Shown: in pieces, positions 1 to 64,000 of the stretch
Layout of the letters: each line of letters begins with the position of its first letter
Position numbering within the stretch: position 1 is the first letter of the stretch
Source of the DNA: Methanomassiliicoccus luminyensis B10
GTDB taxonomy: Archaea; Thermoplasmatota; Thermoplasmata; Methanomassiliicoccales; Methanomassiliicoccaceae
Assembly (NCBI RefSeq): GCF_000308215.1
Contig: NZ_CAJE01000023.1
Location: 1 to 64,000, forward strand
Length of the DNA stretch: 64,000 nucleotides
Direction: 5' to 3'
The notes under the pieces: generated by a model
Told to the model about the DNA's origin: nothing
Database searches by the model: none
The model's input: only the letters and a program-made list of their open reading frames with translations
Position numbers and translations under genes: made by a program

Positions 1-2505
1 CAGCCCGATATCCTCCTTGTTGTACGGGAGCAGGGCGGCGATCATCCGCCCGCCGCACTTGGGGCACATGATGCGCGGCGGGGCGTCCTGGGGTTTCATC
101 CTCCACTGCGTCCCGCAGCTCAGGCAGGACATGCTCATCGTCTCGCTCTCCAGCCTCTTCTTCAGGGCCATGAGGATGCTGTGGTCGGCCCTCTGCGGCA
201 TTATCAGCTCGCGGGAGTGCTGCAGCCCCGCCCGGCCGATGGGGCTGAGTCCGGTGACCTTGAACTCGATCTCCCCGTTCTCGATCTTCCGCATCGCCTC
301 CACCGTGCCGGGGACATCGAAGTCCTCCCACAGCACGCGTTTGACGGCCTCCTCGAACAGGGGAGTATCTTCGAACGCCTCGGCCAGCTTGGTGAAGTTC
401 ACCGAGCGGTAGTCGGCGTCCTTCTCGATGACCCCGAACTTCTTGGCCACGAACACGAACCGGTAGCGCAGATAGCTTGACGATTTCAGCACCAGGCGGA
501 TGAGGCTCTCCACCCCTTCTGACTTGATCGAGCGCAGCGTCTCCATGATGAGGTCCGGGCGAACGTCCCGGGGCAGCTCGATCACGATGCGGTACGGATC
601 GGTGTTCACTCCCACCGACTCTCCCAGCCTCGCGGACAGCAGCACCGACATTATCTTCGACACGGTCTCGTTGACCTTGGTCCCGAAGCACATGTTGAGG
701 ATGGCTAGCCTCTTCCCCATCTCCAGGGTGACGAGGCTGTCGGAGGGCATGCCCCCCTCGCCCTTCTGCTCGTCCAGGTACTCCCCCAGCTCGTGCTTGG
801 CATCCTTGTCGATCGGGTACTGGGAGAAGTCCCCGGTGCGGCGGAGCGAGCCGACCTCCTGCGCCACCTCGAACGGCACCGGCAGCTCCTCGCCGACCCA
901 CGAGGGGATGGAGCCGATGTCGCGGACCTGCTCCACCAGCAGCTCGTCCTCGCCCACCTCCACGATCCTCCACGACTTCCCGTGGGTGATGAAGGTGGCG
1001 TACGGCTCGGCGAAGGAGATTACGAACGATTCGTCCAGGGAGCCCACGATGCGCCGCGAGCTTATCTCCCGTATCAGGAAGGTGCGCTCATCGGGGATCA
1101 TGGACAGGTTGTCGTAGAAGTATTTCATTCCCCGGCTGGTGCGGCGGTACTTGTCCTCGTTGTCGAACACCAGGCCGATCCTCACCAGCTGGTCGAACAC
1201 CGCCAGGAAGTCGTCCCGCTCCAGGTCGCGGAAGGCGTACGCCCTCTTCACCGTCTGGTAGGCCCACTCCTTCTCCACCTGCCCCACCATGCCCATGGCC
1301 ACTATCTGATTGGCCAGCACGGCCATGGGGTTGGGCCGGACCCTCAGGTCCTCCAGGTCCCCCTTCATGGCCCTCCTGGCGATGACCATGCTCTCGGCGA
1401 TCTCGTCGGGGTTCGACGCGACTATGGTCCCCTCGGTCCTCTCTCCGACCGCGTGGCCCGCTCGCCCCATCCTCTGGATCAGCCGGGCCACCTGCCGGGG
1501 CGAATTGTACTGGATGGCGTAGTCCACCGATCCGATGTCGATGCCCAGCTCGAGGGAGGAGGTGCATACCAGCCCCTTCAGCTTCTCGCTCTTGAAGTCC
1601 TCCTCCATCTCGATGCGGATCTCCTTGGACAGGGAGCCGTGGTGCACCCCTACCTTGAAGTTCTCATCCCACAGGTGGTACCTCGCGGTGATGGCTTCCG
1701 CAGTATCGCGGGTGTTCACGAACAGCAGCGTGGAGCGGTGCTTCTCGATGAGATCGCGGCACAGCCGCATGCCCGCGGCGAGGTGCGGGTCGGCCTGCAA
1801 TCGCCCGGCCAGGTCGCGGTCCTGCTCCGTGACCTCCGGCGCCTGCACCGTTATGTTGAGGTCCTTGGACACCTTGGCCCGCACGGTGACGACGTTCCTC
1901 CCGACCCCGCCGAGGTACCTCGCCACCTCGTCCACCGAGCCGACCGTGGCGGAGAGCCCGATCCTCTGGTACTCCCCGGCGATCGCTTCCAGCCTCTCCA
2001 GGGCCACGGCCAGCTGCGCCCCCCTCTCGTTGCTGGCGAGCTCGTGTATCTCGTCGATCACCACGAACTTCACCCTGGACAGATGTGTCCTCAGGTTCTT
2101 CCCGGTGAACAGCACCTGCACCGTCTCGGGGGTGGTGATCAGGACATCGGGCGGGTTCTTGGACTGCCGCTGCCGCTCCGCCTGAGGGGTGTCGCCGTGC
2201 CGCACTGCCACGTCGAGATCGAGGGCCTCCCCGAACTCGGTCATGCGCTTCAGCATGTCCCGGTTCAGCGCCCTCAGCGGAGTGATGTAGATGCATCGGA
2301 TCCCCTTCCCCGGCGTTTCCAGGAGCTTGTGCAGGATGGGCAGCATCGCTGCCTCGGTCTTGCCTATGCCGGTATGGGCGACCACCAGGATGTTCTCCCC
2401 CTTCAGTATGTGGGGGATCGCCTCCCGCTGAGGCCCGGTGGGCTCGTGGATGTCCTTGTCCCGCAGGACCTGTTGGATGCGCGGGTCCAGTAGCTCGAAT
2501 GCCAT
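1..2505 (-). CDS. lhr: Lhr-family ATP-dependent helicase (3' end outside window)
   Basis: Superfamily 2 DNA/RNA helicase of the large helicase-related (Lhr) group, probably acting in DNA repair. My reading of the minus strand from the ATG at 2505 stays open to position 1 (835 codons), so the C-terminus lies outside. Visible features: Walker A-like HTGIGKTEA near residue 46, the DEIH box (VVIDEIHELASNERG) typical of Lhr, SAT motif (GLSATVGS), and motif VI QRMGRAGH. The C-terminal part contains a zinc-ribbon-like pair, CLSCG and CPKCGG, near the window edge. No clear Shine-Dalgarno site precedes the ATG. A second, smaller Lhr-like helicase fused to TPRs is at 44801-46774. Family assignment is firm; the biological substrate is not visible. 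Confidence 0.9.
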   Translation of the reverse strand, partial: MAFELLDPRIQQVLRDKDIHEPTGPQREAIPHILKGENILVVAHTGIGKTEAAMLPILHKLLETPGKGIRCIYITPLRALNRDMLKRMTEFGEALDLDVAVRHGDTPQAERQRQSKNPPDVLITTPETVQVLFTGKNLRTHLSRVKFVVIDEIHELASNERGAQLAVALERLEAIAGEYQRIGLSATVGSVDEVARYLGGVGRNVVTVRAKVSKDLNITVQAPEVTEQDRDLAGRLQADPHLAAGMRLCRDLIEKHRSTLLFVNTRDTAEAITARYHLWDENFKVGVHHGSLSKEIRIEMEEDFKSEKLKGLVCTSSLELGIDIGSVDYAIQYNSPRQVARLIQRMGRAGHAVGERTEGTIVASNPDEIAESMVIARRAMKGDLEDLRVRPNPMAVLANQIVAMGMVGQVEKEWAYQTVKRAYAFRDLERDDFLAVFDQLVRIGLVFDNEDKYRRTSRGMKYFYDNLSMIPDERTFLIREISSRRIVGSLDESFVISFAEPYATFITHGKSWRIVEVGEDELLVEQVRDIGSIPSWVGEELPVPFEVAQEVGSLRRTGDFSQYPIDKDAKHELGEYLDEQKGEGGMPSDSLVTLEMGKRLAILNMCFGTKVNETVSKIMSVLLSARLGESVGVNTDPYRIVIELPRDVRPDLIMETLRSIKSEGVESLIRLVLKSSSYLRYRFVFVAKKFGVIEKDADYRSVNFTKLAEAFEDTPLFEEAVKRVLWEDFDVPGTVEAMRKIENGEIEFKVTGLSPIGRAGLQHSRELIMPQRADHSILMALKKRLESETMSMSCLSCGTQWRMKPQDAPPRIMCPKCGGRMIAALLPYNKEDIGL

Positions 2506-2549
2506 GTCCAGAACGTTTTTTCTCAAGCGCTGTCGCTATTTCAATGTTG

Positions 2550-2590
2550 CTAGAAAATGGGAAAAAGGAAAGGAAAAGGGAAGGGATCGA
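2550..2590 (-). terminator. Pyrimidine/T-rich terminator after hdrD
   Basis: On the minus strand, just past the hdrD stop at 2597, the sequence becomes runs of C and T with several T4-T5 tracts. This is the usual form of an archaeal transcription terminator. It would separate hdrD from the downstream helicase gene. Confidence 0.5.
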
Positions 2591-2596
2591 GGGGTT

Positions 2597-3886
2597 TCAG
2601 GCCTTCGAAGCGGAGGCCTTCTCTGGAGCAGGGGCCTTGGGCGACTCGGCCTTGGCCTTCGCTTCCGCCGGCGCCTTCTTCGGCTCCGCCGCTGCCTTGG
2701 CGCCCTCGGCGGGAGCCGGGGTCGCGTTGGGGTCGGTGGCCTCCAGCAGCAGCTCGGAGATGTCCTTGACCTTGATGTTGGCGCCGATCTGCTTCGCGCC
2801 GGCCTGGAGGTTCACCACGCAGAACGGGCACGAGGTGACCAGGATCTCGGCCCCGGTGGCCACGGCCTCCTTGATCCTCTCTGCGGCGATGTTCACCGCG
2901 AGGTCGTTGTAGGCGCTCTTGTAGCCGCCTCCGGCGCCGCAGCACCTCGAGCCCATCCTGTTGCGGGGCATCTCCACCAGCTCGACCCCGGGGATCTTCT
3001 TGATGACCTCGCGGGGCTCCTCGAACACGCCGGCGTGGCGGCCCAGGTGGCAGGGGTCGTGGTATGTTACCTTGGCCTTGATCTCCTTGGTGAACTTCAG
3101 CTTCTTCTCCTTGATCAGCCGGTCCGCGTACTGCGAGAAGTGGTATACCGGGAAGGAGGGGTTGGCGAAGTACTTGCCGTAGTCGTTGGTGGTGGTCTTG
3201 TAGCAGCCGGCGCAGGTGGTGACCATGGCCCTGGCGCCCCTGACCTCGGTGGAGCGGATGTTATGCTCGGCAAAGGCGTTGGTCATGGTGGTCTGGCCGG
3301 TCCTTAGGGCCGGGGAGGTGCAGCACCACTCGTCCGCGCCCAGCACGTCGACCTTGACGCCGGCGCGGTGGAGCACGATGGCGCCGGCCTTGGGGATGTT
3401 GGTCGTCCTGTAGGAGCCGGTGCAGCCGGCGAAGAATATGACCTCCGGCCTTTCCTGATGAGGCACCTCCGCGGGCCACCAGGCGCCGCGCTTCTCGGCC
3501 GGCTCGCCATAGGGGTTGCGGGACTCCTTGATCCTCTCGGCCAGCTTGGCGTGCGCGGGCAGGGGCCCCTTTCCCTGGTCCACTATCCACTCGCGCACCT
3601 TCTCCCAGAAGTCGCCGAACTCGATGTTGACATGGCAGACCGTCTCGCACTGGGCGCAGCCGGTGCACTTGAACACTGCCTCAACGAACTCCTCGTCCAC
3701 CTTGACCTTGCGTCCCAGGAGGGTGTCCATGGGGGACCTCTTGGAGATCTGGCTCAGGTAGTAGACCTTGCCGCGGGGGGTGATGGACTCCCAGGGGGTC
3801 TGCTCATAAGAAGGGCATACGCGTACGCAGTACCCGCATTGCAAGCAAGCGAGAAGCTCTCTGTTGATTTCCGGCATTTTTACCAT
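2597..3886 (-). CDS. hdrD: HdrD-type heterodisulfide reductase subunit D
   Basis: Catalytic subunit for reduction of the CoM-S-S-CoB heterodisulfide, the terminal step of methanogenesis. Two N-terminal [4Fe-4S] sites: C14-x2-C-x2-C-x3-C24 and C74-x2-C-x2-C-x3-C84. Two CCG domains follow (WCC with TCAGC, then RCCGAGGG with TSCPFC), the sites of the non-cubane cluster in HdrD/HdrB. The start is ATG 3886, with GAGGTG 5 nt upstream; an upstream in-frame extension to 3919 lacks this. Length 429 aa. The last ~50 residues are an unusual low-complexity Ala/Lys/Pro/Glu tail. No HdrE cytochrome gene is adjacent. In this order, HdrD is proposed to accept electrons from a membrane Fpo-like complex; here the nearest membrane complex is the Ehr-type operon at 5.5 kb. 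Confidence 0.9.
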   Translation of the reverse strand: MVKMPEINRELLACLQCGYCVRVCPSYEQTPWESITPRGKVYYLSQISKRSPMDTLLGRKVKVDEEFVEAVFKCTGCAQCETVCHVNIEFGDFWEKVREWIVDQGKGPLPAHAKLAERIKESRNPYGEPAEKRGAWWPAEVPHQERPEVIFFAGCTGSYRTTNIPKAGAIVLHRAGVKVDVLGADEWCCTSPALRTGQTTMTNAFAEHNIRSTEVRGARAMVTTCAGCYKTTTNDYGKYFANPSFPVYHFSQYADRLIKEKKLKFTKEIKAKVTYHDPCHLGRHAGVFEEPREVIKKIPGVELVEMPRNRMGSRCCGAGGGYKSAYNDLAVNIAAERIKEAVATGAEILVTSCPFCVVNLQAGAKQIGANIKVKDISELLLEATDPNATPAPAEGAKAAAEPKKAPAEAKAKAESPKAPAPEKASASKA

Positions 3887-3967
3887 CGGTACACCTCGAT
3901 GAAAGTAAGCGTGTTCCACGCCATGTTAACACTACATAGCGTGACCCGTGGATAAGTGAAGGTAAGC

Positions 3968-3979
3968 AGATATATATTT
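3968..3979 (-). promoter_or_regulatory. TATA box for hdrD
   Basis: AT-only stretch reading AAATATATATC on the minus strand, about 85 nt upstream of the hdrD start. It implies a 5' leader of roughly 55-60 nt. Called from composition and position only. Confidence 0.55.
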
Positions 3980-4037
3980 CTGTTGGACCAGCTGTGGAAA
4001 GGGACGTTGTTTTCGCCCCTTCCCGAGAATGCCTGGC

Positions 4038-4583
4038 TCACCCATCCAGGATGGGGGTGTACCCGTACCAGCTCCCGCCCCTTTTGAGATAGTGGAGGTT
4101 CTCCTCCAGCAGCTTCTGGTGCCCCTTCTCCCACTCCGCCAGGCGGTGCATCATGTCCTTGAGCTCGGTGTCAGCGGTGATGCCGGCGACCTCCAGGTAC
4201 ATCCTCACCGAGGCTTTCTCCACCTCGATGGCGGCCTCCACGGCCTTGACCTCGTCCTTCGGCGCCAGGCAGGCCCCGGGGGCCAGATCGAGAAAGATCC
4301 TCTGCGGCACTATGTCAGCGTACCTCCGGTCCGGCTCGATGGAGGCAGGGTCCTTCCCCGGGAAGATGCGGTCGATCTGGTGCGCCAGCCAGGAACGGTG
4401 CCTCATCTCGTCGTCAGCCAGGCTGGCCAGGATGATCTTCCCCTCCCTGTCGCCGATGCATTCGCTGAGGCGGCGGTAGTAGTCCCGGCCCCGCTCCTCC
4501 ACCCTGACGGCCGCGGCCAGCAGCCCCAGGATGCGGTTCAGCTCTTCCTCGTCCCTTGCCCAGTCGCTGTCCTTGGAAAGCAT
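4038..4583 (-). CDS. Rubrerythrin/ferritin-like diiron protein, copy 1
   Basis: A 181-aa four-helix-bundle protein of the ferritin-like superfamily, without a rubredoxin domain. Two Glu-rich helical hairpins are visible: VRVEERGRDYY followed by DDEMRH, and AIEVEKASVRMY followed by EWEKGHQ. These match the E...ExxH diiron ligand pattern. Such proteins usually detoxify peroxide or oxygen in anaerobes. It ends in YLKRGGSWYGYTPILDG, almost identical in its neighbour at 4650-5180, so the two are a tandem duplication (about 67 bp apart). The start is ATG 4583, preceded by GAGG at suitable spacing. The electron donor is not encoded alongside. Confidence 0.75.
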   Translation of the reverse strand: MLSKDSDWARDEEELNRILGLLAAAVRVEERGRDYYRRLSECIGDREGKIILASLADDEMRHRSWLAHQIDRIFPGKDPASIEPDRRYADIVPQRIFLDLAPGACLAPKDEVKAVEAAIEVEKASVRMYLEVAGITADTELKDMMHRLAEWEKGHQKLLEENLHYLKRGGSWYGYTPILDG

Positions 4584-4649
4584 TTCCCATCCTCGGGGAA
4601 GGGACCGTCATATGCCGATAAAAAACTTCCTGGCAGAACGTCGAACGTC

Positions 4650-5180
4650 TCACCCGTCCAGGATGGGCTCGTACCCGTACCAGCTCCCGCCCCTCTTCAG
4701 GTAGAAGAGGTTCTCTTCCAGCACCCGGCGGTGCTTCTCGTTCCGGTCCGCCAGCGAGCTCATCGCTTCCCTCAGCTGGCAGTCCTGGGAGGTGGAGGCG
4801 ACCTTCCGGTACAGCTCGGTCTTCCGCTCCTCGATCCCGATCGCCAGCTCCATGGCCCTGACCTCGTCCTTCAGCGCCAGGCACGCTCCGGGGGGAGGGA
4901 ACGGGAAGACCGTGGAGGGAACGAGGTCCATAAGCTCCGGGGCCGGCTCCGCCGGCGACCATTCGGTGCTCCGGGAGAGGCGGTCGATCTGTCCCTGCAG
5001 CTCGGAGCGATGCTTCTCCTCGTCCTCGGCCAGCCCCTTTAGCAAGATCCTGCTGCGGTCGTCCGCCACGCAGCCGGCCACCCTCTCGTAGAACTCCCTC
5101 CCGGTCCGCTCTATCCTCATGGCCGCCACCAGGGCCGAGACGCCCTTCCTCGCGTCGACAGCGCAGTTCTCTTCCGCCAT
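4650..5180 (-). CDS. Rubrerythrin/ferritin-like diiron protein, copy 2
   Basis: Paralogue of the downstream gene at 4038-4583, 176 aa. The same two diiron half-motifs are present: MRIERTGREFYERV with DEEKH, and IGIEERKTELY with DRNEKH. The C-terminus, YLKRGGSWYGYEPILDG, is shared with copy 1. It is first in a probable two-gene unit on the minus strand, transcribed from a TATA-like element at 5219-5230. The predicted role is peroxide or oxygen protection, or iron handling; this is family-based inference. Confidence 0.75.
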   Translation of the reverse strand: MAEENCAVDARKGVSALVAAMRIERTGREFYERVAGCVADDRSRILLKGLAEDEEKHRSELQGQIDRLSRSTEWSPAEPAPELMDLVPSTVFPFPPPGACLALKDEVRAMELAIGIEERKTELYRKVASTSQDCQLREAMSSLADRNEKHRRVLEENLFYLKRGGSWYGYEPILDG

Positions 5181-5512
5181 TACGGGACACCGACCGCCAG
5201 ATTACTTGGGGCGCGGCCGATTTAAAACTTTCATGAACGCCCCGTGCGCCGCGCTCGAACTTGCTGGGCCAGCAAGGCCGTTCCGCCGAGGGGCAACGCT
5301 TCCTCGGAAGCGGGCCACGCGCGGGGCCGTTGCGCTCTTTCTTCGCCGGGACCCGGCGTTCGCGGCGGCGTCCCCAGGAAAGTCTGGACGCGCTTTCGTC
5401 AGTCATCGAAACGTTTAAAGAGACCCAGCGGATTAGCCCCGCCACAGAGCAGGGTACGGACGAGCATAGGACCAAGCGAGCTGGGCACGTTGCGGGGCGG
5501 TGGGCGGGGGGT
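5181..5512. promoter_or_regulatory. Divergent promoter region between diiron genes and Ehr operon
   Basis: 332 bp without a credible gene. TTTTAAATCG on the minus strand at 5219-5230 fits the diiron pair. CGTTTAAAGA on the plus strand at 5412-5421 fits the Ehr operon and would give a leader of about 70 nt. The rest is GC-rich with no further structure that I can identify. Confidence 0.5.
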
Positions 5513-7585
5513 ATGATGATGTACGGTAACAGCATGTTCTTTGCGTTCATCATCGTCTCGCTGGCCGGCGCGGTCCTGTCCGCTTTCCTGGGCAAGAGGG
5601 AGCGCGTCGCCAGGCTCGTATCCTTCGGCGCCGCTGCCATATCCTCGCTTCTCGGCTTGGCCGTATCCCTGGAGGTCCTGCTGGGCGGCAGCGTCGTAAC
5701 GCTGGCGATCCCCACCTCGGTGCCGGCCCTGGGCCACTTCTCCCTGATGGTGGACAGCCTGTCCTCCTACTTCCTGCTGGCCATATCCATACTGGCGTTC
5801 TGCGTTTCCGTCTATTCCATCGGCTACACCAAGGAGTACGAGGGGCGGTACAGCGCCGGGGCCATGGGGTTCGTGTTCAACGTGTTCCTGCTGTCCCTGG
5901 TCCTGGTGGTCACGGCCAGCAACGCGGTCCTCTTCCTGATCGTATGGGAGACCATGTCCCTGTCCTCCTACCTGCTGGTGGTGTACGAGAACAGGAAGCA
6001 GGGGTCGGTGTCCTCCGGGCTGCTCTACCTCGTAATGACCCACCTCGGCACCGCCCTCATCACCGCGGCCTTCGTGCTCATGTGGCTCAACATGCCCGGG
6101 GAGCGGTCCTTCGACTTCTCCGCCTTCGGCTCCCTCAGCTCGGCGGGGGCGCTGCCCGATGCCATCAGGAACGCCGCCTTCCTCCTCCTGCTCGTCGGCT
6201 TCGGCACCAAGGCCGGCCTGGTCCCCCTGCACGTCTGGCTGCCCCAAGCTCACCCCGCCGCCCCGTCCAACGTCTCCGCCATGATGTCCGGCATCATGGT
6301 CAAGACGGCGGTGTACATGCTCATCCGCTGCGTCTTCGGCTTCCTGGGGGTCCATGACGCCTGGTGGGGCCTGCTGGTGCTGCTGATCGCCTGCATCTCG
6401 GCCCTGCTGGGCGTTCTGTATGCCCTTGCGGAGACGGACATCAAGCGGGCCCTGGCGTTCTCCACCATCGAGAACATGGGCCTGATCTTCATCGCCGTCG
6501 GCGCGGCCATGGTGTTCCAGTCCTACTACCTGGCGGACCCCGCGGGGAACGCCTTCCTCGCCGACCTGGCCGCCCTGGCGCTCATAGCCTCGCTGTTCCA
6601 CGTGCTGTCCCACTCGCTGTTCAAGGGCCTCCTGTTCATGGGCGCCGGCGCGGTGATGTATGCCACCCACACCAAGGACATGGAGGAGCTGGGCGGGCTG
6701 GCCAAGAGGATGAAGTGGACCGGGGGCCTGTTCTTCATCGGCGCGCTGTCCATCTCGGCGATACCGCCGTTCAACGGCTTCGTCAGCGAGTGGCTGATGC
6801 TCCAGTCCCTGCTGCTCACCCAGAACATCCACGACGCCATGCTGAACCTCCTCATCCCCATCGCGGTGGGCGTTCTCGCCCTGACGGGAGCGCTGGCTGC
6901 CGCCTGCTTCGTGCGCCTGTTCGGCATGACCTTCCTGGCGAGGCCGCGCAGCCGGCATGCCGCCGAGGCCAGGGAGGTGCCGAAGTCCATGCTGGTGGGC
7001 ATGGGCATCGCCGCGGCCCTGTGCATCCTCACCGGCGTGCTCTCGGTGCTAATCATACCGGCCATAGACACGGTCACCTCCTCGGTGCTGGGGGTCAGCA
7101 TCGCCGACAAGCTCGTCAACGGTGTCATCCTTTCGCCCCCGGCCGGGGAGTTCTCCAGCATGAGCCCCTTGGTCATCGGTGCGCTCCTCCTCTTCGCCGT
7201 CCCCGCCGCCTTCGTCATCTCCCGGCGCCTGGGAGGCCCCCGGCCCGTCAGGACCGGCGACACCTGGGACTGCGGCACTCCTCTTGGCCCCAGGAACGAG
7301 TACACCGCTACCGGGTTCTCGCAGCCGGTGGAGCGGGTGTTCCGCTCGGTGTACCGCCCCCATGCTGAGGTGAGGACCGAGCCGTCCTCCTCCCCGCTGA
7401 TCAAGAGAAAGATCTCCTACGCCCATTCCGACGAGCCGGTGTTCGAGCGGTACCTCTACAGCCCTGTTTCCAGGGTGATGGTGTGGCTCGCCACCAAGGT
7501 GAGCGTCATCCAGAAGGGTAGCATCCAGGCTTACCTGGCCTACATCTTCGTGGTGTTGCTGGTACTGCTGGTGGTGTTCCGATGA
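5513..7585 (+). CDS. hyfB: Hydrogenase-4 component B-like antiporter subunit (Ehr complex)
   Basis: Large polytopic proton-translocating subunit of the MrpA/MrpD/NuoL superfamily, about 690 aa. The core contains TKAGLVPLHVWLPQAHPAAP, the conserved lysine/histidine channel region of these antiporters. The C-terminal extension has TWDCG and NEYTATGFSQP, which identify the HyfB/HycC branch rather than FpoL/NuoL. Three consecutive ATG codons (5513, 5516, 5519) follow a GGGGGGT ribosome-binding stretch; spacing slightly favours the last. It is the first gene of a seven-gene operon and overlaps the next gene by ATGA. It should form the membrane arm that couples redox chemistry to ion pumping. Confidence 0.88.
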   Translation: MMMYGNSMFFAFIIVSLAGAVLSAFLGKRERVARLVSFGAAAISSLLGLAVSLEVLLGGSVVTLAIPTSVPALGHFSLMVDSLSSYFLLAISILAFCVSVYSIGYTKEYEGRYSAGAMGFVFNVFLLSLVLVVTASNAVLFLIVWETMSLSSYLLVVYENRKQGSVSSGLLYLVMTHLGTALITAAFVLMWLNMPGERSFDFSAFGSLSSAGALPDAIRNAAFLLLLVGFGTKAGLVPLHVWLPQAHPAAPSNVSAMMSGIMVKTAVYMLIRCVFGFLGVHDAWWGLLVLLIACISALLGVLYALAETDIKRALAFSTIENMGLIFIAVGAAMVFQSYYLADPAGNAFLADLAALALIASLFHVLSHSLFKGLLFMGAGAVMYATHTKDMEELGGLAKRMKWTGGLFFIGALSISAIPPFNGFVSEWLMLQSLLLTQNIHDAMLNLLIPIAVGVLALTGALAAACFVRLFGMTFLARPRSRHAAEAREVPKSMLVGMGIAAALCILTGVLSVLIIPAIDTVTSSVLGVSIADKLVNGVILSPPAGEFSSMSPLVIGALLLFAVPAAFVISRRLGGPRPVRTGDTWDCGTPLGPRNEYTATGFSQPVERVFRSVYRPHAEVRTEPSSSPLIKRKISYAHSDEPVFERYLYSPVSRVMVWLATKVSVIQKGSIQAYLAYIFVVLLVLLVVFR

Positions 7586-8526
7586 TCGTCGAGATCGTGC
7601 AGGTCGTGCAGTTCGTCATCCTGCTGGCCATCGCCCCGCTGATCACCGGCGTGATCCGCAAGGTCAAAGCCCTGCTGCAGAGCCGCAAGGGGCCCAGCGT
7701 GCTCCAGCCCTACCGCGACCTGCGCAAGCTGTTCCATAAATCCTCGGTCGTCCCCGAGGACGCCTCCTGGGTCTTCACCCTGACCCCCTACGTGTGCATG
7801 GCCGCGGCGGCAGCGGCCGCGTTGCTGGTTCCGGTGATCATAGCCAGCACTTTCGGCTTCTTCGGGGACCTCATAGTGCTCATCTACCTCCTGGCGACGG
7901 TGCGCTTCTTCACCGCCCTGGCCGCCCTGGACGCCGGCTCCGCCTTCGGCGGCATGGGCGCCAGCAGGGAGATGATGATATCGTCCATCGTCGAGCCGAC
8001 CATGCTGCTGTCGATATTCTCGGTGGCGCTGGTGGCCGGGACCACTTCGCTGGGGACCATCTCCCAGCGCATCTCCACCACCGGTATGGACCTGATGGAG
8101 CCGGCCCTCCTGCTGGCCGGGGCGGCCTTCTTCATCGCCCTCCTGGCCGAGAACGCCAGGGTGCCGTTCGACAATCCCGCCACCCATCTCGAGCTCACCA
8201 TGGTCCACGAGGCCATGGTCCTGGAGTACTCGGGCAAGCAGCTCGCCCTGATGGAATCGGCCTCCATGCTCAAGCTGGTGGTGTTCATGGCCATCCTGGC
8301 CAACATCTTCTTCCCCTGGGGGATCGCCACCTCCGCGGACCCGCTGTCGCTGGCCCTGGGAACGCTGTGGTTCCTGGTGAAGGTCATCGCCCTGGCCCTG
8401 GTGATCGCTCTGATCGAATCCTCCATCGCCAAGATGCGGCTGTTCCGCCTGCCCAACCTGCTCACCGTGGCGTTCACCCTGGCCCTGCTGGCAGTGGTCT
8501 CGTTCTACATCCTGGGGGCGCCCTGA
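7582..8526 (+). CDS. hyfC: Hydrogenase-4 component C-like membrane anchor (NuoH family)
   Basis: NuoH/HycD/EchB family subunit, 314 aa, which joins the peripheral electron-transfer arm to the membrane arm. Diagnostic features are SRKGPSVLQPYRDLRKLF near the N-terminus and AENARVPFDNPATHLELTM with the following MVHEAMVLEYSG, the conserved acidic quinone-cavity region of complex I relatives. About eight hydrophobic helices. It overlaps hyfB at its 5' end. A second member of the family, EchB, is at 15737-16603. Confidence 0.9.
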   Translation: MIVEIVQVVQFVILLAIAPLITGVIRKVKALLQSRKGPSVLQPYRDLRKLFHKSSVVPEDASWVFTLTPYVCMAAAAAAALLVPVIIASTFGFFGDLIVLIYLLATVRFFTALAALDAGSAFGGMGASREMMISSIVEPTMLLSIFSVALVAGTTSLGTISQRISTTGMDLMEPALLLAGAAFFIALLAENARVPFDNPATHLELTMVHEAMVLEYSGKQLALMESASMLKLVVFMAILANIFFPWGIATSADPLSLALGTLWFLVKVIALALVIALIESSIAKMRLFRLPNLLTVAFTLALLAVVSFYILGAP

Positions 8527-8527
8527 G

Positions 8528-9193
8528 ATGGCCATCAACTACATCAACGTGATAGACGCGCTCGCCGCGTTCATCCTGCTGACGGCGTTCATCGCCGTCG
8601 CCAGCAGCCGGACCGTGAGCCTGGCGAGGCTCTTCGCTCTCCAGTCCATCGCGCTGGGCCTTCTCGCCCTGGCGGTGGCGTTCTACACCGGGGTCAACCA
8701 CATCTACGTGGTGGCGGTCCTGGCCCTCGCCATCAAGGGAGCGGTGATCCCCTGGATGCTCCGGGAGGTCATGGACAGGATCGGGGTCGACAAGAGGGTG
8801 GAGCCTCTGGTCAGCATACCCGCCTCCCTGCTGGCATGCGGGGCGCTGACCATCATCGCGTTCTACATCACCCAGCCCATAATATTCACCAGCGGGGCCA
8901 TCGACACCATCACCAAGAACTGCCTGGCGATATCGCTGGCGGTCGTCCTCATCGGCTTCTTCACCATGATCAGCCGCAAGAAGGCCCTGACCCAGGTCAT
9001 GGGCCTGCTGACCATGGAGAACGGCCTGTTCCTGGCCGCCATATCGGTGACGTACGGAATGCCGATGATCGTCGAGCTCGGGGTGTTCTTCGACATCCTG
9101 GTAGCGGTGCTCATCATGGGTCTGCTCGTCTTCCGCATAAGCAGGACCTTCGAGACGGTCGACACGTCCATCCTCAGGAGGCTGCGGGATTGA
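8528..9193 (+). CDS. hyfE: Hydrogenase-4 component E-like membrane subunit
   Basis: A 221-aa polytopic protein of the HyfE family, whose C-terminal half resembles NuoK/MrpC. It shows AIKGAVIPWMLREVMDRIGV after the second or third helix and QVMGLLTMENGLFLAAI in the distal half, both typical of HyfE. ATG 8528 lies one base after the hyfC stop. Its stop overlaps the TTG start of the next gene. Ech-type hydrogenases lack this subunit, so its presence supports the hydrogenase-4/Ehr assignment. Confidence 0.88.
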   Translation: MAINYINVIDALAAFILLTAFIAVASSRTVSLARLFALQSIALGLLALAVAFYTGVNHIYVVAVLALAIKGAVIPWMLREVMDRIGVDKRVEPLVSIPASLLACGALTIIAFYITQPIIFTSGAIDTITKNCLAISLAVVLIGFFTMISRKKALTQVMGLLTMENGLFLAAISVTYGMPMIVELGVFFDILVAVLIMGLLVFRISRTFETVDTSILRRLRD

Positions 9194-10659
9194 TCGAGGT
9201 CCTGCTGTGCATCCCCCCCATCGCCGCGGCCCTGTGCTACCTGGTGAGAAGGAAGCGCGCCGTGGAGGCCGTGGCCGTGGCCGGCTCCGCCCTCACCCTG
9301 ATGGTGGCGGCATGGCTGTCCTATGGGGTCTTCACCTCCGGCACCGTCAGCGAGGGCATGCTCTACATGGACGCGTTCTCCGCGTACATGCTGCTCCTTG
9401 TCTCCCTGGTGGGCCTGCTGGCCTCCCTGTACTCGATATCGTACATCGGGAGCGATCTCCGCGAGGGGGAGATCAGCGAGGTGAAGCTGCGGAACTACTA
9501 CGTGTTCTTCCAGGTCTTCGTATTCACCATGCTCCTGGTGTGCGTGTCCGACAACCTGGGCATAATGTGGATCGCCATCGAGGGCACCACGCTCGCCTCC
9601 GCGTACCTGGTGGGGTTCTATGACCGCGATACCTCCGTGGAGGCGGCCTGGAAGTACCTCATCATATGCTCCGTGGGCATCACCCTGGCCCTGCTGGGCA
9701 TCATCCTGCTGTACGCCTCCTCCATACACGTGCTGGGCGAGGAGTCGTCGGCTCTGAACTGGTCCACCCTCATGACCGCGGCGGGTTCCCTGGACCCCGG
9801 GCTGCTCAAACTCGCCTTCATATTCGTCCTCGTCGGCTACGGCACCAAGGCGGGCCTGTCGCCGATGCACACCTGGCTCCCGGACGCGCACTCCCAGGCG
9901 CCCACGCCGGTGTCCGCCCTGCTCTCAGCGGTGCTGCTCAACTGCGCCATGTACGGCGTCCTGCGCTTCCACATGATCGTGGGCTCGTCGCCGCTGGGCC
10001 CCGGCTTCTCCGGCGGCCTCCTCCTGGCGTTCGGGCTGCTGTCGCTGGGGACCGCCGCGGCGTTCATCATACTGGCCCGCGACTACAAGCGCATGCTGGC
10101 CTACTCCTCCATCGAGCACATGGGCATCATCGCCATAGGCTTCGGGTTCGGAGGGTTCTGGGGCATCTTCGGCGCGCTGTTCCACATGCTGAACCACGCG
10201 CTGGCCAAGACCCTCCTGTTCTTCGGGGCCGGCAACATCCTCCAGAAGCTGCGGACCAAGGACATCGACAGGGTCCGCGGGCTGCTGCACGTGATGCCGG
10301 TGACCGGCGCGCTGTTCCTAGGCGGCGCGCTGGCCATCACCGGCTCCCCTCCCTTCTCGCTGTTCATCAGCGAGTTCATGGTGCTGGTGGGCGGCCTCGA
10401 TTCCGGCTCCGGCCTGGCCGCGGCGTTGTACCTCTTCCTCCTGGCGGTGATCTTCGCCGCGTTCATGTACCACGCCGGGCGCATGGTGTTCGGGGAGCCC
10501 TGCGACGAGGACGCGGAGAAGGGGGAGAGGGGCCGGCTCCCTCTGGTAATCATGGGCGCGCTGCTGGCGGCGGTCCTCGCCCTGGGGCTCTTCATCCCCG
10601 GCGAGCTGAACGAGGTGCTCGAGCAGATCGTGAGGCTGTTCCCGGGAGGCGGGGCATGA
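9190..10659 (+). CDS. hyfF: Hydrogenase-4 component F-like antiporter subunit
   Basis: Second MrpD/NuoN-like antiporter subunit of the operon, 489 aa. It contains YGTKAGLSPMHTWLPDAHSQ, the key lysine-bearing channel segment. The start is TTG 9190, overlapping the hyfE stop as TTGA; AGGAGG lies about 8 nt upstream, and no ATG gives as good a fit at the N-terminus. Two antiporter-like subunits (B and F) would give this complex more ion channels than Ech, which has only EchA. Confidence 0.88.
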   Translation: MIEVLLCIPPIAAALCYLVRRKRAVEAVAVAGSALTLMVAAWLSYGVFTSGTVSEGMLYMDAFSAYMLLLVSLVGLLASLYSISYIGSDLREGEISEVKLRNYYVFFQVFVFTMLLVCVSDNLGIMWIAIEGTTLASAYLVGFYDRDTSVEAAWKYLIICSVGITLALLGIILLYASSIHVLGEESSALNWSTLMTAAGSLDPGLLKLAFIFVLVGYGTKAGLSPMHTWLPDAHSQAPTPVSALLSAVLLNCAMYGVLRFHMIVGSSPLGPGFSGGLLLAFGLLSLGTAAAFIILARDYKRMLAYSSIEHMGIIAIGFGFGGFWGIFGALFHMLNHALAKTLLFFGAGNILQKLRTKDIDRVRGLLHVMPVTGALFLGGALAITGSPPFSLFISEFMVLVGGLDSGSGLAAALYLFLLAVIFAAFMYHAGRMVFGEPCDEDAEKGERGRLPLVIMGALLAAVLALGLFIPGELNEVLEQIVRLFPGGGA

Positions 10660-12242
10660 GCGACGCGAAGCTCCTGGGCGTTCTGAACTACCTTCCCGGC
10701 GAGCTCGCCGAAGGCATCTACTTCTCCAAGATAGAGGGCAACGAGCTGCGGCTGTACGCCAAGCTGGACTCCATGGTCCCCCTGGTCCGGCACATCTGCG
10801 AGGCGCACCGCGCGTACCTGCTGTCCCTGCACGCGGTGGACGAGCGGCCGCTGGACCACACCTTCAAGGTCCACGTAATCCTGGCCCCCCAGGACGAGGA
10901 CCACTTCGTGTCCGTCATATCCTCGCTGGACCCCGGCACCCGGCAGTTCCCCTCCCTGACGCCGTACATCAGCGCGGCCAACTGGTACGAGAGGGAGGTC
11001 CAGGACATGTTCGGCCTCATCCCCACGGGGCATCCCGACCCCAGGCCCCTGGTCCTCTACGACGATTGGCCCAGCGGGCAGTATCCCCTGCGCAAGGACT
11101 TCGACCCCGGCACCCGCCTCCGCCGGGTCAGGAGGGAGTACCCCTTCGTGAAGGTGGAGGGAGAGGGGATCTTCGAGGTACCGGTGGGTCCGGTGCACGC
11201 CGGGGTCATCGAGCCGGGGCACTTCCGCTTCTCCGTGGCCGGCGAGCCCATCGTCAATCTGGAGATCAGGATGGGCTACACTCACAAGGGCGTGGAGAAG
11301 ATCTCCGAGAGCACCCCGTACCCCCAGGGGGTGTTCCTGGCCGAGCGCATTTCCGGCGACACCACCGTAGCGCACTCCACCGCCTACTGCCAGGCGGTGG
11401 AGCGCCTCGCCTCGGCGAGGGCGCCGGAGCGGGCCGAGCACATCCGGACGGTGTTCCTGGAGATGGAGCGGCTGTACAGCCACTTCGGGGACATCGCCGG
11501 CATCGCCCTGGACACCGCGTTCAGCGTCCCGGCCGCTCACGGGTACCTGCTCCGGGAGAAGATGCTCAATCTGAACGAATGCGTCACCGGCTCCCGCCTG
11601 CTGAGGTCCGTGAACGTGCTGGGCGGGGTGAGGAAGGACCTCACCGGCAACGACGTCGAGAAGATCAGGGCCGCCCTGATCAGGATGAAGCTGGAGTTCG
11701 ACGACCTGTCCGACCTGATGCTGTCGTCCCCGTCCATGCTGGACAGGGTCGAGACGACCGGCATGCTGAGCACCCCTCTCGCCCTCGCCCTGGGGGTGGT
11801 GGGCCCGGCGGCCCGCGCCAGCGGGGTCGACCGGGACGTCCGCCGCGATCATCCCTACGCGGCGTACAAAGGCCTCAGCTTCAGGGTGCCCGTGTACCGG
11901 GAGGGGGACGTGAACTCCCGCATGCGCGTGAAGATGTACGAGGTCAGGGAGTCGATGTCCATAATAGAGCAGGCCCTGGACTCCCTGCCCGGCGGGGACA
12001 TCCGCGCGGGGGTGAGGGAGGTGCCGCAGGAAGAGGTGGCCATGTCCCTGGTGGAGGCTCCCCGGGGCGAGCTGATGCACTGGATAATGTCCGGGGACGG
12101 CACACCGTACCGCCACAAGGTGAGGGACCCCTCCTTCTGCAACTGGCTGGCCATGGAGCAGGCGGTGCTGGGGAACATCGTCCCCGACTTCCCGCTGATC
12201 AACAAGAGCTTCAACCTGTCCTATTCGGGGAACGATCTGTGA
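10656..12242 (+). CDS. hyfG: Hydrogenase-4 large-subunit homologue lacking Ni-Fe cysteines (Ehr catalytic-like subunit)
   Basis: Fusion of a NuoC/30-kDa domain (residues ~1-150) with a NuoD/HycE large-subunit domain (~180-528). In true group 4 [NiFe] hydrogenases the first ligand motif is ERVCGIC followed by a conserved AHS. Here the aligned stretch, residues 230-241, reads ERISGDTTVAHS, with Ser and Thr replacing the two Cys. The C-terminal DPCxxC motif is also absent; the protein ends FPLINKSFNLSYSGNDL. No Ni-Fe centre can be bound, so this is not a hydrogenase. The pattern matches energy-converting-hydrogenase-related (Ehr) complexes, whose electron acceptor is unknown. ATGA overlap with hyfF. 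Confidence 0.88.
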   Translation: MSDAKLLGVLNYLPGELAEGIYFSKIEGNELRLYAKLDSMVPLVRHICEAHRAYLLSLHAVDERPLDHTFKVHVILAPQDEDHFVSVISSLDPGTRQFPSLTPYISAANWYEREVQDMFGLIPTGHPDPRPLVLYDDWPSGQYPLRKDFDPGTRLRRVRREYPFVKVEGEGIFEVPVGPVHAGVIEPGHFRFSVAGEPIVNLEIRMGYTHKGVEKISESTPYPQGVFLAERISGDTTVAHSTAYCQAVERLASARAPERAEHIRTVFLEMERLYSHFGDIAGIALDTAFSVPAAHGYLLREKMLNLNECVTGSRLLRSVNVLGGVRKDLTGNDVEKIRAALIRMKLEFDDLSDLMLSSPSMLDRVETTGMLSTPLALALGVVGPAARASGVDRDVRRDHPYAAYKGLSFRVPVYREGDVNSRMRVKMYEVRESMSIIEQALDSLPGGDIRAGVREVPQEEVAMSLVEAPRGELMHWIMSGDGTPYRHKVRDPSFCNWLAMEQAVLGNIVPDFPLINKSFNLSYSGNDL

Positions 12243-12251
12243 GGTGATAGC

Positions 12252-12575
12252 ATGCTGGAGTTCCTAAAGCTCGGCCTGATGAAGAAAGGGGTGCAGACGA
12301 AGGAGTACCCCCGGGAGCCGTACGTGCCGTTCAGCGCCTTCATGGGCTCTCCGGTCATCGACGCTGCGGGGTGCGACAGGTGCGGCCGCTGCGCCGCGGT
12401 GTGCCCGGCGGGGGCCATCTCCCTGGTCCCGGAGGGCATCGAGGTCTCCCTGGAGCGTTGCGTGTTCTGCGCCGCCTGCGCCGGGGAGTGCCCGGGGCAC
12501 ATCAGCATGGGCAAGGAGTTCGAGCTCGCCGCCCGGAAGCGGGAGGACCTCAGGGTGGTGTTCCGCCATGGATGA
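12252..12575 (+). CDS. hyfH: Hydrogenase-4 component H-like 2x[4Fe-4S] ferredoxin subunit
   Basis: A 107-aa NuoI/EchF-like polyferredoxin subunit. Two [4Fe-4S] motifs: CDRCGRCAAVCP and CVFCAACAGECP. It relays electrons between a soluble donor, probably ferredoxin, and the N2 cluster of the small subunit. GAGGTGAT is placed 4-8 nt before ATG 12252. The 3' end overlaps the start of the next gene. Confidence 0.9.
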   Translation: MLEFLKLGLMKKGVQTKEYPREPYVPFSAFMGSPVIDAAGCDRCGRCAAVCPAGAISLVPEGIEVSLERCVFCAACAGECPGHISMGKEFELAARKREDLRVVFRHG

Positions 12576-13032
12576 GGCGATGGAGCAGCTGGGCCAGGGG
12601 CTGAAGGCCAGGATCTCCGAGGTCTTCGGGCGGTCCCTCTCGATCAGGGAGGTGGACGCGGGGTCCTGCAACGGCTGCGAGGTGGAGGTGAACGCGCTGA
12701 CCAATGTCGTCCACGACATCGAGCGCTTCGGCCTGCGCATCGTCGCCTCGCCCCGCCATGCCGACATGCTGCTGGTGACCGGCCCGGTCTCTCGCAACAT
12801 GGAGCACGCGCTGCTGCAGACCTACAAGGCCACCCCGGAGCCCAAGCTGGTGGTGGCCATGGGCTCCTGCGCCATCTCCGGCGGGGTGTTCCGCGGCTCC
12901 TACGCCACGCTGGACGGGGTCGACCAAGTGATCCCCGTGGACGTGTACATCCCCGGCTGCCCGCCGAGGCCCCAGGCGATCATCCAGGGCATACTGATGG
13001 CCGTGGACAAATGGGAACGGCGCCGAACTTAG
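12568..13032 (+). CDS. hyfI: Hydrogenase-4 component I-like small subunit (NuoB family)
   Basis: A 154-aa NuoB/EchC family protein. The N2-type [4Fe-4S] ligands are all kept: CNGC at about residues 32-35, GSC in the middle and PGCPPRP near the C-terminus. The iron-sulfur route to the active-site region is therefore intact although the partner large subunit has lost nickel ligands, as in complex I. The gene ends with TAG immediately followed by TAA; in a pyrrolysine-decoding cell this double stop would limit read-through to one residue. Confidence 0.9.
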   Translation: MDEAMEQLGQGLKARISEVFGRSLSIREVDAGSCNGCEVEVNALTNVVHDIERFGLRIVASPRHADMLLVTGPVSRNMEHALLQTYKATPEPKLVVAMGSCAISGGVFRGSYATLDGVDQVIPVDVYIPGCPPRPQAIIQGILMAVDKWERRRT

Positions 13033-13299
13033 TAAAGGGGGCAGGCTCTTGGAGACATTACGGGAGGGTCGGCAAGGGAGCACAGCCTTGCCCTGGCTGG
13101 TAGCGAGGTCCTTGCGATCCCCGCTCCACGTTCGATTCCCCTTCTCTAGCGTTAACGGACTCGATGCGATAGTAGAGGGCACAGGACCATGCCGGTCTCC
13201 ATGAGCAGGGCGGAGCCTCCGGCCTCATCGCAGCCGAAAGGGAAACGCCCTATCCAGCTTCAACAACGTCTGATCACGCTGCACCGGCGGCCATCGCGC
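13033..13299. other. Intergenic region with a short hairpin
   Basis: 267 bp between the Ehr operon and the converging stress-protein gene. The only structure I see is a 7-bp inverted repeat, GGCAAGG at 13071-13077 and CCTTGCC at 13086-13092, with an 8-nt loop and no T-tract. I found no tRNA or open reading frame worth calling. Confidence 0.35.
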
Positions 13300-13716
13300 T
13301 CATTTTACCACGATGACCGAGCACGGGGCGTTGCGGACCACGTACTCCGACACCGAGCCGATGAGCACCCTGTCCAGGGCGGACTTGCCGGAGGTCCCTA
13401 CGACGATCGACTCTGCCTTCACTCGGTCGGCGGCGGCCAATATGGCCTTGTACGGCGAGCCGGCCTCCAGCAGCGTGGTCGTATCCACGCCCTCCCCGGA
13501 GGCCTGGGTCTTGATGCCTTGCAACACCTCCATCCCCTCCTTGATGAGAGGCTGCTTCTCCGCCTCCGTCTTGGGGCTGACCACATATATTACGAACAGT
13601 TTGGACGAGGTCAGCCTGGCCAGGCCGATAGCGTAATTGATCGCCTTGGCCGAGTGAGGCTTCCCGTCCGTAGCCAACAGAAGGTTGGTCCCCTTCACCG
13701 GATTGTCCGCGGGCAT
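13300..13716 (-). CDS. Universal stress protein (UspA family)
   Basis: A 138-aa single-domain UspA-type protein. The N-terminal strand LLLATDGKPHSAKAINYA and the C-terminal nucleotide-loop motif GTSGKSALDRVLIGSVSEYV (G-x2-G-x9-G-S/T) indicate an ATP-binding member. It lies between the two energy-conservation operons on the opposite strand. A TATA-like GATATTAATG at about 13745-13757 would give a very short leader. The function in this organism is unknown. Confidence 0.85.
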   Translation of the reverse strand: MPADNPVKGTNLLLATDGKPHSAKAINYAIGLARLTSSKLFVIYVVSPKTEAEKQPLIKEGMEVLQGIKTQASGEGVDTTTLLEAGSPYKAILAAADRVKAESIVVGTSGKSALDRVLIGSVSEYVVRNAPCSVIVVK

Positions 13717-13849
13717 GCTTTCGTCGGCAAAAGAATCAGCGCCCTTGCATTAATATCTTGTCAGAAGTGTTAGTATCGGTAGAAACCCATATGGAGCCTG
13801 CGAAGAGTAGCGTTGGCGAGGACAATGGTGCGGTGATGGAGCAGGAACA

Positions 13850-15736
13850 ATGAACGCCGGAGAGACGATCGCATTGCTGTCGGTGGTGGTTCCCGCGGTG
13901 GGGGCCCTGCTCTGCCTGATGCTCAGGAAGAGGCGGCAGACCGTCTGGATAGTGGCCGGGACCGCCGCGGCGATATCGGTGGCCTCGGTCGCCCTCTTCG
14001 CGTACATGGCCCTGAACAAGCTAACGGTCATGGAGATCGGCCTGGAGCAGGAGTTCCCCGCGGTAAAATGGCTGTTATTCCTGCTGGAGTACGCGGTGCT
14101 CCTGATCTTCCTTTACGTGGGGGCGAAGGCGAAGAACATCTGGGTCGTCCTGATAGCCCTCTTCGATCTGGGCCTCAGCACCTACTTGAACTTCTGGACC
14201 GGTTTCGGCGAGGTCAGCCCGGCCATCGTGGTCGACCATCTCAGTGTCATCATGATCCTCATAACCTCCCTCATAGGAGCGGTCATAGCCGTGTACGCCC
14301 TGCGCTACATGAGGGACGATCCCCGCCAGCCCCGGTTCTTCACTGTGATCTTGGTGTTCCTGGCCGCCATGAACGGGGCGATGCTGTCCAATGACATGTT
14401 GTGGTTCCTGACCTTCTGGAGCATCACCACGCTGTGCTCGTTCCTGCTGATAGCCCACACCGGGACCGCTGAGGCCGTCAAGGCGGCGAGATGGGCCCTT
14501 CTGGTCAACATCGCCGGCGGTGCCGCTCTCATCGGTGGGGCGGCCCTGTCCTACTATTACTATGACACTCTGGCCCTTTCCGCCGTCCCCGTCTCCGGCC
14601 TCGGTGGGGCGGCCCTGCTGCCCCTCTCGCTATTCGCGGTGGGGGCGTTCACCAAGTCGGCCCAGATGCCGTTCCAATCCTGGCTCCTGGGAGCTATGGT
14701 GGCGCCGACCCCGGTCTCGGCGCTGCTGCACTCCGCCACAATGGTCAACCTGGGCCTCTACCTGCTGATACGGCTATCCGACCAGTTCGCGGGAGCCCCA
14801 TTATTCCTCGGAGCCCTCCTGGCCCTCGTCGGCGGGGCGTCGTTCCTGATCCCCTCGATACTGGGGATTGCGGCCAGCAACGCCAAGCGGGTGCTGGCCT
14901 ACTCTACCATCGCCAACCTCGGGCTGATCACCATGTGCGTGGGTGTGGGCACGCCGCTGGCGATAACCGCCGCCGTCATCCTGCTGCTGTACCACGCCAT
15001 CTCCAAGGCCCTCATGTTCCTGTCGGTGGGGGCGGTGAAGGACCAGAAAGGGAGCGAGGACATCGAGGCTATGTATGGGCTGCGGACCACCATGCCCTTC
15101 GCCACCCTGGCCATATTCGTGGGGGCCATCACCATCGTGCTGCCCCCCTTCGGTATGTTCGCCTCCAAGTGGCTCATCAGCGAGGCGGTGCTGAGCTTCC
15201 CCTTCCTGGGGTTCGTGCTGGCCGGCGGCTTCGCCTCCGTGGCGGTCCTATACTTTAAATGGGTAGGAGCGACCCTGGCGGCCGACCCGGAGGTGACGCC
15301 GACCACTATACGCTATGACCCCATGGACCGGACCTACAAGTGGACTCTGGGCCTGCTGATGGTCGCCTCCGTGGCGCTGTCCGCCCTCATCGGCCCGGTG
15401 ATCTTGTACCTCATCAACCCCTACGTCTCGCAGTACTTCGACCTGCCTGTCGGGACCGACTCCGTCACCCTGGTCACCCCCTCGGGAGAGCTACCGGTCC
15501 TGGTGCTCCTGGTGCTGGTGGCGGCAGTGTTCATCGGGCTTAGGCTGCTATTCCGTCCCGGGCAGGAGCAGGTGGCCAAGCCCTACGCCTCCGGCGAGGA
15601 TTTCCACTTCGAGCCGGTGGGCCACTATTACCTGAACGATGCCAGGGTCCGCGTCGTGACCCTGATCGGGGAGATCGCCAGCGGCATCCTGGTCGTGGCA
15701 ATGGTGGTGGCCCCCATCCTGATGGAGGTGCTGTGA
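13850..15736 (+). CDS. echA: Ech hydrogenase subunit A (antiporter-like)
   Basis: NuoL/MrpD-family ion-translocating subunit of the Ech energy-converting hydrogenase, 628 aa, many membrane helices. The channel segment FTKSAQMPFQSWLLGAMVAP and LLHSATMVNLG are typical of EchA. Like M. barkeri EchA it has a C-terminal extension (KPYASGEDFHFEPVGHYY). First gene of a six-gene operon, with AGGA about 5 nt upstream of ATG 13850. It directly precedes echB. Confidence 0.92.
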   Translation: MNAGETIALLSVVVPAVGALLCLMLRKRRQTVWIVAGTAAAISVASVALFAYMALNKLTVMEIGLEQEFPAVKWLLFLLEYAVLLIFLYVGAKAKNIWVVLIALFDLGLSTYLNFWTGFGEVSPAIVVDHLSVIMILITSLIGAVIAVYALRYMRDDPRQPRFFTVILVFLAAMNGAMLSNDMLWFLTFWSITTLCSFLLIAHTGTAEAVKAARWALLVNIAGGAALIGGAALSYYYYDTLALSAVPVSGLGGAALLPLSLFAVGAFTKSAQMPFQSWLLGAMVAPTPVSALLHSATMVNLGLYLLIRLSDQFAGAPLFLGALLALVGGASFLIPSILGIAASNAKRVLAYSTIANLGLITMCVGVGTPLAITAAVILLLYHAISKALMFLSVGAVKDQKGSEDIEAMYGLRTTMPFATLAIFVGAITIVLPPFGMFASKWLISEAVLSFPFLGFVLAGGFASVAVLYFKWVGATLAADPEVTPTTIRYDPMDRTYKWTLGLLMVASVALSALIGPVILYLINPYVSQYFDLPVGTDSVTLVTPSGELPVLVLLVLVAAVFIGLRLLFRPGQEQVAKPYASGEDFHFEPVGHYYLNDARVRVVTLIGEIASGILVVAMVVAPILMEVL

Positions 15737-16603
15737 ATGGCGCTCTCCGAGCTGGCCTTGCAGGCCGCCCTGATAGTGCTAATCCCCCTGGCGGTCGGTC
15801 TCCTGATCGGGATCGACCGCAAGATCACCGCCCGCCTCCAGAATCGCATCGGCCCGCCCATAGTGCAGCCGTTCTACGATCTGGTCAAGCTCATCAATAA
15901 GCGCCCCATGCTGCTGAACACCCTCCAGGTCACCTTCGCCGCCGCCACCCTGATGTTCCAGGCCCTCGCCGTGGGCATCATTGTCACCGGCGGGGACCTG
16001 CTGATCGCGTTCTTCATCTCCGGAGCGGGGTCCATCTGCACGGCCATGGGGGCGTTCTCCGCGGCCTCCCCGTACGCCTACATCGGCGGGCACAGGAAGC
16101 TGCTGGCCATACTGGCCTATGAGCCGGTACTGTTCCTGATCATCCTGGCCATCGGGCTGCGGCGCTCCTTCATCGTCGACGAGATCGGCGGCGGCCTGCT
16201 CAGCCTGTACCCGGTGGCTATGCTGGTCATGATCCCAGTGCTGGTCATCCTGATGGAGAAGTCCCCCTACGATGTGCCCACTGCGCACCAGGAGCTGATG
16301 TCGGGGCCGTACGTGGAGTACTCCGGGCCGTACCTGGCCATCATGACCCTGGCGCACTGGTTCGAGCTGGGCTTCATCTTCAGCGTATTCGCCCTGTTCG
16401 TGTGGTTCGACAGCCCCCTGCTCACCGCGGTGGGCCGGGTGGCCATCGTCCTGGTGGTGGTGTTCGCCGCCATCATCATCGACAACATCACCGCCCGCCT
16501 TACCAGGGAGAGGATGCTGTTCTTCACCCTGACCTTCGGGGTGGGCCTTATGGCCGTGAACGTCCTGATAGTGAACCTGTTCAGCCTTGGAGTGATCATA
16601 TGA
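15737..16603 (+). CDS. echB: Ech hydrogenase subunit B (NuoH-like membrane subunit)
   Basis: A 288-aa polytopic NuoH/HycD homologue linking the EchCDEF peripheral arm to EchA. Diagnostic segments: RLQNRIGPPIVQPFYDLVKL near the N-terminus and EKSPYDVPTAHQELMSGPYV, the acidic loop next to the catalytic arm. The start abuts the echA stop and its stop overlaps echC as ATGA, indicating tight translational coupling. Confidence 0.93.
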   Translation: MALSELALQAALIVLIPLAVGLLIGIDRKITARLQNRIGPPIVQPFYDLVKLINKRPMLLNTLQVTFAAATLMFQALAVGIIVTGGDLLIAFFISGAGSICTAMGAFSAASPYAYIGGHRKLLAILAYEPVLFLIILAIGLRRSFIVDEIGGGLLSLYPVAMLVMIPVLVILMEKSPYDVPTAHQELMSGPYVEYSGPYLAIMTLAHWFELGFIFSVFALFVWFDSPLLTAVGRVAIVLVVVFAAIIIDNITARLTRERMLFFTLTFGVGLMAVNVLIVNLFSLGVII

Positions 16604-17076
16604 AGTTCATCGAGACCATGCGCAAGAGGTCGCCGTGGCTGCTGCACTTCGACACCGGGTCGTGCAACGGCTGCGATATGGAGGTATGGTGCCTCCTTAC
16701 TCCCCGGTACGACGTGGAGCGGTTCGGCATCATCAATGCCGCCAACCCCAAGCACGCCGACATCCTGCTCATCACCGGGCCGGTCACCAAGCGGTGCGAG
16801 GACCGGCTGAGGAACCTGTACGATCAGGTGCCGGAGCCCAAGCTGGTGGTGGCGTGCGGGGACTGCGCCTCCACCGGGGCGCCCTTCCAGGACTGCTACA
16901 ACGTGAACTGGGGGGTGGACAAGGTGATACCGGTGGACGTGTACGTCCCCGGGTGCGCCTGCCGCCCCGAAGCGCTCATCGACGGGGTGCTGCTGGCGCT
17001 GTCGCTATGGGAGAAGAAGATCGCGGCCCTGGAGGAGGGAACGCTGGAAAAGAAGCGCCGGGAGGCGGAGCGATGA
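16600..17076 (+). CDS. echC: Ech hydrogenase small subunit C
   Basis: A 158-aa NuoB-like small subunit carrying the proximal [4Fe-4S] cluster. Ligands are visible as CNGC near residues 23-26, the CGDC segment in the middle and PGCACRPEA near residue 125. The longer open frame upstream is inside echB; ATG 16600 overlapping the echB stop is the right start. It transfers electrons between the EchF clusters and the Ni-Fe site in EchE. Confidence 0.93.
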   Translation: MKFIETMRKRSPWLLHFDTGSCNGCDMEVWCLLTPRYDVERFGIINAANPKHADILLITGPVTKRCEDRLRNLYDQVPEPKLVVACGDCASTGAPFQDCYNVNWGVDKVIPVDVYVPGCACRPEALIDGVLLALSLWEKKIAALEEGTLEKKRREAER

Positions 17077-17498
17077 GCGCGGAGGAAGCGCCGCCCGCCC
17101 CGCCCCTTCGGGACCTTAGCGAGGTCCGCGCCTCGGCCGAGGAGATGAGGGCCAAGGGCGCCCGGCTCATCATGATCATGGTCCGGGAGAACCCCGACGG
17201 GACCTTCGAGCTGATCTACGCCTACGACCTGGGAGGGTGCGTGCAGGATGTCCGCTTCAGCCTCCCCCCGGACCGGGAGGTGGACACCATCTCCGGCGTG
17301 TACGCCGGCGCCACCAACCTGGAGAGGGAGATCGTGGACCTGTTCGGGCTGAACTTCAAGGGCATGGCCCCCGGCCTGCTGCTGGAGGCCGGGAAGAGCA
17401 TGAAGTGCCCGCTGCGCCGGCCGCCGGAGCCGAAGCCGGAGGGACCGCCGAAGGGGCCCAAGAAAGCGGGGGAGAGAAAGGGGGGAGACGATGTCTAG
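17073..17498 (+). CDS. echD: Ech hydrogenase subunit D
   Basis: A 141-aa NuoC/30-kDa-like subunit, the least conserved Ech protein. It keeps VYAGATNLEREIVDLFGL, the complex I 30-kDa signature region. The C-terminus is a charged Pro/Lys/Glu-rich tail. The gene ends in TAG and overlaps the echE start by 8 nt. Because this organism decodes TAG as pyrrolysine, a small read-through fraction is conceivable; the downstream frame stays open to about 18233. Confidence 0.88.
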   Translation: MSAEEAPPAPPLRDLSEVRASAEEMRAKGARLIMIMVRENPDGTFELIYAYDLGGCVQDVRFSLPPDREVDTISGVYAGATNLEREIVDLFGLNFKGMAPGLLLEAGKSMKCPLRRPPEPKPEGPPKGPKKAGERKGGDDV

Positions 17499-18567
17499 GA
17501 GCATGATCATACCGTTCGGCCCGCAGCACGCCGCTTACCTCGAGCCGCTGAACGTGGCGCTGAAGCTGGAGGAGGAAAGGGTGGTGGGGGCGGAAGTGAA
17601 CATAGGGTACAACCACCGGGGGATGGAGCGGGCGCTGTCCATGGACTACAAGAAGTCCCAGTACCTCTGCGAGAGGGTGTGCGGCATCTGCTCGTTCCAT
17701 CATTCCTCGGTCTACTGCCAGGGCCTGGAGAGGATCTTCGATGTCGACGCGCCCGAGCGGGCCAAGCTCATCCGCTCCATTCTCATGGAGTGCCAGCGGC
17801 TGACCTCCCACCTGCTGGCGCTGGGCCACGTCGCCGAATCGGTAGGGTACGAGAACCTGTTCATGCAGTCCTTCCGGGAGCGGGAGCTGGTGATGTGGCT
17901 GGTGAACAGGATATCGGGCAACCGGGTCCACTACAGCATGAACGTGATCGGGGGGGTGAAGAGGGACCTCGCCCCCGAGATGGAGAAGGAGATCGCCAAC
18001 ACCATGAACGATCTGAGGCCCAGGCTGATGGAGCTTCACCGGATCTTCAGCCGGGACAGCACCCTGAGGAAGAGGACCGCGGGCATCGGCAAGTTCTCCA
18101 CCCAGGATGCCCGGTCGTACGGCGCGGTGGGGCCGGTGTCCCGCGCGTCAGGGGTGCCGCAGGACATCCGCCAGGACGGCTTCGCCGCCTACGGCATGAT
18201 CGACTTCCGGCCGGTGGTCCGGGAGGAGGGTGACGTGTACGCCCGCATGATGGTGCGCATGGACGAGTGCCTTCAGTCGGTCGACATCATCGAGCAGTGC
18301 CTGGCCCTCCTGAAGGACGGACCCATCGCCATGCAGGTGCGCGGCCACCCCACCGGGGAGGTGTTCTCCCGGGTGGAGGCTCCCCGGGGGGAGCTGATGT
18401 ACTACATCAAGGCCAAGGGGACCCTGAGCCTGGAGAGGATAAAGCTCCGGACCCCCGCGTTCATGAACGTGCAGGCGCTGCTGGCGATGATGCTGGGGTA
18501 CCAGCTGTGCGACGTCGGCACCATATCGGTGTCGGTGGACCCGTGCATATGTTGCACGGACCGGTGA
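17491..18567 (+). CDS. echE: Ech hydrogenase large subunit E ([NiFe] catalytic)
   Basis: A 358-aa NuoD-like catalytic subunit that interconverts H+ and H2. Both Ni-Fe ligand motifs are intact: ERVCGICSFHHSSVYC near the N-terminus and DPCICCTDR at the very C-terminus. Ending at this motif, without a cleavable extension, is normal for Ech. Contrast with the large subunit at 10656-12242, where both motifs are lost. Ech couples ferredoxin oxidation/H2 formation, or the reverse, to an ion gradient; in this order it would provide reduced ferredoxin or membrane potential. Confidence 0.95.
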   Translation: MSRSMIIPFGPQHAAYLEPLNVALKLEEERVVGAEVNIGYNHRGMERALSMDYKKSQYLCERVCGICSFHHSSVYCQGLERIFDVDAPERAKLIRSILMECQRLTSHLLALGHVAESVGYENLFMQSFRERELVMWLVNRISGNRVHYSMNVIGGVKRDLAPEMEKEIANTMNDLRPRLMELHRIFSRDSTLRKRTAGIGKFSTQDARSYGAVGPVSRASGVPQDIRQDGFAAYGMIDFRPVVREEGDVYARMMVRMDECLQSVDIIEQCLALLKDGPIAMQVRGHPTGEVFSRVEAPRGELMYYIKAKGTLSLERIKLRTPAFMNVQALLAMMLGYQLCDVGTISVSVDPCICCTDR

Positions 18568-18571
18568 TCCC

Positions 18572-19003
18572 ATGTCCATGCTGACCTCCGCGCTCAAGAA
18601 CCTGTTCCGGCGCCCCTTCACCACCACCTACCCCGCGGTGCCGGCGGACCTCCCCCCCGATAACCGGGGGAGGGTGGTGTGGGACATGCAGAAGTGCATC
18701 TGGTGCCGGAAGTGCGAGCGCTCCTGCCCCTCCCGGGCGATCACCACCGACAAGGAGGCCAAGACCCAGACCATCGTGAGGCACCGGTGCATCGGGTGCA
18801 ACACCTGCGTGGAGGTGTGCCCGACCCAGACCATAACGATGCTGCCCGACTACTCGAAGCCGGACACCGCGCCGGTGGTGCACGTCTTCTGGGTGGGCAT
18901 GCCCAAGCATGAGTACAGGGTGGAGCACCTGCCCCGCCAGGAGGGCCGTCCAGCGGTCCAGAGCTTGCCCGATGAGGATAAGGGGCAAGAACAACGTTTA
19001 TGA
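18572..19003 (+). CDS. echF: Ech hydrogenase subunit F (2x[4Fe-4S] ferredoxin-like)
   Basis: A 143-aa NuoI-like iron-sulfur subunit with CIWCRKCERSCP and CIGCNTCVEVCP, each binding a [4Fe-4S] cluster. It is the entry or exit point for electrons exchanged with ferredoxin. It begins 4 nt after echE and is the last Ech gene. The following thioredoxin gene starts 45 nt downstream and may be co-transcribed. Confidence 0.94.
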   Translation: MSMLTSALKNLFRRPFTTTYPAVPADLPPDNRGRVVWDMQKCIWCRKCERSCPSRAITTDKEAKTQTIVRHRCIGCNTCVEVCPTQTITMLPDYSKPDTAPVVHVFWVGMPKHEYRVEHLPRQEGRPAVQSLPDEDKGQEQRL

Positions 19004-19047
19004 AATGGGCCCTCTCACGTCAGCACCACGGAAAGAGAGGTGAGAAT

Positions 19048-19458
19048 ATGGCAGATGTAGGCCCGACAGAGCTGATGCACAACGTGATGGAGCTGGACCA
19101 GCAGAACTTCGCCGAGACCATCAGGAACAAGGACAAGCTCGTGGTGGTGGAGTTCTACCTTCCCGAATGCCCGCACTGCCAGAGGATGGCCCCGATCTAC
19201 GAGGACCTCTCCCGGGAGATGGCGGACGAGGCGGTGTTCACCCGCATACACGCGAGGGACAATTGGGACCTGGCAAGCCAGTACGGGATCCAGGGCACTC
19301 CTACCTTCAAGATGTTCTGCCGGGACCAGCTGCTCGGCGAGGTGGTGGGGGAGACCAGCGCCACGGTGCTGCGCAACACCATCAAGGACTTCATCCGCCA
19401 CCAGGAGGCCTGCGCGTCCGGAAGGAACGCATCCTACGAGCTGGACGGGTACGGTTGA
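19048..19458 (+). CDS. Thioredoxin-fold protein with CPHC active site
   Basis: A 136-aa thioredoxin-like protein. The N-terminal helix leads into VVVEFYLPECPHCQRMAPIY, so the redox pair is C-P-H-C, more oxidising than the classical CGPC. The cis-proline loop GIQGTPTFKMF is present. GAGGTGAG lies 5 nt before ATG 19048, which is preferred over an upstream in-frame ATG at 19000 overlapping echF. A cytoplasmic thiol-disulfide oxidoreductase is likely; a role in Ech assembly or redox control is inferred from position only. Confidence 0.85.
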   Translation: MADVGPTELMHNVMELDQQNFAETIRNKDKLVVVEFYLPECPHCQRMAPIYEDLSREMADEAVFTRIHARDNWDLASQYGIQGTPTFKMFCRDQLLGEVVGETSATVLRNTIKDFIRHQEACASGRNASYELDGYG

Positions 19459-19515
19459 GCGCTCCGGCGTAAGGGACCTGGCGCCAAAAGGGTTAACCCA
19501 TCCTTCCTCGCATTA

Positions 19516-20577
19516 GTGTTATCCGTGGTGAGATTGGAGGAAGGGAGCGGTACTTCCGACTACAGCGATAGGCGGTACCTCTCCGCCGGCGAGGCGGCCA
19601 ACTTCCTGGGCACGACGGTCCGGGAGCTGCACCGCCTGGTCAGGGAGTCAAAGGTCCCCGTGACCATCGCCGGCAGCGGGCAGCAGAGGTTCGACATCGC
19701 CCACCTGAGGGAGATGGGCGAGCGCGCGGTCCCCCGGCCCCCGGTCCCGGAGCGCACCGTTCTCGAGGTCAACGGGACCAGGCAGGAGGTGCTGTGCAGG
19801 GGCTCGCAGAGCATGGGCGAACTGGAGGACGGCAGCGTGCACCTGGTGGTGACGTCGCCGCCGTACTTCGATACCAAGATGTACTCCCCCCGGCCGCTGC
19901 GGGGCGATCTGGGGGACGTCCACTCCGTGGACGACTGGTTCGACGAGATCGGCCGGGTGTGGTCGGAGTGCTACAGGGTCCTCCAGCCGGGGCGGAGGGC
20001 CTTCATCAATATCATGAACCTGCCGGTCCGGCAGCCCGACGGGGGCTATCGCACCCTGAACCTGGTGGGGAGGACCATCGACCGGTGCGAGGAGCTGGGC
20101 TTCGTGTTCAAGCGGGACATCGTATGGCACAAGACCAACGGCGTCCGCGCCCCCTTCGGCACCTACCCGTACCCGGGGGGCATCCTGATCAACAACATGC
20201 ACGAGTTCATACTGGAGCTGGAGAAGCCCATCCCCAGAGCGCTACGGCCGAAGAAGTACGCCCACGTCCCTGCCGCCGATAAGGAGGCCTCGCGGCTGGA
20301 CAAGGAGTTCTGGCTGTCCATAAAGAACAGCGACGTGTGGCTGATGGCGCCCCAGGCCAGCGGGGACCGCCGGGACCACATCGCCCCCTTCCCCGCCGAG
20401 CTCCCGGCGCGGCTGATACGCGCCTTCACCTTCAAAGGCGAGACGGTCCTGGATCCGTTCCTGGGCTCCGGGACCACGCTGCTCGCCGCGGCCGCCCTGG
20501 GGCGCAACGGGGCGGGGTACGAGATCAACCCCCACATCGCCGGTTCCGCAGTGGAGGCGCTGAAGAAGAGAGCTTGA
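19516..20577 (+). CDS. DNA methyltransferase with N-terminal helix-turn-helix domain
   Basis: Amino-methyltransferase (N6-adenine or N4-cytosine). The catalytic motif TSPPYFDTKMY (motif IV) comes before the AdoMet motif DPFLGSGTTLLAAAALGR (motif I), i.e. beta-class order. The first ~60 residues (YLSAGEAANFLGTTVRELHRLV) look like a MerR/excisionase-type HTH that would aid DNA binding. No endonuclease or specificity gene is adjacent, so it appears to be an orphan methylase. The start is uncertain: GTG 19516, GTG 19525/19528 or TTG 19534; no ATG is available. Confidence 0.85.
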   Translation: MLSVVRLEEGSGTSDYSDRRYLSAGEAANFLGTTVRELHRLVRESKVPVTIAGSGQQRFDIAHLREMGERAVPRPPVPERTVLEVNGTRQEVLCRGSQSMGELEDGSVHLVVTSPPYFDTKMYSPRPLRGDLGDVHSVDDWFDEIGRVWSECYRVLQPGRRAFINIMNLPVRQPDGGYRTLNLVGRTIDRCEELGFVFKRDIVWHKTNGVRAPFGTYPYPGGILINNMHEFILELEKPIPRALRPKKYAHVPAADKEASRLDKEFWLSIKNSDVWLMAPQASGDRRDHIAPFPAELPARLIRAFTFKGETVLDPFLGSGTTLLAAAALGRNGAGYEINPHIAGSAVEALKKRA

Positions 20578-20589
20578 GATCAAGGGCCG

Positions 20590-21072
20590 CTAATGGCCGG
20601 ACCCTCCGTCGACATCCCGATAGAGCATGAGCCTATACTCTCGGAAACCATGTTTTTCCCAGAAAGAGCGGCCCATGACGTTCTTGGACACGACCCGGAG
20701 CTCTATCCTTCCGACCCCCTGATCGTCAAACCATCCGTTGAGGTAAGCGAGCATTTGCTCTCCGACCCCTTTTCTTCTGAACGACGGCCTCACCGCCATC
20801 TCCTTTATCAGGCCGTACCTTTCCCTTTCAAGCACGGGTGGATAGTACGCTATCTCCGCTGCGGAGTAACCGATGACATGGCCGTCTTCGATCGCGACCG
20901 CTATAAGGGAGCTATCCGAACCCAACAGCGTTTCGAGGTGGCGCCGGTAATTTTCATGCCCGTCGACTCGCCGCGTGAAGAACGGATCGAGATTGGAATG
21001 ATGATCCATCAACTCCATCCATATCTCCACTATCTCGGGGACATGATCCGCCTCGGCCTTCTTCACCATCAT
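20590..21072 (-). CDS. GNAT-family N-acetyltransferase
   Basis: About 160 aa with the acetyl-CoA-binding motif VRPSFRRKGVGEQMLAYL (R-x2-K-G-V-G) and the C-terminal NVMGRSFWEKHGFREY, both standard for GNAT enzymes. The substrate cannot be predicted. ATG 21072 is chosen over TTG 21081 because a TATA-like AT-stretch lies about 26 nt upstream, fitting a leaderless transcript. The stop codon is TAG, one of seven amber-terminated genes in this window. Confidence 0.82.
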   Translation of the reverse strand: MMVKKAEADHVPEIVEIWMELMDHHSNLDPFFTRRVDGHENYRRHLETLLGSDSSLIAVAIEDGHVIGYSAAEIAYYPPVLERERYGLIKEMAVRPSFRRKGVGEQMLAYLNGWFDDQGVGRIELRVVSKNVMGRSFWEKHGFREYRLMLYRDVDGGSGH

Positions 21073-21108
21073 TCCGTTCAATGAACATATCGTTGGTATT
21101 TACGAGCG

Positions 21109-21654
21109 ATGTACGAGCAGCTCTTGGCGGCCGCCAAAATCGGGCATGCGAATATGGTGCGGGGGCGGCCCGTTAGCGACAAGGCCAAGGGGAACGAAGG
21201 CCCCCGGTTCTCGATGCCCTCCAAGAATGACAAGATGGCCCTGGCGCAGATATCGTTCACATCGATCCTCCTGCTCGTGGTCATGCTGCCGATGACCCTG
21301 TTCATAACCGGTGGTGTCGGCGGTTCGTTATCGGTCACGATGGACGAGGAAAAGGTCAGCATCGATGCACCTCCGTATGGTTGGGGCATCGCCTATTCGG
21401 ACATAGACAGCTGCGAGCCGAATGACGGGACGTTCCACGTCAGCCGCGAATTCGGACTGAGCAACCACGAAATAATCGCGGGTCGGCTGTACAACGACGA
21501 GGTAGGGAGCTGCAACGGTGCCATCTATAAGGATACGGGCGCTTGCGTGCTGATTAGGACGTACGATGGAACATACTACGTGTTCAACGATGCGTCCGTT
21601 GAAGGCACCGCCTCACTGCACGCCGAACTATTGAGACATCTGCCAACGTTGTGA
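21109..21654 (+). CDS. Membrane-anchored protein with PH-like soluble domain, function unknown
   Basis: A 181-aa protein. Residues ~47-70 (ISFTSILLLVVMLPMTLFIT) form one membrane helix, followed by a soluble beta-rich domain with IDSCEPNDGTFHVSREFGLS and a VLIRTYDGTYYVFN strand pair. This resembles bacterial PH-like domains in layout, but I cannot confirm the family. It overlaps the tail of the transposase remnant on the other strand. The true start may be ATG 21154. Confidence 0.6.
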   Translation: MYEQLLAAAKIGHANMVRGRPVSDKAKGNEGPRFSMPSKNDKMALAQISFTSILLLVVMLPMTLFITGGVGGSLSVTMDEEKVSIDAPPYGWGIAYSDIDSCEPNDGTFHVSREFGLSNHEIIAGRLYNDEVGSCNGAIYKDTGACVLIRTYDGTYYVFNDASVEGTASLHAELLRHLPTL

Positions 21655-21659
21655 AGATC

Positions 21660-21922
21660 TCCCATTTTGCCAACTCGCGGTATGACTTCACCAGCATCCG
21701 GCGAAGCACGGCCAGCACTAGAAGCTGGTGCTGCGTGAACGAGTGCTTCGACCTGTTGCTCGAATACAGCGGCATACCGAGGCGTCCTGCTCCCTTCGCT
21801 ATCTGATCGACCGCACGCATTATTTTGTTGCCGTTCCAAGTAGTATCGTTCGGCACGAGACCATACCGTCCCGAGGCCAGTTGTCTCCAGGAAGAGCTTG
21901 AACTGACCTCTGGCGAGGTCAT
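21660..21922 (-). pseudogene. Transposase remnant (IS5/IS4-like N-terminal fragment)
   Basis: The minus-strand frame from 21922 contains SSNRSKHSFTQHQLLVLAVL followed by RRMLVKSYRELAKW. This is the conserved N-terminus of archaeal DDE transposases, where QLLVLLVLRQ...SYRELAEWL precedes the catalytic domain. After ~70 matching residues the similarity stops abruptly at EIFTTLADV, and no catalytic DDE part follows. It is a deleted insertion-sequence fragment at the left edge of the AT-rich island. I found no terminal inverted repeats. Confidence 0.65.
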
Positions 21923-22042
21923 TTCGTGCCCGATGTTACATCATGCTTTCGACCCCTGCCACGATGATCTCCACAAAGTCGATGATGAGGGAATTAACAA
22001 CTGATTCAATTCTCTGGGTCTTTCAATTAACCGCCCAGCTAG

Positions 22043-22050
22043 TATAAATA
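22043..22050 (+). promoter_or_regulatory. TATA box for the phosphoribosyltransferase-like gene
   Basis: TATAAATA lies about 28 nt (centre to ATG) upstream of ATG 22075. This spacing predicts a leaderless mRNA starting at or next to that ATG, and excludes the earlier in-frame ATG at 22057. Confidence 0.65.
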
Positions 22051-22074
22051 TCAAATATGTTCTTCCATAGTTAT

Positions 22075-23145
22075 ATGGAGCATGGAAGAATAAATCTGGA
22101 TGATTTTGCTATCAGCGGATTTGATTACTTCCTAAACTCCGATAACCACCAAGAAAAGAAGAAGGAAATATATGGCCTCCTTGCAAATCTGTTCAAATCC
22201 AGTTCATTAGAGATCGATACTCTTGTTGGTGTGGATAGAAAGGGTGCGTGGATAGTTGATAATTTCTTCGCTGAATATCCCGGTTTAAAAAAATTCAACG
22301 TCATCTCCGATAGCGAAATCGACGCGAAAAAGAGCATGGTAAGCAAGCTGAGAGTATTGGTTTTTGATGATTCTATCCATACTGCGGATACAATAACCAA
22401 CGTTATTTCCAGGCTGCAGAGATATAAACCAAAAAACATAATAGTTGCTTGCCTTTTATCGAATGCAGGTTCCAATGTAATAATTAATAAAAAATATCCA
22501 GATATTAAGATAGTGCCATGTAAGACCGTATTTGAAGATTTTCCCAAGCAGTCCGAAGACTATCTGGTTTGGGAATTACCCTTTGTCGATGGCCTTAAGG
22601 CAAAAGACAACCCCGATTTTCCGAAGCTAAAAATCACTACGCCTGAGCAAGATCTAGATAAGATCGCCGACTCCATATGTAATGCGATAAAGAATAGTGT
22701 AAATAATGTATCAGATATCGAAATAGAAAAAGTCATAAATAAGGTTCTTTCTCGAAACATCAACGTCGAAGTCGAAGCTGATGAGTCAGTGATAGCGTCT
22801 CCATATTACAAATTTGCGACGGTGGATGAGTCGAAAGTTAGAGCATTCATAACAAAGTACGAGGGCCGAACGGAGATTATCGTTACGCCACTTGTCTTCC
22901 CTAGGTTGGATTCAAATGGGTGTGACATAATTGACACATCTCCAAATGACTGTCTTTGTAAGGCCGTGAAATTGAAAAAGAAGAATGATGAGATATGCAA
23001 ATTGTGCTTACCTTACTTTGTGAACGGAATATTCTTGGATAGGCTGAATAAAAAGATCAACGAAACTCTAAAGGCAGACAACATCCTCATCGAGACAATA
23101 AAGACAGAGAGGCCTAAGATAGGCCGATTTATTCGGATTTCTTAG
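22075..23145 (+). CDS. Phosphoribosyltransferase-like protein of probable conflict island
   Basis: 356 aa. Residues 94-106 read VLVFDDSIHTADT, the PRPP-binding loop of type I phosphoribosyltransferases (four hydrophobics, two acidics, then a T/S-rich loop). The preceding LVGVDRKGAWIVDNFF matches the usual upstream strand. The C-terminal third has a Cys cluster (CLC and CKLC with basic spacing) that could bind zinc. The gene is AT-rich, unlike its neighbours, and ends in TAG. PRTase-like domains have been described in predicted prokaryotic conflict systems beside HD-domain partners; the HD gene at 23620 fits that picture. Function is inferred, not shown. Confidence 0.65.
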   Translation: MEHGRINLDDFAISGFDYFLNSDNHQEKKKEIYGLLANLFKSSSLEIDTLVGVDRKGAWIVDNFFAEYPGLKKFNVISDSEIDAKKSMVSKLRVLVFDDSIHTADTITNVISRLQRYKPKNIIVACLLSNAGSNVIINKKYPDIKIVPCKTVFEDFPKQSEDYLVWELPFVDGLKAKDNPDFPKLKITTPEQDLDKIADSICNAIKNSVNNVSDIEIEKVINKVLSRNINVEVEADESVIASPYYKFATVDESKVRAFITKYEGRTEIIVTPLVFPRLDSNGCDIIDTSPNDCLCKAVKLKKKNDEICKLCLPYFVNGIFLDRLNKKINETLKADNILIETIKTERPKIGRFIRIS

Positions 23146-23422
23146 GCCTTTTTGTCGTATCATAGATCTTGTCTATGATGTACTCAGCTTCTCCTGCGAT
23201 TTTGAAGGTCCTAGTCCACTTGTCATTGACCTTCTCCCAGTTGCCATCTATAATTCCAAGGTCAAACAGCTTATTCAGGGTCTTCGAAACAGTGGATCGA
23301 GACATGTCGTCTTTCAGTTCCTCCACTAACTTCGTGAAGTAGATGCCCTCCTTTTTTTCCCGGTATTCACGAATAACGTAGCATATTTTAAGGTCGTTTG
23401 ACAGGACCGACCAATCAACCAT
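23129..23422 (-). CDS. Small winged-helix transcriptional regulator
   Basis: 97 aa from ATG 23422, preceded by a GGGGG stretch. The segment FTKLVEELKDDMSRSTVSKT followed by LNKLFDLGIIDGNWEKV is a winged HTH of the MarR/ArsR-like archaeal type, with the wing VNDKWTRTFKI. It is convergent with the phosphoribosyltransferase gene (17-bp overlap) and divergent from the HD gene. Local regulation of the island is a reasonable guess. Confidence 0.72.
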   Translation of the reverse strand: MVDWSVLSNDLKICYVIREYREKKEGIYFTKLVEELKDDMSRSTVSKTLNKLFDLGIIDGNWEKVNDKWTRTFKIAGEAEYIIDKIYDTTKRPKKSE

Positions 23423-23464
23423 GCTGTCTGCCCCCTTGTGTAATCTTAGGGAATTTGTCCACAA

Positions 23465-23619
23465 ATTATACTATACCCTCAGGTATGAATATTGTGGATT
23501 TCGGTGGTATCCCATCACACGGTATAACAATAAGCGGTATATATAACCTTCAGATTCGAGTATGCTAATTAGACTTCGGTATATTTATTAACCAATATCA
23601 CATTATAGGTACTTAAAGG
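23465..23619. promoter_or_regulatory. AT-rich promoter region between regulator and HD gene
   Basis: 155 bp, strongly AT-rich, with several TATA-like elements (for example TATATATAACC near 23538-23548 and ATATTTATTAACC at 23581-23593). The second is correctly placed for the HD-domain gene. No open frame is present. Confidence 0.5.
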
Positions 23620-24426
23620 GTGGTCAGGACGCCTCATTCGCGGGAAGCAGCTCTGTATATCCATTTGGCAAATTCTGAATCTGATCAATTGCTAATTGAT
23701 TCAGAACAGATGGCCCGCCAGATCTTTCCATTTATTCAGAGAAATTTCAGAGACCTGACCGGTCATGGCATAGTCCATTCAACTTCCATTATCAGTTACC
23801 TTAATCTATTCATCAGCATATTAAAAGCAGAAGGGCTTGAACTAAGTCGCACTGAAGTTAGGTTGCTATATTCAGCAGCATGGTTGCACGACATTGGCTA
23901 TTTGACCTGCAGTGAGCGGAGTGAGCATTCGAGGGAATCCTGTAGGCTCCTCCAGATCATTGAAGAAAATTATTCATTATTGGGCGATTTAAAGAACTCG
24001 ATGATGTATCTTGTGAAATATCACCAATCGAGATATGATCTATCCGAGGTACCAAAGAACGCCGTACACATACATGGGGACCAAGTACGTTTACAATTTC
24101 TCTGCGCCCTATTTAGACTAGCAGATGCGTGCCACATCGGAGAAGATAGGGCTAACAGGTTGGTCTACTATTTGATCGAAGGGGAGATAAATCCTGAAAG
24201 TAAACCCCATTGGATTGGCAACAGCTCTGTCTTATCGGTGGACTTCATTGTCGAAGATGCTAAGATATTGATTACAGTAACGAACGAAAACGATGCGAAG
24301 GTTCTTACCGATGGCTTTATCAAAGATTTTCAAAAACTCATGCCATTTTTAGCTCCGGCATTTCCATTCTATTCAGTAGAGATACAAAGTGAAACACCGT
24401 TCGAGCTGGAAGGGGGAAGAATCTGA
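23620..24426 (+). CDS. HD-domain phosphohydrolase-like protein
   Basis: 268 aa with the ordered ligands of the HD superfamily: H49/H53 in TGHGIVHS, H90-D91 in AAWLHDIGY, H103 in EHSRES, YHQS near 135 and a later Asp in RLADAC. These coordinate a metal pair for phosphohydrolase or nucleotidase chemistry. The start is GTG 23620, after AAAGG; ATG at codon 31 is an alternative but would shorten the N-terminal helix. AT-rich composition, like the phosphoribosyltransferase gene. The pair resembles PRTase/HD combinations predicted to act in anti-phage or stress systems. Confidence 0.7.
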   Translation: MVRTPHSREAALYIHLANSESDQLLIDSEQMARQIFPFIQRNFRDLTGHGIVHSTSIISYLNLFISILKAEGLELSRTEVRLLYSAAWLHDIGYLTCSERSEHSRESCRLLQIIEENYSLLGDLKNSMMYLVKYHQSRYDLSEVPKNAVHIHGDQVRLQFLCALFRLADACHIGEDRANRLVYYLIEGEINPESKPHWIGNSSVLSVDFIVEDAKILITVTNENDAKVLTDGFIKDFQKLMPFLAPAFPFYSVEIQSETPFELEGGRI

Positions 24427-24848
24427 ACTCGGAAGCCCCTGGGGGCGGAAAAATGCAATGATCAGGTTTGCTAGCAAAACTCCGTCCTTTGGTTCAAGCC
24501 GGGTGAGCAGCATATCTCTAACGGTATAACGCCAATGGTCAGATCATCGCTGGTTGATATCAATGCTAGACCATTTTCAAATAAACAAAGTCCTGAGACA
24601 CTGCTGTATGCTCTTCATCTCGTAACATGCGGGACGCATGTGCCATGCAGAAAGCAAGTCTACCCTGCGCTCCCCTCACGGGTGTTCTTTCGTTCGAACA
24701 TATTAATAGCATTGATGTTTTCTTTGTGGCACAAGGCTTGTGCGTCAGGGGAACCGGCGATTCCGCGAGCGATGAGGCTTGCAGCCCCGGCTCAGGATTA
24801 TTGCCTAGCTCAACTCATTTCACCACACGCTCATACGGAGAAGGGACG
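24427..24848. other. 422-bp intergenic region at the right edge of the AT-rich island
   Basis: Composition returns from AT-rich to the GC-rich background across this stretch. A TATA-like CATATTAATAG lies near 24698-24708. I see no credible gene, tRNA or repeat array. Short open frames here are not supported by ribosome sites. Confidence 0.45.
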
Positions 24849-26264
24849 ATGAGGTCTAAGATACAGACGCTCAGCGATGAGCTGAACGAGAACTTCAAGG
24901 AGAGAGAGGACGAGATCGCAGGGTCCTTGCTGGCCATGATATCGGGGGAGCATGTGCTGTTCATCGGCCCCCCCGGCACGGCCAAGAGCCTGCTGGCTAG
25001 GGAGATGTGCAAGGCCATCGAGGAGGGGAACTTCTTCTACTATCTCCTCACCCGCTTCACCACTCCCGACGAGATCTTCGGGCCGCTGTCCCTCAGCTCC
25101 CTCCAGGAGGACGTGTTCAGCCGCAAGATCGAGGGATACCTCCCCACCGCCAACGTCTCCTTCCTGGACGAGATCTTCAAGGCCAATTCGTCCATCCTCA
25201 ACTCCCTGCTCACCATCCTCAACGAGAGAAAGTACCACAACGGCTCCGAGCTGGTGACCGTGCCGCTGTACTCCGTGTTCGGCGCGTCCAACGAGCTGCC
25301 GGAGGAGAACGAGAGCCTGGAGGCCCTGTACGACCGCTTCCTGTTCCGTTACTACGTCGGCTACGTCCAGGACGAGACCAACTTCCTGGACCTCATCCTG
25401 GGGCATGCCGAGAACTTCGCGCCCTCCACCAAGCTGAACATCGCCGAGCTGGACGTCCTGCAGGAGAGGGCGGAGGCGGTCCCGGTGGGCGAGGACGTGC
25501 TCGACGCCCTGGTGGGCCTTCGCAAAGAGTTCCGTTCCATGGGGGTGAGCGTTTCGGACCGCCGCTGGAAGAAGTTCGTGCGCGTCCTCCGCGTGGCCGC
25601 GGCCGCCCTGGACCGCGAGAACGTGGACAAGACCATGCTGCCGCTGCTGCAGCACATGACCTGGAACAAGCCGGAGGAGAAGGCCACCATACGCAAGCTG
25701 CTCCTGGAAATGACGGTGTCCGGCGGGGTCGACCTGGAGAGGACCAAGAAGGACCTCCAGGACCTGCACGCCTCCGCGGCCCTGTCCAGGAACTACATCC
25801 TGCCGGAGAAGGTTACCTGCTACAGCTGCGAGCGCGAGTTCACCGACTGGAACTCGCTCAGGGAGCATGGGCATAACAGCCCCGATCACATCTATGTCCT
25901 CACCGGCAAGGAGGAGAAGTACCAGCTGACCAGGAACAGGACCACCCCTAAGATGTACCCGAACTTCCTGGACTACTTCGAGTCCAAGGGAAGGCCGGTG
26001 GTCCGGGCCCTGGACGAGGACAAGAAGGCCCTGTACCTCCAGGAGGTGGAGGACCTCGAGGACGACCTGGGGTTGCTTGAGACAGACCTGGAGAAGGAAA
26101 GGGCCGAGCTTCACAAGGCTCTCGTCGAGAACATCTGGCTGTCTCACCGGGACCGCGAGGATATAATGTCCATCTACGACGGCAAGGCGGCGGTCATGGG
26201 TGAGATGAGATCCCTTCTCGGGGACACCAGGGATATCGTCACCACCGAGGAGCGCGTGGAATAA
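24849..26264 (+). CDS. MoxR/RavA-type AAA+ ATPase
   Basis: 471 aa. Walker A GPPGTAKSLLAREM at ~residues 39-52, Walker B VSFLDEIFKA, sensor GASNELPEE and arginine-finger region LYDRFLFRYYVGYV all follow the MoxR/RavA pattern. The C-terminal half contains a possible single zinc-finger-like unit (CYSCEREF with later H-x-H). GAGAAGGGA precedes ATG 24849, so the longer upstream frame is not used. Paired with a VWA-domain gene 11 nt downstream, as is normal for MoxR AAA+ chaperones that remodel or metallate partner complexes. Confidence 0.88.
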   Translation: MRSKIQTLSDELNENFKEREDEIAGSLLAMISGEHVLFIGPPGTAKSLLAREMCKAIEEGNFFYYLLTRFTTPDEIFGPLSLSSLQEDVFSRKIEGYLPTANVSFLDEIFKANSSILNSLLTILNERKYHNGSELVTVPLYSVFGASNELPEENESLEALYDRFLFRYYVGYVQDETNFLDLILGHAENFAPSTKLNIAELDVLQERAEAVPVGEDVLDALVGLRKEFRSMGVSVSDRRWKKFVRVLRVAAAALDRENVDKTMLPLLQHMTWNKPEEKATIRKLLLEMTVSGGVDLERTKKDLQDLHASAALSRNYILPEKVTCYSCEREFTDWNSLREHGHNSPDHIYVLTGKEEKYQLTRNRTTPKMYPNFLDYFESKGRPVVRALDEDKKALYLQEVEDLEDDLGLLETDLEKERAELHKALVENIWLSHRDREDIMSIYDGKAAVMGEMRSLLGDTRDIVTTEERVE

Positions 26265-26275
26265 GAGAGGCGGGC

Positions 26276-27733
26276 ATGGTCGCGTCGGCGATGGTGCGCT
26301 GGAAGAAAGCCTATAACGATGACGCGGTGCGCCTGGTGGTGGGGAGGCCGCGAAGGATCCCCCGCCGCAAGCGTGAGGAGATGGCATCCATCCTGGCCCA
26401 GGAGCTGTTCGGTTCCCGCAAGGTGGTGGACGCACGCCGGCACGCCGCCAGGTACGGGGCTTTCCACGTTGTCCTGAGGCTGCTCAAGGAGACCCCGGCG
26501 TGGAGCGAGATGAGGGGGATGGCGGCCAAGAGCGACATCATCGCCGCCATGGCCCTGAGGGGCGTGGTGTCCATGGTGCTGGACATCATGGACCGGACCG
26601 TCCTCCTTCCTTCCGATACCGAGGAGGAGCGGGCCATGGGCGGACTGATCGCGCTGACGGTCCACGCCTGGCAGCGCCAGACCGCCATAGGGAGGGACGA
26701 CGTCCTCCGCGCGGTGGAGGAGCTGGAGGCCATCGACGCCAGAGGGGAGGCGAGGGGCGCGCTGAGGGACCTGATGGGGGACGCGCTCCGGGAGGGCATG
26801 GAGGAGCTGCGCAGCTACCTGAGCATGCTCTCTATGATGGAACAGCTGCTCCCCCCCGGAGAGGACGAGATCTCGGTGGAGGAGGTATTCGTGGCCTACC
26901 TCCGGGACGTGGACAGGATGGCCCAGCTGCTCCAGATGAGCAGCCAGCTTCAGAGGATCATTGACCTGATGGGGCAGCTGGACGTGGAGTTCGGGGCCAA
27001 GAGGGAGAAGGCCCAGAGCTTCTCTACTCAAGAGGCGTATGCGCTGGGCCGCTCCAAGGACGTCCAGCACGTGCTTCCCGTGGAGCTGCTGAAGCTCAAG
27101 GTGCCCATCCTGCAGACCCTGTTCTTCTCCCAGATGCTGGAGGGCGAGCTTCTTACCTACGAGCTGAAGGGGCTGAACTGGTCCGCCGCCCCCGAGAGGC
27201 GCAGGAAGGGGCCGGTGGTGGCCCTCATCGACGCGTCCGGCTCCATGGTGGGGGAGCCGGAGCTCCTCGCCAAGTCGCTCATCCTCATGCTGGCCAGGCG
27301 CATGGCCCGGGAGAAGCGCGAGATCAAAGTGATCCTCTTCGCCGCCAACGACTGGAAGTTCGAGCTGAACCTCTCGGACAAGAAGAAGATGGCCCAGAAC
27401 CTCCTGGACATCGTGTGCCGGCAGTTCGAGGGCGGGACCGACTTCAACTCCGCCCTGCGGGTGGGGCTGGAGACCGTGAGGGAAAAGGAGTGGAGGGGCG
27501 CCGACATACTGTTCTTCACCGACGGCATGTCCCAGGTGTCGGACCAGGACCTGGTGGGCGAGTGGCTGAGCTTCAAGAAGCGCACCCAGTCCAGGATATA
27601 CACGCTCATCGTCGGCTCGGACCAGGCCGGGGGGCTGGAGAAGGTCTCCGACCACACCTGGGTGCTGTCGGCGGGGACCTGGGACGTGGAGGGCAGCCCG
27701 TCCAACATCATCAAGCTCATCGCCGACGGCTGA
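26276..27733 (+). CDS. VWA-domain protein partnered with MoxR ATPase (ViaA-like)
   Basis: 485 aa. The C-terminal von Willebrand A domain carries the MIDAS motif DASGS (VALIDASGSMVGEPELLAKS), FEGGTDFNSAL with the second metal residue, and the third loop FFTDGMSQ. The N-terminal ~300 residues are helical. MoxR-VWA pairs act as metal- or complex-assembly chaperones; in a methanogen window with Ech and corrinoid enzymes the client is unknown. Confidence 0.86.
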   Translation: MVASAMVRWKKAYNDDAVRLVVGRPRRIPRRKREEMASILAQELFGSRKVVDARRHAARYGAFHVVLRLLKETPAWSEMRGMAAKSDIIAAMALRGVVSMVLDIMDRTVLLPSDTEEERAMGGLIALTVHAWQRQTAIGRDDVLRAVEELEAIDARGEARGALRDLMGDALREGMEELRSYLSMLSMMEQLLPPGEDEISVEEVFVAYLRDVDRMAQLLQMSSQLQRIIDLMGQLDVEFGAKREKAQSFSTQEAYALGRSKDVQHVLPVELLKLKVPILQTLFFSQMLEGELLTYELKGLNWSAAPERRRKGPVVALIDASGSMVGEPELLAKSLILMLARRMAREKREIKVILFAANDWKFELNLSDKKKMAQNLLDIVCRQFEGGTDFNSALRVGLETVREKEWRGADILFFTDGMSQVSDQDLVGEWLSFKKRTQSRIYTLIVGSDQAGGLEKVSDHTWVLSAGTWDVEGSPSNIIKLIADG

Positions 27734-27814
27734 GCGCCGGGACCGTTGTGGGCGCCGCTCGGGGCCGCGGGGAAAGCGGCAGCTTCAAATAAAAACGGGC
27801 CTCATTGAACGGGT

Positions 27815-29158
27815 ATGGGAGCGGAGACGACCTCGCCCTGGCTGGCCCAGCTCAGGCGGACCAGGCCGGTGACGGAGCTTCGGGAGAGCGACGCCGCCGA
27901 CGTTGCGATAATCGGGGGCGGGATCGCGGGGATCTCCACCGCGTACTTCGTCCTGGAGCGCACCGACCTCGACGTGGTGCTGCTGGAGAAGGACCTGGTG
28001 GCCGGAGGAGCTACGGGGCACAATGCCGGCCAGGTGGTGGCCGCCTTCGAGGTGCCGTACCCTGAGCTCGTGGAGAGGTACGGCGCCGCCCTGGTGGAGC
28101 AGGGACTTGCGGAGACGTTCGAGGGCTGGAAGCACCTCCGGGACATGCTGAAGTATATCGACGCGGAAGAGCTGCTCCAGGACGTCCAGGGCCATCTTGC
28201 CCTCTCGTCCCTGGAGGACCTGCAGGGGCGATTGGAGGAAGGCGCTCCCGCCGGCACAAGGGGCCAGGTCCTGATCGCGGACGATATCATCAAGGAGGTG
28301 CCCAGCATCCCCAAGGGCGTGCGCGCGGTGACCCGGGAGGGGTTGCTGGAAGCGTTGTGGTCGCGCGACCCCCGCTACATCGCCGCGATGGGAACGAGGG
28401 TGGGGACGATCAACAGCGCGGTGCTCGCCGAGAAGCTGGCCGAGCGCCTGGCAGAGCGCTACGGGAACCGCTTCCGCATCTACGAACGCTCCGCGGCGTC
28501 CTCGGTGCGCCTGGGGGACCGAGCGGCGGTGAAGGTCAATGGCCACGCGGTCCACGCCGGGAGCGTTGTCATGTGCACCAACGGGTATCCGGAACCTCGC
28601 TACGAGGCTTGTGCCTTCCCGGTGGGAAAGGGGGCGGTGCGCGGGGTGGAAGGGTACATGATCGGCAAGTACTCCTCCGCCGGCAGCCCCGGGGTCAAGG
28701 TGTTCTTCCCCGGCCCCTCCGGAAATGGACCGTACTACTACGTCACCAGGCGGAGGTTCGGGGACCGCTGGCTCACCTCGGCGGGAGGGCCCGACCTTCA
28801 GCTGCGCCCGGGGGAGGGGCCCGAGGACGAGAGCCTTCGGGACGAGGAGTTCTACGGCCTCATCGAGGGGTTCATGGCCCGCACCGTTCAAGGGTACGAG
28901 GGGCCCCGGGACGTCCAGTGGAAGGGGCTGATGGGGTATACGTCCCCCAACGTGAGGCTGGTGGGACAGGACCCCGGGAACGGGGCGCTGTACTATAACC
29001 TGGGATGCAACGGGATCGGGATACTGACCTCTGTCGCCGGCGGCCTCAGGATTAGCAGGTTGCTGGAGGGCGAGGTGCTCCCTCCGTCCATGTTCGACCC
29101 GGCGCTGCTTATGTCGGGGAGGAAAGCATCATCATCATCTTCGTCTTCGGTGCGGTAG
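27815..29158 (+). CDS. FAD-dependent oxidoreductase (DAO family)
   Basis: 447 aa. The N-terminal Rossmann motif VAIIGGGIAGISTAY at ~30-44 and LLEKDLVAGGATGHNAGQV are hallmarks of DAO-type amine/amino-acid oxidoreductases. The C-terminal YNLGCNGIGILTSVAGG completes the FAD site. It might dehydrogenate a secondary or tertiary amine or amino acid, but the substrate is not predictable. It ends in TAG and overlaps the convergent small gene at 29135. The C-terminus includes a seven-serine run. Confidence 0.82.
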   Translation: MGAETTSPWLAQLRRTRPVTELRESDAADVAIIGGGIAGISTAYFVLERTDLDVVLLEKDLVAGGATGHNAGQVVAAFEVPYPELVERYGAALVEQGLAETFEGWKHLRDMLKYIDAEELLQDVQGHLALSSLEDLQGRLEEGAPAGTRGQVLIADDIIKEVPSIPKGVRAVTREGLLEALWSRDPRYIAAMGTRVGTINSAVLAEKLAERLAERYGNRFRIYERSAASSVRLGDRAAVKVNGHAVHAGSVVMCTNGYPEPRYEACAFPVGKGAVRGVEGYMIGKYSSAGSPGVKVFFPGPSGNGPYYYVTRRRFGDRWLTSAGGPDLQLRPGEGPEDESLRDEEFYGLIEGFMARTVQGYEGPRDVQWKGLMGYTSPNVRLVGQDPGNGALYYNLGCNGIGILTSVAGGLRISRLLEGEVLPPSMFDPALLMSGRKASSSSSSSVR

Positions 29159-29425
29159 CACGGGGCCGTCCTGGAACAGGACCACCAGGCCCACCGTCAT
29201 GAGCCCGAAGCTGCCTATGACCGCCACGGCCAGGCCGGTGTTGATGTTGTACTTCAGGAAGGGGTTCTCGGAAGCGTCCGCCGCCAGCGGCGAGAGCTTG
29301 CTGAGATCGATGTGCCGGTCCTCGCCCGCCAGTCCGCCGGGGCCGTAGTATACCATGGTCATCGCTATGACGGTCACGATCACCATCATACCGATGCATA
29401 TGGCGTTGAATCTCCTGGCGTTCAC
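29135..29425 (-). CDS. Small two-helix membrane protein, unknown
   Basis: 96 aa with two hydrophobic helices (CIGMMVIVTVIAMTMVYY and GLAVAVIGSFGLMTVGLVVL) separated by a ~35-residue loop, and an Arg-rich C-terminus. The start is GTG 29425, or an internal ATG. It overlaps the oxidoreductase gene by 24 bp tail-to-tail. No family recognised. Confidence 0.5.
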   Translation of the reverse strand: MNARRFNAICIGMMVIVTVIAMTMVYYGPGGLAGEDRHIDLSKLSPLAADASENPFLKYNINTGLAVAVIGSFGLMTVGLVVLFQDGPVLPHRRRR

Positions 29426-29529
29426 CTGCGGCGGGACGATTCTAAATTATAATAACGTCCTGCTATGACTCTCACAAAAGATAACATAACGTCACGATGA
29501 GGACGTGCCCTGCCCTTATGTCAACAGCG

Positions 29530-30009
29530 TCAGCGGGACCACGCCGCGCGGACCGCCGCGGACAGGGCGCCGGCCACCAGCAGGGAGGCTATCAGCACCG
29601 CGAGGTTCTGGAATCCCGTGAAGCCGTCGGCATAGTACAGCAGCCAGAGGACTAGGAACACCGCCCATCCCAGCCAGATGATCCGCCTTGCCCACCTTTC
29701 CCGCCGCTCCCCGGCGGGGCGGGACCACTCGCGGCCGGGGCCGTACATCATTCTCATGCGCATGCCGAACCCCGCCCAGACCGCACCCAGCGCGCCGAAC
29801 AGGACCACTAGGGAGATGAGCGCCATGGCCAGATTCTGATATATGTCCAGGTCCGAGGCGAAGAAGGACAGCCACAGGATGACGAAGGCCAGCCATGCGG
29901 CCAGCGTCAGTATGGTGGCGGGGACCCTCCACTCGAGCCCGCTGGTGGGCGGCCGGTCGTCCACCTCCCTCACCGGCACCTCGCTCCAGCGGTCCGGGGG
30001 TGCGTTCAT
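29530..30009 (-). CDS. Four-helix membrane protein with duplicated QNL motif
   Basis: 159 aa. Two similar halves each contain a Trp-rich helix followed by an aspartate and QNLA: WLAFVILWLSFFASDLDIYQ and later WAVFLVLWLLYYADGFTGFQ, each followed by NLA. A paralogue with the same internal repeat is at 37714-38157. It overlaps the upstream rhodanese gene as ATGA, with AAGGAG upstream, so the two are co-translated. Function unknown. Confidence 0.65.
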   Translation of the reverse strand: MNAPPDRWSEVPVREVDDRPPTSGLEWRVPATILTLAAWLAFVILWLSFFASDLDIYQNLAMALISLVVLFGALGAVWAGFGMRMRMMYGPGREWSRPAGERRERWARRIIWLGWAVFLVLWLLYYADGFTGFQNLAVLIASLLVAGALSAAVRAAWSR

Positions 30010-30326
30010 TTCATGAACTCCTTTTGCACGCCCCTCTTCCATCCCATGAACCCGCCCTCCAGGACCCGGACGTCCTTGAACCCCTGCTCCGAGAGGTCCT
30101 GGGCCACCTTCCTGCTCTCCCCGCCGGCCCGGCAGTACACGATCAGGGTCTTGTCTTTGTCTAGGTCCTTCACGTCCTCGTCCGGCTCATCGATGGGCAT
30201 GTTGATGGCGAGGGGCACGTGCTCCGCCTCGAAGTCCACTTTCTCCCGGACGTCCAGGATGGTGCACTTGTCCTCCTTGGCGGCCTCCTTCATCTGCTCC
30301 GTGCTGATGTTCCTGACAGGGCTCAT
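30006..30326 (-). CDS. Rhodanese-like sulfurtransferase
   Basis: 106 aa single rhodanese domain. The strand CTILDVREKVDFEAEHVPLA and the active-site loop IVYCRAGGES (catalytic Cys) are clear. ATG 30326 is chosen because the TATA box GTTATATC at ~30353-30359 is 26-28 nt upstream, which predicts a leaderless message. It may carry persulfide sulfur for cofactor or tRNA thiolation. Co-transcribed with the membrane protein gene that follows. Confidence 0.82.
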   Translation of the reverse strand: MSPVRNISTEQMKEAAKEDKCTILDVREKVDFEAEHVPLAINMPIDEPDEDVKDLDKDKTLIVYCRAGGESRKVAQDLSEQGFKDVRVLEGGFMGWKRGVQKEFMK

Positions 30327-30442
30327 ATGTTCGAAGTGCGGGCAGGTGATTGATATAACTTGTTCGCCGCGAAAGGTGTCGCATCGCTTTACCAAAGAAT
30401 GCCATAGTGCATTTTAAATTCATGATGGGGGATTCATATGCA

Positions 30443-30970
30443 ATGAGCCTTCACGCATCTTATGTCTTTTTGAAGGGCATGCACCGATTGAACTTCCCAG
30501 ACATTATGCGAGAGATTGGATATGCCCAGGATGACGGGACTGCCGTTAAGGCCGTGAACACGCTTGATGATGTGGATCATGGAGAGATCGCAATTTGGCA
30601 AATGAATGATTGGACTGTAATTTTCGATCCCGATATGTCCATATCTATGATGGATGAGGAGCTCAGGAAGCTTTCTGAGATCAGGGCGACAACGGTCTTT
30701 GTCATGGGATGTTCAGGCTCTGTCGGATCTTATTGGTTCTCCCTTTATGAGAATGGGATAACGAAACGCAAGTTCGCGGCATATGAGGGGGAAATCGAGG
30801 AGAACAAGGGCACCCAGTTGACCGTCGAAAGGGGAAAAGATAACGAATGGATGACTGACGAAGAAGGAATGATTGGGGTCACTGCAGCGGTGACGGGAAT
30901 AGATGCATACAGCATACCTGACTTTGTTAGAGAATCCAAGATGCTCGTTGGAAAATTCGTTGAGAAGTAA
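30443..30970 (+). CDS. Conserved-looking protein of unknown function
   Basis: 175 aa, acidic, soluble, slightly AT-richer than its neighbours. The protein has a mixed alpha/beta layout with WTVIFDPDMSISMMDEELRK and a GCSGSVGSYWFSLYENG loop. I do not recognise a family. A TATA box (TTTTAAAT, ~30412-30419) lies 27 nt upstream of ATG 30443, so a leaderless start here is better than the ATG codons at 30422 or 30425. Confidence 0.55.
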   Translation: MSLHASYVFLKGMHRLNFPDIMREIGYAQDDGTAVKAVNTLDDVDHGEIAIWQMNDWTVIFDPDMSISMMDEELRKLSEIRATTVFVMGCSGSVGSYWFSLYENGITKRKFAAYEGEIEENKGTQLTVERGKDNEWMTDEEGMIGVTAAVTGIDAYSIPDFVRESKMLVGKFVEK

Positions 30971-30994
30971 GGATCTCAGCGTCGAGCGGCCGTC

Positions 30995-31885
30995 TCAGCC
31001 CCAGATCTCCAGCTCCTTGTCCACCGCCCCGGCGGCGCGGAGGGCCTCCACCTCTGAGGGGTCGGATAATAGGAAGATGACCTGGCGCCCCTCAAAGAAG
31101 TTCAGCATGGCCCGAAGCGCGCGTCCCTTGAGCTCGGCGCCCATGCCATGAAAGGGATCGTCGAGGAAGATGGGGCAGTTGCCGTCCCGGTCATGGGCCT
31201 TGATGAATCCGAGGGAGTGGGCGAGCAGGGCCATCTGGACCTCCTGGGCCTCCACCTCCCCGCCAGGGTCGATCCCCACCTCCGGCCGCCCTATGGGGTC
31301 GTAGGCCACCAGGTCGATCATCGAGCTCGGGCAGGCCTCGAAGAACAGTGCGGTGGCCTGCGCCCCCGCTCTGAGCGGCAGGTCGGTGCAGCACCACTCG
31401 CCGCTGGCCATCACCGCCTTCTCGATCCTGCCGGAGCCGCCCATGAGGCCGGGTCCGCTGACTAGGTTGGAGTACGCGCAGGCGTTGGGGAACAGCTCCT
31501 CCTGGAGGTCGATGAACTCGTCCTCGTCGTTGGGCCTTCCTTGGGCCGCCTTGCCGTTCTGGTCGACCAGGGACCACCTGATGTTCTGTGCTTCCGCCCC
31601 GCCATCCGCGGGGCAGGAGGCGGACCTCTCCAGGCGAGCGCCCCCCTCGAACCCCAAAGCAACCATGACCTCGGCACCGCCCCGGCACATCTCCTGGGCA
31701 TTGGCGATCTCTGAAGTGTCAGCGGCCCCGCTCCCGAAGAGGCACCATGTTATCGCTTCCAGGACAGTGGTCTTCCCATTCCCCAGGGGCATCGATATGA
31801 CCGTCACGTCGTCCCCGAGCTCCAGCTCGACCTCGCCCTGATATCTTCGGTAGTTGCGCATGGTGATGGAACGAAGGACGGCCAT
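30995..31885 (-). CDS. Compact RecF/Rad50-like ABC ATPase
   Basis: 296 aa. It begins like an SMC/Rad50/RecF head: LRSITMRNYRRYQGEVELEL, then P-loop PLGNGKTTVLEAITWCLFG. Walker B is FLDDPFHGMGAELKGRALRA with LLSDP after it. There is no coiled-coil arm between the two halves, so the protein is a minimal ATPase head, shorter than Rad50 or DndD. It sits upstream of small unknown genes with no nuclease partner. DNA repair or a sensing role is possible. Confidence 0.65.
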   Translation of the reverse strand: MAVLRSITMRNYRRYQGEVELELGDDVTVISMPLGNGKTTVLEAITWCLFGSGAADTSEIANAQEMCRGGAEVMVALGFEGGARLERSASCPADGGAEAQNIRWSLVDQNGKAAQGRPNDEDEFIDLQEELFPNACAYSNLVSGPGLMGGSGRIEKAVMASGEWCCTDLPLRAGAQATALFFEACPSSMIDLVAYDPIGRPEVGIDPGGEVEAQEVQMALLAHSLGFIKAHDRDGNCPIFLDDPFHGMGAELKGRALRAMLNFFEGRQVIFLLSDPSEVEALRAAGAVDKELEIWG

Positions 31886-31909
31886 GAGGGAGCCTATGCG
31901 CCCTCGCCT

Positions 31910-32257
31910 TTAAATTCCTTCACCGAGCGTGCCGAGCAGCCTATCCAGCTCTGCCTGCACGTCGTCATCGTTCGAACGCTTGATCGCCACCACCCACTCG
32001 CCGTCGAAGTGCTGGAGCGTATACCCCATCTCTACCCAGCGGCATAGCCATCCGACCTTGGCCTCAAGCTCCAGGCGGTCTACCGGCGATCCCGTGGGCA
32101 GCAATATCAGCAACGCCTCGATGCAGAGCATGACCCTCCCTTGGCGATGAGCTGCGATGAGCCCGAGGCGGAGGCCGTCCCGCTCCAGGACAGGAACGAA
32201 CGCCTCCCCCTCAGCCCTTGCCTTCCTCTTCAACTCCTCCAGTCCAACAGGCAGCAT
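31910..32257 (-). CDS. Small uncharacterised protein
   Basis: 115 aa, mixed charge, soluble. A helical N-terminus (VGLEELKRKARAEGEAFVPV) is followed by a possible small beta sheet ending VVAIKRSND. No family recognised. It lies between a membrane-protein gene and the RecF/Rad50-like ATPase on the same strand with short gaps, so co-transcription is likely. Confidence 0.5.
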   Translation of the reverse strand: MLPVGLEELKRKARAEGEAFVPVLERDGLRLGLIAAHRQGRVMLCIEALLILLPTGSPVDRLELEAKVGWLCRWVEMGYTLQHFDGEWVVAIKRSNDDDVQAELDRLLGTLGEGI

Positions 32258-32264
32258 GGTGCGC

Positions 32265-32648
32265 CTAGTGCAGCAGGGGGATCAGGTACCCGAACCCCAG
32301 GGCGTAGACGAAGTTCAGCACCGTGTACAGCTGCCAGTTGGGGGCAAAGCCGCCACCGTATATCGGCAGGAACTCCATCGCCGTCAGCGCGACGGCCAGC
32401 CCGGCCGCCAGGACCAGGAAATGCTGCGGTCCCCAGTCCCATTGCTGGGACAGCGCGCCGTACGCGATCGCGGCGAACACGCCGAACACCACCGAGATCA
32501 GGGCCCACTTGCCCGCCCAGCCCGCCACATTGCCAGATACGTCAGTCAAGTGAGGCCCTATGGCCATCACCGCGACGGCGCTCACGGCGCCTACCGCCGC
32601 CCCAACAATAAGGCCGTCCTTCATTGTCTCAACGCTTATCAGATCCAT
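32265..32648 (-). CDS. Small four-helix membrane protein
   Basis: 127 aa with four predicted membrane helices and little loop sequence. N-terminal GLIVGAAVGAVSAVAVMAIG is glycine/alanine rich. It ends in TAG; an in-frame read-through would add 17 residues to the next TGA. It directly precedes the small uncharacterised gene. No family recognised. Confidence 0.5.
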   Translation of the reverse strand: MDLISVETMKDGLIVGAAVGAVSAVAVMAIGPHLTDVSGNVAGWAGKWALISVVFGVFAAIAYGALSQQWDWGPQHFLVLAAGLAVALTAMEFLPIYGGGFAPNWQLYTVLNFVYALGFGYLIPLLH

Positions 32649-32769
32649 GTCATCATGTCCCCGGGCCGTTCCCGGGCCCGTAGACGGCGAGGCCTTCGAC
32701 GGTTGATATCCGCGTGTTCAAGCGGTGCGGGAAATAACGGCAATGGAAGGCATCAAGATGTGCGACGCG

Positions 32770-33723
32770 TCAACGACTCTGTTGATAATCCTTCAGAACG
32801 CTTCCGCTGGCCGCCCTCTCGGCCACCAGCCTATCGACCCACGTATCGAATCGGTGCTCCGAGATGATGATGTCGGGGAACACCGAGTCCACACCCCCCT
32901 CGTCCCGGACGATGCCGGTGATCTCGTCGATGCCCTTTAGAGTAGGGGCCCAGACCACCAGGAAGATGAAGTCCGGGAGGTTGCTGAACGTGATAACCGA
33001 GATGATGCGGCCGTCGCTCTTTCCGGCCAGGTCGTTGATGACCTTGGACCGGTCCGCTCCCTGATTCATACGGATGTGCAGCTGCGCCACGATCTCCCCC
33101 GACGCCGAGGGATGCCAGTCGATGGTAGTGCTGATGGCCCCGATGTCAATGAGCCTGGAAAGCCTCCTGCGGGCAGTGGCGGCGGAGACGTGAAGCTCGG
33201 AGGCGATGTCCTCCACAGGCTGCCTGGAATCGTCCTTCAGGGTACGGACGATACGGTAGTCCAACGGGGTCAGCGAGGCCTCCCGGTCCGCTGCGGCGGT
33301 CCTGTCCGCCCCTACCCGGGTCATGGACATCAGTCCGATGGCCAGGTCGGTCAGCTTCGCCTCCCTTTTAACAAACCCCACGTAATCATCGAGATCGGAG
33401 TGATCTCGCAGCACCGCCCCGATGGATAGGCGGTTCCGCCCGGTGACCACTACAATGTAGGTGCGGTCGTCGAGGGAGAGGGCCTGCACGACCTGGTCCA
33501 TGCTCTTGGCCTCTGATGTCCCGAAGATGTACGCCACCGCCGCATTGAGGTAGCTGAACGAAAGAGAGGCGGTGAATCCCCTGATGACATCGTGCGCCTG
33601 AAGCACCTGGATGCGCCGGTGGACCGCCTGAATGCTGAGGCCCAGCCGGTCCGAGAGGTCCCGGTAGGAGATGCGGGAGTCGAGAATGAGCATGCCGCAC
33701 AGGCGGACGTCCACGTCGTCCAT
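32770..33723 (-). CDS. Lrp/AsnC-like regulator with two HTH modules
   Basis: 317 aa, roughly two Lrp-type units in tandem. First HTH: LILDSRISYRDLSDRLGLSI then QAVHRRIQVL. Second HTH at ~170-215: IVRTLKDDSRQPVEDIASEL then HVSAATARRRLSRLIDIGAI. Each is followed by a ligand-sensing-like region. The double arrangement is common in archaea. Divergent from the membrane protein gene at 33813, which it may control. Confidence 0.8.
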   Translation of the reverse strand: MDDVDVRLCGMLILDSRISYRDLSDRLGLSIQAVHRRIQVLQAHDVIRGFTASLSFSYLNAAVAYIFGTSEAKSMDQVVQALSLDDRTYIVVVTGRNRLSIGAVLRDHSDLDDYVGFVKREAKLTDLAIGLMSMTRVGADRTAAADREASLTPLDYRIVRTLKDDSRQPVEDIASELHVSAATARRRLSRLIDIGAISTTIDWHPSASGEIVAQLHIRMNQGADRSKVINDLAGKSDGRIISVITFSNLPDFIFLVVWAPTLKGIDEITGIVRDEGGVDSVFPDIIISEHRFDTWVDRLVAERAASGSVLKDYQQSR

Positions 33724-33812
33724 TGACCACGAGAACGCTGGCCCAACTCATAAGGATATGTGACCCAACCCTAATGTACGTCGGGCGACGTGGAAAAATC
33801 GAGGCAATGGAA

Positions 33813-34232
33813 ATGGTCCGCGACGAGTCACCGTCATCACCGTGGTATGATGTCCGGGGGAGGAAGGTCGTCGACAACATCAGCCGGCCGTTCGACGAAG
33901 GCTTCGGCACCGACGAGGAGGTCCCGAGGTCGTACCAGGCCCCCGACCCCTCCCCGCCGCCCTGGCGGCCATCCCGCCGGCCATGGGTGAAGAGCACCCC
34001 CCTGGCCGTCATACTGGCCATCCTGGTGCCCGGACTGGGCCACGTGTACCTGCGCAGGTTCGTCCAGGGCGCGGCCATATTCCTCATCGTGGCCGTCCTC
34101 CTGTTCTTCTTCTGGCTCATCGTCCCGGCCGTGATCGCGGCCTTTGTCTGGGCGTGGCAGGTCTACGACGCCTGGAGGACCTCCAAGGAATACAACCGCA
34201 GGGTCGTGGACACGGGGGGCCGGCCATGGTGA
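33813..34232 (+). CDS. TM2-like small membrane protein
   Basis: About 139 aa: a hydrophilic N-terminal ~70 residues followed by two hydrophobic segments (PLAVILAILVPGLGHVYLRR and AAIFLIVAVLLFFFWLIVPA). PGLGHVYLRRFVQGA is the glycine-turn motif of TM2/GYF-type small membrane proteins. Start chosen at ATG 33813 because GAGG is 8 nt upstream; ATG 33807 is possible. Role unknown. Confidence 0.6.
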   Translation: MVRDESPSSPWYDVRGRKVVDNISRPFDEGFGTDEEVPRSYQAPDPSPPPWRPSRRPWVKSTPLAVILAILVPGLGHVYLRRFVQGAAIFLIVAVLLFFFWLIVPAVIAAFVWAWQVYDAWRTSKEYNRRVVDTGGRPW

Positions 34233-34338
34233 CGGCAGGGAGAGCAGGACCCGAACAACAGCAGGCTATCGAGAGCCGTTGAGCTAGTTTATTATATGTC
34301 CCAATAATACTGGCACCTATAACGCCTGGAGAAATGCG

Positions 34339-35784
34339 ATGAACGAGAAGAGGATAGAGGACAGGCAGCTGGCGTTCCTGGTCGACGGGGACAACGCTTC
34401 CGCAACGCACATCGAGGACATGCTCGCCGAGGCCTCCAAGTACGGCTCGGTCATCATCCGCCGCGTGTACGGCAACTGGACCGCCGGTGGGCAGGTCAAC
34501 ACCTGGAAGACCAAGCTCAAGGAGTACGCCCTGACCCCCTACCAGCAGTTCCCCAACATATCCAATCGCCACGTGACCAAGAACGCCACGGACATCGCGC
34601 TCATCATCGATGCCATGGACATACTCCATGACGGCATCGTCAAGGGATTCGTCATCGTCTCCAGCGATTCTGACTACACTTCCCTGGCGATTAAGATCAG
34701 GGAGCACGGGCTCTTCGTGATCGGCATCGGCAAGAAGGAAACGCACGACTCCTTCCGGCGCGCCTGCGACGTGTTCGTGTCCACCGAGAACCTGGGCAAG
34801 GGCGTGGAGGAGGAAGAGGACAGGGAAGCTCCGACCCCCAAGGCCCACCCCCGCCCCAGGAAGGTGCCGCGCGACGCCATGGACATACTGAACAAGGCGT
34901 TCGACTACGCCGTCAACGACGACGGCCGCGCGCTCAACGGCGATATCGGCGCCGCCCTGAGGAGGCTGGACCCCGCCTTCGACACCAGGAGCTACGGGAA
35001 GCCCTCCCTGCTCAACCTCATCGAGGAGCTGGACGACGTGTTCGAGGTGGAGCGCTCCGACCATGGCGCCATATTCGTGCGCAGGGCCGGGGACAAGAAG
35101 CTCTCCCCCACGCCGTCGGGGCCGTGCCCCGCTCCCGAGCGCAGGGAGGGCGAGGCCGCCCCGGCGCCGGAGCGCTCGGAGGGACGTACCGCCCTGGACG
35201 CCCTGCCCCTGCTGAATCAGGCCTACGAGGCCGCCGAAAAGAACCGCGATGGCACCGTGGACACGTTCAGGTTGTTCAAGGTCGCCCGCAAGATCGACCC
35301 CAGCTTCGACAGCGCGAAGTACGGGAAGGAGAAAATATCGCACCTGCTGGAGGCCCTTCCCTCCCATTTCACCCTGCTGCGCAGGGGCAAGAACATGCTG
35401 GTCCAGAAGGTCCAGAGGGTCGAGCCAGAGGAACTGCTCCCTACTCCCGAGCCCATGCCGGCGGAGGAGCCCGCGCCGGAGCCGGAGGCCCGGCCCGAGC
35501 CGATGGTCCCCATACGCAGCCAGATCGACGTGCTCAAGATAATCACCGCCGCCTTCGACGCCGTGGTCAAGGACGACGGGACCGCGTTCTTGCCTCAGAT
35601 CTCCAAGGAGGTCAAGAGGCTCGCCCCGGACCTGGACTTCAAGGACTACGGGAAGAAGGGGGTGAGGGAGTTCATCGAGGAGTTCGACGACATCTTCACC
35701 ATCACCAAGAACGGGCGCAACGTGTACGTGAGCAGGCGGAAGGGGAAGCGGCAGTCCCGCCCCATCAGCGAGCTTGTTCGGTGA
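34339..35784 (+). CDS. NYN-domain protein with three OST-HTH/LOTUS domains
   Basis: 481 aa. N-terminal NYN (PIN-like) ribonuclease domain, residues 8-150, with acidic residues in LAFLVDGDNAS, KNATDIALIIDAMD and VSSDSDYTSLA, as in the catalytic set of Limkain-type NYN proteins. Three related ~70-residue OST-HTH (LOTUS) domains follow, each marked by a short K-D/S-YGK motif (SYGKPSLLNLIEEL, KYGKEKISHLLEAL, DYGKKGVREFIEEF). They are joined by Pro/Glu-rich linkers. Predicted RNA-binding nuclease. Start ATG 34339 has GGAG at 8 nt. Confidence 0.82.
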   Translation: MNEKRIEDRQLAFLVDGDNASATHIEDMLAEASKYGSVIIRRVYGNWTAGGQVNTWKTKLKEYALTPYQQFPNISNRHVTKNATDIALIIDAMDILHDGIVKGFVIVSSDSDYTSLAIKIREHGLFVIGIGKKETHDSFRRACDVFVSTENLGKGVEEEEDREAPTPKAHPRPRKVPRDAMDILNKAFDYAVNDDGRALNGDIGAALRRLDPAFDTRSYGKPSLLNLIEELDDVFEVERSDHGAIFVRRAGDKKLSPTPSGPCPAPERREGEAAPAPERSEGRTALDALPLLNQAYEAAEKNRDGTVDTFRLFKVARKIDPSFDSAKYGKEKISHLLEALPSHFTLLRRGKNMLVQKVQRVEPEELLPTPEPMPAEEPAPEPEARPEPMVPIRSQIDVLKIITAAFDAVVKDDGTAFLPQISKEVKRLAPDLDFKDYGKKGVREFIEEFDDIFTITKNGRNVYVSRRKGKRQSRPISELVR

Positions 35785-36358
35785 CGGCGCTCCCCGTGAC
35801 GCATACCCTGCTGGCCAGCAGCGCCCCCAGGCCGATCATCCAGATGAACGCGGGATAGAGGATCATGCGCTCTATCCCTCCGACCCCGAGGCCCAGATCG
35901 TAGCCCAGGTTCGCGAACACGATCGCCCCCATGCTCATCAGCCCGAGGGCCGCGGACAGGTATCCCAGCGGCCTTCCCACCAGGCGGTAGGAGAGCAGCG
36001 CGGTCAGAGCGGCGAACAGGAACGCCAGGAGGGCCGAGGTGTTGTGGTAGGCGACCACGTACTCGTGGAATATCCCCACTCCCATGGCCCCTATGCTGGA
36101 AATGGCCAGCAGCACCGGCACCACTCGGTCGGCGCCATCTCGCCATAGGAAGTAGGAACCTGTCAGCCCCAGGAGCCCGAACAGGAACAGCGAGCCGTTG
36201 AACAGCATTGCGGACGGCTCCGGGCCCACCCCAAGGTCGCTGATGTAGTTCTGGCTGACACTGTAGCCAGGATACAGTATCTCGGCCATGTGCAGCCCCA
36301 GCAAAAAAATGGCCCCACCGATGAAGATGAGGAAACCCGCCTTCCGACGGTCGTCCAT
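35765..36358 (-). CDS. DUF998-type membrane protein, copy 1
   Basis: 197 aa, about six membrane helices. The N-terminal HMAEILYPGYSVSQNYISDL motif with LGVGP is the DUF998 signature. A TATA box (GAATATATAC, ~36381-36390) lies 26 nt from ATG 36358, so a leaderless start is likely. The 3' end overlaps the NYN gene tail by 20 bp. It sits beside its paralogue at 36366. Function unknown. Confidence 0.75.
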   Translation of the reverse strand: MDDRRKAGFLIFIGGAIFLLGLHMAEILYPGYSVSQNYISDLGVGPEPSAMLFNGSLFLFGLLGLTGSYFLWRDGADRVVPVLLAISSIGAMGVGIFHEYVVAYHNTSALLAFLFAALTALLSYRLVGRPLGYLSAALGLMSMGAIVFANLGYDLGLGVGGIERMILYPAFIWMIGLGALLASRVCVTGSAVTEQAR

Positions 36359-36365
36359 GCCTGTA

Positions 36366-36992
36366 TTATTCCTGCCGAGGTGGTATATATTCATCGTCCC
36401 GGGCCCGCCGGGTCCCGCGCTCCTCCGGCGCGTCCCCGGAGCGGCCGGCCAGCAGCCCTCCCAGCGCCACCGTCCAGGTCAGGACGGGGTAGAGGACCAT
36501 GCGCTCCATCCCTCCCGCCCCCAGCCCCAGGTATATGTCGGCGGCGAAGAGGGCCAGGGCCGCCAGGCTCGTGATCCCCAGCGCCCCCGCCAGGTATCCC
36601 AGCGGCTTTCCTGCGCGAGGGTACGAGAGCACCGCCACCAGGGCCCCGAAGAAGAACGCCAGGAATGCCGAGATCGTGTGGGGGGCGCCCACGCTCGAAG
36701 GGAACACTCCCACCCCCATCGCCCCGATGCCGGAGAACGCCAGCGCGCACGCCAGCTTGCGGTCCGGGGCGTCCCGCCGCAGGAGGAGGGCGGCCAGCGC
36801 CCCCAGGAGCCCGAACAGGAACACCGAGGAGTTGAAGATCAGGGAGGGGGCCGCCGGGCCCGTCCCCAGATCGCTTATCTTGTTCCCGCTCACGCTGTAC
36901 CCCGGGTACAGCGCTTCGGCAACGTGGATCCCCAGGAGGAACAGCGCCCCTCCCGCCAGAAGGAGGAGCCCGGCCTTGTGCCCATTGTCCAT
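36366..36992 (-). CDS. DUF998-type membrane protein, copy 2
   Basis: 208 aa paralogue of the neighbour at 35765-36358, with HVAEALYPGYSVSGNKISDL and the same helix layout. The C-terminal tail is hydrophilic and Arg-rich. A TATA box (CTTTATTA) on the minus strand ~26 nt upstream of ATG 36992 predicts a leaderless transcript, so each copy probably has its own promoter. Confidence 0.75.
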   Translation of the reverse strand: MDNGHKAGLLLLAGGALFLLGIHVAEALYPGYSVSGNKISDLGTGPAAPSLIFNSSVFLFGLLGALAALLLRRDAPDRKLACALAFSGIGAMGVGVFPSSVGAPHTISAFLAFFFGALVAVLSYPRAGKPLGYLAGALGITSLAALALFAADIYLGLGAGGMERMVLYPVLTWTVALGGLLAGRSGDAPEERGTRRARDDEYIPPRQE

Positions 36993-37056
36993 GATATCAT
37001 CATCGGCGAGGGCCTAATAAAGCGTTCAATCCCACCGCGCGGGCGCGGGGCCGATC

Positions 37057-37680
37057 TCACGCTCCGTCATCTTCTCCGCCATACCTCTCGCGGGCCCGCC
37101 TGACCAGGTACCCGTGCCCGATCACCCCCAGGGGGATGGACACGTACCAGATGAGGAAGCGCACCGGCAGGTCGAACAGGGCCAGGGTCCAGAAGACCGG
37201 GAGGGCGGAGGCGAGGAAGATGGCCGCGTCGATCAGGCGGGAATTGCGGGCGGCCACGAAGGCCTCGCGCCCCTCCACTCCCTGGCGGAAGGCCTGCTGA
37301 TTGAAGCCGGCCATGATGAGCCATATCCCTCCCAGGTCCAGCGCGTACAGCGTGGAGGCCCCGTTCAGCAGTTCGGGATAGTTCTGGGAGTTGACGTCGA
37401 AGGCCATGACGTTCAGCAGGTACGGCTCGATGGCCACCAGGAGAAGGAGGGCCACGTTGAGGACCAGCAGCCGGGGCGATTCGATCTTGAGGCGGGAGAT
37501 GATGCGCGAGTACGAGATCCACACCGAGATGAGGATGAGGAAGCTGAAGGTGAACCAGAACAGGCCGGTGAGTACGTCGGAGATGTCGTCCTCGGAACGG
37601 TTGATGAGGGCTATGGCTCCTATGGACAGGGCGAGCCCGAACACCAGATCGGTCAGGTCCTCTATTCTGACCTTGAACAT
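37057..37680 (-). CDS. TMEM175/DUF1211-like potassium-channel-type membrane protein
   Basis: 207 aa, six hydrophobic helices. The N-terminus RIEDLTDLVFGLALSIGAIA resembles the RxxxFSDGVFAI start of prokaryotic TMEM175 channels, and WFTFSFLILISVWISYSRI matches the third helix of that family. The pore Phe-Ser-Asp is degenerate (Leu-Thr-Asp), so channel activity is uncertain. A neighbour to other small membrane proteins on the same strand. Confidence 0.6.
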   Translation of the reverse strand: MFKVRIEDLTDLVFGLALSIGAIALINRSEDDISDVLTGLFWFTFSFLILISVWISYSRIISRLKIESPRLLVLNVALLLLVAIEPYLLNVMAFDVNSQNYPELLNGASTLYALDLGGIWLIMAGFNQQAFRQGVEGREAFVAARNSRLIDAAIFLASALPVFWTLALFDLPVRFLIWYVSIPLGVIGHGYLVRRARERYGGEDDGA

Positions 37681-37713
37681 GCCGTGGCTAACAAGGCAGC
37701 CGCGACTATTTCA

Positions 37714-38157
37714 TCATCGCACCAGCATCGATATCGCCCACCCCGCGCCGAACACTATGAGCGCGGAAGCGAGCACCGCGCCGAGGTTCTGGTACAGCGT
37801 GAAGTCGGAGGCGAAGAAGAATAGCCAGATCACCATGAACGTCAGCCAGATGATGCCGGTGAGGCCGCCGATGACGGACTTCTTCTTCGGGTTGGGAAGG
37901 TAGTACCCGTAACCCTGGGGCATCTGCGGCCTCGGGTACTTGATCCCCCAGGTGACCCATGCCACTATCAGCACGGCCAGGAGGATGAGCACCGAGACCA
38001 GCATCACCGCCAGGTTCTGGCTTGAGCTCAGGTCGCCGGTGAAGAAATAGAGCCAGATCACGATGAAGACCAGCCAGGCGAAGGAGGCCACGATGGTGAG
38101 GACCGACCTCCACATGAGCCCCTTCTGCCTCTGGTCCTGAATGGGCACGCCCGCCAT
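37714..38157 (-). CDS. Four-helix membrane protein with duplicated QNL motif, paralogue
   Basis: 147 aa with two repeats, FAWLVFIVIWLYFFTGDLSS and IWLTFMVIWLFFFASDFTLY, each ending in QNLA or QNLG. It matches 29530-30009 in helix order and motif, so the two form a small lineage family. The hydrophilic middle loop is Pro/Tyr/Lys rich. Function unknown. Confidence 0.65.
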   Translation of the reverse strand: MAGVPIQDQRQKGLMWRSVLTIVASFAWLVFIVIWLYFFTGDLSSSQNLAVMLVSVLILLAVLIVAWVTWGIKYPRPQMPQGYGYYLPNPKKKSVIGGLTGIIWLTFMVIWLFFFASDFTLYQNLGAVLASALIVFGAGWAISMLVR

Positions 38158-38217
38158 GTTATCCTCCCTGATTATCGCGCCATCGTAGATGAACGTTTGG
38201 AGGTCAAAGCCCCATCC

Positions 38218-38493
38218 TCAGCGCCTGGTCGACCTTCCCCGCAGGACGAAGCCGCCCCTCTCGACCTCCCTGCGGACCAGCCTTAGGACCGCCCCCGGGG
38301 TGCTCCGGGGCCTCAGCAGGTCCACCACCAGGGAGCCGTTACGCTTCCAGATGGTGCCGGGGATCGTTCCCAGGCATTTCGCCAGCCGCCCCATGTCATC
38401 GGTGCCGGGCCCGCCGACTATGCAGACCCCCCTCTCGCTCACGCCCATCGAGCCGACGGTCCGTCCCTCCCGGACTATGACATAGTCGTCCAA
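38218..38493 (-). CDS. Small unknown protein downstream of ramA
   Basis: 91 aa with TTG start at 38493 (GGGGGCAGGG upstream) just 25 bp beyond the ramA stop, so probably co-transcribed. It is basic at the C-terminus and contains a glycine-rich GVCIVGGPGTDDMGRLAKCL. I do not recognise a family; two Cys are present. Confidence 0.5.
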   Translation of the reverse strand: MDDYVIVREGRTVGSMGVSERGVCIVGGPGTDDMGRLAKCLGTIPGTIWKRNGSLVVDLLRPRSTPGAVLRLVRREVERGGFVLRGRSTRR

Positions 38494-38518
38494 GCGCCCT
38501 GCCCCCGTCTTACAAGGA

Positions 38519-40156
38519 TCACCCGGCGTTCACCAGGCCCTTGTGCAGCTCGTTGAACCGGTAGACCTTCTCGGGGCAGGCGCGCTCGCACCTCATGCAT
38601 GCCGTCCCATTGCACAGGTCCGAGGACACTTCAAGCTCGAACCCGTCCCCTGCCTGCGACACCTTTAGGGCATGCTCGGGGCACTCCTTCACGCACGCCT
38701 CGCAGCCGATGCAGCCCTCGAAGGAGCCGCTGAGATGCACCCCGATGTCCCTCAGGACCTTGAGCCCCTTCGACCCCAGGTCCGGAATGTCCCTCTTGAC
38801 CACCCTGATGACCTCGGCCGGCCTGATCTCCGAAGGGAGGGGCTGGATCTCCGCCATCTCCAGCATCATGTTGTACATGTCCATGGGCATACCTTCCTGC
38901 CAGTACGCCAGCTCCTGAACGAACACCTTCTCGAATATCGGGTCGCTGGCGAACATCACATGGTTGGCGCGTATCGAGTTCGCCAGTGTCTGGAGGTGAT
39001 CGAGTAGCTCGGGGTCCTTAACCAGGTCCGTCGCCATGGCCAGCGAGGTGTTGCCGAACTGGTAGATCTTCTTGGGCGTGGGGGGAAGGAGGCCCACGCG
39101 CTGAGCTTTCAGCGCGTCGACGTAGGTCCCGGACGCTCCGCTCATGTACATGACGTCGAGCTGATCGAACATGAGGCCGGCATGCTCAAGCAGGGTGAAG
39201 TGGCCGGCCCTCATGGCCCCAAAGGTCTTGGCGGCCTCCAGGACATCGTGCTCGGTGAGAGTGATCCCGTCCTGCAGATGCAGCATGTTGTCCGCGGTGG
39301 TGATGTGGGGCCACTTGATGAGGCCGTATTCCATGGCCACGGCGATGGCGGCGATGACCCCCGTTCCCGTTACTCCCAGGGCACGTCCGTGCATCGGTCC
39401 GGGCTCCACCACGCTGCCGGTGTTCGGCTCGATCAAGTCCCCGTTCTGAGCGGTGATGGCGTCGTCAAGGACGGTGCATCTCCAGTACCCGTCGGAGTTG
39501 ACGTCGCTGATGGCGCCGGGGGAGGCGAGCATGCCCGCCTTGATGGACTGCCCCTCAATGGCCGGACCGGCGGCCGCCGAGCCGGTGAGGATCTCATCGC
39601 CGACCTTAAGCGCCATTTCGGCGTTGGTGCCGTAGTCGGTCACCAGAATGTTCTCCTTCTGCTCGAGGAGCTTGGTCTGGTACATCATGGCCAGCGCGTC
39701 GGCGCCGATCTCATGGCGTATGGCCGGAGGGATCATGACCTGCACCTTGTCCGGAAGCTCCAGGCCCAGATCGACGGCGTCGATCACGCGGGCGTCCCGC
39801 CTTTGCGGCACCACGCCTCTCGACTTGAGGGCCTGCTCGCCAGCGAACGCGAGGTCCCGTATCTCCATGTTCTGGAACATCGACAGCTGGATGGGGTTGC
39901 CGCATATCGCGACCCTCTCTACCTTGTTCAGGTCGATCTCCAGCATCTTCATCAGCTTGTTGGACGTATCTATCAGCAGCCGGTGTGCTATGCCCCTGTC
40001 AACTTGGATGCAGAATGTCAAGTGGTCCATCACGTTCGCGCCCGGAACGGGGTGGCGGACGGTGATGGCGGTCGATACGATCTTATTGTCGCTCAGGTCG
40101 ACAGCGTGCATCCTGGTGCCGCTGGTGCCAACGTCGATGGATATGCCGTAGCTCAT
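38519..40156 (-). CDS. ramA: RamA: reductive activator of methylamine corrinoid proteins
   Basis: 545 aa iron-sulfur ATPase that reduces inactive Co(II) corrinoid in MtmC, MtbC and MttC to Co(I). The N-terminal ASKHA-type fold shows YGISIDVGTSGTRMHAVDLS and a central LVTDYGTNAEMALKVGD phosphate loop. Two C-terminal [4Fe-4S] motifs, CIGCEACVKECP and CMRCERACP, are as in Methanosarcina RamA. Start ATG 40156; ATG 40171 is also in frame. It lies 12 kb from the methyltransferases it serves, followed by a small co-directional gene. Confidence 0.92.
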   Translation of the reverse strand: MSYGISIDVGTSGTRMHAVDLSDNKIVSTAITVRHPVPGANVMDHLTFCIQVDRGIAHRLLIDTSNKLMKMLEIDLNKVERVAICGNPIQLSMFQNMEIRDLAFAGEQALKSRGVVPQRRDARVIDAVDLGLELPDKVQVMIPPAIRHEIGADALAMMYQTKLLEQKENILVTDYGTNAEMALKVGDEILTGSAAAGPAIEGQSIKAGMLASPGAISDVNSDGYWRCTVLDDAITAQNGDLIEPNTGSVVEPGPMHGRALGVTGTGVIAAIAVAMEYGLIKWPHITTADNMLHLQDGITLTEHDVLEAAKTFGAMRAGHFTLLEHAGLMFDQLDVMYMSGASGTYVDALKAQRVGLLPPTPKKIYQFGNTSLAMATDLVKDPELLDHLQTLANSIRANHVMFASDPIFEKVFVQELAYWQEGMPMDMYNMMLEMAEIQPLPSEIRPAEVIRVVKRDIPDLGSKGLKVLRDIGVHLSGSFEGCIGCEACVKECPEHALKVSQAGDGFELEVSSDLCNGTACMRCERACPEKVYRFNELHKGLVNAG

Positions 40157-40332
40157 CTGTATGCGCTCCATGAAATGTTCTGTCCGGCGCTCGTGATCAT
40201 CAAGCCCGGGGGCGTGTAAGGTGCCGGCCCATTCCTAGACCCGGGCCGCTGAGGTCCAAAACCATATCGCATTCAGGATATTTGATGAGGGGGCAGGCCC
40301 CAAGGGCCTGCACCTCCCTATCCCTTCACGGT

Positions 40333-40830
40333 TCACTCGTTCCCGGACGCGATCTCCTTGGCGAACGCGCGCGCCCTGGAGCGGTCGGCGGCGTCGGGGT
40401 GTCCCGTGGTCAGGTGGCGCTGCTCCCCGAACATCCTCATGGCAGGGTCGGGCGAGCTCATCAGCTTGGTGGCGAGGTCCTTGTCCAGTACGCCCTGGCA
40501 GCTGAAGAAGCCCGCCAGGTTCGCGCCTTCTGCGGCGGCCCGGCAGTTATTAATTATGCCCTGCAGCGGGGGAGCCTCCGGGGACATGGCATGGGTGACG
40601 AACAACGCTATCTTCTTTCCTGCGGCCTTGTCCTTAAGGAACTCCTGGGCCTTCTTGGGCGCCCCGCCCGAGTTTACCGGGAACCCCACGAATACCAGGT
40701 CGTAGCCGTCGAGGTTCTTCACTTCATCCATTGGCTTGATCTCCTTTTTGCCAGGGACCGCCTCGAAAATGGAGTCGGCGATCATCTGGGTGTTGCCCGT
40801 GGTCGACATATAGGTGACTAAGGTGCTCAT
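40333..40830 (-). CDS. Flavodoxin-like protein
   Basis: 165 aa. The FMN phosphate loop TYMSTTGNTQMIADSI is at the N-terminus, with further loops GFPVNSGGAPKKA and FVTHAMSP. It belongs to the flavodoxin superfamily; an electron carrier role is likely. Divergent from the Cys-rich HTH regulator at 40909, across an AT-rich 78-bp spacer that can hold promoters for both. Confidence 0.8.
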   Translation of the reverse strand: MSTLVTYMSTTGNTQMIADSIFEAVPGKKEIKPMDEVKNLDGYDLVFVGFPVNSGGAPKKAQEFLKDKAAGKKIALFVTHAMSPEAPPLQGIINNCRAAAEGANLAGFFSCQGVLDKDLATKLMSSPDPAMRMFGEQRHLTTGHPDAADRSRARAFAKEIASGNE

Positions 40831-40908
40831 TCGATGCCTCCACCCTCCATGATGGCATGTTTAATATATGCCTATAACGTTTTAACATAAATGTATTAAG
40901 GTGGTGCT

Positions 40909-41652
40909 GTGGAAAGCGATTCATTGGAAAAGCGATTGGAGGACCTGGAGCAGGATTTCGACGCGCTGCGCGCCGCCACCATCGCTTCCAAGGAGAGAGA
41001 GTACCGGAAGCTGGTGCTGAAGCAGGTCCAGGAGGTGTTCGACGAGTTCAGCAAGAACGAGGTCGTGGACCGCATCGAATGCATGGACAACATCTACGAC
41101 TGCTCCAAGCGGAAGTTCTGCAAGAACCAGATGCAGAGCAAGGTGGAAGCTATCAGCCTGGCTTACATGAGTGGAGACTACGATCGAGCCATATCGATGC
41201 TCGACGAGATAGAGAATGGGGTCCGGGGGCTCGGTTCGGACTGCGAATCTGGACAATGCCAAAAATATGTGCTCGTGCTCATCTCGGAGATCAGGACCGT
41301 GCTGACCCTGGCCATCAGGATAGAGAAGAAGGCCGGGGAGCTGCCGCCGAATGTCGTGCCTACGCAAGCCTCTCCCCTGGACTCGGTCACAGCGTCAGAG
41401 GCCCTGGCACCGCTGGCCCACCCCGCCCGGCTGGACATACTGGCCCATCTGGAGAACGGGGAGATGGGCTTTTCCGAGCTCAGCAAGGAGCTGGGCATGA
41501 AGACCGGGCACCTGCAGTTCCATCTTAAGACCCTGGAGAAAGGAGGGTACGTGAGAAAGGACCGCAAGGGCGGGAAATATCGCATATCCCTGCAAGGCGT
41601 CACCGCGCTGGATGGGCTGAGGGGCTTCATGTACAACCTGGTGCGGGTCTGA
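40909..41652 (+). CDS. ArsR-type regulator with N-terminal coiled coil and Cys-rich insert
   Basis: 247 aa. Residues ~1-50 form a heptad-like helix (LEKRLEDLEQDFDALRAAT). A Cys-rich stretch follows, with CMDNIYDC, CKNQ and later CESGQC, which could bind metal or an Fe-S cluster. The C-terminal winged HTH reads HPARLDILAHLENGEMGFSE then LSKELGMKTGHLQFHLKTLE. GTG start 40909 with GGTGGT upstream. Divergent from the flavodoxin gene; it could act as a redox or metal sensor for it. Confidence 0.72.
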   Translation: MESDSLEKRLEDLEQDFDALRAATIASKEREYRKLVLKQVQEVFDEFSKNEVVDRIECMDNIYDCSKRKFCKNQMQSKVEAISLAYMSGDYDRAISMLDEIENGVRGLGSDCESGQCQKYVLVLISEIRTVLTLAIRIEKKAGELPPNVVPTQASPLDSVTASEALAPLAHPARLDILAHLENGEMGFSELSKELGMKTGHLQFHLKTLEKGGYVRKDRKGGKYRISLQGVTALDGLRGFMYNLVRV

Positions 41653-41678
41653 GTTCGCTTTAGAACGAGAGCCGGAGC

Positions 41679-42476
41679 TCAAAATCTGCCCACTTTGTCT
41701 ATGGCCCCCATCTCTTCCGGGGTCAGGGAGAAGTCGAACAGCTCGGCGTTCTCCAGCATCCTGTCGCGGTGCGATGTCTTCACGATAGGCACCGCCCCCT
41801 TCTGCAGCACCCAGCGCAGGACCGTCTGGGCCGCGGTCCGGGAATGCCGGCGCGCGATCTCGCTTATGGCAGCATCCCTCAGGTCGGTCCCCCGCAGGGG
41901 GCTGTACGCCTCCAGCACGATCCCGCGGGACCTGCACCCGGCCAGCAGAGCATCGTCGCTGTTCTCCGGATTGAACTCCACCTGGTCCACTTCCGGGGTC
42001 ACTCCGGTCCCCGCGGTCAGCTCGTCTACCTGCTCCAGGCTGAAGTTGCTCACCCCTATGGCTCCCACAGCCTCATCTTCCATCAACCGGATCATGGCCT
42101 TCCAGGTGTCCAGGTTCCTGCCCCCGGGCCAGTGGATAAGGTACAGGTCGACGCGGTCCAGGCCCAGCTTCCCCAGGCTGCGGTGGCAGGCCCGCATGGC
42201 GTTCTCGTAGCCGTGCTCATTGCTCCACAGCTTGGTGGTGACGAACAGCTCCTCTGGGTCGATCCCGCTCTGCCTGATGCCCTCCCCGACATCCTCTTCG
42301 TTATTGTACATGCTGGCGGTGTCGATAAGGCGGTAGCCGGCCTCCACGGCCTCGCGCACCGCCCTTGCGCAGGTCCCCCCGGCGAGCTTCCAGGTGCCGA
42401 ACCCCAGGACCGGCATCTCCGAACCCCCGCCGAGGCGCACCCTGGAGCCCATTCTGAGAGAGTCGGTGACGATCAT
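41679..42476 (-). CDS. Aldo/keto reductase, copy 1
   Basis: 265 aa NADPH-dependent AKR. The tetrad is visible: Asp in RLIDTASMYNNEE with catalytic Tyr, Lys in VTTKLW, and His in LYLIHWPGG. The cofactor loop is VPIVKTSHRDRMLEN. TATA-like GAAATATCC at 42498-42506 is 26 nt upstream of ATG 42476, so leaderless. Related to the second copy at 46839-47666. Substrate unknown. Confidence 0.88.
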   Translation of the reverse strand: MIVTDSLRMGSRVRLGGGSEMPVLGFGTWKLAGGTCARAVREAVEAGYRLIDTASMYNNEEDVGEGIRQSGIDPEELFVTTKLWSNEHGYENAMRACHRSLGKLGLDRVDLYLIHWPGGRNLDTWKAMIRLMEDEAVGAIGVSNFSLEQVDELTAGTGVTPEVDQVEFNPENSDDALLAGCRSRGIVLEAYSPLRGTDLRDAAISEIARRHSRTAAQTVLRWVLQKGAVPIVKTSHRDRMLENAELFDFSLTPEEMGAIDKVGRF

Positions 42477-42504
42477 ACGTGGTATGTTGGGAGCGGAGGA
42501 TATT

Positions 42505-43500
42505 TCATTCTTGTTTCGAGGCCATCAGCGTCTTGTACCGGCGGACCTCGATGTTGTACTCGCGCACCATCTTCTGCTGGTGGTACAGGGCGAGGAGCCT
42601 GCGGTGGTGGTGGAGGTCCCTTGGCCCCAGCTCGACGAGCGCCTCCGCCTCGCCGATGGCCAGCATCACAAGTCCCTTGGCCTGGTACAGCTCGGCCTTG
42701 CGCTCCAGCGCCCTGGCCGTACCGGGCCTGATGGACAGAGCGATCTCGTACGCCTCGATGGCCGCATCGGCCTGCCCGGCGAGGTCCAGCGATCCCGCCC
42801 ATCTCATGGTGGCCTCGAAGCAGTCCCCGTTTTCGGGCATCTCCAGCTCGCCGCTCAGGACGGAGGCGAACAGGATGTCCAGCGTGGGCAGGTCCAGGTC
42901 CAGGGCGTCGGAGAGGTCGCGCATTACCGCCGCCAGGTCGGCGTAGTCCTGGGCCGGTTCCAGCGGTTCGACGAGATCGTTCTCGATCAGGAACCTCGAC
43001 GCTGCGGAGCTCGCCGCGGGCCAGCCAGCGGGGTCCTGGATGTGCCACACCGTCGAGAGCAGCTCGGGCCACCTCTCCGGGCGGGCCTGAGGGCGCTTCA
43101 GATCGCCCCTTTCCACCTGGTCCTCCGCGAAGGCCTCGAAGTCCAGCAGCCTCCCCTTGGCCTCCCCCAGGTCCTCCGGCAGCTCGAAGGCCCTCCGCAG
43201 CGCCGGCTCCAGATCGTCCACCGAAACGCCCAGGGCCAGGTCGCTCATGGCCTGCGACACCGCGCGGGAGGGAAAGGCGAAGGAGTCCCCCGTCCCCGCC
43301 TGGTCCATGCGGTACTTCACTGTGCCGAAGTTGACCTTCCGCTCCAGGAAGTCCGATACGGTCTCCCGCAGCTCCTCCGCGGCCGAGGTCCACGCCGAGC
43401 GCTCCTCGGCATGGTCATCCCTCAGTCCGGTGCTGACGAAAACGAAGTAGGCGCACCGAAGCCTCTGCAAGAACGTATCGTCCAGGCCGCTCAAGAACAT
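42505..43500 (-). CDS. TPR-containing protein of unknown function
   Basis: 331 aa, acidic, mainly helical. Two to three tetratricopeptide-like units lie in the C-terminal third (AGQADAAIEAYEIALSIRPG, then TARALERKAELYQAKGLVML). The N-terminal two-thirds have no match I recognise. It probably mediates protein interactions. It is adjacent to another unknown gene on the same strand. Confidence 0.55.
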   Translation of the reverse strand: MFLSGLDDTFLQRLRCAYFVFVSTGLRDDHAEERSAWTSAAEELRETVSDFLERKVNFGTVKYRMDQAGTGDSFAFPSRAVSQAMSDLALGVSVDDLEPALRRAFELPEDLGEAKGRLLDFEAFAEDQVERGDLKRPQARPERWPELLSTVWHIQDPAGWPAASSAASRFLIENDLVEPLEPAQDYADLAAVMRDLSDALDLDLPTLDILFASVLSGELEMPENGDCFEATMRWAGSLDLAGQADAAIEAYEIALSIRPGTARALERKAELYQAKGLVMLAIGEAEALVELGPRDLHHHRRLLALYHQQKMVREYNIEVRRYKTLMASKQE

Positions 43501-43540
43501 CCTCCTATCGGTAAAGGGCGGGCGTATTTCACGGCTTCGC

Positions 43541-43939
43541 TTACCTGACCCTTTTGAAGTTCCCCATTATGTCGTACACATACCCGGCGAAGCGGAACTC
43601 GCCATTGGCCCCGCCGGTGCGGATGCTGTCCTGAATGGTGCCCAGTATGGAGGCCGCCAGGTCCTTCCGGTATTTCTCCTCCGGCAGGTGCACGGTGACG
43701 GCGCCGAACTCGTTGGCCGCGAACACATAGTCCTCGAGGTTCGCGACCTCCCCGGCGGTGGCCGCCGATTCCAGGAACTCGAGGTCCACGATCTTCCCGT
43801 CCCTCTCGCTCTTCACCACGCCGCGGGGGAGCACGTCATCCAGGACATAGCTCGCCTTGACGGCGGGGTCCTGCTTCTGCAGCTGCGCGGCCCGCCGTCC
43901 GGCCACGGTGTCCAGGACCGCCTTCTCCTGTTGCTTCAT
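43541..43939 (-). CDS. Small uncharacterised protein
   Basis: 132 aa from ATG 43939 (an upstream in-frame ATG at 43960 is possible). Soluble alpha/beta appearance with SYVLDDVLPRGVVKSERDGK and AANEFGAVTVHLPEEKYRKD. No family recognised. It lies between a TPR protein gene and the QueG-like gene, all co-directional. Confidence 0.5.
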   Translation of the reverse strand: MKQQEKAVLDTVAGRRAAQLQKQDPAVKASYVLDDVLPRGVVKSERDGKIVDLEFLESAATAGEVANLEDYVFAANEFGAVTVHLPEEKYRKDLAASILGTIQDSIRTGGANGEFRFAGYVYDIMGNFKRVR

Positions 43940-43978
43940 CGCTACCGAATCCGAGCACATAGCAAAAGCGTTTCGCGC

Positions 43979-44779
43979 TTACTTGCCGCCATATCTCCGG
44001 ACGTGCTCCCATGCCCGGTGATATCGCTCGTGTCCCTCGCGGTCGGAGTACAGAGCGGCATCGGTCCTGGCGAAGTGCTTCCTGTCCCGGCCGACCGGGC
44101 ATACCTTGATGCAGATGCCGCACGGCGACACGTGCCTCTTGTACAGCTCCTCGTGCTGGGAGACGCAGGCGGCCTTGTCCGTCAGCGCCTCGGGGTACTC
44201 GCCATCCGAGAGGGCCCCGACCGGACAGGCGCGGGTGCAGCGCATGCATCGGATGCACACATCTTCTTTCATGACTGGGTCCGCCGGCAGCTCCGCGGAG
44301 GTGAATATGGAAGTGAACCGCACTCTGGGCCCGTACCGCGGCGTCAGCAGCATGTTGTTCACCCCGAAGGTGCCCAGGCCGGCGTAGTACGCGGCGTGGC
44401 GGTGCGAGAAGAACGCCATCGGGCGTTCTTTTAGGACGCTCAACCCGCCGTACCCGTCCCGGGGGACCGACACCGATGGATGCCCCTGCTCGTTGAGCAT
44501 GGTCGCGATGCGGTAGGCGTCCTGGTCCAGCAGGCGGTTGACCGTGCCGTACAGCTCGTGGTACCAGATGGACGGGGTGGTCTCCAGCACCGGCAGGTGC
44601 ACCGGGATGCCGATCACGACGACCGACCTCGCTTCCGGAAAGATGGACCGGGGCCGGAACTCCGCAGGGACCTCGAGCTCGGATGCCTCGTCCCACCGCT
44701 CCGCCGGCGCGAACCCCACCATGGGGATGTCCAAGTGAGCGCACTTCGCCAGGACCTCGGACCTCAGGTCTGTCATCAT
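43979..44779 (-). CDS. QueG-like iron-sulfur reductase family protein
   Basis: 266 aa. Two [4Fe-4S] motifs, CIRCMRCTRACP and CGICIKVCP, and the N-terminal half (EARSVVVIGIPVH, YYAGLGTFGVNNMLLTPRYG) match the epoxyqueuosine reductase/reductive dehalogenase-related family. Archaea make archaeosine, not queuosine, so the natural substrate is unclear; a corrinoid-dependent reductase or corrinoid activator are alternatives. Confidence 0.78.
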   Translation of the reverse strand: MMTDLRSEVLAKCAHLDIPMVGFAPAERWDEASELEVPAEFRPRSIFPEARSVVVIGIPVHLPVLETTPSIWYHELYGTVNRLLDQDAYRIATMLNEQGHPSVSVPRDGYGGLSVLKERPMAFFSHRHAAYYAGLGTFGVNNMLLTPRYGPRVRFTSIFTSAELPADPVMKEDVCIRCMRCTRACPVGALSDGEYPEALTDKAACVSQHEELYKRHVSPCGICIKVCPVGRDRKHFARTDAALYSDREGHERYHRAWEHVRRYGGK

Positions 44780-44800
44780 GACCGAGATGGGCGGCCTGCC

Positions 44801-46774
44801 TTATTCGCGTTTGCTCTCCTTGGCCCTCTTCTCCTGCCTCTCCCTGATATCCGCCGGGAGCAGGGGGTGGAACGCCCCCTTGCGCTCGTAGGAAGCGAAC
44901 TTGGCGATGGTGGTGCTGCGGTCCGCTCTCTCCACCACGACCATGTCCTCCAGCCTCTCCTTGACGATCCATGCCTGCCCGGAAAGAACGAAGATGTTGT
45001 CCACCGGCAGGTCCACCTGGCCGATCGGCGTTCCCGAACCTTCCTCCACCACCAGGATGCTCTCGAAGCCGGCGATGTTGGAGTACACCTTGGGGCCCAG
45101 GTCCAGGCAGCCCCTGTCCGCGAACAGCCTCCCGCCCTCCTCGCGCACGTACCCGCCCGAGCGGAGGGAGGCGAGGATCGACGCCACATCGTCCTTGGCG
45201 CACAGCCCGTCGAACAGGTCCTCGAAGAACCCCTCGCTGCGCGGCCCGCCGACCAGCGAGGACAGCACCTGCTGCACCGCCACCGACGGGTCGAACTCCA
45301 TCTCCGGCGCCTCGAACTTGCCGCTGAGGATGGACTTGAAGACCCTCTCGTAGTAGAGCATGGTGCCTCCCTTTCCTACCGCCACCACGGAGATGCGGTC
45401 CCCCCGGCGGTTGGAGCGCCCGATGCGCTGCGCCAGGGACGAGACGGAGCGGGGGAGGGAGTGCAGGATCACCAGGTCGATGTCGCCGATGTCCACCCCC
45501 ACCTCCAGCGTGGAGGTGCATGCGCACACCGCCCTCTCGCCCTCCTTTAGCAGCGCTTCCGCCTCCTTTCTCCTCTCCTTCTCCAGCTTACCGTGGTGCA
45601 CCCTGAGGACCTCGGGAGGATAGTGGAAGCGCAGCGTGTTGTTGATGACCTCCTCGGCCTCCCGGGGGGTATTGCAGAACACCAGGACCTTGGAGGCCTT
45701 CTTCTGCCTCGCCCAGAACAGCGCGTTCTCCAGCTCGGGCACGATGTGGTATTCCAGCCCCCGGCCTCCCCCGGCCTGCACCAGCTTCGGCGAGTCCATG
45801 TATTTCGCCGCCACCTTGTCCGGCCTCCCCAGCGTGGCGGTCAGGGCGTACACGCGGAACCGCAGGCCCAGCTCCATGCGCATCCTCCGCAGAAGCGCCC
45901 TGGTCTGGTCGCCTCGGTAGGTGCTGTCGATCATGTGCACCTCGTCCAGCACCACTGCCTTCACGTTCTTGAGCTGGCGGCGCTTCCAGCACATCATCGA
46001 GTCCAGCGACTCCGGCGTGGTCACGATGACGTTCTGCGGATCGCTCTCGTTGAGGTCCTTGACGTCCCCGTCCCTCTGGGCCACCCTGACGCCGAGAGGC
46101 AGCAGGATGTCCTCCAGCCTCTGCCGGATGTCCGATATCAGCGCCCTGGTGGGGGAGATGTACACTACCGACAATCCCTTCCAGCCCTCTGAGATCATCA
46201 TCTCCGTCAAGGGAGCGAACACCGCCTCGGTCTTTCCGCTGGCGGTGGACGAGAGAACCATCACGTCCCCGCCCTCCATTATCGCGGGTATCGACTTCCG
46301 CTGGATCTCCCTCAGCCCGCTGAACCGCCCGAAGAAGTTGTCCCCGGTAAGGGGGAGCATGGCGAGCACCCGCCGGTCCTCCTGCTCATCCTCAGATTCT
46401 TGGCTGGGCGGATCCAGCGTGCCGGAGAGCACCGAAGGCAGCTTGTCGGGCAGCTCCCTCGGGCGCGAGGCCCTCCGGGGCAGCGGAACGAAGGCCGGCC
46501 TGCTCGCCGGCGGGGCCGGTGAGGCGATCGGGGCGGGGGGTGAAGCGCTCCGCCCCCTCTTGGCCAGGGCGCTGTGGTGCTCCGCCTTCCGGGGGTTCCC
46601 TCTCTTGGAATAGATGTCCGCGAGGCGCAGATGTGCCTCCCCCAGCTCCGGGAGAACGGTCAGGGCGCGGATGTACGCGATGATGGCGTCGTCGATCTTC
46701 CCCATGTTCTCGAGGTCCAGCCCCAGGCGGTACTGCTCTTCCGCCCTCGCCTTCCTCGCCGCCTCGCCCTGCAA
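44801..46774 (-). CDS. TPR-fused superfamily 2 DEAD/DEAH helicase (Lhr-like)
   Basis: 657 aa. The first ~70 residues contain TPR units (EEQYRLGLDLENMGKIDDAI, EAHLRLADIYSKRGNPRKAE). A Pro-rich linker leads to an SF2 helicase core with ASGKTEAVFAPLTEM (motif I), LDEVHMID (motif II), ALTATLG (III) and QRIGRSNRRG (VI). The C-terminal part resembles Lhr/YprA-type helicases (DUF1998-like region absent). The TPR fusion is unusual. Start TTG 46774 is the first available codon; ATG 46705 would remove the first TPR. Confidence 0.8.
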   Translation of the reverse strand: MQGEAARKARAEEQYRLGLDLENMGKIDDAIIAYIRALTVLPELGEAHLRLADIYSKRGNPRKAEHHSALAKRGRSASPPAPIASPAPPASRPAFVPLPRRASRPRELPDKLPSVLSGTLDPPSQESEDEQEDRRVLAMLPLTGDNFFGRFSGLREIQRKSIPAIMEGGDVMVLSSTASGKTEAVFAPLTEMMISEGWKGLSVVYISPTRALISDIRQRLEDILLPLGVRVAQRDGDVKDLNESDPQNVIVTTPESLDSMMCWKRRQLKNVKAVVLDEVHMIDSTYRGDQTRALLRRMRMELGLRFRVYALTATLGRPDKVAAKYMDSPKLVQAGGGRGLEYHIVPELENALFWARQKKASKVLVFCNTPREAEEVINNTLRFHYPPEVLRVHHGKLEKERRKEAEALLKEGERAVCACTSTLEVGVDIGDIDLVILHSLPRSVSSLAQRIGRSNRRGDRISVVAVGKGGTMLYYERVFKSILSGKFEAPEMEFDPSVAVQQVLSSLVGGPRSEGFFEDLFDGLCAKDDVASILASLRSGGYVREEGGRLFADRGCLDLGPKVYSNIAGFESILVVEEGSGTPIGQVDLPVDNIFVLSGQAWIVKERLEDMVVVERADRSTTIAKFASYERKGAFHPLLPADIRERQEKRAKESKRE

Positions 46775-46838
46775 CCTTCAGACCCGACCAGCGCATGCCG
46801 CCGGGATAGATAAAACATGGGAAGGGGTGCCCGAACTC

Positions 46839-47666
46839 TCAGGGTATGTCCGAGGGGTTCCAGGTGGTGTGGTAGTCCTCGTTGAGGGAGTCGAGCTCGG
46901 CCATGTCCCCCTCGGAGATGGTGAAATCGAACACCGCGGCGTTCTCGGCGAGCCTCTCCCGGTGCACCGACTTCGGTATCGCCACCATGCCCTTCTGCAG
47001 CACCCATCGGATCATCACCTGGGCGGCGGTGCGGCCGTACCTCTCCGCGACGGCGACCACGCGGGGGTCGCCCAGCTTCTTCCCCCTGGTCAGGGGGCTG
47101 TAGGCCTCCAGGACGATGTTGTTGGACCGGCAGTACTCCAGCAGCTCCTTCTGGTAGAGGAAGGGGGAGAACTCCACCTGGTCCACCATCGGCACCACCT
47201 CGGAATTGGCGATCACCTCGTCCAGATGACGGATCAGGTAGTTGCTCACCCCGATCGCTCGGGCCCGACCATCGTCAAGCAGCTTCTCCAGCGCCCTCCA
47301 GGTTTCCAGGCGCTTGTCGCTCTTGGGCCAGTGGATGAGGTACAGGTCCACGTAGTCCGTTCTCAGCAGCTCCAGGCTCCTGTCGAACGCGGCCAGGGCC
47401 TCATCGTACCCCTGGTCGGAGTTCCACACCTTGGTGGTGATGAAAACATCTTCTCGCGGCACCCCGCTGTTCGCCACCGCCCGGCCCACCGCGTCCTCGT
47501 TCTGATAATATGCGGCGGTGTCGATGTGCCGGTAGCCGAGATCGAGAGCGTCAAGTACGTTCTGGTAAGCCTCCCGGTTAGGTACCTTGAACACTCCTAC
47601 GCCCAGGGAGGGCATGCGCACGCCGTTGGAAAGCTCGACGGTGCTTGTGAGGGAGAGCGATGCCAT
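46839..47666 (-). CDS. Aldo/keto reductase, copy 2
   Basis: 275 aa, about 40 percent alike by eye to copy 1. Catalytic residues: YRHIDTAAYYQNEDAV (Asp, Tyr), ITTKVW (Lys), LYLIHWPKS (His). Cofactor loop MVAIPKSVHRERLAEN. TATA CTGTTTATCC near 47690-47700 is ~26 nt upstream of ATG 47666, again suggesting a leaderless message. Confidence 0.88.
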   Translation of the reverse strand: MASLSLTSTVELSNGVRMPSLGVGVFKVPNREAYQNVLDALDLGYRHIDTAAYYQNEDAVGRAVANSGVPREDVFITTKVWNSDQGYDEALAAFDRSLELLRTDYVDLYLIHWPKSDKRLETWRALEKLLDDGRARAIGVSNYLIRHLDEVIANSEVVPMVDQVEFSPFLYQKELLEYCRSNNIVLEAYSPLTRGKKLGDPRVVAVAERYGRTAAQVMIRWVLQKGMVAIPKSVHRERLAENAAVFDFTISEGDMAELDSLNEDYHTTWNPSDIP

Positions 47667-48108
47667 GGTGGGGAGGATATGTCGCGCAAAGGGATAAACA
47701 GTTTTCTTGACCCGTCCGACGGGGCCGGAGGCCCCCCGCGCTCCGCTCTATGCTATCCGTGGTTACCGTTACATACTGCTATGCAATACCGGCCGTACGG
47801 CATACGACGGACCTCGCATCCGTTAACGGCCCTCCGCAGAGGACTGGCCAATTGTTAAGAGTCCAATAATAATCGATACCCACATGGTGATTTGAGTCCT
47901 TGGAAGGATATTTTTTACAGACATAGAATAAACTGATTCCATGGATTACTTTATTAAACCCCGTCACTTGATTTTACCGTTGGTCTCGGCAGGAAGGTAA
48001 TGTCGATGGTAGCGGTAGAGGGATCACGAAAGCCCTGCGGTTGCCAAAGTCCTTATTTTTCCAGGCCAAAGGCTACTAACACAAAACAAGGAGGATCAGG
48101 TGGGAAAC
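47667..48108. promoter_or_regulatory. 442-bp intergenic region with promoters for the aldo/keto reductase and acetate-type transporter
   Basis: AT-rich in its centre (47850-47970). TATA-like elements fit the reductase on the minus strand (47690-47700) and the transporter on the plus strand (CTTATTTTTC, ~48049-48059). No open frame or RNA gene is supported. Confidence 0.5.
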
Positions 48109-48144
48109 ATGATAAACGAAAAGGAGTTTGATTGCCATGAGTGA
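48109..48144 (+). CDS. Short leader peptide upstream of transporter
   Basis: 11-codon frame (MINEKEFDCHE, then TGA) with GGTG 7 nt before ATG 48109. It overlaps the transporter start at 48137 by 8 bp. It could couple translation of the transporter or be a chance frame. No stem-loop attenuator is evident. Confidence 0.35.
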   Translation: MINEKEFDCHE

Positions 48145-48715
48145 GAAATACGGAAATGCTGCGGCAATAGGGTTCATCGGCTTTGGACTGCCGACTGTTC
48201 TTCTCAGTCTGTCCTATGCCGGCGCCTACGCTGCCGACGCGATGCTCTTGGGCATGTTTATTTTCCTGGGCGGCTTTTGTGAGGTCGTCGCGGGTGCGAT
48301 GCTTTGGAAGATGGGAGACACCTTCGCCTCTCTGGCCTTCACGGCCTTTGGGTTCTTCTGGCTAAGTCTGGCTGTGGTAAACCTCGCTCCTCTGCTGGGG
48401 TTCGCCGCTGCAGTCCCGGACTCTCTGGGATTCTATCTGCTCATGTGGGGCGTGTTCGCTGGCGGAATGGCCATCGGTGCGCTGAAGGCGCCTAGGGCGG
48501 TGCTGTTCCTGCTGGCCGGGCTGTCCCTGCTGTTCTTCCTGCTCGCCGCCGCCCAGTTCACCGGGAGTGCCGACATCCTCAAGATCGCCGGCATCTGGGG
48601 CATCATCGACGGTTTCTCCGGCGTGTATATCTCCCTGGCCCTCGTGATCAACGAGTCCATGGGCCGCGAGATCATACCCCTGTTCGCCCCCAAGGCCGCC
48701 AAGGCCGCGGCTTGA
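48137..48715 (+). CDS. Acetate/succinate-type transporter (AceTr, SatP/GPR1 family)
   Basis: 192 aa, six membrane helices. The family signature near the N-terminus (NAAAIGFIGFGLPTVLLSLS) and FLGGFCEVVAGAMLWKMGDT are clear, the latter a typical AceTr helix. ATG 48137 preceded by AAAAGGAG. Hydrogenotrophic methylotrophs of this order need acetate as a carbon source, so acetate uptake is a sensible role. Confidence 0.87.
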   Translation: MSEKYGNAAAIGFIGFGLPTVLLSLSYAGAYAADAMLLGMFIFLGGFCEVVAGAMLWKMGDTFASLAFTAFGFFWLSLAVVNLAPLLGFAAAVPDSLGFYLLMWGVFAGGMAIGALKAPRAVLFLLAGLSLLFFLLAAAQFTGSADILKIAGIWGIIDGFSGVYISLALVINESMGREIIPLFAPKAAKAAA

Positions 48716-48860
48716 GCGCGCGAACGGGAAGCAGGAAAACGCCAAAGAGGGCGGGGAGCCCTCCCTTTCCAACTTTTAACTTTTACCCTTGTTCCATGCG
48801 CTTCATCGAACGGCGCCTTTTGGTTAACGTTCGGTACGTTCACGAAGCATGTTCACCCAA

Positions 48861-48870
48861 TATTCTTATA
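48861..48870 (+). promoter_or_regulatory. TATA box for the zinc-finger repeat protein gene
   Basis: TATTCTTATA centred 28 nt upstream of ATG 48894, predicting leaderless transcription from that ATG. Confidence 0.6.
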
Positions 48871-48893
48871 CAACGCACTTGAATTTTGCTCAA

Positions 48894-49460
48894 ATGGTGA
48901 CGGGGATGACCGTTGTAAGATGTCCAATATGCAGCGAGGAGGTGGCAGGCGCGGGCAAGGAAGGCCTTACCTCGAACCTGCGAGCACATTTGACCAGCGA
49001 GCACGAGGTGGACAACCAGCTCGAGGCGGAGAAGAACAGGCCTTATCTGGGCACCCGAGATGACTTCACGAGGCCGTCGGACGACTGCAGTGAGCATCAG
49101 TACATCGGGATCTGCTTGAACAAGGACGTATACGCCGATCAGGAACAGTTCGTGGGCAGATCGGACTGGAACGCCCAGAGCAGCCGGGCCCCCGAGAGGC
49201 AGTACATCGGCACCTCGGGCGACTTCGACAGCCAGAGCGGCCGGGGCAACATAAAGCAGTACGTGGGTGCCAGGGACGATTTCTCCCGGCCGGACGACGC
49301 CTGCCAGGAAAAGCAGTTCCTCGGGACGTGCTCCGCCACGCCGGGCGAGGCGCCGGCGGTGAAGTGCCCCGTATGCGGGCAGCAGCTGACCGGAGTGAGC
49401 GATCAGGAGCTGTCGGACAACCTGTGCGGGCACTTCGAAGCGAAGCACATAGTCAGATGA
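48894..49460 (+). CDS. Repeat protein capped by two zinc fingers
   Basis: 188 aa from leaderless ATG 48894. N-terminal finger CPICSEEV...HLTSEH and C-terminal finger CPVCGQQL...HFEAKH each have C-x2-C...H-x4/x3-H ligands. Between them lie about six degenerate ~18-20-residue repeats built on Q-Y/F-I/V-G-T/R followed by D-x-F/W and S/R-rich residues (QYIGTSGDFDSQSGR, QYVGARDDFSRPDDA, EQFVGRSDWNAQSSR). No family recognised. The symmetric cap-repeat-cap layout suggests a stable scaffold or nucleic-acid-binding protein. Confidence 0.6.
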   Translation: MVTGMTVVRCPICSEEVAGAGKEGLTSNLRAHLTSEHEVDNQLEAEKNRPYLGTRDDFTRPSDDCSEHQYIGICLNKDVYADQEQFVGRSDWNAQSSRAPERQYIGTSGDFDSQSGRGNIKQYVGARDDFSRPDDACQEKQFLGTCSATPGEAPAVKCPVCGQQLTGVSDQELSDNLCGHFEAKHIVR

Positions 49461-49685
49461 GCGGAGGCCGGGCCTCGAAGGCCCGGTAAAGCTCAACCTC
49501 GGCCGGTCCCTTTGCCGCTCCCCGGGAAAATGACGGCACGGTCCGGCCAGGACCAGGCTTGGCGTCCTGGCGCGGCGCAAAGTCCGAAGCGCGTTCACGG
49601 GCGCGACCTTGTTTTCTTTGATCATGCGAGCTCGCGCTCACGGGTAAAGGGGCAATAAAAAAGAAATGATGAAAGAGGTTTGGGC

Positions 49686-50738
49686 CTACTTTGCTGCGGT
49701 GGCGTTGAACGGTACCTGTATCACCTGCCCGCTTTTCTGGTCGCGGTACTCCATCAGGGTTGGGTCATCGGCGATCTTGTAGTACGCAGTGAACTGCGTG
49801 GACTGTCCGATGTCCAGGCTCTGAGACTTGAACGAGGTCATCTCAGGGTCCGGGACCGCCGCAGCGGTCTTGCTGTAGACTACCAGCCCCGAGGCGTTCA
49901 CGTCGCGGCGGAGGTTCCAATCATTGGTGATGTTGGTCTGTACCGCGTAGTAAGCACCCTCGCGCGTACCGTTCCCTATGGTCTTCACCGTCAGCGTTCC
50001 GTTCTCCGGGACATTGATCGGGCTGATGCTCAGAGGCTGGGAGAGCGCCTTGCCGGTCTCGGGGTTGAACGACTGGAACGTCACGTTGTAGGTGCCGGTA
50101 CGGTTGAAGATCAGGTTCACGTCGTCCCGGTGCGTGCTCGATCCATCGCTCTGCCAGACCGGACCTATGTCCGATGCGCCGTAATGGGTCCCGTTGATGT
50201 AGTTGAACGTCCAGTGCACAGAGTTGTTGTTACCGAAGTTGTGCTCTATGCCCTCCTGGTTGATCCCGCCAGGCTCCCTCTGGACGAACACCTTGGTGAG
50301 CACCGGGCCCTGGTATCCGTTGACCGGCGTGCTCACCACCTGGAACGCGCTCGATTCACCCCGCACGAAGGTGTAGCTGCCCAGCTGTCCCTGTCCAGGA
50401 TACGCAGCGGACAGCGACACGTTGGCCGCGCTCTGGTTCATCGCTACGGGGCTGTTGACCGCCAGGGGGGTCTCGGTGATCTCACCCTCCGACCCTCCCC
50501 CGTTGAGCCAGTCCTGGTTGTTCAGGGCCAAGGCCGCAATGGCTGCTGCTATGATGATCACGGCGGCCGCCAAAATGGCCCACAGAGCCCTTCTCCGTCC
50601 GGGGGTCCTTCTGGGGGGAGGAGCTACTTCCCTCCTCTCCACAGGAGCGACCTCCCTTTTCTCCGCTGCGGGAGGGACGGGTTCGCAGGGCTCCTCGCCA
50701 CTGACTCGACCCAATGGTTCTCCTTCATCATTCCTCAT
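49686..50738 (-). CDS. Membrane-anchored extracellular protein with many N-glycosylation sites
   Basis: 350 aa. The N-terminal ~50 residues are cytoplasmic and Pro/Arg-rich. One helix follows (ALWAILAAAVIIIAAAIAAL), then a large exterior beta-rich domain with several N-x-S/T sequons (for example NQSA, NVSL, NRTG, NGTL, NITN, NASG). Ig-like or adhesin-like; no catalytic motif. It ends in TAG with TGA 15 codons on. A cell-surface or inter-membrane role is inferred. Confidence 0.6.
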   Translation of the reverse strand: MRNDEGEPLGRVSGEEPCEPVPPAAEKREVAPVERREVAPPPRRTPGRRRALWAILAAAVIIIAAAIAALALNNQDWLNGGGSEGEITETPLAVNSPVAMNQSAANVSLSAAYPGQGQLGSYTFVRGESSAFQVVSTPVNGYQGPVLTKVFVQREPGGINQEGIEHNFGNNNSVHWTFNYINGTHYGASDIGPVWQSDGSSTHRDDVNLIFNRTGTYNVTFQSFNPETGKALSQPLSISPINVPENGTLTVKTIGNGTREGAYYAVQTNITNDWNLRRDVNASGLVVYSKTAAAVPDPEMTSFKSQSLDIGQSTQFTAYYKIADDPTLMEYRDQKSGQVIQVPFNATAAK

Positions 50739-50940
50739 ATCTCACGAGTCCTCCTTCTTTCAATGAGGCTGGAACATCTTTGGAACAAGCCGTATTTTAA
50801 GGACGTCCTTGGGGCTTTGCCATCTGGCAGTGCGTTGAGGAAGCCTCGCTAACGTACGTAAGACGTCATACCTATGCACGTTTGGGTTCGGCCGAATATG
50901 CCCCCTCTTCCCTGACGTAACGGCCATAACGGTTTTACCG

Positions 50941-51837
50941 ATGGCATGCCATGGCGCCCTGTTGAACGATGCTAGCGCGAGTGCAGCGTCCCCGGCCGGG
51001 AAGATCAGGGCCCTCTCTGATCTGGTCCGACCCGAGCTGCCGGTGACCGCGGGCCTATGCGTGCTGGTGGGCCAGGTGCTGGCGCTGGGCGCGTTCCCGT
51101 CGGCAGGGGAGGCGTTCCTGGGCTTCCTGGTCGGCTTTCTTGTGTCCGGCTCAGCGATGATATCCAATGACTACTTCGACCTCGAGGTCGACCGGGTCAA
51201 CCATCCCGGAAGGCCGCTCCCTTCCGGCAGGGTCACCGTCCATGAGCTGGCGGCCCTGGCGATAGCGTTCTCGGTCCTCGGCCTGCTCTCCGCGGCACTG
51301 CTTGGCCTTCCTGCCCTCGCTCTCGCCCTGGGCATATGGGCCCTGGGCCTGCTGTATAACTGGAGGTTCAAGGAGAGCGGGCTGCCCGGCAACCTGATGG
51401 TGGCCACCTCGGTGGCCTCGACCTTCGTGTTCGGGGGCGTGGCGGTGGGAGCGGTGAACGGGGCGGTGCTGTCCTTCGCCGCCCTGGCCTTCGTGTTCGA
51501 CCTGGCGGAGGAGATCGCCGCCGGGGCCATGGACCTGAAGGGCGACGAAAAGAGGAAGGTCAGGACCCTGGCCAGGCTGAGGGGGAAAAGTTTCGCCCTC
51601 CGCGTCTCCGGCGCGCTGTTCGCTATGTTCATCGCCCTGAGCTTCCTGCCCTTCGTGATGGGCTGGCTCGGCGTAGTTTACCTGGTCCTCATCGTCATCG
51701 CCGATGCGGGGCTGGCTTATCTCGCCCTCAGGCTGATGAGGAGTGAGACTCCTGAAGAGGGAAGGGGGAGGATGCGCCAGCTGTACCTCTCGCTCGGCCT
51801 CTTCATAGTCGCGTTCATCGTCAGCAGGCTGCTTTGA
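50941..51837 (+). CDS. UbiA-family prenyltransferase (probable digeranylgeranylglyceryl phosphate synthase)
   Basis: 298 aa, eight to nine membrane helices. The first Asp-rich motif NDYFDLEVDRVNHPGRPLPS and the second region FDLAEEIAAGAMDLKGDEKR identify the UbiA superfamily. In archaea this branch often attaches the second geranylgeranyl chain to the lipid backbone, which I consider most likely. A prenyltransferase for a quinone-like carrier cannot be excluded. Confidence 0.78.
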   Translation: MACHGALLNDASASAASPAGKIRALSDLVRPELPVTAGLCVLVGQVLALGAFPSAGEAFLGFLVGFLVSGSAMISNDYFDLEVDRVNHPGRPLPSGRVTVHELAALAIAFSVLGLLSAALLGLPALALALGIWALGLLYNWRFKESGLPGNLMVATSVASTFVFGGVAVGAVNGAVLSFAALAFVFDLAEEIAAGAMDLKGDEKRKVRTLARLRGKSFALRVSGALFAMFIALSFLPFVMGWLGVVYLVLIVIADAGLAYLALRLMRSETPEEGRGRMRQLYLSLGLFIVAFIVSRLL

Positions 51838-51963
51838 TCATCGCCCTGGCACGTTGCTGAGAGAGGATGTTTAAAAATACCGTTGAACATTAGCTCAGTA
51901 GGGCGTTCGGGACGATGTTGTCACCGAGCGATATCTTCGAGTGCAGGCGGCAGGGGCGGGCCC

Positions 51964-52590
51964 ATGAGGATCGGCATACTGGCATGCGAGATACTGAAGA
52001 AGGAGATAGAGCAGCTGACCGCGGGGGACCCAGAGGTCGTTCACCGGGAGTACCTGGAGTTCTTCCTTCATGACGAGCCGGAGAAGCTCAGGGAGATGGT
52101 CCTCGGCAGGATCGACTCGCTGATAGGCAAGATCGACGTGCTGTTCCTCGGCTACGCGCACTGCCAGACCTTCAACGGCCTACCCGGCCATGTGCCCATG
52201 CCCACCGTCATGCTGGAAGTGGACGACTGCGTCGCCGCCATGCTGGGGCCGTTCGAGTACTGCAAGCAGAAGGAAGTTTGCGCCGGCACCTGGTTCTCCT
52301 CCCCAGGGTGGGCGGAGAAGGGCATGGACGCCGTGGTCAAGGAGCTTCATATCAGCCAGGACCTCCTGGACCAGGGCATGGATGGCATGTACTTCGCCAA
52401 AATAATGTTCCAGGGCTACTCCCGGTGCCTGTTCATCGACACGGGGGTAGGGGACCGGGAGCGCTACGAGGCCATGTCCAAGGACTTCGCGGAGCAGCTC
52501 AGCCTGAGGCACGAGAGCGTTGCTCACAGCCCCAGGGTGATAGCGGAGGCCTGGGAGCGGACAAAGAAGACGGCTCGCGAGCTGGCGTAA
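51964..52590 (+). CDS. DUF1638-type protein next to methylamine genes
   Basis: 208 aa from ATG 51964 (G-rich ribosome site). RIGILACEILKKEIEQL at the start, followed by DVLFLGYAHCQTFNGL and several conserved Cys (CEIL, HCQ, DDCVA, EYC, EVCAGT). This layout matches DUF1638 proteins, frequent in methylotrophic methanogens and acetogens near corrinoid methyltransferases. Function unknown; the Cys residues may bind metal. Confidence 0.65.
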   Translation: MRIGILACEILKKEIEQLTAGDPEVVHREYLEFFLHDEPEKLREMVLGRIDSLIGKIDVLFLGYAHCQTFNGLPGHVPMPTVMLEVDDCVAAMLGPFEYCKQKEVCAGTWFSSPGWAEKGMDAVVKELHISQDLLDQGMDGMYFAKIMFQGYSRCLFIDTGVGDRERYEAMSKDFAEQLSLRHESVAHSPRVIAEAWERTKKTARELA

Positions 52591-52696
52591 GGCCTTTTCG
52601 CTTCCCCCGGCGGGCCCTGCCATGGCCCCCTGCCCGATCGAACTAATAGGCTCCTTGCCGCTCAATGCTCCAAAACCTTGCCACACCCTTATATGC

Positions 52697-52706
52697 AAAA
52701 AAAGGA
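52697..52706 (-). terminator. T-tract terminator of mtmCB
   Basis: A run of seven T on the minus strand about 75 nt beyond the mtmB stop, in a pyrimidine-rich setting (CTCCTTTTTTTGC). Typical archaeal oligo-T terminator. Confidence 0.5.
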
Positions 52707-52710
52707 GAGA

Positions 52711-52770
52711 ATGGAAAAGATTTGGAAATGGTTTGGAGTCGAGATGGGAAATGGTTTGAGCGTGAAGTGA
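52711..52770 (+). CDS. Possible 19-residue peptide ORF
   Basis: ATG 52711 preceded by AAAGGAGAGA encodes MEKIWKWFGVEMGNGLSVK, amphipathic and Trp-rich. The only TATA-like element (TTATATGC near 52690) would start transcription inside the frame, and a 12-bp direct repeat (GGAAATGGTTTG at 52724 and 52747) lies within it. On the minus strand the same A-run is a T-tract just past mtmB. Weakly supported. Confidence 0.2.
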   Translation: MEKIWKWFGVEMGNGLSVK

Positions 52771-52776
52771 GGGGCC

Positions 52777-54156
52777 TTACCGGATCTCCAGGCCTAGCTC
52801 CCTTAGCTTGGCGACCGCGTTATCGTAGACCTTCAGGTACTCGTTGGTCGGCTTGACGGTCAGAACGTCGTAGCATTCGCGGAAGCTCTTGCCCTTGGGC
52901 GCCTTGGCATAGTCCTTCTCATAGGAGCTTATAAGGGCCTCTATGATCTCGTTGACCTTGGAGACCTTCATGCCGGCGGTGGCCATGGCGGCCTCGCCCA
53001 TTATTCTAGCCTCCATACCGGTGGTGTAGTCCTGGACCACGCCCTTGGCGGCGGCGGAACCGGACAGCAGCTCGCGGCCGCTGGCAGTGTCGCTAATGGC
53101 CTGAGCGGCGGTCTCCAGCAGGCACATCTCGGTGCACGGACCGGCCGCGGGGTAGTACTGGTTGGCCAGCAGCAGGTCGGTGTTCGCGTCGACCGCGGCG
53201 GCAGCGTGGGCGGCGATCTGGAGCGTTTCCCTAGCCGTCGTTATGCCCCACCTGATGTGGATCGGTCCGTCCAGGTGGAAGTTCCCGCTGAACAGGGCGA
53301 ACGAGGACAGGGTGGTGGCCACGTCGCAGATAGCGGTCTCCTCAACTCCACCAGTATATCCGCCGAAGATGGGCATCTGCTCCACCATGATAGTGTCACC
53401 GTTGGCGGTCCAGCCGGCGATCATGTTGAGCGCGGCCATGTCTATCTTGAGCTCGTTGAGCTGAGATACCTCGTGGTGCTCACAGCTCCTCATGGCGTAC
53501 GGGCTATCACTGACGAGACGTCCCGCTGCGGACAGCGGGGTCTCCGGGCCCTATATGCCGAGGTTCGGTCTTCCGGCGCGGATGCGCGCCTCCTTCACCG
53601 CCCTGAGCTCGGCCATGGTGGCGCGGATCTCCCAGGGAGTGTTGGTCTTCGCGGGGTGGCCCTCGATGGTGGCCATGACGCCGTTGACGAGAATGTCGAC
53701 GGTGGCCTCCTGGGCGTAGGACTGCATCACCTGGATGAAGATATCCTCGCTCACGGGGGCGCCGGTAGGGCCGCCCTGGATCATGGGCTTCACGGAGGAG
53801 TTGCCCTTCCTCGGGTAGAAGCGGGCCATGTCCCTGCCCTCGCCGGTGTGAAGGAACTTAGGGGTCTTCTTGATCCCTTCCCAGACCTCTTCCTCGGTCA
53901 CCTTGATGATCCTGCCGAGGTCCTGGTTATAAACTCCGGAGGTGACCAGCATCTCCAGGCCGGCCTGGAACAGGCGGTCCTTGAGGTCCTTGTCCTCAGG
54001 GATGATCTCCTTGCCGAACTTGATTTTGTATTTCTCCTTTAGCTTCGCGAGGTTCTGGGGGATGACCTGGTAGTCCCACTCGCTCTCGGCGAGCTTCTGT
54101 CCCTTCCTGGAACGTTCGTACGTTTCAAAGATATCAATGGGCTTGGCCGCTGCCAT
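52777..54156 (-). CDS. mtmB: Monomethylamine methyltransferase MtmB (contains pyrrolysine at codon 202)
   Basis: 459 aa. It transfers the methyl group of monomethylamine to the corrinoid of MtmC. An in-frame TAG lies at 53551-53553 (plus coordinates of the complementary CTA); counted from ATG 54156 it is codon 202, the known pyrrolysine site of MtmB. The flanks, GRPNLGI before and GPETPLSAAG after, match the family, so both apparent frames are one gene. MPIFGGYTGGVEET and QYYPAAGPCTEMCLLETAAQ are conserved active-site regions. GGGGTGA is 7 nt upstream; 5 bp after mtmC. A GTG at 54165 is a worse start. Confidence 0.95.
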
Positions 54157-54161
54157 CTTAT

Positions 54162-54803
54162 TCACCCCTTAATGAGCTTGCCGACCATCGCGGCGGCTTC
54201 CGCGCCGGACTCGCAGTAGGCGTCGCCGCCGATGCTGGCGACCCATTCCTGGTTGCAGGGAGCGCCGCCGAAGATGGTCTTCACGGGGACATCGTCCTCC
54301 TTGATCGCCTCGACGATCTCCTTCTGTATGGTGACCGTGGTGGTCATGAGGGCCGAAGCGCCGACCACTTGGGCGTTGTTATCCCTTACAGTGTCAACGA
54401 ACTTCTCGACGGAGACATCCTTGCCGAGGTCGATGACCTTGTAGCCTGCGCCGGTCAACATAGCCGCGACCACGTTCTTGCCGATCTCGTGAATGTCGCC
54501 CTGGACCGTGCCGAGGACGACGGTCCCCTTGGTCGCCAGCGCGGACCCCTTCAGGTGGGGCTCGAAGATTTTCAGGGCCGCTTCCATGGCCGTGGCCGCC
54601 GCCAGAACCTGGGGCAGGTAGATCTTGGCCTCGTCGAAGAGAACGCTGATTGTCTCCATGCCCTTTCCCAGGCCGTTCTCAACGGCCTCGGCCGGCGAGA
54701 TCCCGGCTGCGAGTGCTTCATTTGCCGATTTCTTGGCAAGTTCGATGTTCCAAGTCTCTATTGACTTTTTAAGAGTGGCTAGAATCTCGTCCTTATTTGC
54801 CAT
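54162..54803 (-). CDS. mtmC: Monomethylamine corrinoid protein MtmC
   Basis: 213 aa, MtmB's methyl acceptor. A helical N-terminal domain leads into the B12-binding fold with the cobalt-ligating GDIHEIGKNVVAAML (D-x-H-x2-G) and SALMTTTV plus FGGAPCN. ATG 54803 with AGGAG about 8 nt upstream; the longer open frame to 54914 is leader DNA. First gene of the mtmCB operon. Confidence 0.94.
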   Translation of the reverse strand: MANKDEILATLKKSIETWNIELAKKSANEALAAGISPAEAVENGLGKGMETISVLFDEAKIYLPQVLAAATAMEAALKIFEPHLKGSALATKGTVVLGTVQGDIHEIGKNVVAAMLTGAGYKVIDLGKDVSVEKFVDTVRDNNAQVVGASALMTTTVTIQKEIVEAIKEDDVPVKTIFGGAPCNQEWVASIGGDAYCESGAEAAAMVGKLIKG

Positions 54804-55116
54804 CAATATTGCTCCTATTGCATGCATATCGATACTACTAGTTAAAATTTTCACCAATGCCTTAAGAACGAGGAGTTGCACTAGAGCAAACACATTATTT
54901 AGACAATCATGCATTTTATAAGCTAATTACGCGATATATGTGTAGTAATTCCCGCGTTTAAACACATTAATGAATATTGAATTGGAGAAAATTGTTGAAA
55001 AAGCTATTATTGTATGCGTATGCATTAATATGTGTAGTTAATAGATGATTTTGATTACGTTCTGAAGAAATCTTTATATGTTCCTATATGTGTCACGCCC
55101 CACAGGAGGTAGAAAA
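54804..55116. promoter_or_regulatory. Divergent control region of mtmCB and mttBC operons
   Basis: 313 bp, AT-rich. TATA box CTTATAAAA (minus, 54914-54922) suits mtmC with a leader of about 90 nt. TCTTTATATG (plus, ~55069-55078) suits mttB with a short leader ending at AGGAGGT (55104-55110). The motif ATATGTGTAGT occurs at 54936 and 55028, and its core ATATGTGT again at 55086, suggesting operator sites for a shared regulator. Confidence 0.6.
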
Positions 55117-56610
55117 ATGGTTAAACACTACTATCCAGGGAGGCAACGCTTTGAAGGTGCCGGTCTGGAACTCTTCGCCGAAGAGGGTTTAAGGGCCATT
55201 GACTACGCTACCATGGATGTTTTGCAGAACCCCGGTATCCAGGTATCGGATCCCGAGGCCCTGCAGATATTCAAGGAAGCAGGCTGCGAAGTCGATGAGC
55301 AGACCTCTGTGGTCAAGATCCCGGAATACCTGGTAAGACGCGCTTTGAGCACTGCGCCCTCTAAGTACACCATGTACGGTAGGGAAAAGAAGAATAAAGT
55401 GGAGATAGAGCACCTTGGCAAGGTCCATTGGACCTGCTTCGGTACCGGCATCAAGATGTGCAACTACATCGCCCCCGGCCAGTACAAGACCGTGGACTCC
55501 ACCGACAAGGACCTGGCCGCGACCGCCAAGCTGGTGGACTGGGCTGAGAACATCGATTACTACTCACTTGCTGTATCGGCGAGGGACTGGGCCGGAAAGG
55601 GCAAGGAAGACGTTCACGAGATGTACACCTCGGTCATGAACACCTCCAAGCACTTCCACCACATCGACCCCGTCGGCGAGAACGTTGAGTACTACTTCGA
55701 GCTCGCCAAGGCCATCTACGGTGGCAATGAGCAGGACGCTCTCAAGAAGCCCCTGTTCTCTATGCTGGTGTGCCCCACGAGCCCCCTGGAGCTGAGCCAC
55801 AACGCTTGCCAGGTCATCATGAAGGGCGCTCGCTTTGGGATACCCACGAACGTTCTCAGCATGGCCATGTCCGGCGGCTCGTCCCCGATATTCCTCGCCG
55901 GAACGCTGGTGACGCACAACGCTGAGGTCCTGGCAGGCATCGTCCTGTCTCAGCTGGTCACCCCCGGCGCGAAGGTCATGTACGGCAGCTCCACCACGAC
56001 ATTCGATGTCAAGAGGGGTACCGCTCCTGTCGGATCCCCCGAACTCGGACTGATCAGCGCATCAGTCGCAAAGTTGGGCCAGTACTATGGTCTGCCAACT
56101 TTCGTGGCGGGCATATAGGCTGATGCCAAGATTCCAGATGTGCAGGCGGGCCACGAGAAGACCCTCACTACTCTTCTCCCCGCTCTGGCCGGTGCGAACA
56201 CCATCTATGGCGCCGGTATGCTGGAACTTGGCATGACATTCTCGATGGAACAGCTGCTGATCGACAACGATATCGCTTCTATGATCAAGAAGGTCCAGCA
56301 GGGCATCGAGATCACCGAAGAGACGCTTGGCGTGGAATCGATCCAGAAAGTAGGCATCGGCAACAACTTCCTCGGCCACAAGTCCACGATGAATAACGTC
56401 GATCTGCCTTCTGATCCTCAGTTGTTCAACAGGGACATGATCGGCGACTGGGTGAAGGAAGGTTCTAGGGATCTGGTCACCGTCGCTCACGAGAAGGTCC
56501 TTCAGATCATGAAGACCCACGAGGTCACCCCGATCGATGCTGACATCGTCAAGGCAATGAAGGCCGTCGTCGACAAGGGCGACAGGGCTTTCAAGGGCAT
56601 CAAGGAGTGA
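55117..56610 (+). CDS. mttB: Trimethylamine methyltransferase MttB (pyrrolysine at codon 334)
   Basis: 497 aa. It moves a methyl group from trimethylamine to MttC. The in-frame TAG at 56116-56118 is codon 334 from ATG 55117, exactly the known pyrrolysine position, flanked by FVAGI and [15 protein letters not shown] as in the family. The barrel-fold core contains [10 protein letters not shown]-type residues ([19 protein letters not shown]). AGGAGGT lies 6 nt before the start. The separate frames on either side of the TAG are a single gene. Confidence 0.96.
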
Positions 56611-56615
56611 ACTAC

Positions 56616-57266
56616 ATGGCAAATAAAGACCAGATACTAGAAGACGCAAGGAACGCAGTGCTGGAGTACGACGCTGACGCCGCGGTCGAAGCGGCCCAGG
56701 CATCCATAAAGGCGGGCATAAGCCCGGTCGATATGATCCAGGACGGCTTCTCCAAGGCAATGAACGAGGTAGGCGCCAAATTCGGCGAGAAGAAGCTGTT
56801 CCTGCCCCACGTGATCGCGGCCGCCGAGGCCATGACCAAGGGGATCGAGGTCCTCACTCCCGAGCTCGAGAAGCAGGGAACGAAAGAGGGTCCCGGCCTC
56901 GGGACCGTGGTGATCGGAACGATCGAGGGCGACATCCACAGCATCGGCAAGGACATCGTTGCCATCATGCTGAAGATCGCGGGCTTCAACGTGATGAACC
57001 TGGGGAGGGACATCCCTGTCTCCCAGTTCATCGACGTTGCCAAGAAGAACGACGCTCGCGTGATCGGCACTTCCGCGCTGATGACCAGCACAATGGTCAA
57101 CCAGATCAGGGTAGAGGAGCTCCTCAAGGAAGAGGGCCTGAAGTCCAAGATCAAGACCATGGTGGGCGGGGCCCCGGTGACCCAGCAATGGGCGGACCAG
57201 ATCGGTGCCGACCTGTACGCTGAGAACGCCACCGATTCCGTCAACAGGCTGAAGGCGGCCTTATAA
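56616..57266 (+). CDS. mttC: Trimethylamine corrinoid protein MttC
   Basis: 216 aa cobalamin-binding partner of MttB. Cobalt ligand motif GDIHSIGKDIVAIML, then TSALMTSTM and VGGAPVTQQWADQIGAD. ATG 56616 has GGAGTGA at 7 nt; an in-frame GTG 9 nt upstream overlaps the mttB stop and is less likely. Followed by a strong hairpin terminator. Confidence 0.95.
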   Translation: MANKDQILEDARNAVLEYDADAAVEAAQASIKAGISPVDMIQDGFSKAMNEVGAKFGEKKLFLPHVIAAAEAMTKGIEVLTPELEKQGTKEGPGLGTVVIGTIEGDIHSIGKDIVAIMLKIAGFNVMNLGRDIPVSQFIDVAKKNDARVIGTSALMTSTMVNQIRVEELLKEEGLKSKIKTMVGGAPVTQQWADQIGADLYAENATDSVNRLKAAL

Positions 57267-57278
57267 AACATTTAAACG

Positions 57279-57313
57279 CTGGATGCGCCGGAGCGCATCC
57301 AGTATCCCTTTTT
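57279..57313 (+). terminator. Hairpin terminator after mttC
   Basis: Perfect 10-bp stem CTGGATGCGC / GCGCATCCAG with loop CGGA (57279-57302) followed by a T5 tract. It could attenuate transcription into the transporter genes, giving more MttBC than transporter. Confidence 0.7.
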
Positions 57314-57362
57314 CAAATCACCTAGGGGTTGAGCAGGAGGTAAGTAGCAAAGGAGGAAAGAT

Positions 57363-58463
57363 ATGGTAGACGTAAGTGTAGAAGAAGGAAAAACGCAATT
57401 AAATCAAAATCTATCACAAGATTTGGAAACGTTAAGACAGAACGAGCACAAGAAGAGGGTGCGCATCGGGTACATGATGGCCCTGTTCTGTGCCGTTCTC
57501 TGGGGGCTTTGGTACGTCCCGGGGACTACCGTGTGGGTGCTGAACCCGTTCGACACAATGTTCGCGGAACTGGCGGTTACTCATGGTGATTCCGCCTCCC
57601 TGGTGGTCACCGCGGTACTCATATCCGGGCTAAATGCGGCGACCGTCATCATCGCGCTGATGATATGGAACGGTGCGCTGGGCAAGTTCAAGGAGATGGG
57701 GCGGACAATAAGGGAGCTGAAGCCTTGCACTCGCTGGTACTTCCTCGCGTCCATCTGCGGCGGCCCGATAGCTATTCTGGGCTCGTTCATCGCCATGGGC
57801 TTTGTCGGCGCCGGCTTCGCAGCCGTCGCAGCCTTGCTGTATCCGGTCATCGGGTCGGCGGTGTCTTACAAGTATCTCGGCCAGAAGATCTCCAAGAGGG
57901 CCATGTTGGGCATTCTGATCATCATCGTGGGCGGCTTCATAATCTATGTCGGCAAGCTCATGCTCGACCTGGCCAATGGCGGCGGGTCGACCATCGGCTA
58001 CATCGGCGGGATAATGGCGGCCTGCGGCTGGGGTCTTGAGGGAGCGATCGCCGCAAAGGGGCTGGACGTCTCTGAGCCCGATGTCGGCATCACCATAAGG
58101 TTCCTGGGCGAGAACATCATCTGGTGGATCCTTATCATACCGGTCCTCGCACTGCTCGGCTTCCCCATGTACACCTACGCGATCCAGGTCTTTGAGCCGA
58201 TGACGCTGATCACCCTGATAATCCTGGGCTTGACCTTTGGTTTCTGCTATGTCTCCTGGTACAAGTCATTCCCGCTGATAGGGGTGGGCAGAGGTCAAGG
58301 TGTCGGCAACCTGTACGGTCTCTTTGCGGTGGTATTCCTGTTCCTTTTCCTCGGGACACCTCAGGACTGGACCCTAATTCTGGGCGGCATACTCTGTGTC
58401 GCAGGGAGCCTGGTGATGTTCACGGAGGAAAGTCTGGAGCTTCAATCTCTAAGGAGGGAGTAA
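57363..58463 (+). CDS. mttP: DMT-superfamily transporter, probable trimethylamine permease
   Basis: 366 aa, ten predicted helices in two EamA-like halves (ALFCAVLWGLWYVPG and GYIGGIMAACGWGLEGAIAA each start a half). In Methanosarcina an mttP permease gene follows mttC, and gene order here agrees. ATG 57363 follows GGAGGAAAGAT. The N-terminal ~35 residues are a cytoplasmic, Gln/Asn-rich tail. Substrate is inferred from context. Confidence 0.75.
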   Translation: MVDVSVEEGKTQLNQNLSQDLETLRQNEHKKRVRIGYMMALFCAVLWGLWYVPGTTVWVLNPFDTMFAELAVTHGDSASLVVTAVLISGLNAATVIIALMIWNGALGKFKEMGRTIRELKPCTRWYFLASICGGPIAILGSFIAMGFVGAGFAAVAALLYPVIGSAVSYKYLGQKISKRAMLGILIIIVGGFIIYVGKLMLDLANGGGSTIGYIGGIMAACGWGLEGAIAAKGLDVSEPDVGITIRFLGENIIWWILIIPVLALLGFPMYTYAIQVFEPMTLITLIILGLTFGFCYVSWYKSFPLIGVGRGQGVGNLYGLFAVVFLFLFLGTPQDWTLILGGILCVAGSLVMFTEESLELQSLRRE

Positions 58464-58464
58464 A

Positions 58465-58764
58465 ATGGTGGCGAAGCGCAGGCCCATCAAGTTCCGGATC
58501 CTGGAGGTGTATTCGGACGGCAAGGAGCACTGGAACAGCGAGGTTGTCAAACAGTTGCAGGCCGAATACGGGATGAACAGCAACTATGGCAGGGACTCGG
58601 TGAACTGGAACCTCATCGAGCTTGCTGCGGGCGGAATGCTGAAGGAGATCGATGTGAGGATGGACGACGAGGGCAAGTACAAGAAGAACGCCCTTCTGCA
58701 CAAGTACATCATCACTGACTATGGAAGGACCAAGGCCAAAGAGTCTTGTTTCACCAATCTGTGA
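58465..58764 (+). CDS. Small soluble protein linked to the trimethylamine transporter
   Basis: 99 aa, basic/acidic mixed. The helix-rich layout (KFRILEVYSDGKEHWNSEVV, then KQLQAEYGMNSNYGRDSVNW) looks like a small winged-helix-type fold, so DNA binding is possible. It begins one base past the transporter stop and precedes a tiny membrane protein, so it is certainly co-transcribed. Family not recognised. Confidence 0.55.
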   Translation: MVAKRRPIKFRILEVYSDGKEHWNSEVVKQLQAEYGMNSNYGRDSVNWNLIELAAGGMLKEIDVRMDDEGKYKKNALLHKYIITDYGRTKAKESCFTNL

Positions 58765-58778
58765 GGAGGTAGAACCAT

Positions 58779-58925
58779 ATGCAATCACAGGAAGCATTCG
58801 ACGCATATAACGCGCTGTTCGCCGAAGGCCTATTCCCGAACTCAGAGATGCTGTTCTTCATCGCCGTTCTGGTGGTGGCGGCCATTGCCCTTTGGCAGGC
58901 CAGGACGTTCGTCTCCAAGTTCTAA
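58779..58925 (+). CDS. 48-aa single-helix membrane peptide in trimethylamine operon
   Basis: Too short for standard ORF calling. ATG 58779 has a perfect AGGAGGT 8 nt upstream. Sequence: short amphipathic start (AFDAYNALFAEGLFPNSE), then one membrane helix (MLFFIAVLVVAAIALW) and a short basic tail. It could be a small accessory subunit of the transporter; similar tiny partners occur for other permeases. Confidence 0.6.
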   Translation: MQSQEAFDAYNALFAEGLFPNSEMLFFIAVLVVAAIALWQARTFVSKF

Positions 58926-58942
58926 GGGACGGTCCCGGCCTC

Positions 58943-58970
58943 ACAAACCTTTTAATTTTTTATTTTTAGC
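58943..58970 (+). terminator. T-rich terminator after the trimethylamine operon
   Basis: CCTTTTAATTTTTTATTTTTAG directly after the small membrane gene, with two T5-T6 runs. Typical archaeal terminator. Confidence 0.65.
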
Positions 58971-59530
58971 TCGTCGGATTATTGGAGCAGCAGAACGGGC
59001 CGTCCCCCGAGCATCGTAAAATTCAACTTCCACAGCGGGCCCGGCCTCGTTCGTAACCTCTATCTTTGTTCATCTGCCGCTTATGTGCTCAATAGAAATA
59101 ACTCTCGACAATGGGTCGACGGTCTTTACCATGCGGCGTCTCTTGCGCCCTTCCTCCGATCTCAGGCCGGCATCGCCTGCCGTCCGCGCGGCTGTCGGCG
59201 GTCAAAAGGCATGCATCCTTCTCTGTCGATGCAGTCTTTCATCTTCTTGGTCTCTGGCTAATCGCATCTAAGTGTATTCATATGTAAATAATACGAGTTG
59301 TATGGAAGTTTTATATTTCCACTGATTATTGCCCTATTCCTATGCATCCAGTATCTATTTTGTTACATGCGATATTATATTTATGATGTGTTTTTGAGCC
59401 AAAAAGTTAAGATTAGAAATAATATGTATTCATATGATTGCCCAAAGATTCATGTATCATTGAATACATAAGGCGATTTAGAGAATTGGACAACCTATGG
59501 CCTATTCTCCCAAATTTGAAGGAGGATGAA
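58971..59530. promoter_or_regulatory. 560-bp region upstream of mtbC
   Basis: The first ~270 bp are GC-rich with no supported gene (a 62-codon frame at 59083 lacks a ribosome site). The last ~250 bp are very AT-rich. TATA GATATTATATTT at 59371-59382 would give a leader of ~128 nt. The 12-mer TGTATTCATATG occurs twice, at 59273 and 59425, flanking the TATA box; a near-inverse copy lies before pylT. Confidence 0.55.
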
Positions 59531-60172
59531 ATGACCACTGCAGAGTCTGCAAGAATCGAATTGATAGATTCGATTGTCGCATACAACAAAGAGAAGGTAT
59601 TGGCCGCTGTCAGCAAGGCCAGATCAGTGATGAAAGCTGAGGATATCATTAACGCCCTGGCTGCAGGAATGACCGAGGTCGGGACTCGTTTTGAAAGGGG
59701 AAAGCTGTTCCTCCCTCACGTTATGGTAGCTGCGGACGCGATGACGGCCGGTGTCAAGCTCATCGAGGGCGACCTGCCCAAGGATGCGAGCGGTGGAAGC
59801 AAGGCGGTCATCGTCAACGGGACCGTTGAAGGCGATGTGCACGACATCGGCAAGTCGATCGTCTCTACGATGTTGCAGTGCGCAGGCTACAAGGTCATCG
59901 ACCTCGGCAGGGACGTCCCCATCAGGAACTTCATTGAAACCGCGAAGAAGGAGAACGGCCGGATCATCGGCATGTCCTCCTTAATGACCACGACCATGCA
60001 GAGCCAGAAGGAGTGCATTGATCTTCTGGTCGAGGAAGGCATCAGGGCCAAGGTCAAGGTCATGGTCGGCGGTGCGCCAGCCACTCAGGCCTGGGCGGAC
60101 AAGATCGGCGCCGACGCGTACGGAGAGAACGCGGGCGAGGCCGTCAGGAAGGCCGCCCAGCTGCTTGCGTAA
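59531..60172 (+). CDS. mtbC: Dimethylamine corrinoid protein MtbC
   Basis: 213 aa. Cobalt motif GDVHDIGKSIVSTML, SSLMTTTMQSQ and VGGAPATQAWADKIGADAYG. ATG 59531 with GGAGGATG; the longer frame back to 59438 is untranslated leader. Methyl acceptor for MtbB, 21 bp before that gene. Assignment to dimethylamine rests on pairing with mtbB. Confidence 0.94.
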   Translation: MTTAESARIELIDSIVAYNKEKVLAAVSKARSVMKAEDIINALAAGMTEVGTRFERGKLFLPHVMVAADAMTAGVKLIEGDLPKDASGGSKAVIVNGTVEGDVHDIGKSIVSTMLQCAGYKVIDLGRDVPIRNFIETAKKENGRIIGMSSLMTTTMQSQKECIDLLVEEGIRAKVKVMVGGAPATQAWADKIGADAYGENAGEAVRKAAQLLA

Positions 60173-60193
60173 GCTCGATGAATGGTGATGAAA

Positions 60194-61597
60194 ATGGCGA
60201 AAGAATACGAATTGCGGAGAGGCGACGGGAAGCGCCTCTTCATGACCAAGGAGCAGATCAAGAGCGACCTTGAGGAAGGCTCCAACGATGCAGCCGAGCT
60301 CGGCTCCATACCTGCTCTGAGCTCGGCCGACCTCGACAAGCTGATGGAGATCCTGACCCTTCCGGGCAGGATGGTCGGCGTGGAGCCCGGTAAGGAAGTG
60401 CCGGTCACTCACGACATCGGGACCATAAGGCTGGACGGCGACCAGGGCAACAGCGGGGTAGGCATCCCCTCCAGCCGTCTCGTCGGCATGATGTTCCACG
60501 AGAGGGCCATGGGAGCGGACACCATGGAGCTGGGCCACATCGACTACAGCTTCAAGCCAGTGAAGCCCGTGATCGCCCAGGAGATGCAGACCATGGAGGT
60601 CTGCCAGCAGAACATGATCGTCCCGGTGCTTTATGGCGCCATGTCCAACATGGGCCTTTACTACACCCCTGACGGCCCCTTCGAGAACCCCGGGGACCTG
60701 ATGAAGGCGTTCAAGATCAAGGAAGCTCAGGAATCCACCGAGCACTCCGCGGAGCACCTGACCCGCGACATGGTCTGGATCATGCAGCGCATGATGAAGT
60801 CCGGCGCCGACGGCGTCAACTTCGACACCACCGGCGCGGCCGGTGACGGGGACATGTACGCCACCCTGAACGCCATTGAGGCGCTGAGGAAGCAGTACCC
60901 CGAGATGTTCATCGAGGCCGGCATGGCCGGCGAGATGGTCCTGGGCATGCACGGAGAGCTTACCTACGACGGGACCGTCCTGGCAGGGCTGTGGCCCCAC
61001 CAGCAGGTGAAGCTGATCGCCAAGGCGGGCGCCAACGTGTTCGGCCCCGTGGTGAACACCAACACCAGCAAGTCGTCCCCCTGGAACCTCGCCAGGTCCG
61101 TCGCCTTCGTGAAGGAGACGGTCAAGGTGTCGCCGATCCCCTGCCATGTCGACATGGGCATGGGCGTGGGCGGTATTCCCATGCTCGAGACCCCGCCCAT
61201 CGATGCGGTCTCCCGGGCCAGCAAGGCCATGGTCGAGGTGGCCGGCGTCGACGGCATATAGGTTGGGGTCGGCGACCCTATGGGTATGCCGACTGCACAC
61301 ATAATGACCTCCGGCATGAGCGGGATCAGGGCTGCTGGCGACCTCGTCGCGAGGATGCAGTTCGCCAAGAACATGAAGATCGGTCCGGCCAAGGACTTCG
61401 TCGCCAAGAAGCTCGGGGTCACCGCCGCCGACCTCAGCGACGAGCACGTCATGAGGGAGGTCAGGGAAGAGCGTGGCATCGGTGTCATCACCTCGGTGGC
61501 AGGAGCGCCCAAGGGCATCGCCGCCAAGATGAACATCGAGAAGCTTCTGGGCCTCAAGATCAACTGCTGCCAGAAGTTCAGGGACCAGCTGAAGTGA
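60194..61597 (+). CDS. mtbB: Dimethylamine methyltransferase MtbB (pyrrolysine at codon 356)
   Basis: 467 aa. It transfers a methyl group from dimethylamine to MtbC. The in-frame TAG 61259-61261 is codon 356 from ATG 60194, the known pyrrolysine position; flanks VAGVDGI and [15 protein letters not shown] match the family. Methionine-rich barrel segments [20 protein letters not shown] and [14 protein letters not shown] are conserved. GGTGAT lies 5 nt upstream of ATG 60194; two earlier ATGs (60182, 60188) are less well spaced. Followed by T7 at 61612. Confidence 0.96.
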
Positions 61598-61610
61598 TCT
61601 GGTCTCTCTA

Positions 61611-61619
61611 ATTTTTTTC
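61611..61619 (+). terminator. T-tract after mtbB
   Basis: A run of seven T 14 nt after the mtbB stop; likely partial terminator before the permease gene. Confidence 0.5.
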
Positions 61620-61694
61620 AAACCCTTTCCACTGTCATTTTCTTCCAAACATTAGACGGAGAGGAGAAGGTAAAGGAGGGGAGTAGAACGTCTG

Positions 61695-63190
61695 ATGAGA
61701 AAAACAGCGGTATCGATTGGGAGAACGGTCCTCAGTGCACCAAAGACGCGAGCGCTGCGGTCTGCGACCCGAACGAGTTGCGAAGGACGATCGACTGGAA
61801 ACAAGGATTGGCAATAGCCGTGGGGGTCCCCCTGCTGATACTGCCATCTATAGGGTACACCGCGAGCTACCTGTGGGCAGCGGCGATCATCCTGTGGGCC
61901 ATGTCGGTCTTCCAGGGATTCATGCAGAACCTTGCGTACGGGGAGCTGGCTACCACGTTCCCCAAAGCTTCCGGACTGCCGGGGTTCGCCCAGCAGGTCT
62001 TCGGGAGCAAGAAGAACGGTTCGAAGTATGATCGAGGCAAATTGATCGGCGGGTTCAGCGCGTGGGCTTACTGGTTCGCCTGGAACCCGGTGCTGGCCAT
62101 ATTCTCGCTGCTCATCGGCAGCTATCTGCAGGGCCTCATACCGGCGCTGGCCGATGTCAGCTATGTCCTGTTGTCCCTGGTGGCGGGAGCGGTGATCTTC
62201 TCGTTCCTCATCCTGGTGAACGCCCGCGGGCTTGCCAACGGGGCCAGGATAGGACTGGTTCTTGCCGCGGTATCCATCATCCCGCTGATCATAATCACGA
62301 TCGCTCCGTTCGTTACCGGCGATTTCGTCTGGTCCAACGTCACCACCGCGATCCTGCCCACTGACTGGCAGTGGGACATGAACCACATACTGATACTCCT
62401 GGGGCTGTTCGGCATCGCCCAGTGGAGCGCCTGTGCGTGGGAGACGGCGGCCATCTACGGACCTCAGTACAAGAGGCCCGGTTTCGACGTTCCCAGGGCG
62501 CTGTTCGCCTGCGGGGCGATATGCCTGTTCACGTTCATCTTCGTCCAGGCATCCGTTACCGGGACGCTCGGCATCCAGGGGGTCATCGATGAGCCCATCT
62601 CCCCCCTGCTGCCGGTGGCCAACATAGCCTTCGGCGAGTTCGGCGGGGCGATAATGATCGTCATGCTGATGGCGGCTATGGTACTCATCATCCAGACCGC
62701 GTACCTGGGGTCCTCGACCGCCATGCACTCCATGGCCCAGGAAGGGAACCTTCCCCGGTTCTTCGCCAAGCTGAACTCCAACGGCGTGCCCGTCAGGGCC
62801 ATGCTGGTGATCGGCGCGTTCAATCTCTTGCTCATAACCCTGGAAACGCCCACGGCCATTCTGGCTGCCTCGGCCATGGGATACGCGTGCGCCAACGGCA
62901 TCAGCCTGGCCGCGTATTGGAAGGCCAGGACCGATCCGGGAATGGCCAAGCTCGACCGGCCGTTCAAGGCGCCGCGGGGCTGGAAGTTCGTGGCGATGGC
63001 GTTCGCGCTGTTCAACATCCCCCTGTGCCTTATCGGCATCATGTACCTGAACGGACAGGAGTTCGGGTCCACCGCGATAGTGGTCGGGATCATCGTGCTG
63101 TCGCTATACCTGCCCATATGGTTCTACACGCAGCGCAAGAACCACGTGGCCGGGGCCGTCGAAGCGGAGGTCCGCCCCAAAACGGAGTGA
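61695..63190 (+). CDS. APC-family amine/amino-acid permease, apparent frameshift near the start
   Basis: About 12 membrane helices (GLAIAVGVPLLILPSIGYTA first; SAWAYWFAWNPVLAIFSLLI later), typical APC permease; likely imports dimethylamine or a related amine, given the mtbC-mtbB neighbourhood. The main frame is open from 61598 to 63190 but has no ATG or GTG; its only start is TTG 61778, without a ribosome site. AAAGGAGGG and ATG 61695 lie in another frame. One extra A in the A5 run at 61700-61704 would join ATG 61695 to the permease frame (residues like SGIDWENGPQC precede the first helix). Sequencing indel, true mutation or frameshifting are all possible. Confidence 0.75.
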
Positions 63191-63209
63191 AGGGAACGTT
63201 ATTTCAATC

Positions 63210-63240
63210 GCTCCCGGCCGCGGGAGCCTTTTTTCTTTTC
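63210..63240 (+). terminator. Hairpin terminator after permease
   Basis: Inverted repeat GCTCCCG-GCCG-CGGGAGC (63210-63227) followed by a T-rich run. Strong, intrinsic-type terminator. Confidence 0.7.
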
Positions 63241-63303
63241 ATTTCTTTGGCATTATCTTACATATGATGTCAACTATATCATAAAAACAGGTAATAAATC
63301 AGA

Positions 63304-63342
63304 ATATGAATGCATATAGTTACAAAATAGAAATAATTATAA
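63304..63342 (+). promoter_or_regulatory. Promoter region of pylT
   Basis: AT-rich; AAATAATTATA at 63331-63341 is a TATA box about 38 nt before the mature tRNA 5' end, allowing a few-nt leader. ATATGAATGCA at 63304-63314 is the near-complement of the TGTATTCATATG repeats before mtbC. Confidence 0.5.
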
Positions 63343-63374
63343 CTTCGAAATGCCATGCAGTCGTGCCGACGGAT

Positions 63375-63446
63375 GGAGTGTTGGTTCGGCGACCACCAGG
63401 CCTCTACAGCCACGGCAGCCGGGTTCGACTCCCGGGCACTTCGCCA
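63375..63446 (+). tRNA. pylT: tRNA-Pyl (CUA anticodon), encoded CCA
   Basis: 72 nt. Acceptor 63375-63381 pairs with 63436-63442 (two G-U pairs), discriminator G63443 and encoded CCA 63444-63446. D stem TGGT/ACCA (63382-63385 with 63392-63395) follows the acceptor with no linker base, and its loop is only 6 nt. Anticodon CTA is 63404-63406. The anticodon stem is interrupted: three inner pairs, an A-A mismatch with a bulged C (63413), then two outer pairs. Variable loop is 3 nt; T stem CCGGG/CCCGG with loop TTCGACT. The missing linker and broken anticodon stem are hallmarks of Methanomassiliicoccales tRNA-Pyl. Confidence 0.93.
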
Positions 63447-63500
63447 TTCACATAGGGCATAATCCCTGAAATAGTTTGATGAGACTGACCGAGGGACACC

Positions 63501-64000
63501 ATGGATACACGTCTTACACCTGCACAAGCCCAAAGAATCCGTGAGATGGGAGGCACCGTGGACCCGTCCCTCGCTTTTTCTTCCGAAGCGGAAAGAGAGT
63601 CGGCGTTCCAGAGGATCAGCGCCGACCTGCAGGGCGCCAACCTCGCCAAGATCCGGCGATGCGCGGAGGCGCCCGAGCGCCACCCCATAGGCTCCCTGGA
63701 GAACACCCTGGCCTGCGCCCTGGCGGCGAAGGGGTTCATCGAGGTCAAGACCCCCATGATGATCCCCGCGGACGGCCTGGTCAAGATGGGGATCGACGAA
63801 TCCCATCCCCTTTGGAACCAGGTGTTCTGGGTCGGGCCCAAGAAGGCCCTTCGCCCTATGCTGGCCCCGAACCTGTACTTCCTCATGAGGCACCTGCGCC
63901 GCTCCGTCCCCGCGCCTCTCCTGCTCTTCGAGATCGGCCCCTGCTTCCGGAAGGAGTCCCGGGGGTCCAACCACCTTGAGGAGTTCACCATGCTGAATCT
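63501..64000 (+). CDS. pylS: Pyrrolysyl-tRNA synthetase, catalytic domain only (3' end outside window)
   Basis: Class II synthetase that charges tRNA-Pyl. 166 codons visible. It starts directly with the catalytic-domain lead-in (LTPAQAQRIREMGG) and reaches motif 2 (CFRKES) after LRPMLAPNLYFLMRHL, residues that line the pyrrolysine pocket and dimer interface. There is no N-terminal tRNA-binding (PylSn) domain, and none is fused; this is the delta-PylSn type of the order. It begins 54 bp after pylT. The rest of the pyl operon (pylBCD) is presumably beyond 64000. Confidence 0.94.
   Translation, partial: MDTRLTPAQAQRIREMGGTVDPSLAFSSEAERESAFQRISADLQGANLAKIRRCAEAPERHPIGSLENTLACALAAKGFIEVKTPMMIPADGLVKMGIDESHPLWNQVFWVGPKKALRPMLAPNLYFLMRHLRRSVPAPLLLFEIGPCFRKESRGSNHLEEFTMLN

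Follow-up and report, generated by a model that had tools for sequence, protein, structure and literature searches.

The window analyzed here, a stretch of 64,000 nucleotides from the 2.62 Mb genome of Methanomassiliicoccus luminyensis B10, carries at positions 22057–24426 three neighbouring genes encoding a phosphoribosyltransferase (PRTase), a small winged helix-turn-helix (wHTH) protein and a phosphohydrolase of the HD-CE family. They lie in an AT-rich island with approximate limits at 21990 and 24800, whose GC content is 0.415 against 0.614 for the whole window, and only 0.3% of window segments of the same length are equally AT-rich. The sharp compositional difference described in the initial annotation holds for all three genes, at 0.38–0.43 versus 0.61 (PRTase 0.385, wHTH 0.43, HD 0.43). 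The broken transposase that it placed beside them is also borne out: the left flank is a remnant of an IS5-like transposase on the reverse strand (21669–21975), whose 307 nt share 85% DNA identity with positions 722068–722372 of contig C12 of the same genome, at an IS5-like transposase. The right boundary is a GC-rich MoxR gene starting at 24849. Near neighbours of the PRTase are the wHTH and HD genes together with bPH_5, GNAT, methylase and MoxR genes. Just left of the island, an orphan N4/N6 DNA methylase with an HTH-like N-terminal segment is found at 19516–20577, and at its left edge a 181-aa protein (21109–21654) that combines a PH-like domain (PF10882) with a probable membrane segment. 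A MoxR ATPase and a vWA protein form a pair at 24849–27733; the MoxR protein matches PF20030 (1.6e-57), a family whose Pfam name points to MoxR-vWA-beta-propeller systems. MoxR is kept without the island in G188, G196, G232 and G172. The MoxR-vWA pair was dropped as a candidate part of the system because of its high GC content and its conservation in G188, G196 and G172, where the island is absent. No empty site was obtained as proof of insertion; the genes 5' of MoxR vary among the genomes compared.

The PRTase (22057–23145) and HD (23620–24426) genes are on the forward strand and the wHTH gene (23129–23422) is on the reverse strand. Because of this opposite orientation, and because the 3' end of the wHTH gene overlaps that of the PRTase gene tail to tail by 17 nt (23129–23145), the three genes do not form one operon. 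Both 3' ends are spanned by an inverted repeat with 17-nt arms that are 88% complementary (23103–23156), which is likely a terminator. Between the wHTH and HD genes lies an imperfect palindrome, TCCACAA...TTGTGGA (23458–23498), possibly the operator of both.

The PRTase, the candidate effector, has 362 amino acids and belongs to the type I PRTase superfamily according to its PF00156 match above cut-off (34.3 bits, cut-off 26.3), its acidic pair D104-D105 and its fold. An AlphaFold2 model built with seven sequences has a confident core (residues 30–180, pLDDT ~70–96) and an uncertain C-terminus, and a Foldseek search of the core against the PDB returned UPRT, HPRT and APRT folds at E ~1e-5; PurR is also among the PDB matches. 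The Loop I motif R61-K62-G63 (RKG; 22237–22245) is nearly invariant among 13 relatives, and so is D104 of the PRPP-binding loop LVFDDSIHTADT (22357–22392), in which D105 is invariant. Of the PRTase motif initially described, the PRPP loop with D104-D105 is thus present (the window copy reads FDDSIHTADT), but the loop glycine (TG) is an alanine in this copy (HTADT); most relatives have Gly, and PRPP-loop residues vary across the family (HTADT, HHSNS, LTDAIRRG). One aligned position, which we take from its motif to be that of the HPRT catalytic-base Asp, is mostly His, Asn, Lys or Arg in this family, and the window protein is therefore not an ordinary purine PRTase. The C-terminal Cys cluster already reported (C289...C314xxC317; 22921–23007) was recovered and is conserved in most relatives; it might be a zinc site. 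It is missing in the PRTases of loci L020 and L021, the two with a cyclase-like gene. The PRTase gene ends in TAG, and a tRNA-Pyl gene (CUA), in keeping with Methanomassiliicoccales, is located at 63375–63446 of the window; reading through the TAG would lengthen the protein by only about ten residues, up to a TGA.

The wHTH protein, a candidate repressor or antitoxin, has 97 amino acids from its ATG start, with the reading frame open to a TTG at 23464, and is encoded once in the genome. It is 34–55% identical to other wHTH proteins, mostly adjoining PRTases, and shows a weak likeness to archaeal Lrs14/Sta1 regulators. Mean identity among family members is 20% for the PRTase versus 35% for the wHTH, the PRTase being the more diverged. 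Two variants of the wHTH were seen, one tandem-duplicated inside a single protein in Methanosarcina sp. DH2 (L036, 9266–9811), the other in L049 of genome G011 (103–907), where an RNase III-like gene takes the place of the PRTase in the tail-to-tail arrangement.

The HD protein (268 aa) is a clear member of the HD-CE family (PF24391, E 5e-20, 72.7 bits, cut-off 27). The full metal-ligand set attributed to it is present and conserved (H53, H90-D91, H135, D169), with H53, H90-D91 and D169 invariant across three aligned HD proteins, and from these ligands (H, HD, D) it is predicted to be an HD phosphohydrolase. Its structure model had a mean pLDDT of 42 and was left out of the analysis. The HD proteins of genomes G462 (L079) and G476 (L080), which score 72–79 bits on PF24391, are ~30–33% identical to it, and the other HD-CE matches in Methanosarcinia are far weaker (none better than E 1e-18), mostly 600–1200-aa multidomain proteins or accompanied by other genes. 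One HD-CE gene of a Methanosarcinia genome lies between a DNA cytosine methylase and a P-loop ATPase (L085, 18–3684) and marks another candidate conflict locus. A 584-aa HD-CE-like protein is encoded among structural genes of a viral contig (L092, 5635–7389).

In Methanomassiliicoccales and Methanosarcinia, the PRTase and the wHTH occur together as a conserved pair. Relatives of the window PRTase with ~20–35% identity occur in other Methanomassiliicoccales lineages, plus one copy at a contig edge. In L018 (G172) and L021 (G184) the wHTH and the PRTase unit are arranged tail to tail, in L020 (G241) divergently, and a genome scan revealed convergent pairs in Methanosarcina sp. DH2 (L036) and a Methanosarcinaceae MAG (L035). 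Across 11 loci the two genes are tail to tail in nine, seven of which have gaps of -17 to +35 nt. Among 300 genomes of the class that contains Methanomassiliicoccales, a separate wHTH profile matched 9, mostly ones that also have the PRTase; it led to G026 (L048), whose convergent PRTase was seen afterwards. In G011 the PRTase and the wHTH lie at the ends of different contigs, in G208 the PRTase is broken, and G235 and G271 have a wHTH without a visible PRTase, the G271 copy being near a contig end.

In Methanosarcinia, a full-length PRTase member is found in 6 of 238 genomes at E 1e-81 or better, scores that are high by construction since the final profile includes these six, and the next matches, mostly PRTases of ~200 aa, reach 8e-11 or weaker. 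This wide gap (1e-81 versus 8e-11) sets the PRTase family apart from housekeeping-type PRTases; a grouping with these would have spoken against the initial proposal. The gap is better evidence than the PRTase tree, in which the split between the family and the control rows is weakly supported (77%), branches are long and two control rows, L057 and L110, were wrongly picked. The wHTH is present in 7 of the 238 genomes, namely the six PRTase genomes, in all of which it lies beside the PRTase (6/6), and G476; the profile search detected no further full-length PRTase member lacking a wHTH among these genomes. Counted as if the 238 genomes were unrelated, the hypergeometric probability of this overlap is 3e-11, and five of the six members were first found with the PRTase alone, their wHTH by a separate search. 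Co-divergence of the two proteins is weak (Mantel r 0.72; 0.38, p 0.025, without one near-copy). The distribution is patchy, with 6 of 238 Methanosarcinia genomes and at most ~3% of the 300 genomes of the other class.

The pair is the core of the module, and HD-CE is its recurrent third part. G462 carries the PRTase (-), the wHTH (+) and HD-CE (+), with wHTH and HD reading frames overlapping by 13 nt and the PRTase ~880 nt away and divergent, and in G476, in which no PRTase was found, the wHTH is followed by HD-CE at the contig end. The full trio was thus seen only in the window's genome and G462, with an HD-wHTH pair in G476. Against the possibility, raised in the initial annotation, that the genes never co-occur elsewhere, the pair recurs in another archaeal lineage, and so does the trio at least once. 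Other loci have other additions: a class III cyclase-like gene directly 3' of the PRTase in L020 (4390–5241) and L021 (9431–10201), a DUF2254-like or similar membrane protein upstream in L036 and L063, and an N-terminal membrane segment with an 83-aa membrane protein in L064 and L065; membrane-anchored forms are found in G365 and G368. The modules of the latter two genomes are 79% identical over 2.3 kb, and the alignment ends on both sides in unrelated flanks, which shows that the module moves as a unit. It is more AT-rich than its flanks in 11 of 11 loci, and IS elements or toxin-antitoxin genes are near some of them (L067, L079, L035, L066). We conclude that the module is real, conserved and mobile. 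Its neighbourhoods consist mostly of ordinary genes, and the modules lie outside classical defence islands. Neither wHTH nor PRTase relatives were found in the viral contigs searched, nor PRTase relatives in the plasmids searched.

Membership in predicted conflict families, part of the initial case for a defence function, was confirmed by HMM search for HD-CE (72.7 vs 27 bits) but not for PRTase-CE (PF24390), on which the window PRTase had no match and all members tested stayed below cut-off, the best relative at 26.9 bits against 27. PADLOC models likewise gave no match for the window PRTase; on PRTase_III-A, L066 and L048 reached 1.6e-8 and 2.5e-8, versus 0.0014 and 0.021 for control PRTases. 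This likeness of a few distant members to retron III-A models fits a conflict role. Effectors of type III retrons are PRTase and WH pairs (PMC12548924). The module thus has in common with type III-A retrons the pairing of a PRTase and a small DNA-binding protein of winged-helix type, but its genes are mostly convergent and its hosts archaeal. A motif scan found no YxDD reading frame in the window or beside the other modules, with one RT-like frame 6 kb away in L067; as to an msDNA-encoding ncRNA, Rfam, which may not cover those of type III-A, gave no match in the window stretch, and retron models gave no wHTH match. Lacking a reverse transcriptase, the module was dropped as a retron. Protection against T7 and lambda has been described for a pair of DprA and PRTase, in a paper that gives the way in which retron PRTases act as unknown (PMC9122126). 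As in ShosTA and PsyrTA, the PRTase is the proposed effector of a two-gene defence or toxin-antitoxin unit, but no DprA-like gene adjoins the window PRTase. Kinship to ShosT/PsyrT was rejected, the ShosT profile match being unspecific, with a PRPP synthetase control scoring higher. Pycsar, consisting of a class III cyclase and a cNMP-gated effector, differs in that the window module has no cyclase, such genes being confined to L020 and L021. The papers found do not contradict the statement that no three-gene system of this layout has been described, but the pairing at its core, PRTase with wHTH, has precedents in type III retrons (PMC12548924). As far as these papers show, the module is new as a unit and a variant of the PRTase-effector theme.

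The main rival to a conflict module, since the PRTases nearest by profile are mostly HTH-PRTase regulators, is a split metabolic regulator, in which a non-catalytic PRTase senses PRPP or a nucleotide and controls transcription with a separate wHTH. The nearest Methanosarcinia PRTases are mostly ~203-aa proteins with an N-terminal HTH, which we take to be GfcR-type; the PurR match and the variable PRPP-loop residues also point this way. GfcR and PurR likewise combine a PRTase fold with an HTH, but do so in one chain and are encoded by widespread genes, whereas the module's HTH is a gene of its own, mostly on the opposite strand and of another HTH type; the N-terminal fusion typical of GfcR is absent from the window, where the two genes are separate and convergent. 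The patchy, AT-rich and mobile character of the module, its HD or cyclase-like partners, its membrane-anchored forms in G365 and G368 and a PRTase divergence far beyond that expected of a regulator make such a function unlikely.

A second-messenger system, in which the product of the third gene would synthesize a signal (class III cyclase) or break it down (HD-CE) and the PRTase and wHTH would respond to it, would accommodate the cyclase-like genes of L020 and L021, which both keep the metal-Asp motifs DIVGF and GD and whose neighbouring PRTases have no Cys cluster. The L021 protein exceeds the cut-off of PF00211 (24.2 vs 21.9 bits), but that of L020 has no Pfam cyclase match. The window lacks a cyclase, both enzymes are absent from most loci, and no cyclic-nucleotide-binding domain was found; we regard this explanation, too, as improbable. 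The HD-CE gene of the window might instead be an independent passenger that entered the same AT-rich landing site as the PRTase-wHTH module: HD is absent from most PRTase-wHTH loci, and a separate upstream region containing TATA-like sequences precedes the window gene. This is quite improbable, given that the same small HD-CE subfamily adjoins the same rare wHTH in G462 and G476 and that no other Methanosarcinia genome contains this HD-CE at better than E 1e-18.

We therefore favor, at somewhat less than an even chance, a compact mobile archaeal conflict module that serves defence or addiction, with the PRTase as effector, the wHTH as repressor or antitoxin and a nucleotide enzyme that can be exchanged. 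Facing this reading are the missing PADLOC match of the window PRTase, the unreached PRTase-CE cut-off, the mostly ordinary neighbourhoods, the restriction of the observed full trio to two genomes and the negative searches of viral contigs and, for the PRTase, plasmids. Also against it, classical toxin-antitoxin pairs are co-transcribed, whereas the PRTase and wHTH genes are mostly convergent. Toxicity, the repressor or antitoxin role, the substrates and the defence role of the module are what we infer for the following scenario. A wHTH dimer would bind the palindrome between the wHTH and HD genes and keep the module at a low level, and might keep the PRTase inactive as well. A virus or element that disturbs this control would release the PRTase, which by acting on PRPP together with a base or nucleotide would stop growth or viral replication. 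Nucleotide hydrolysis by the HD protein might contribute to the effector's action or bring it to a close. Rather doubtful is the more specific idea of an archaeal immune system, in which an exchangeable HD-CE or class III cyclase would set or clear a nucleotide signal for the PRTase effector and the wHTH, making the 2–3 kb cassette an RT-free counterpart of type III retrons.

PRTases act as effectors in a number of bacterial anti-phage systems. The module extends the pairing of a PRTase with a winged-helix protein to methanogens, in which few defence systems have received study. As it is small, retron-free and archaeal, and combines a conserved DNA-binding partner with nucleotide enzymes that can be swapped, it may offer a simple object for finding what such PRTases do.
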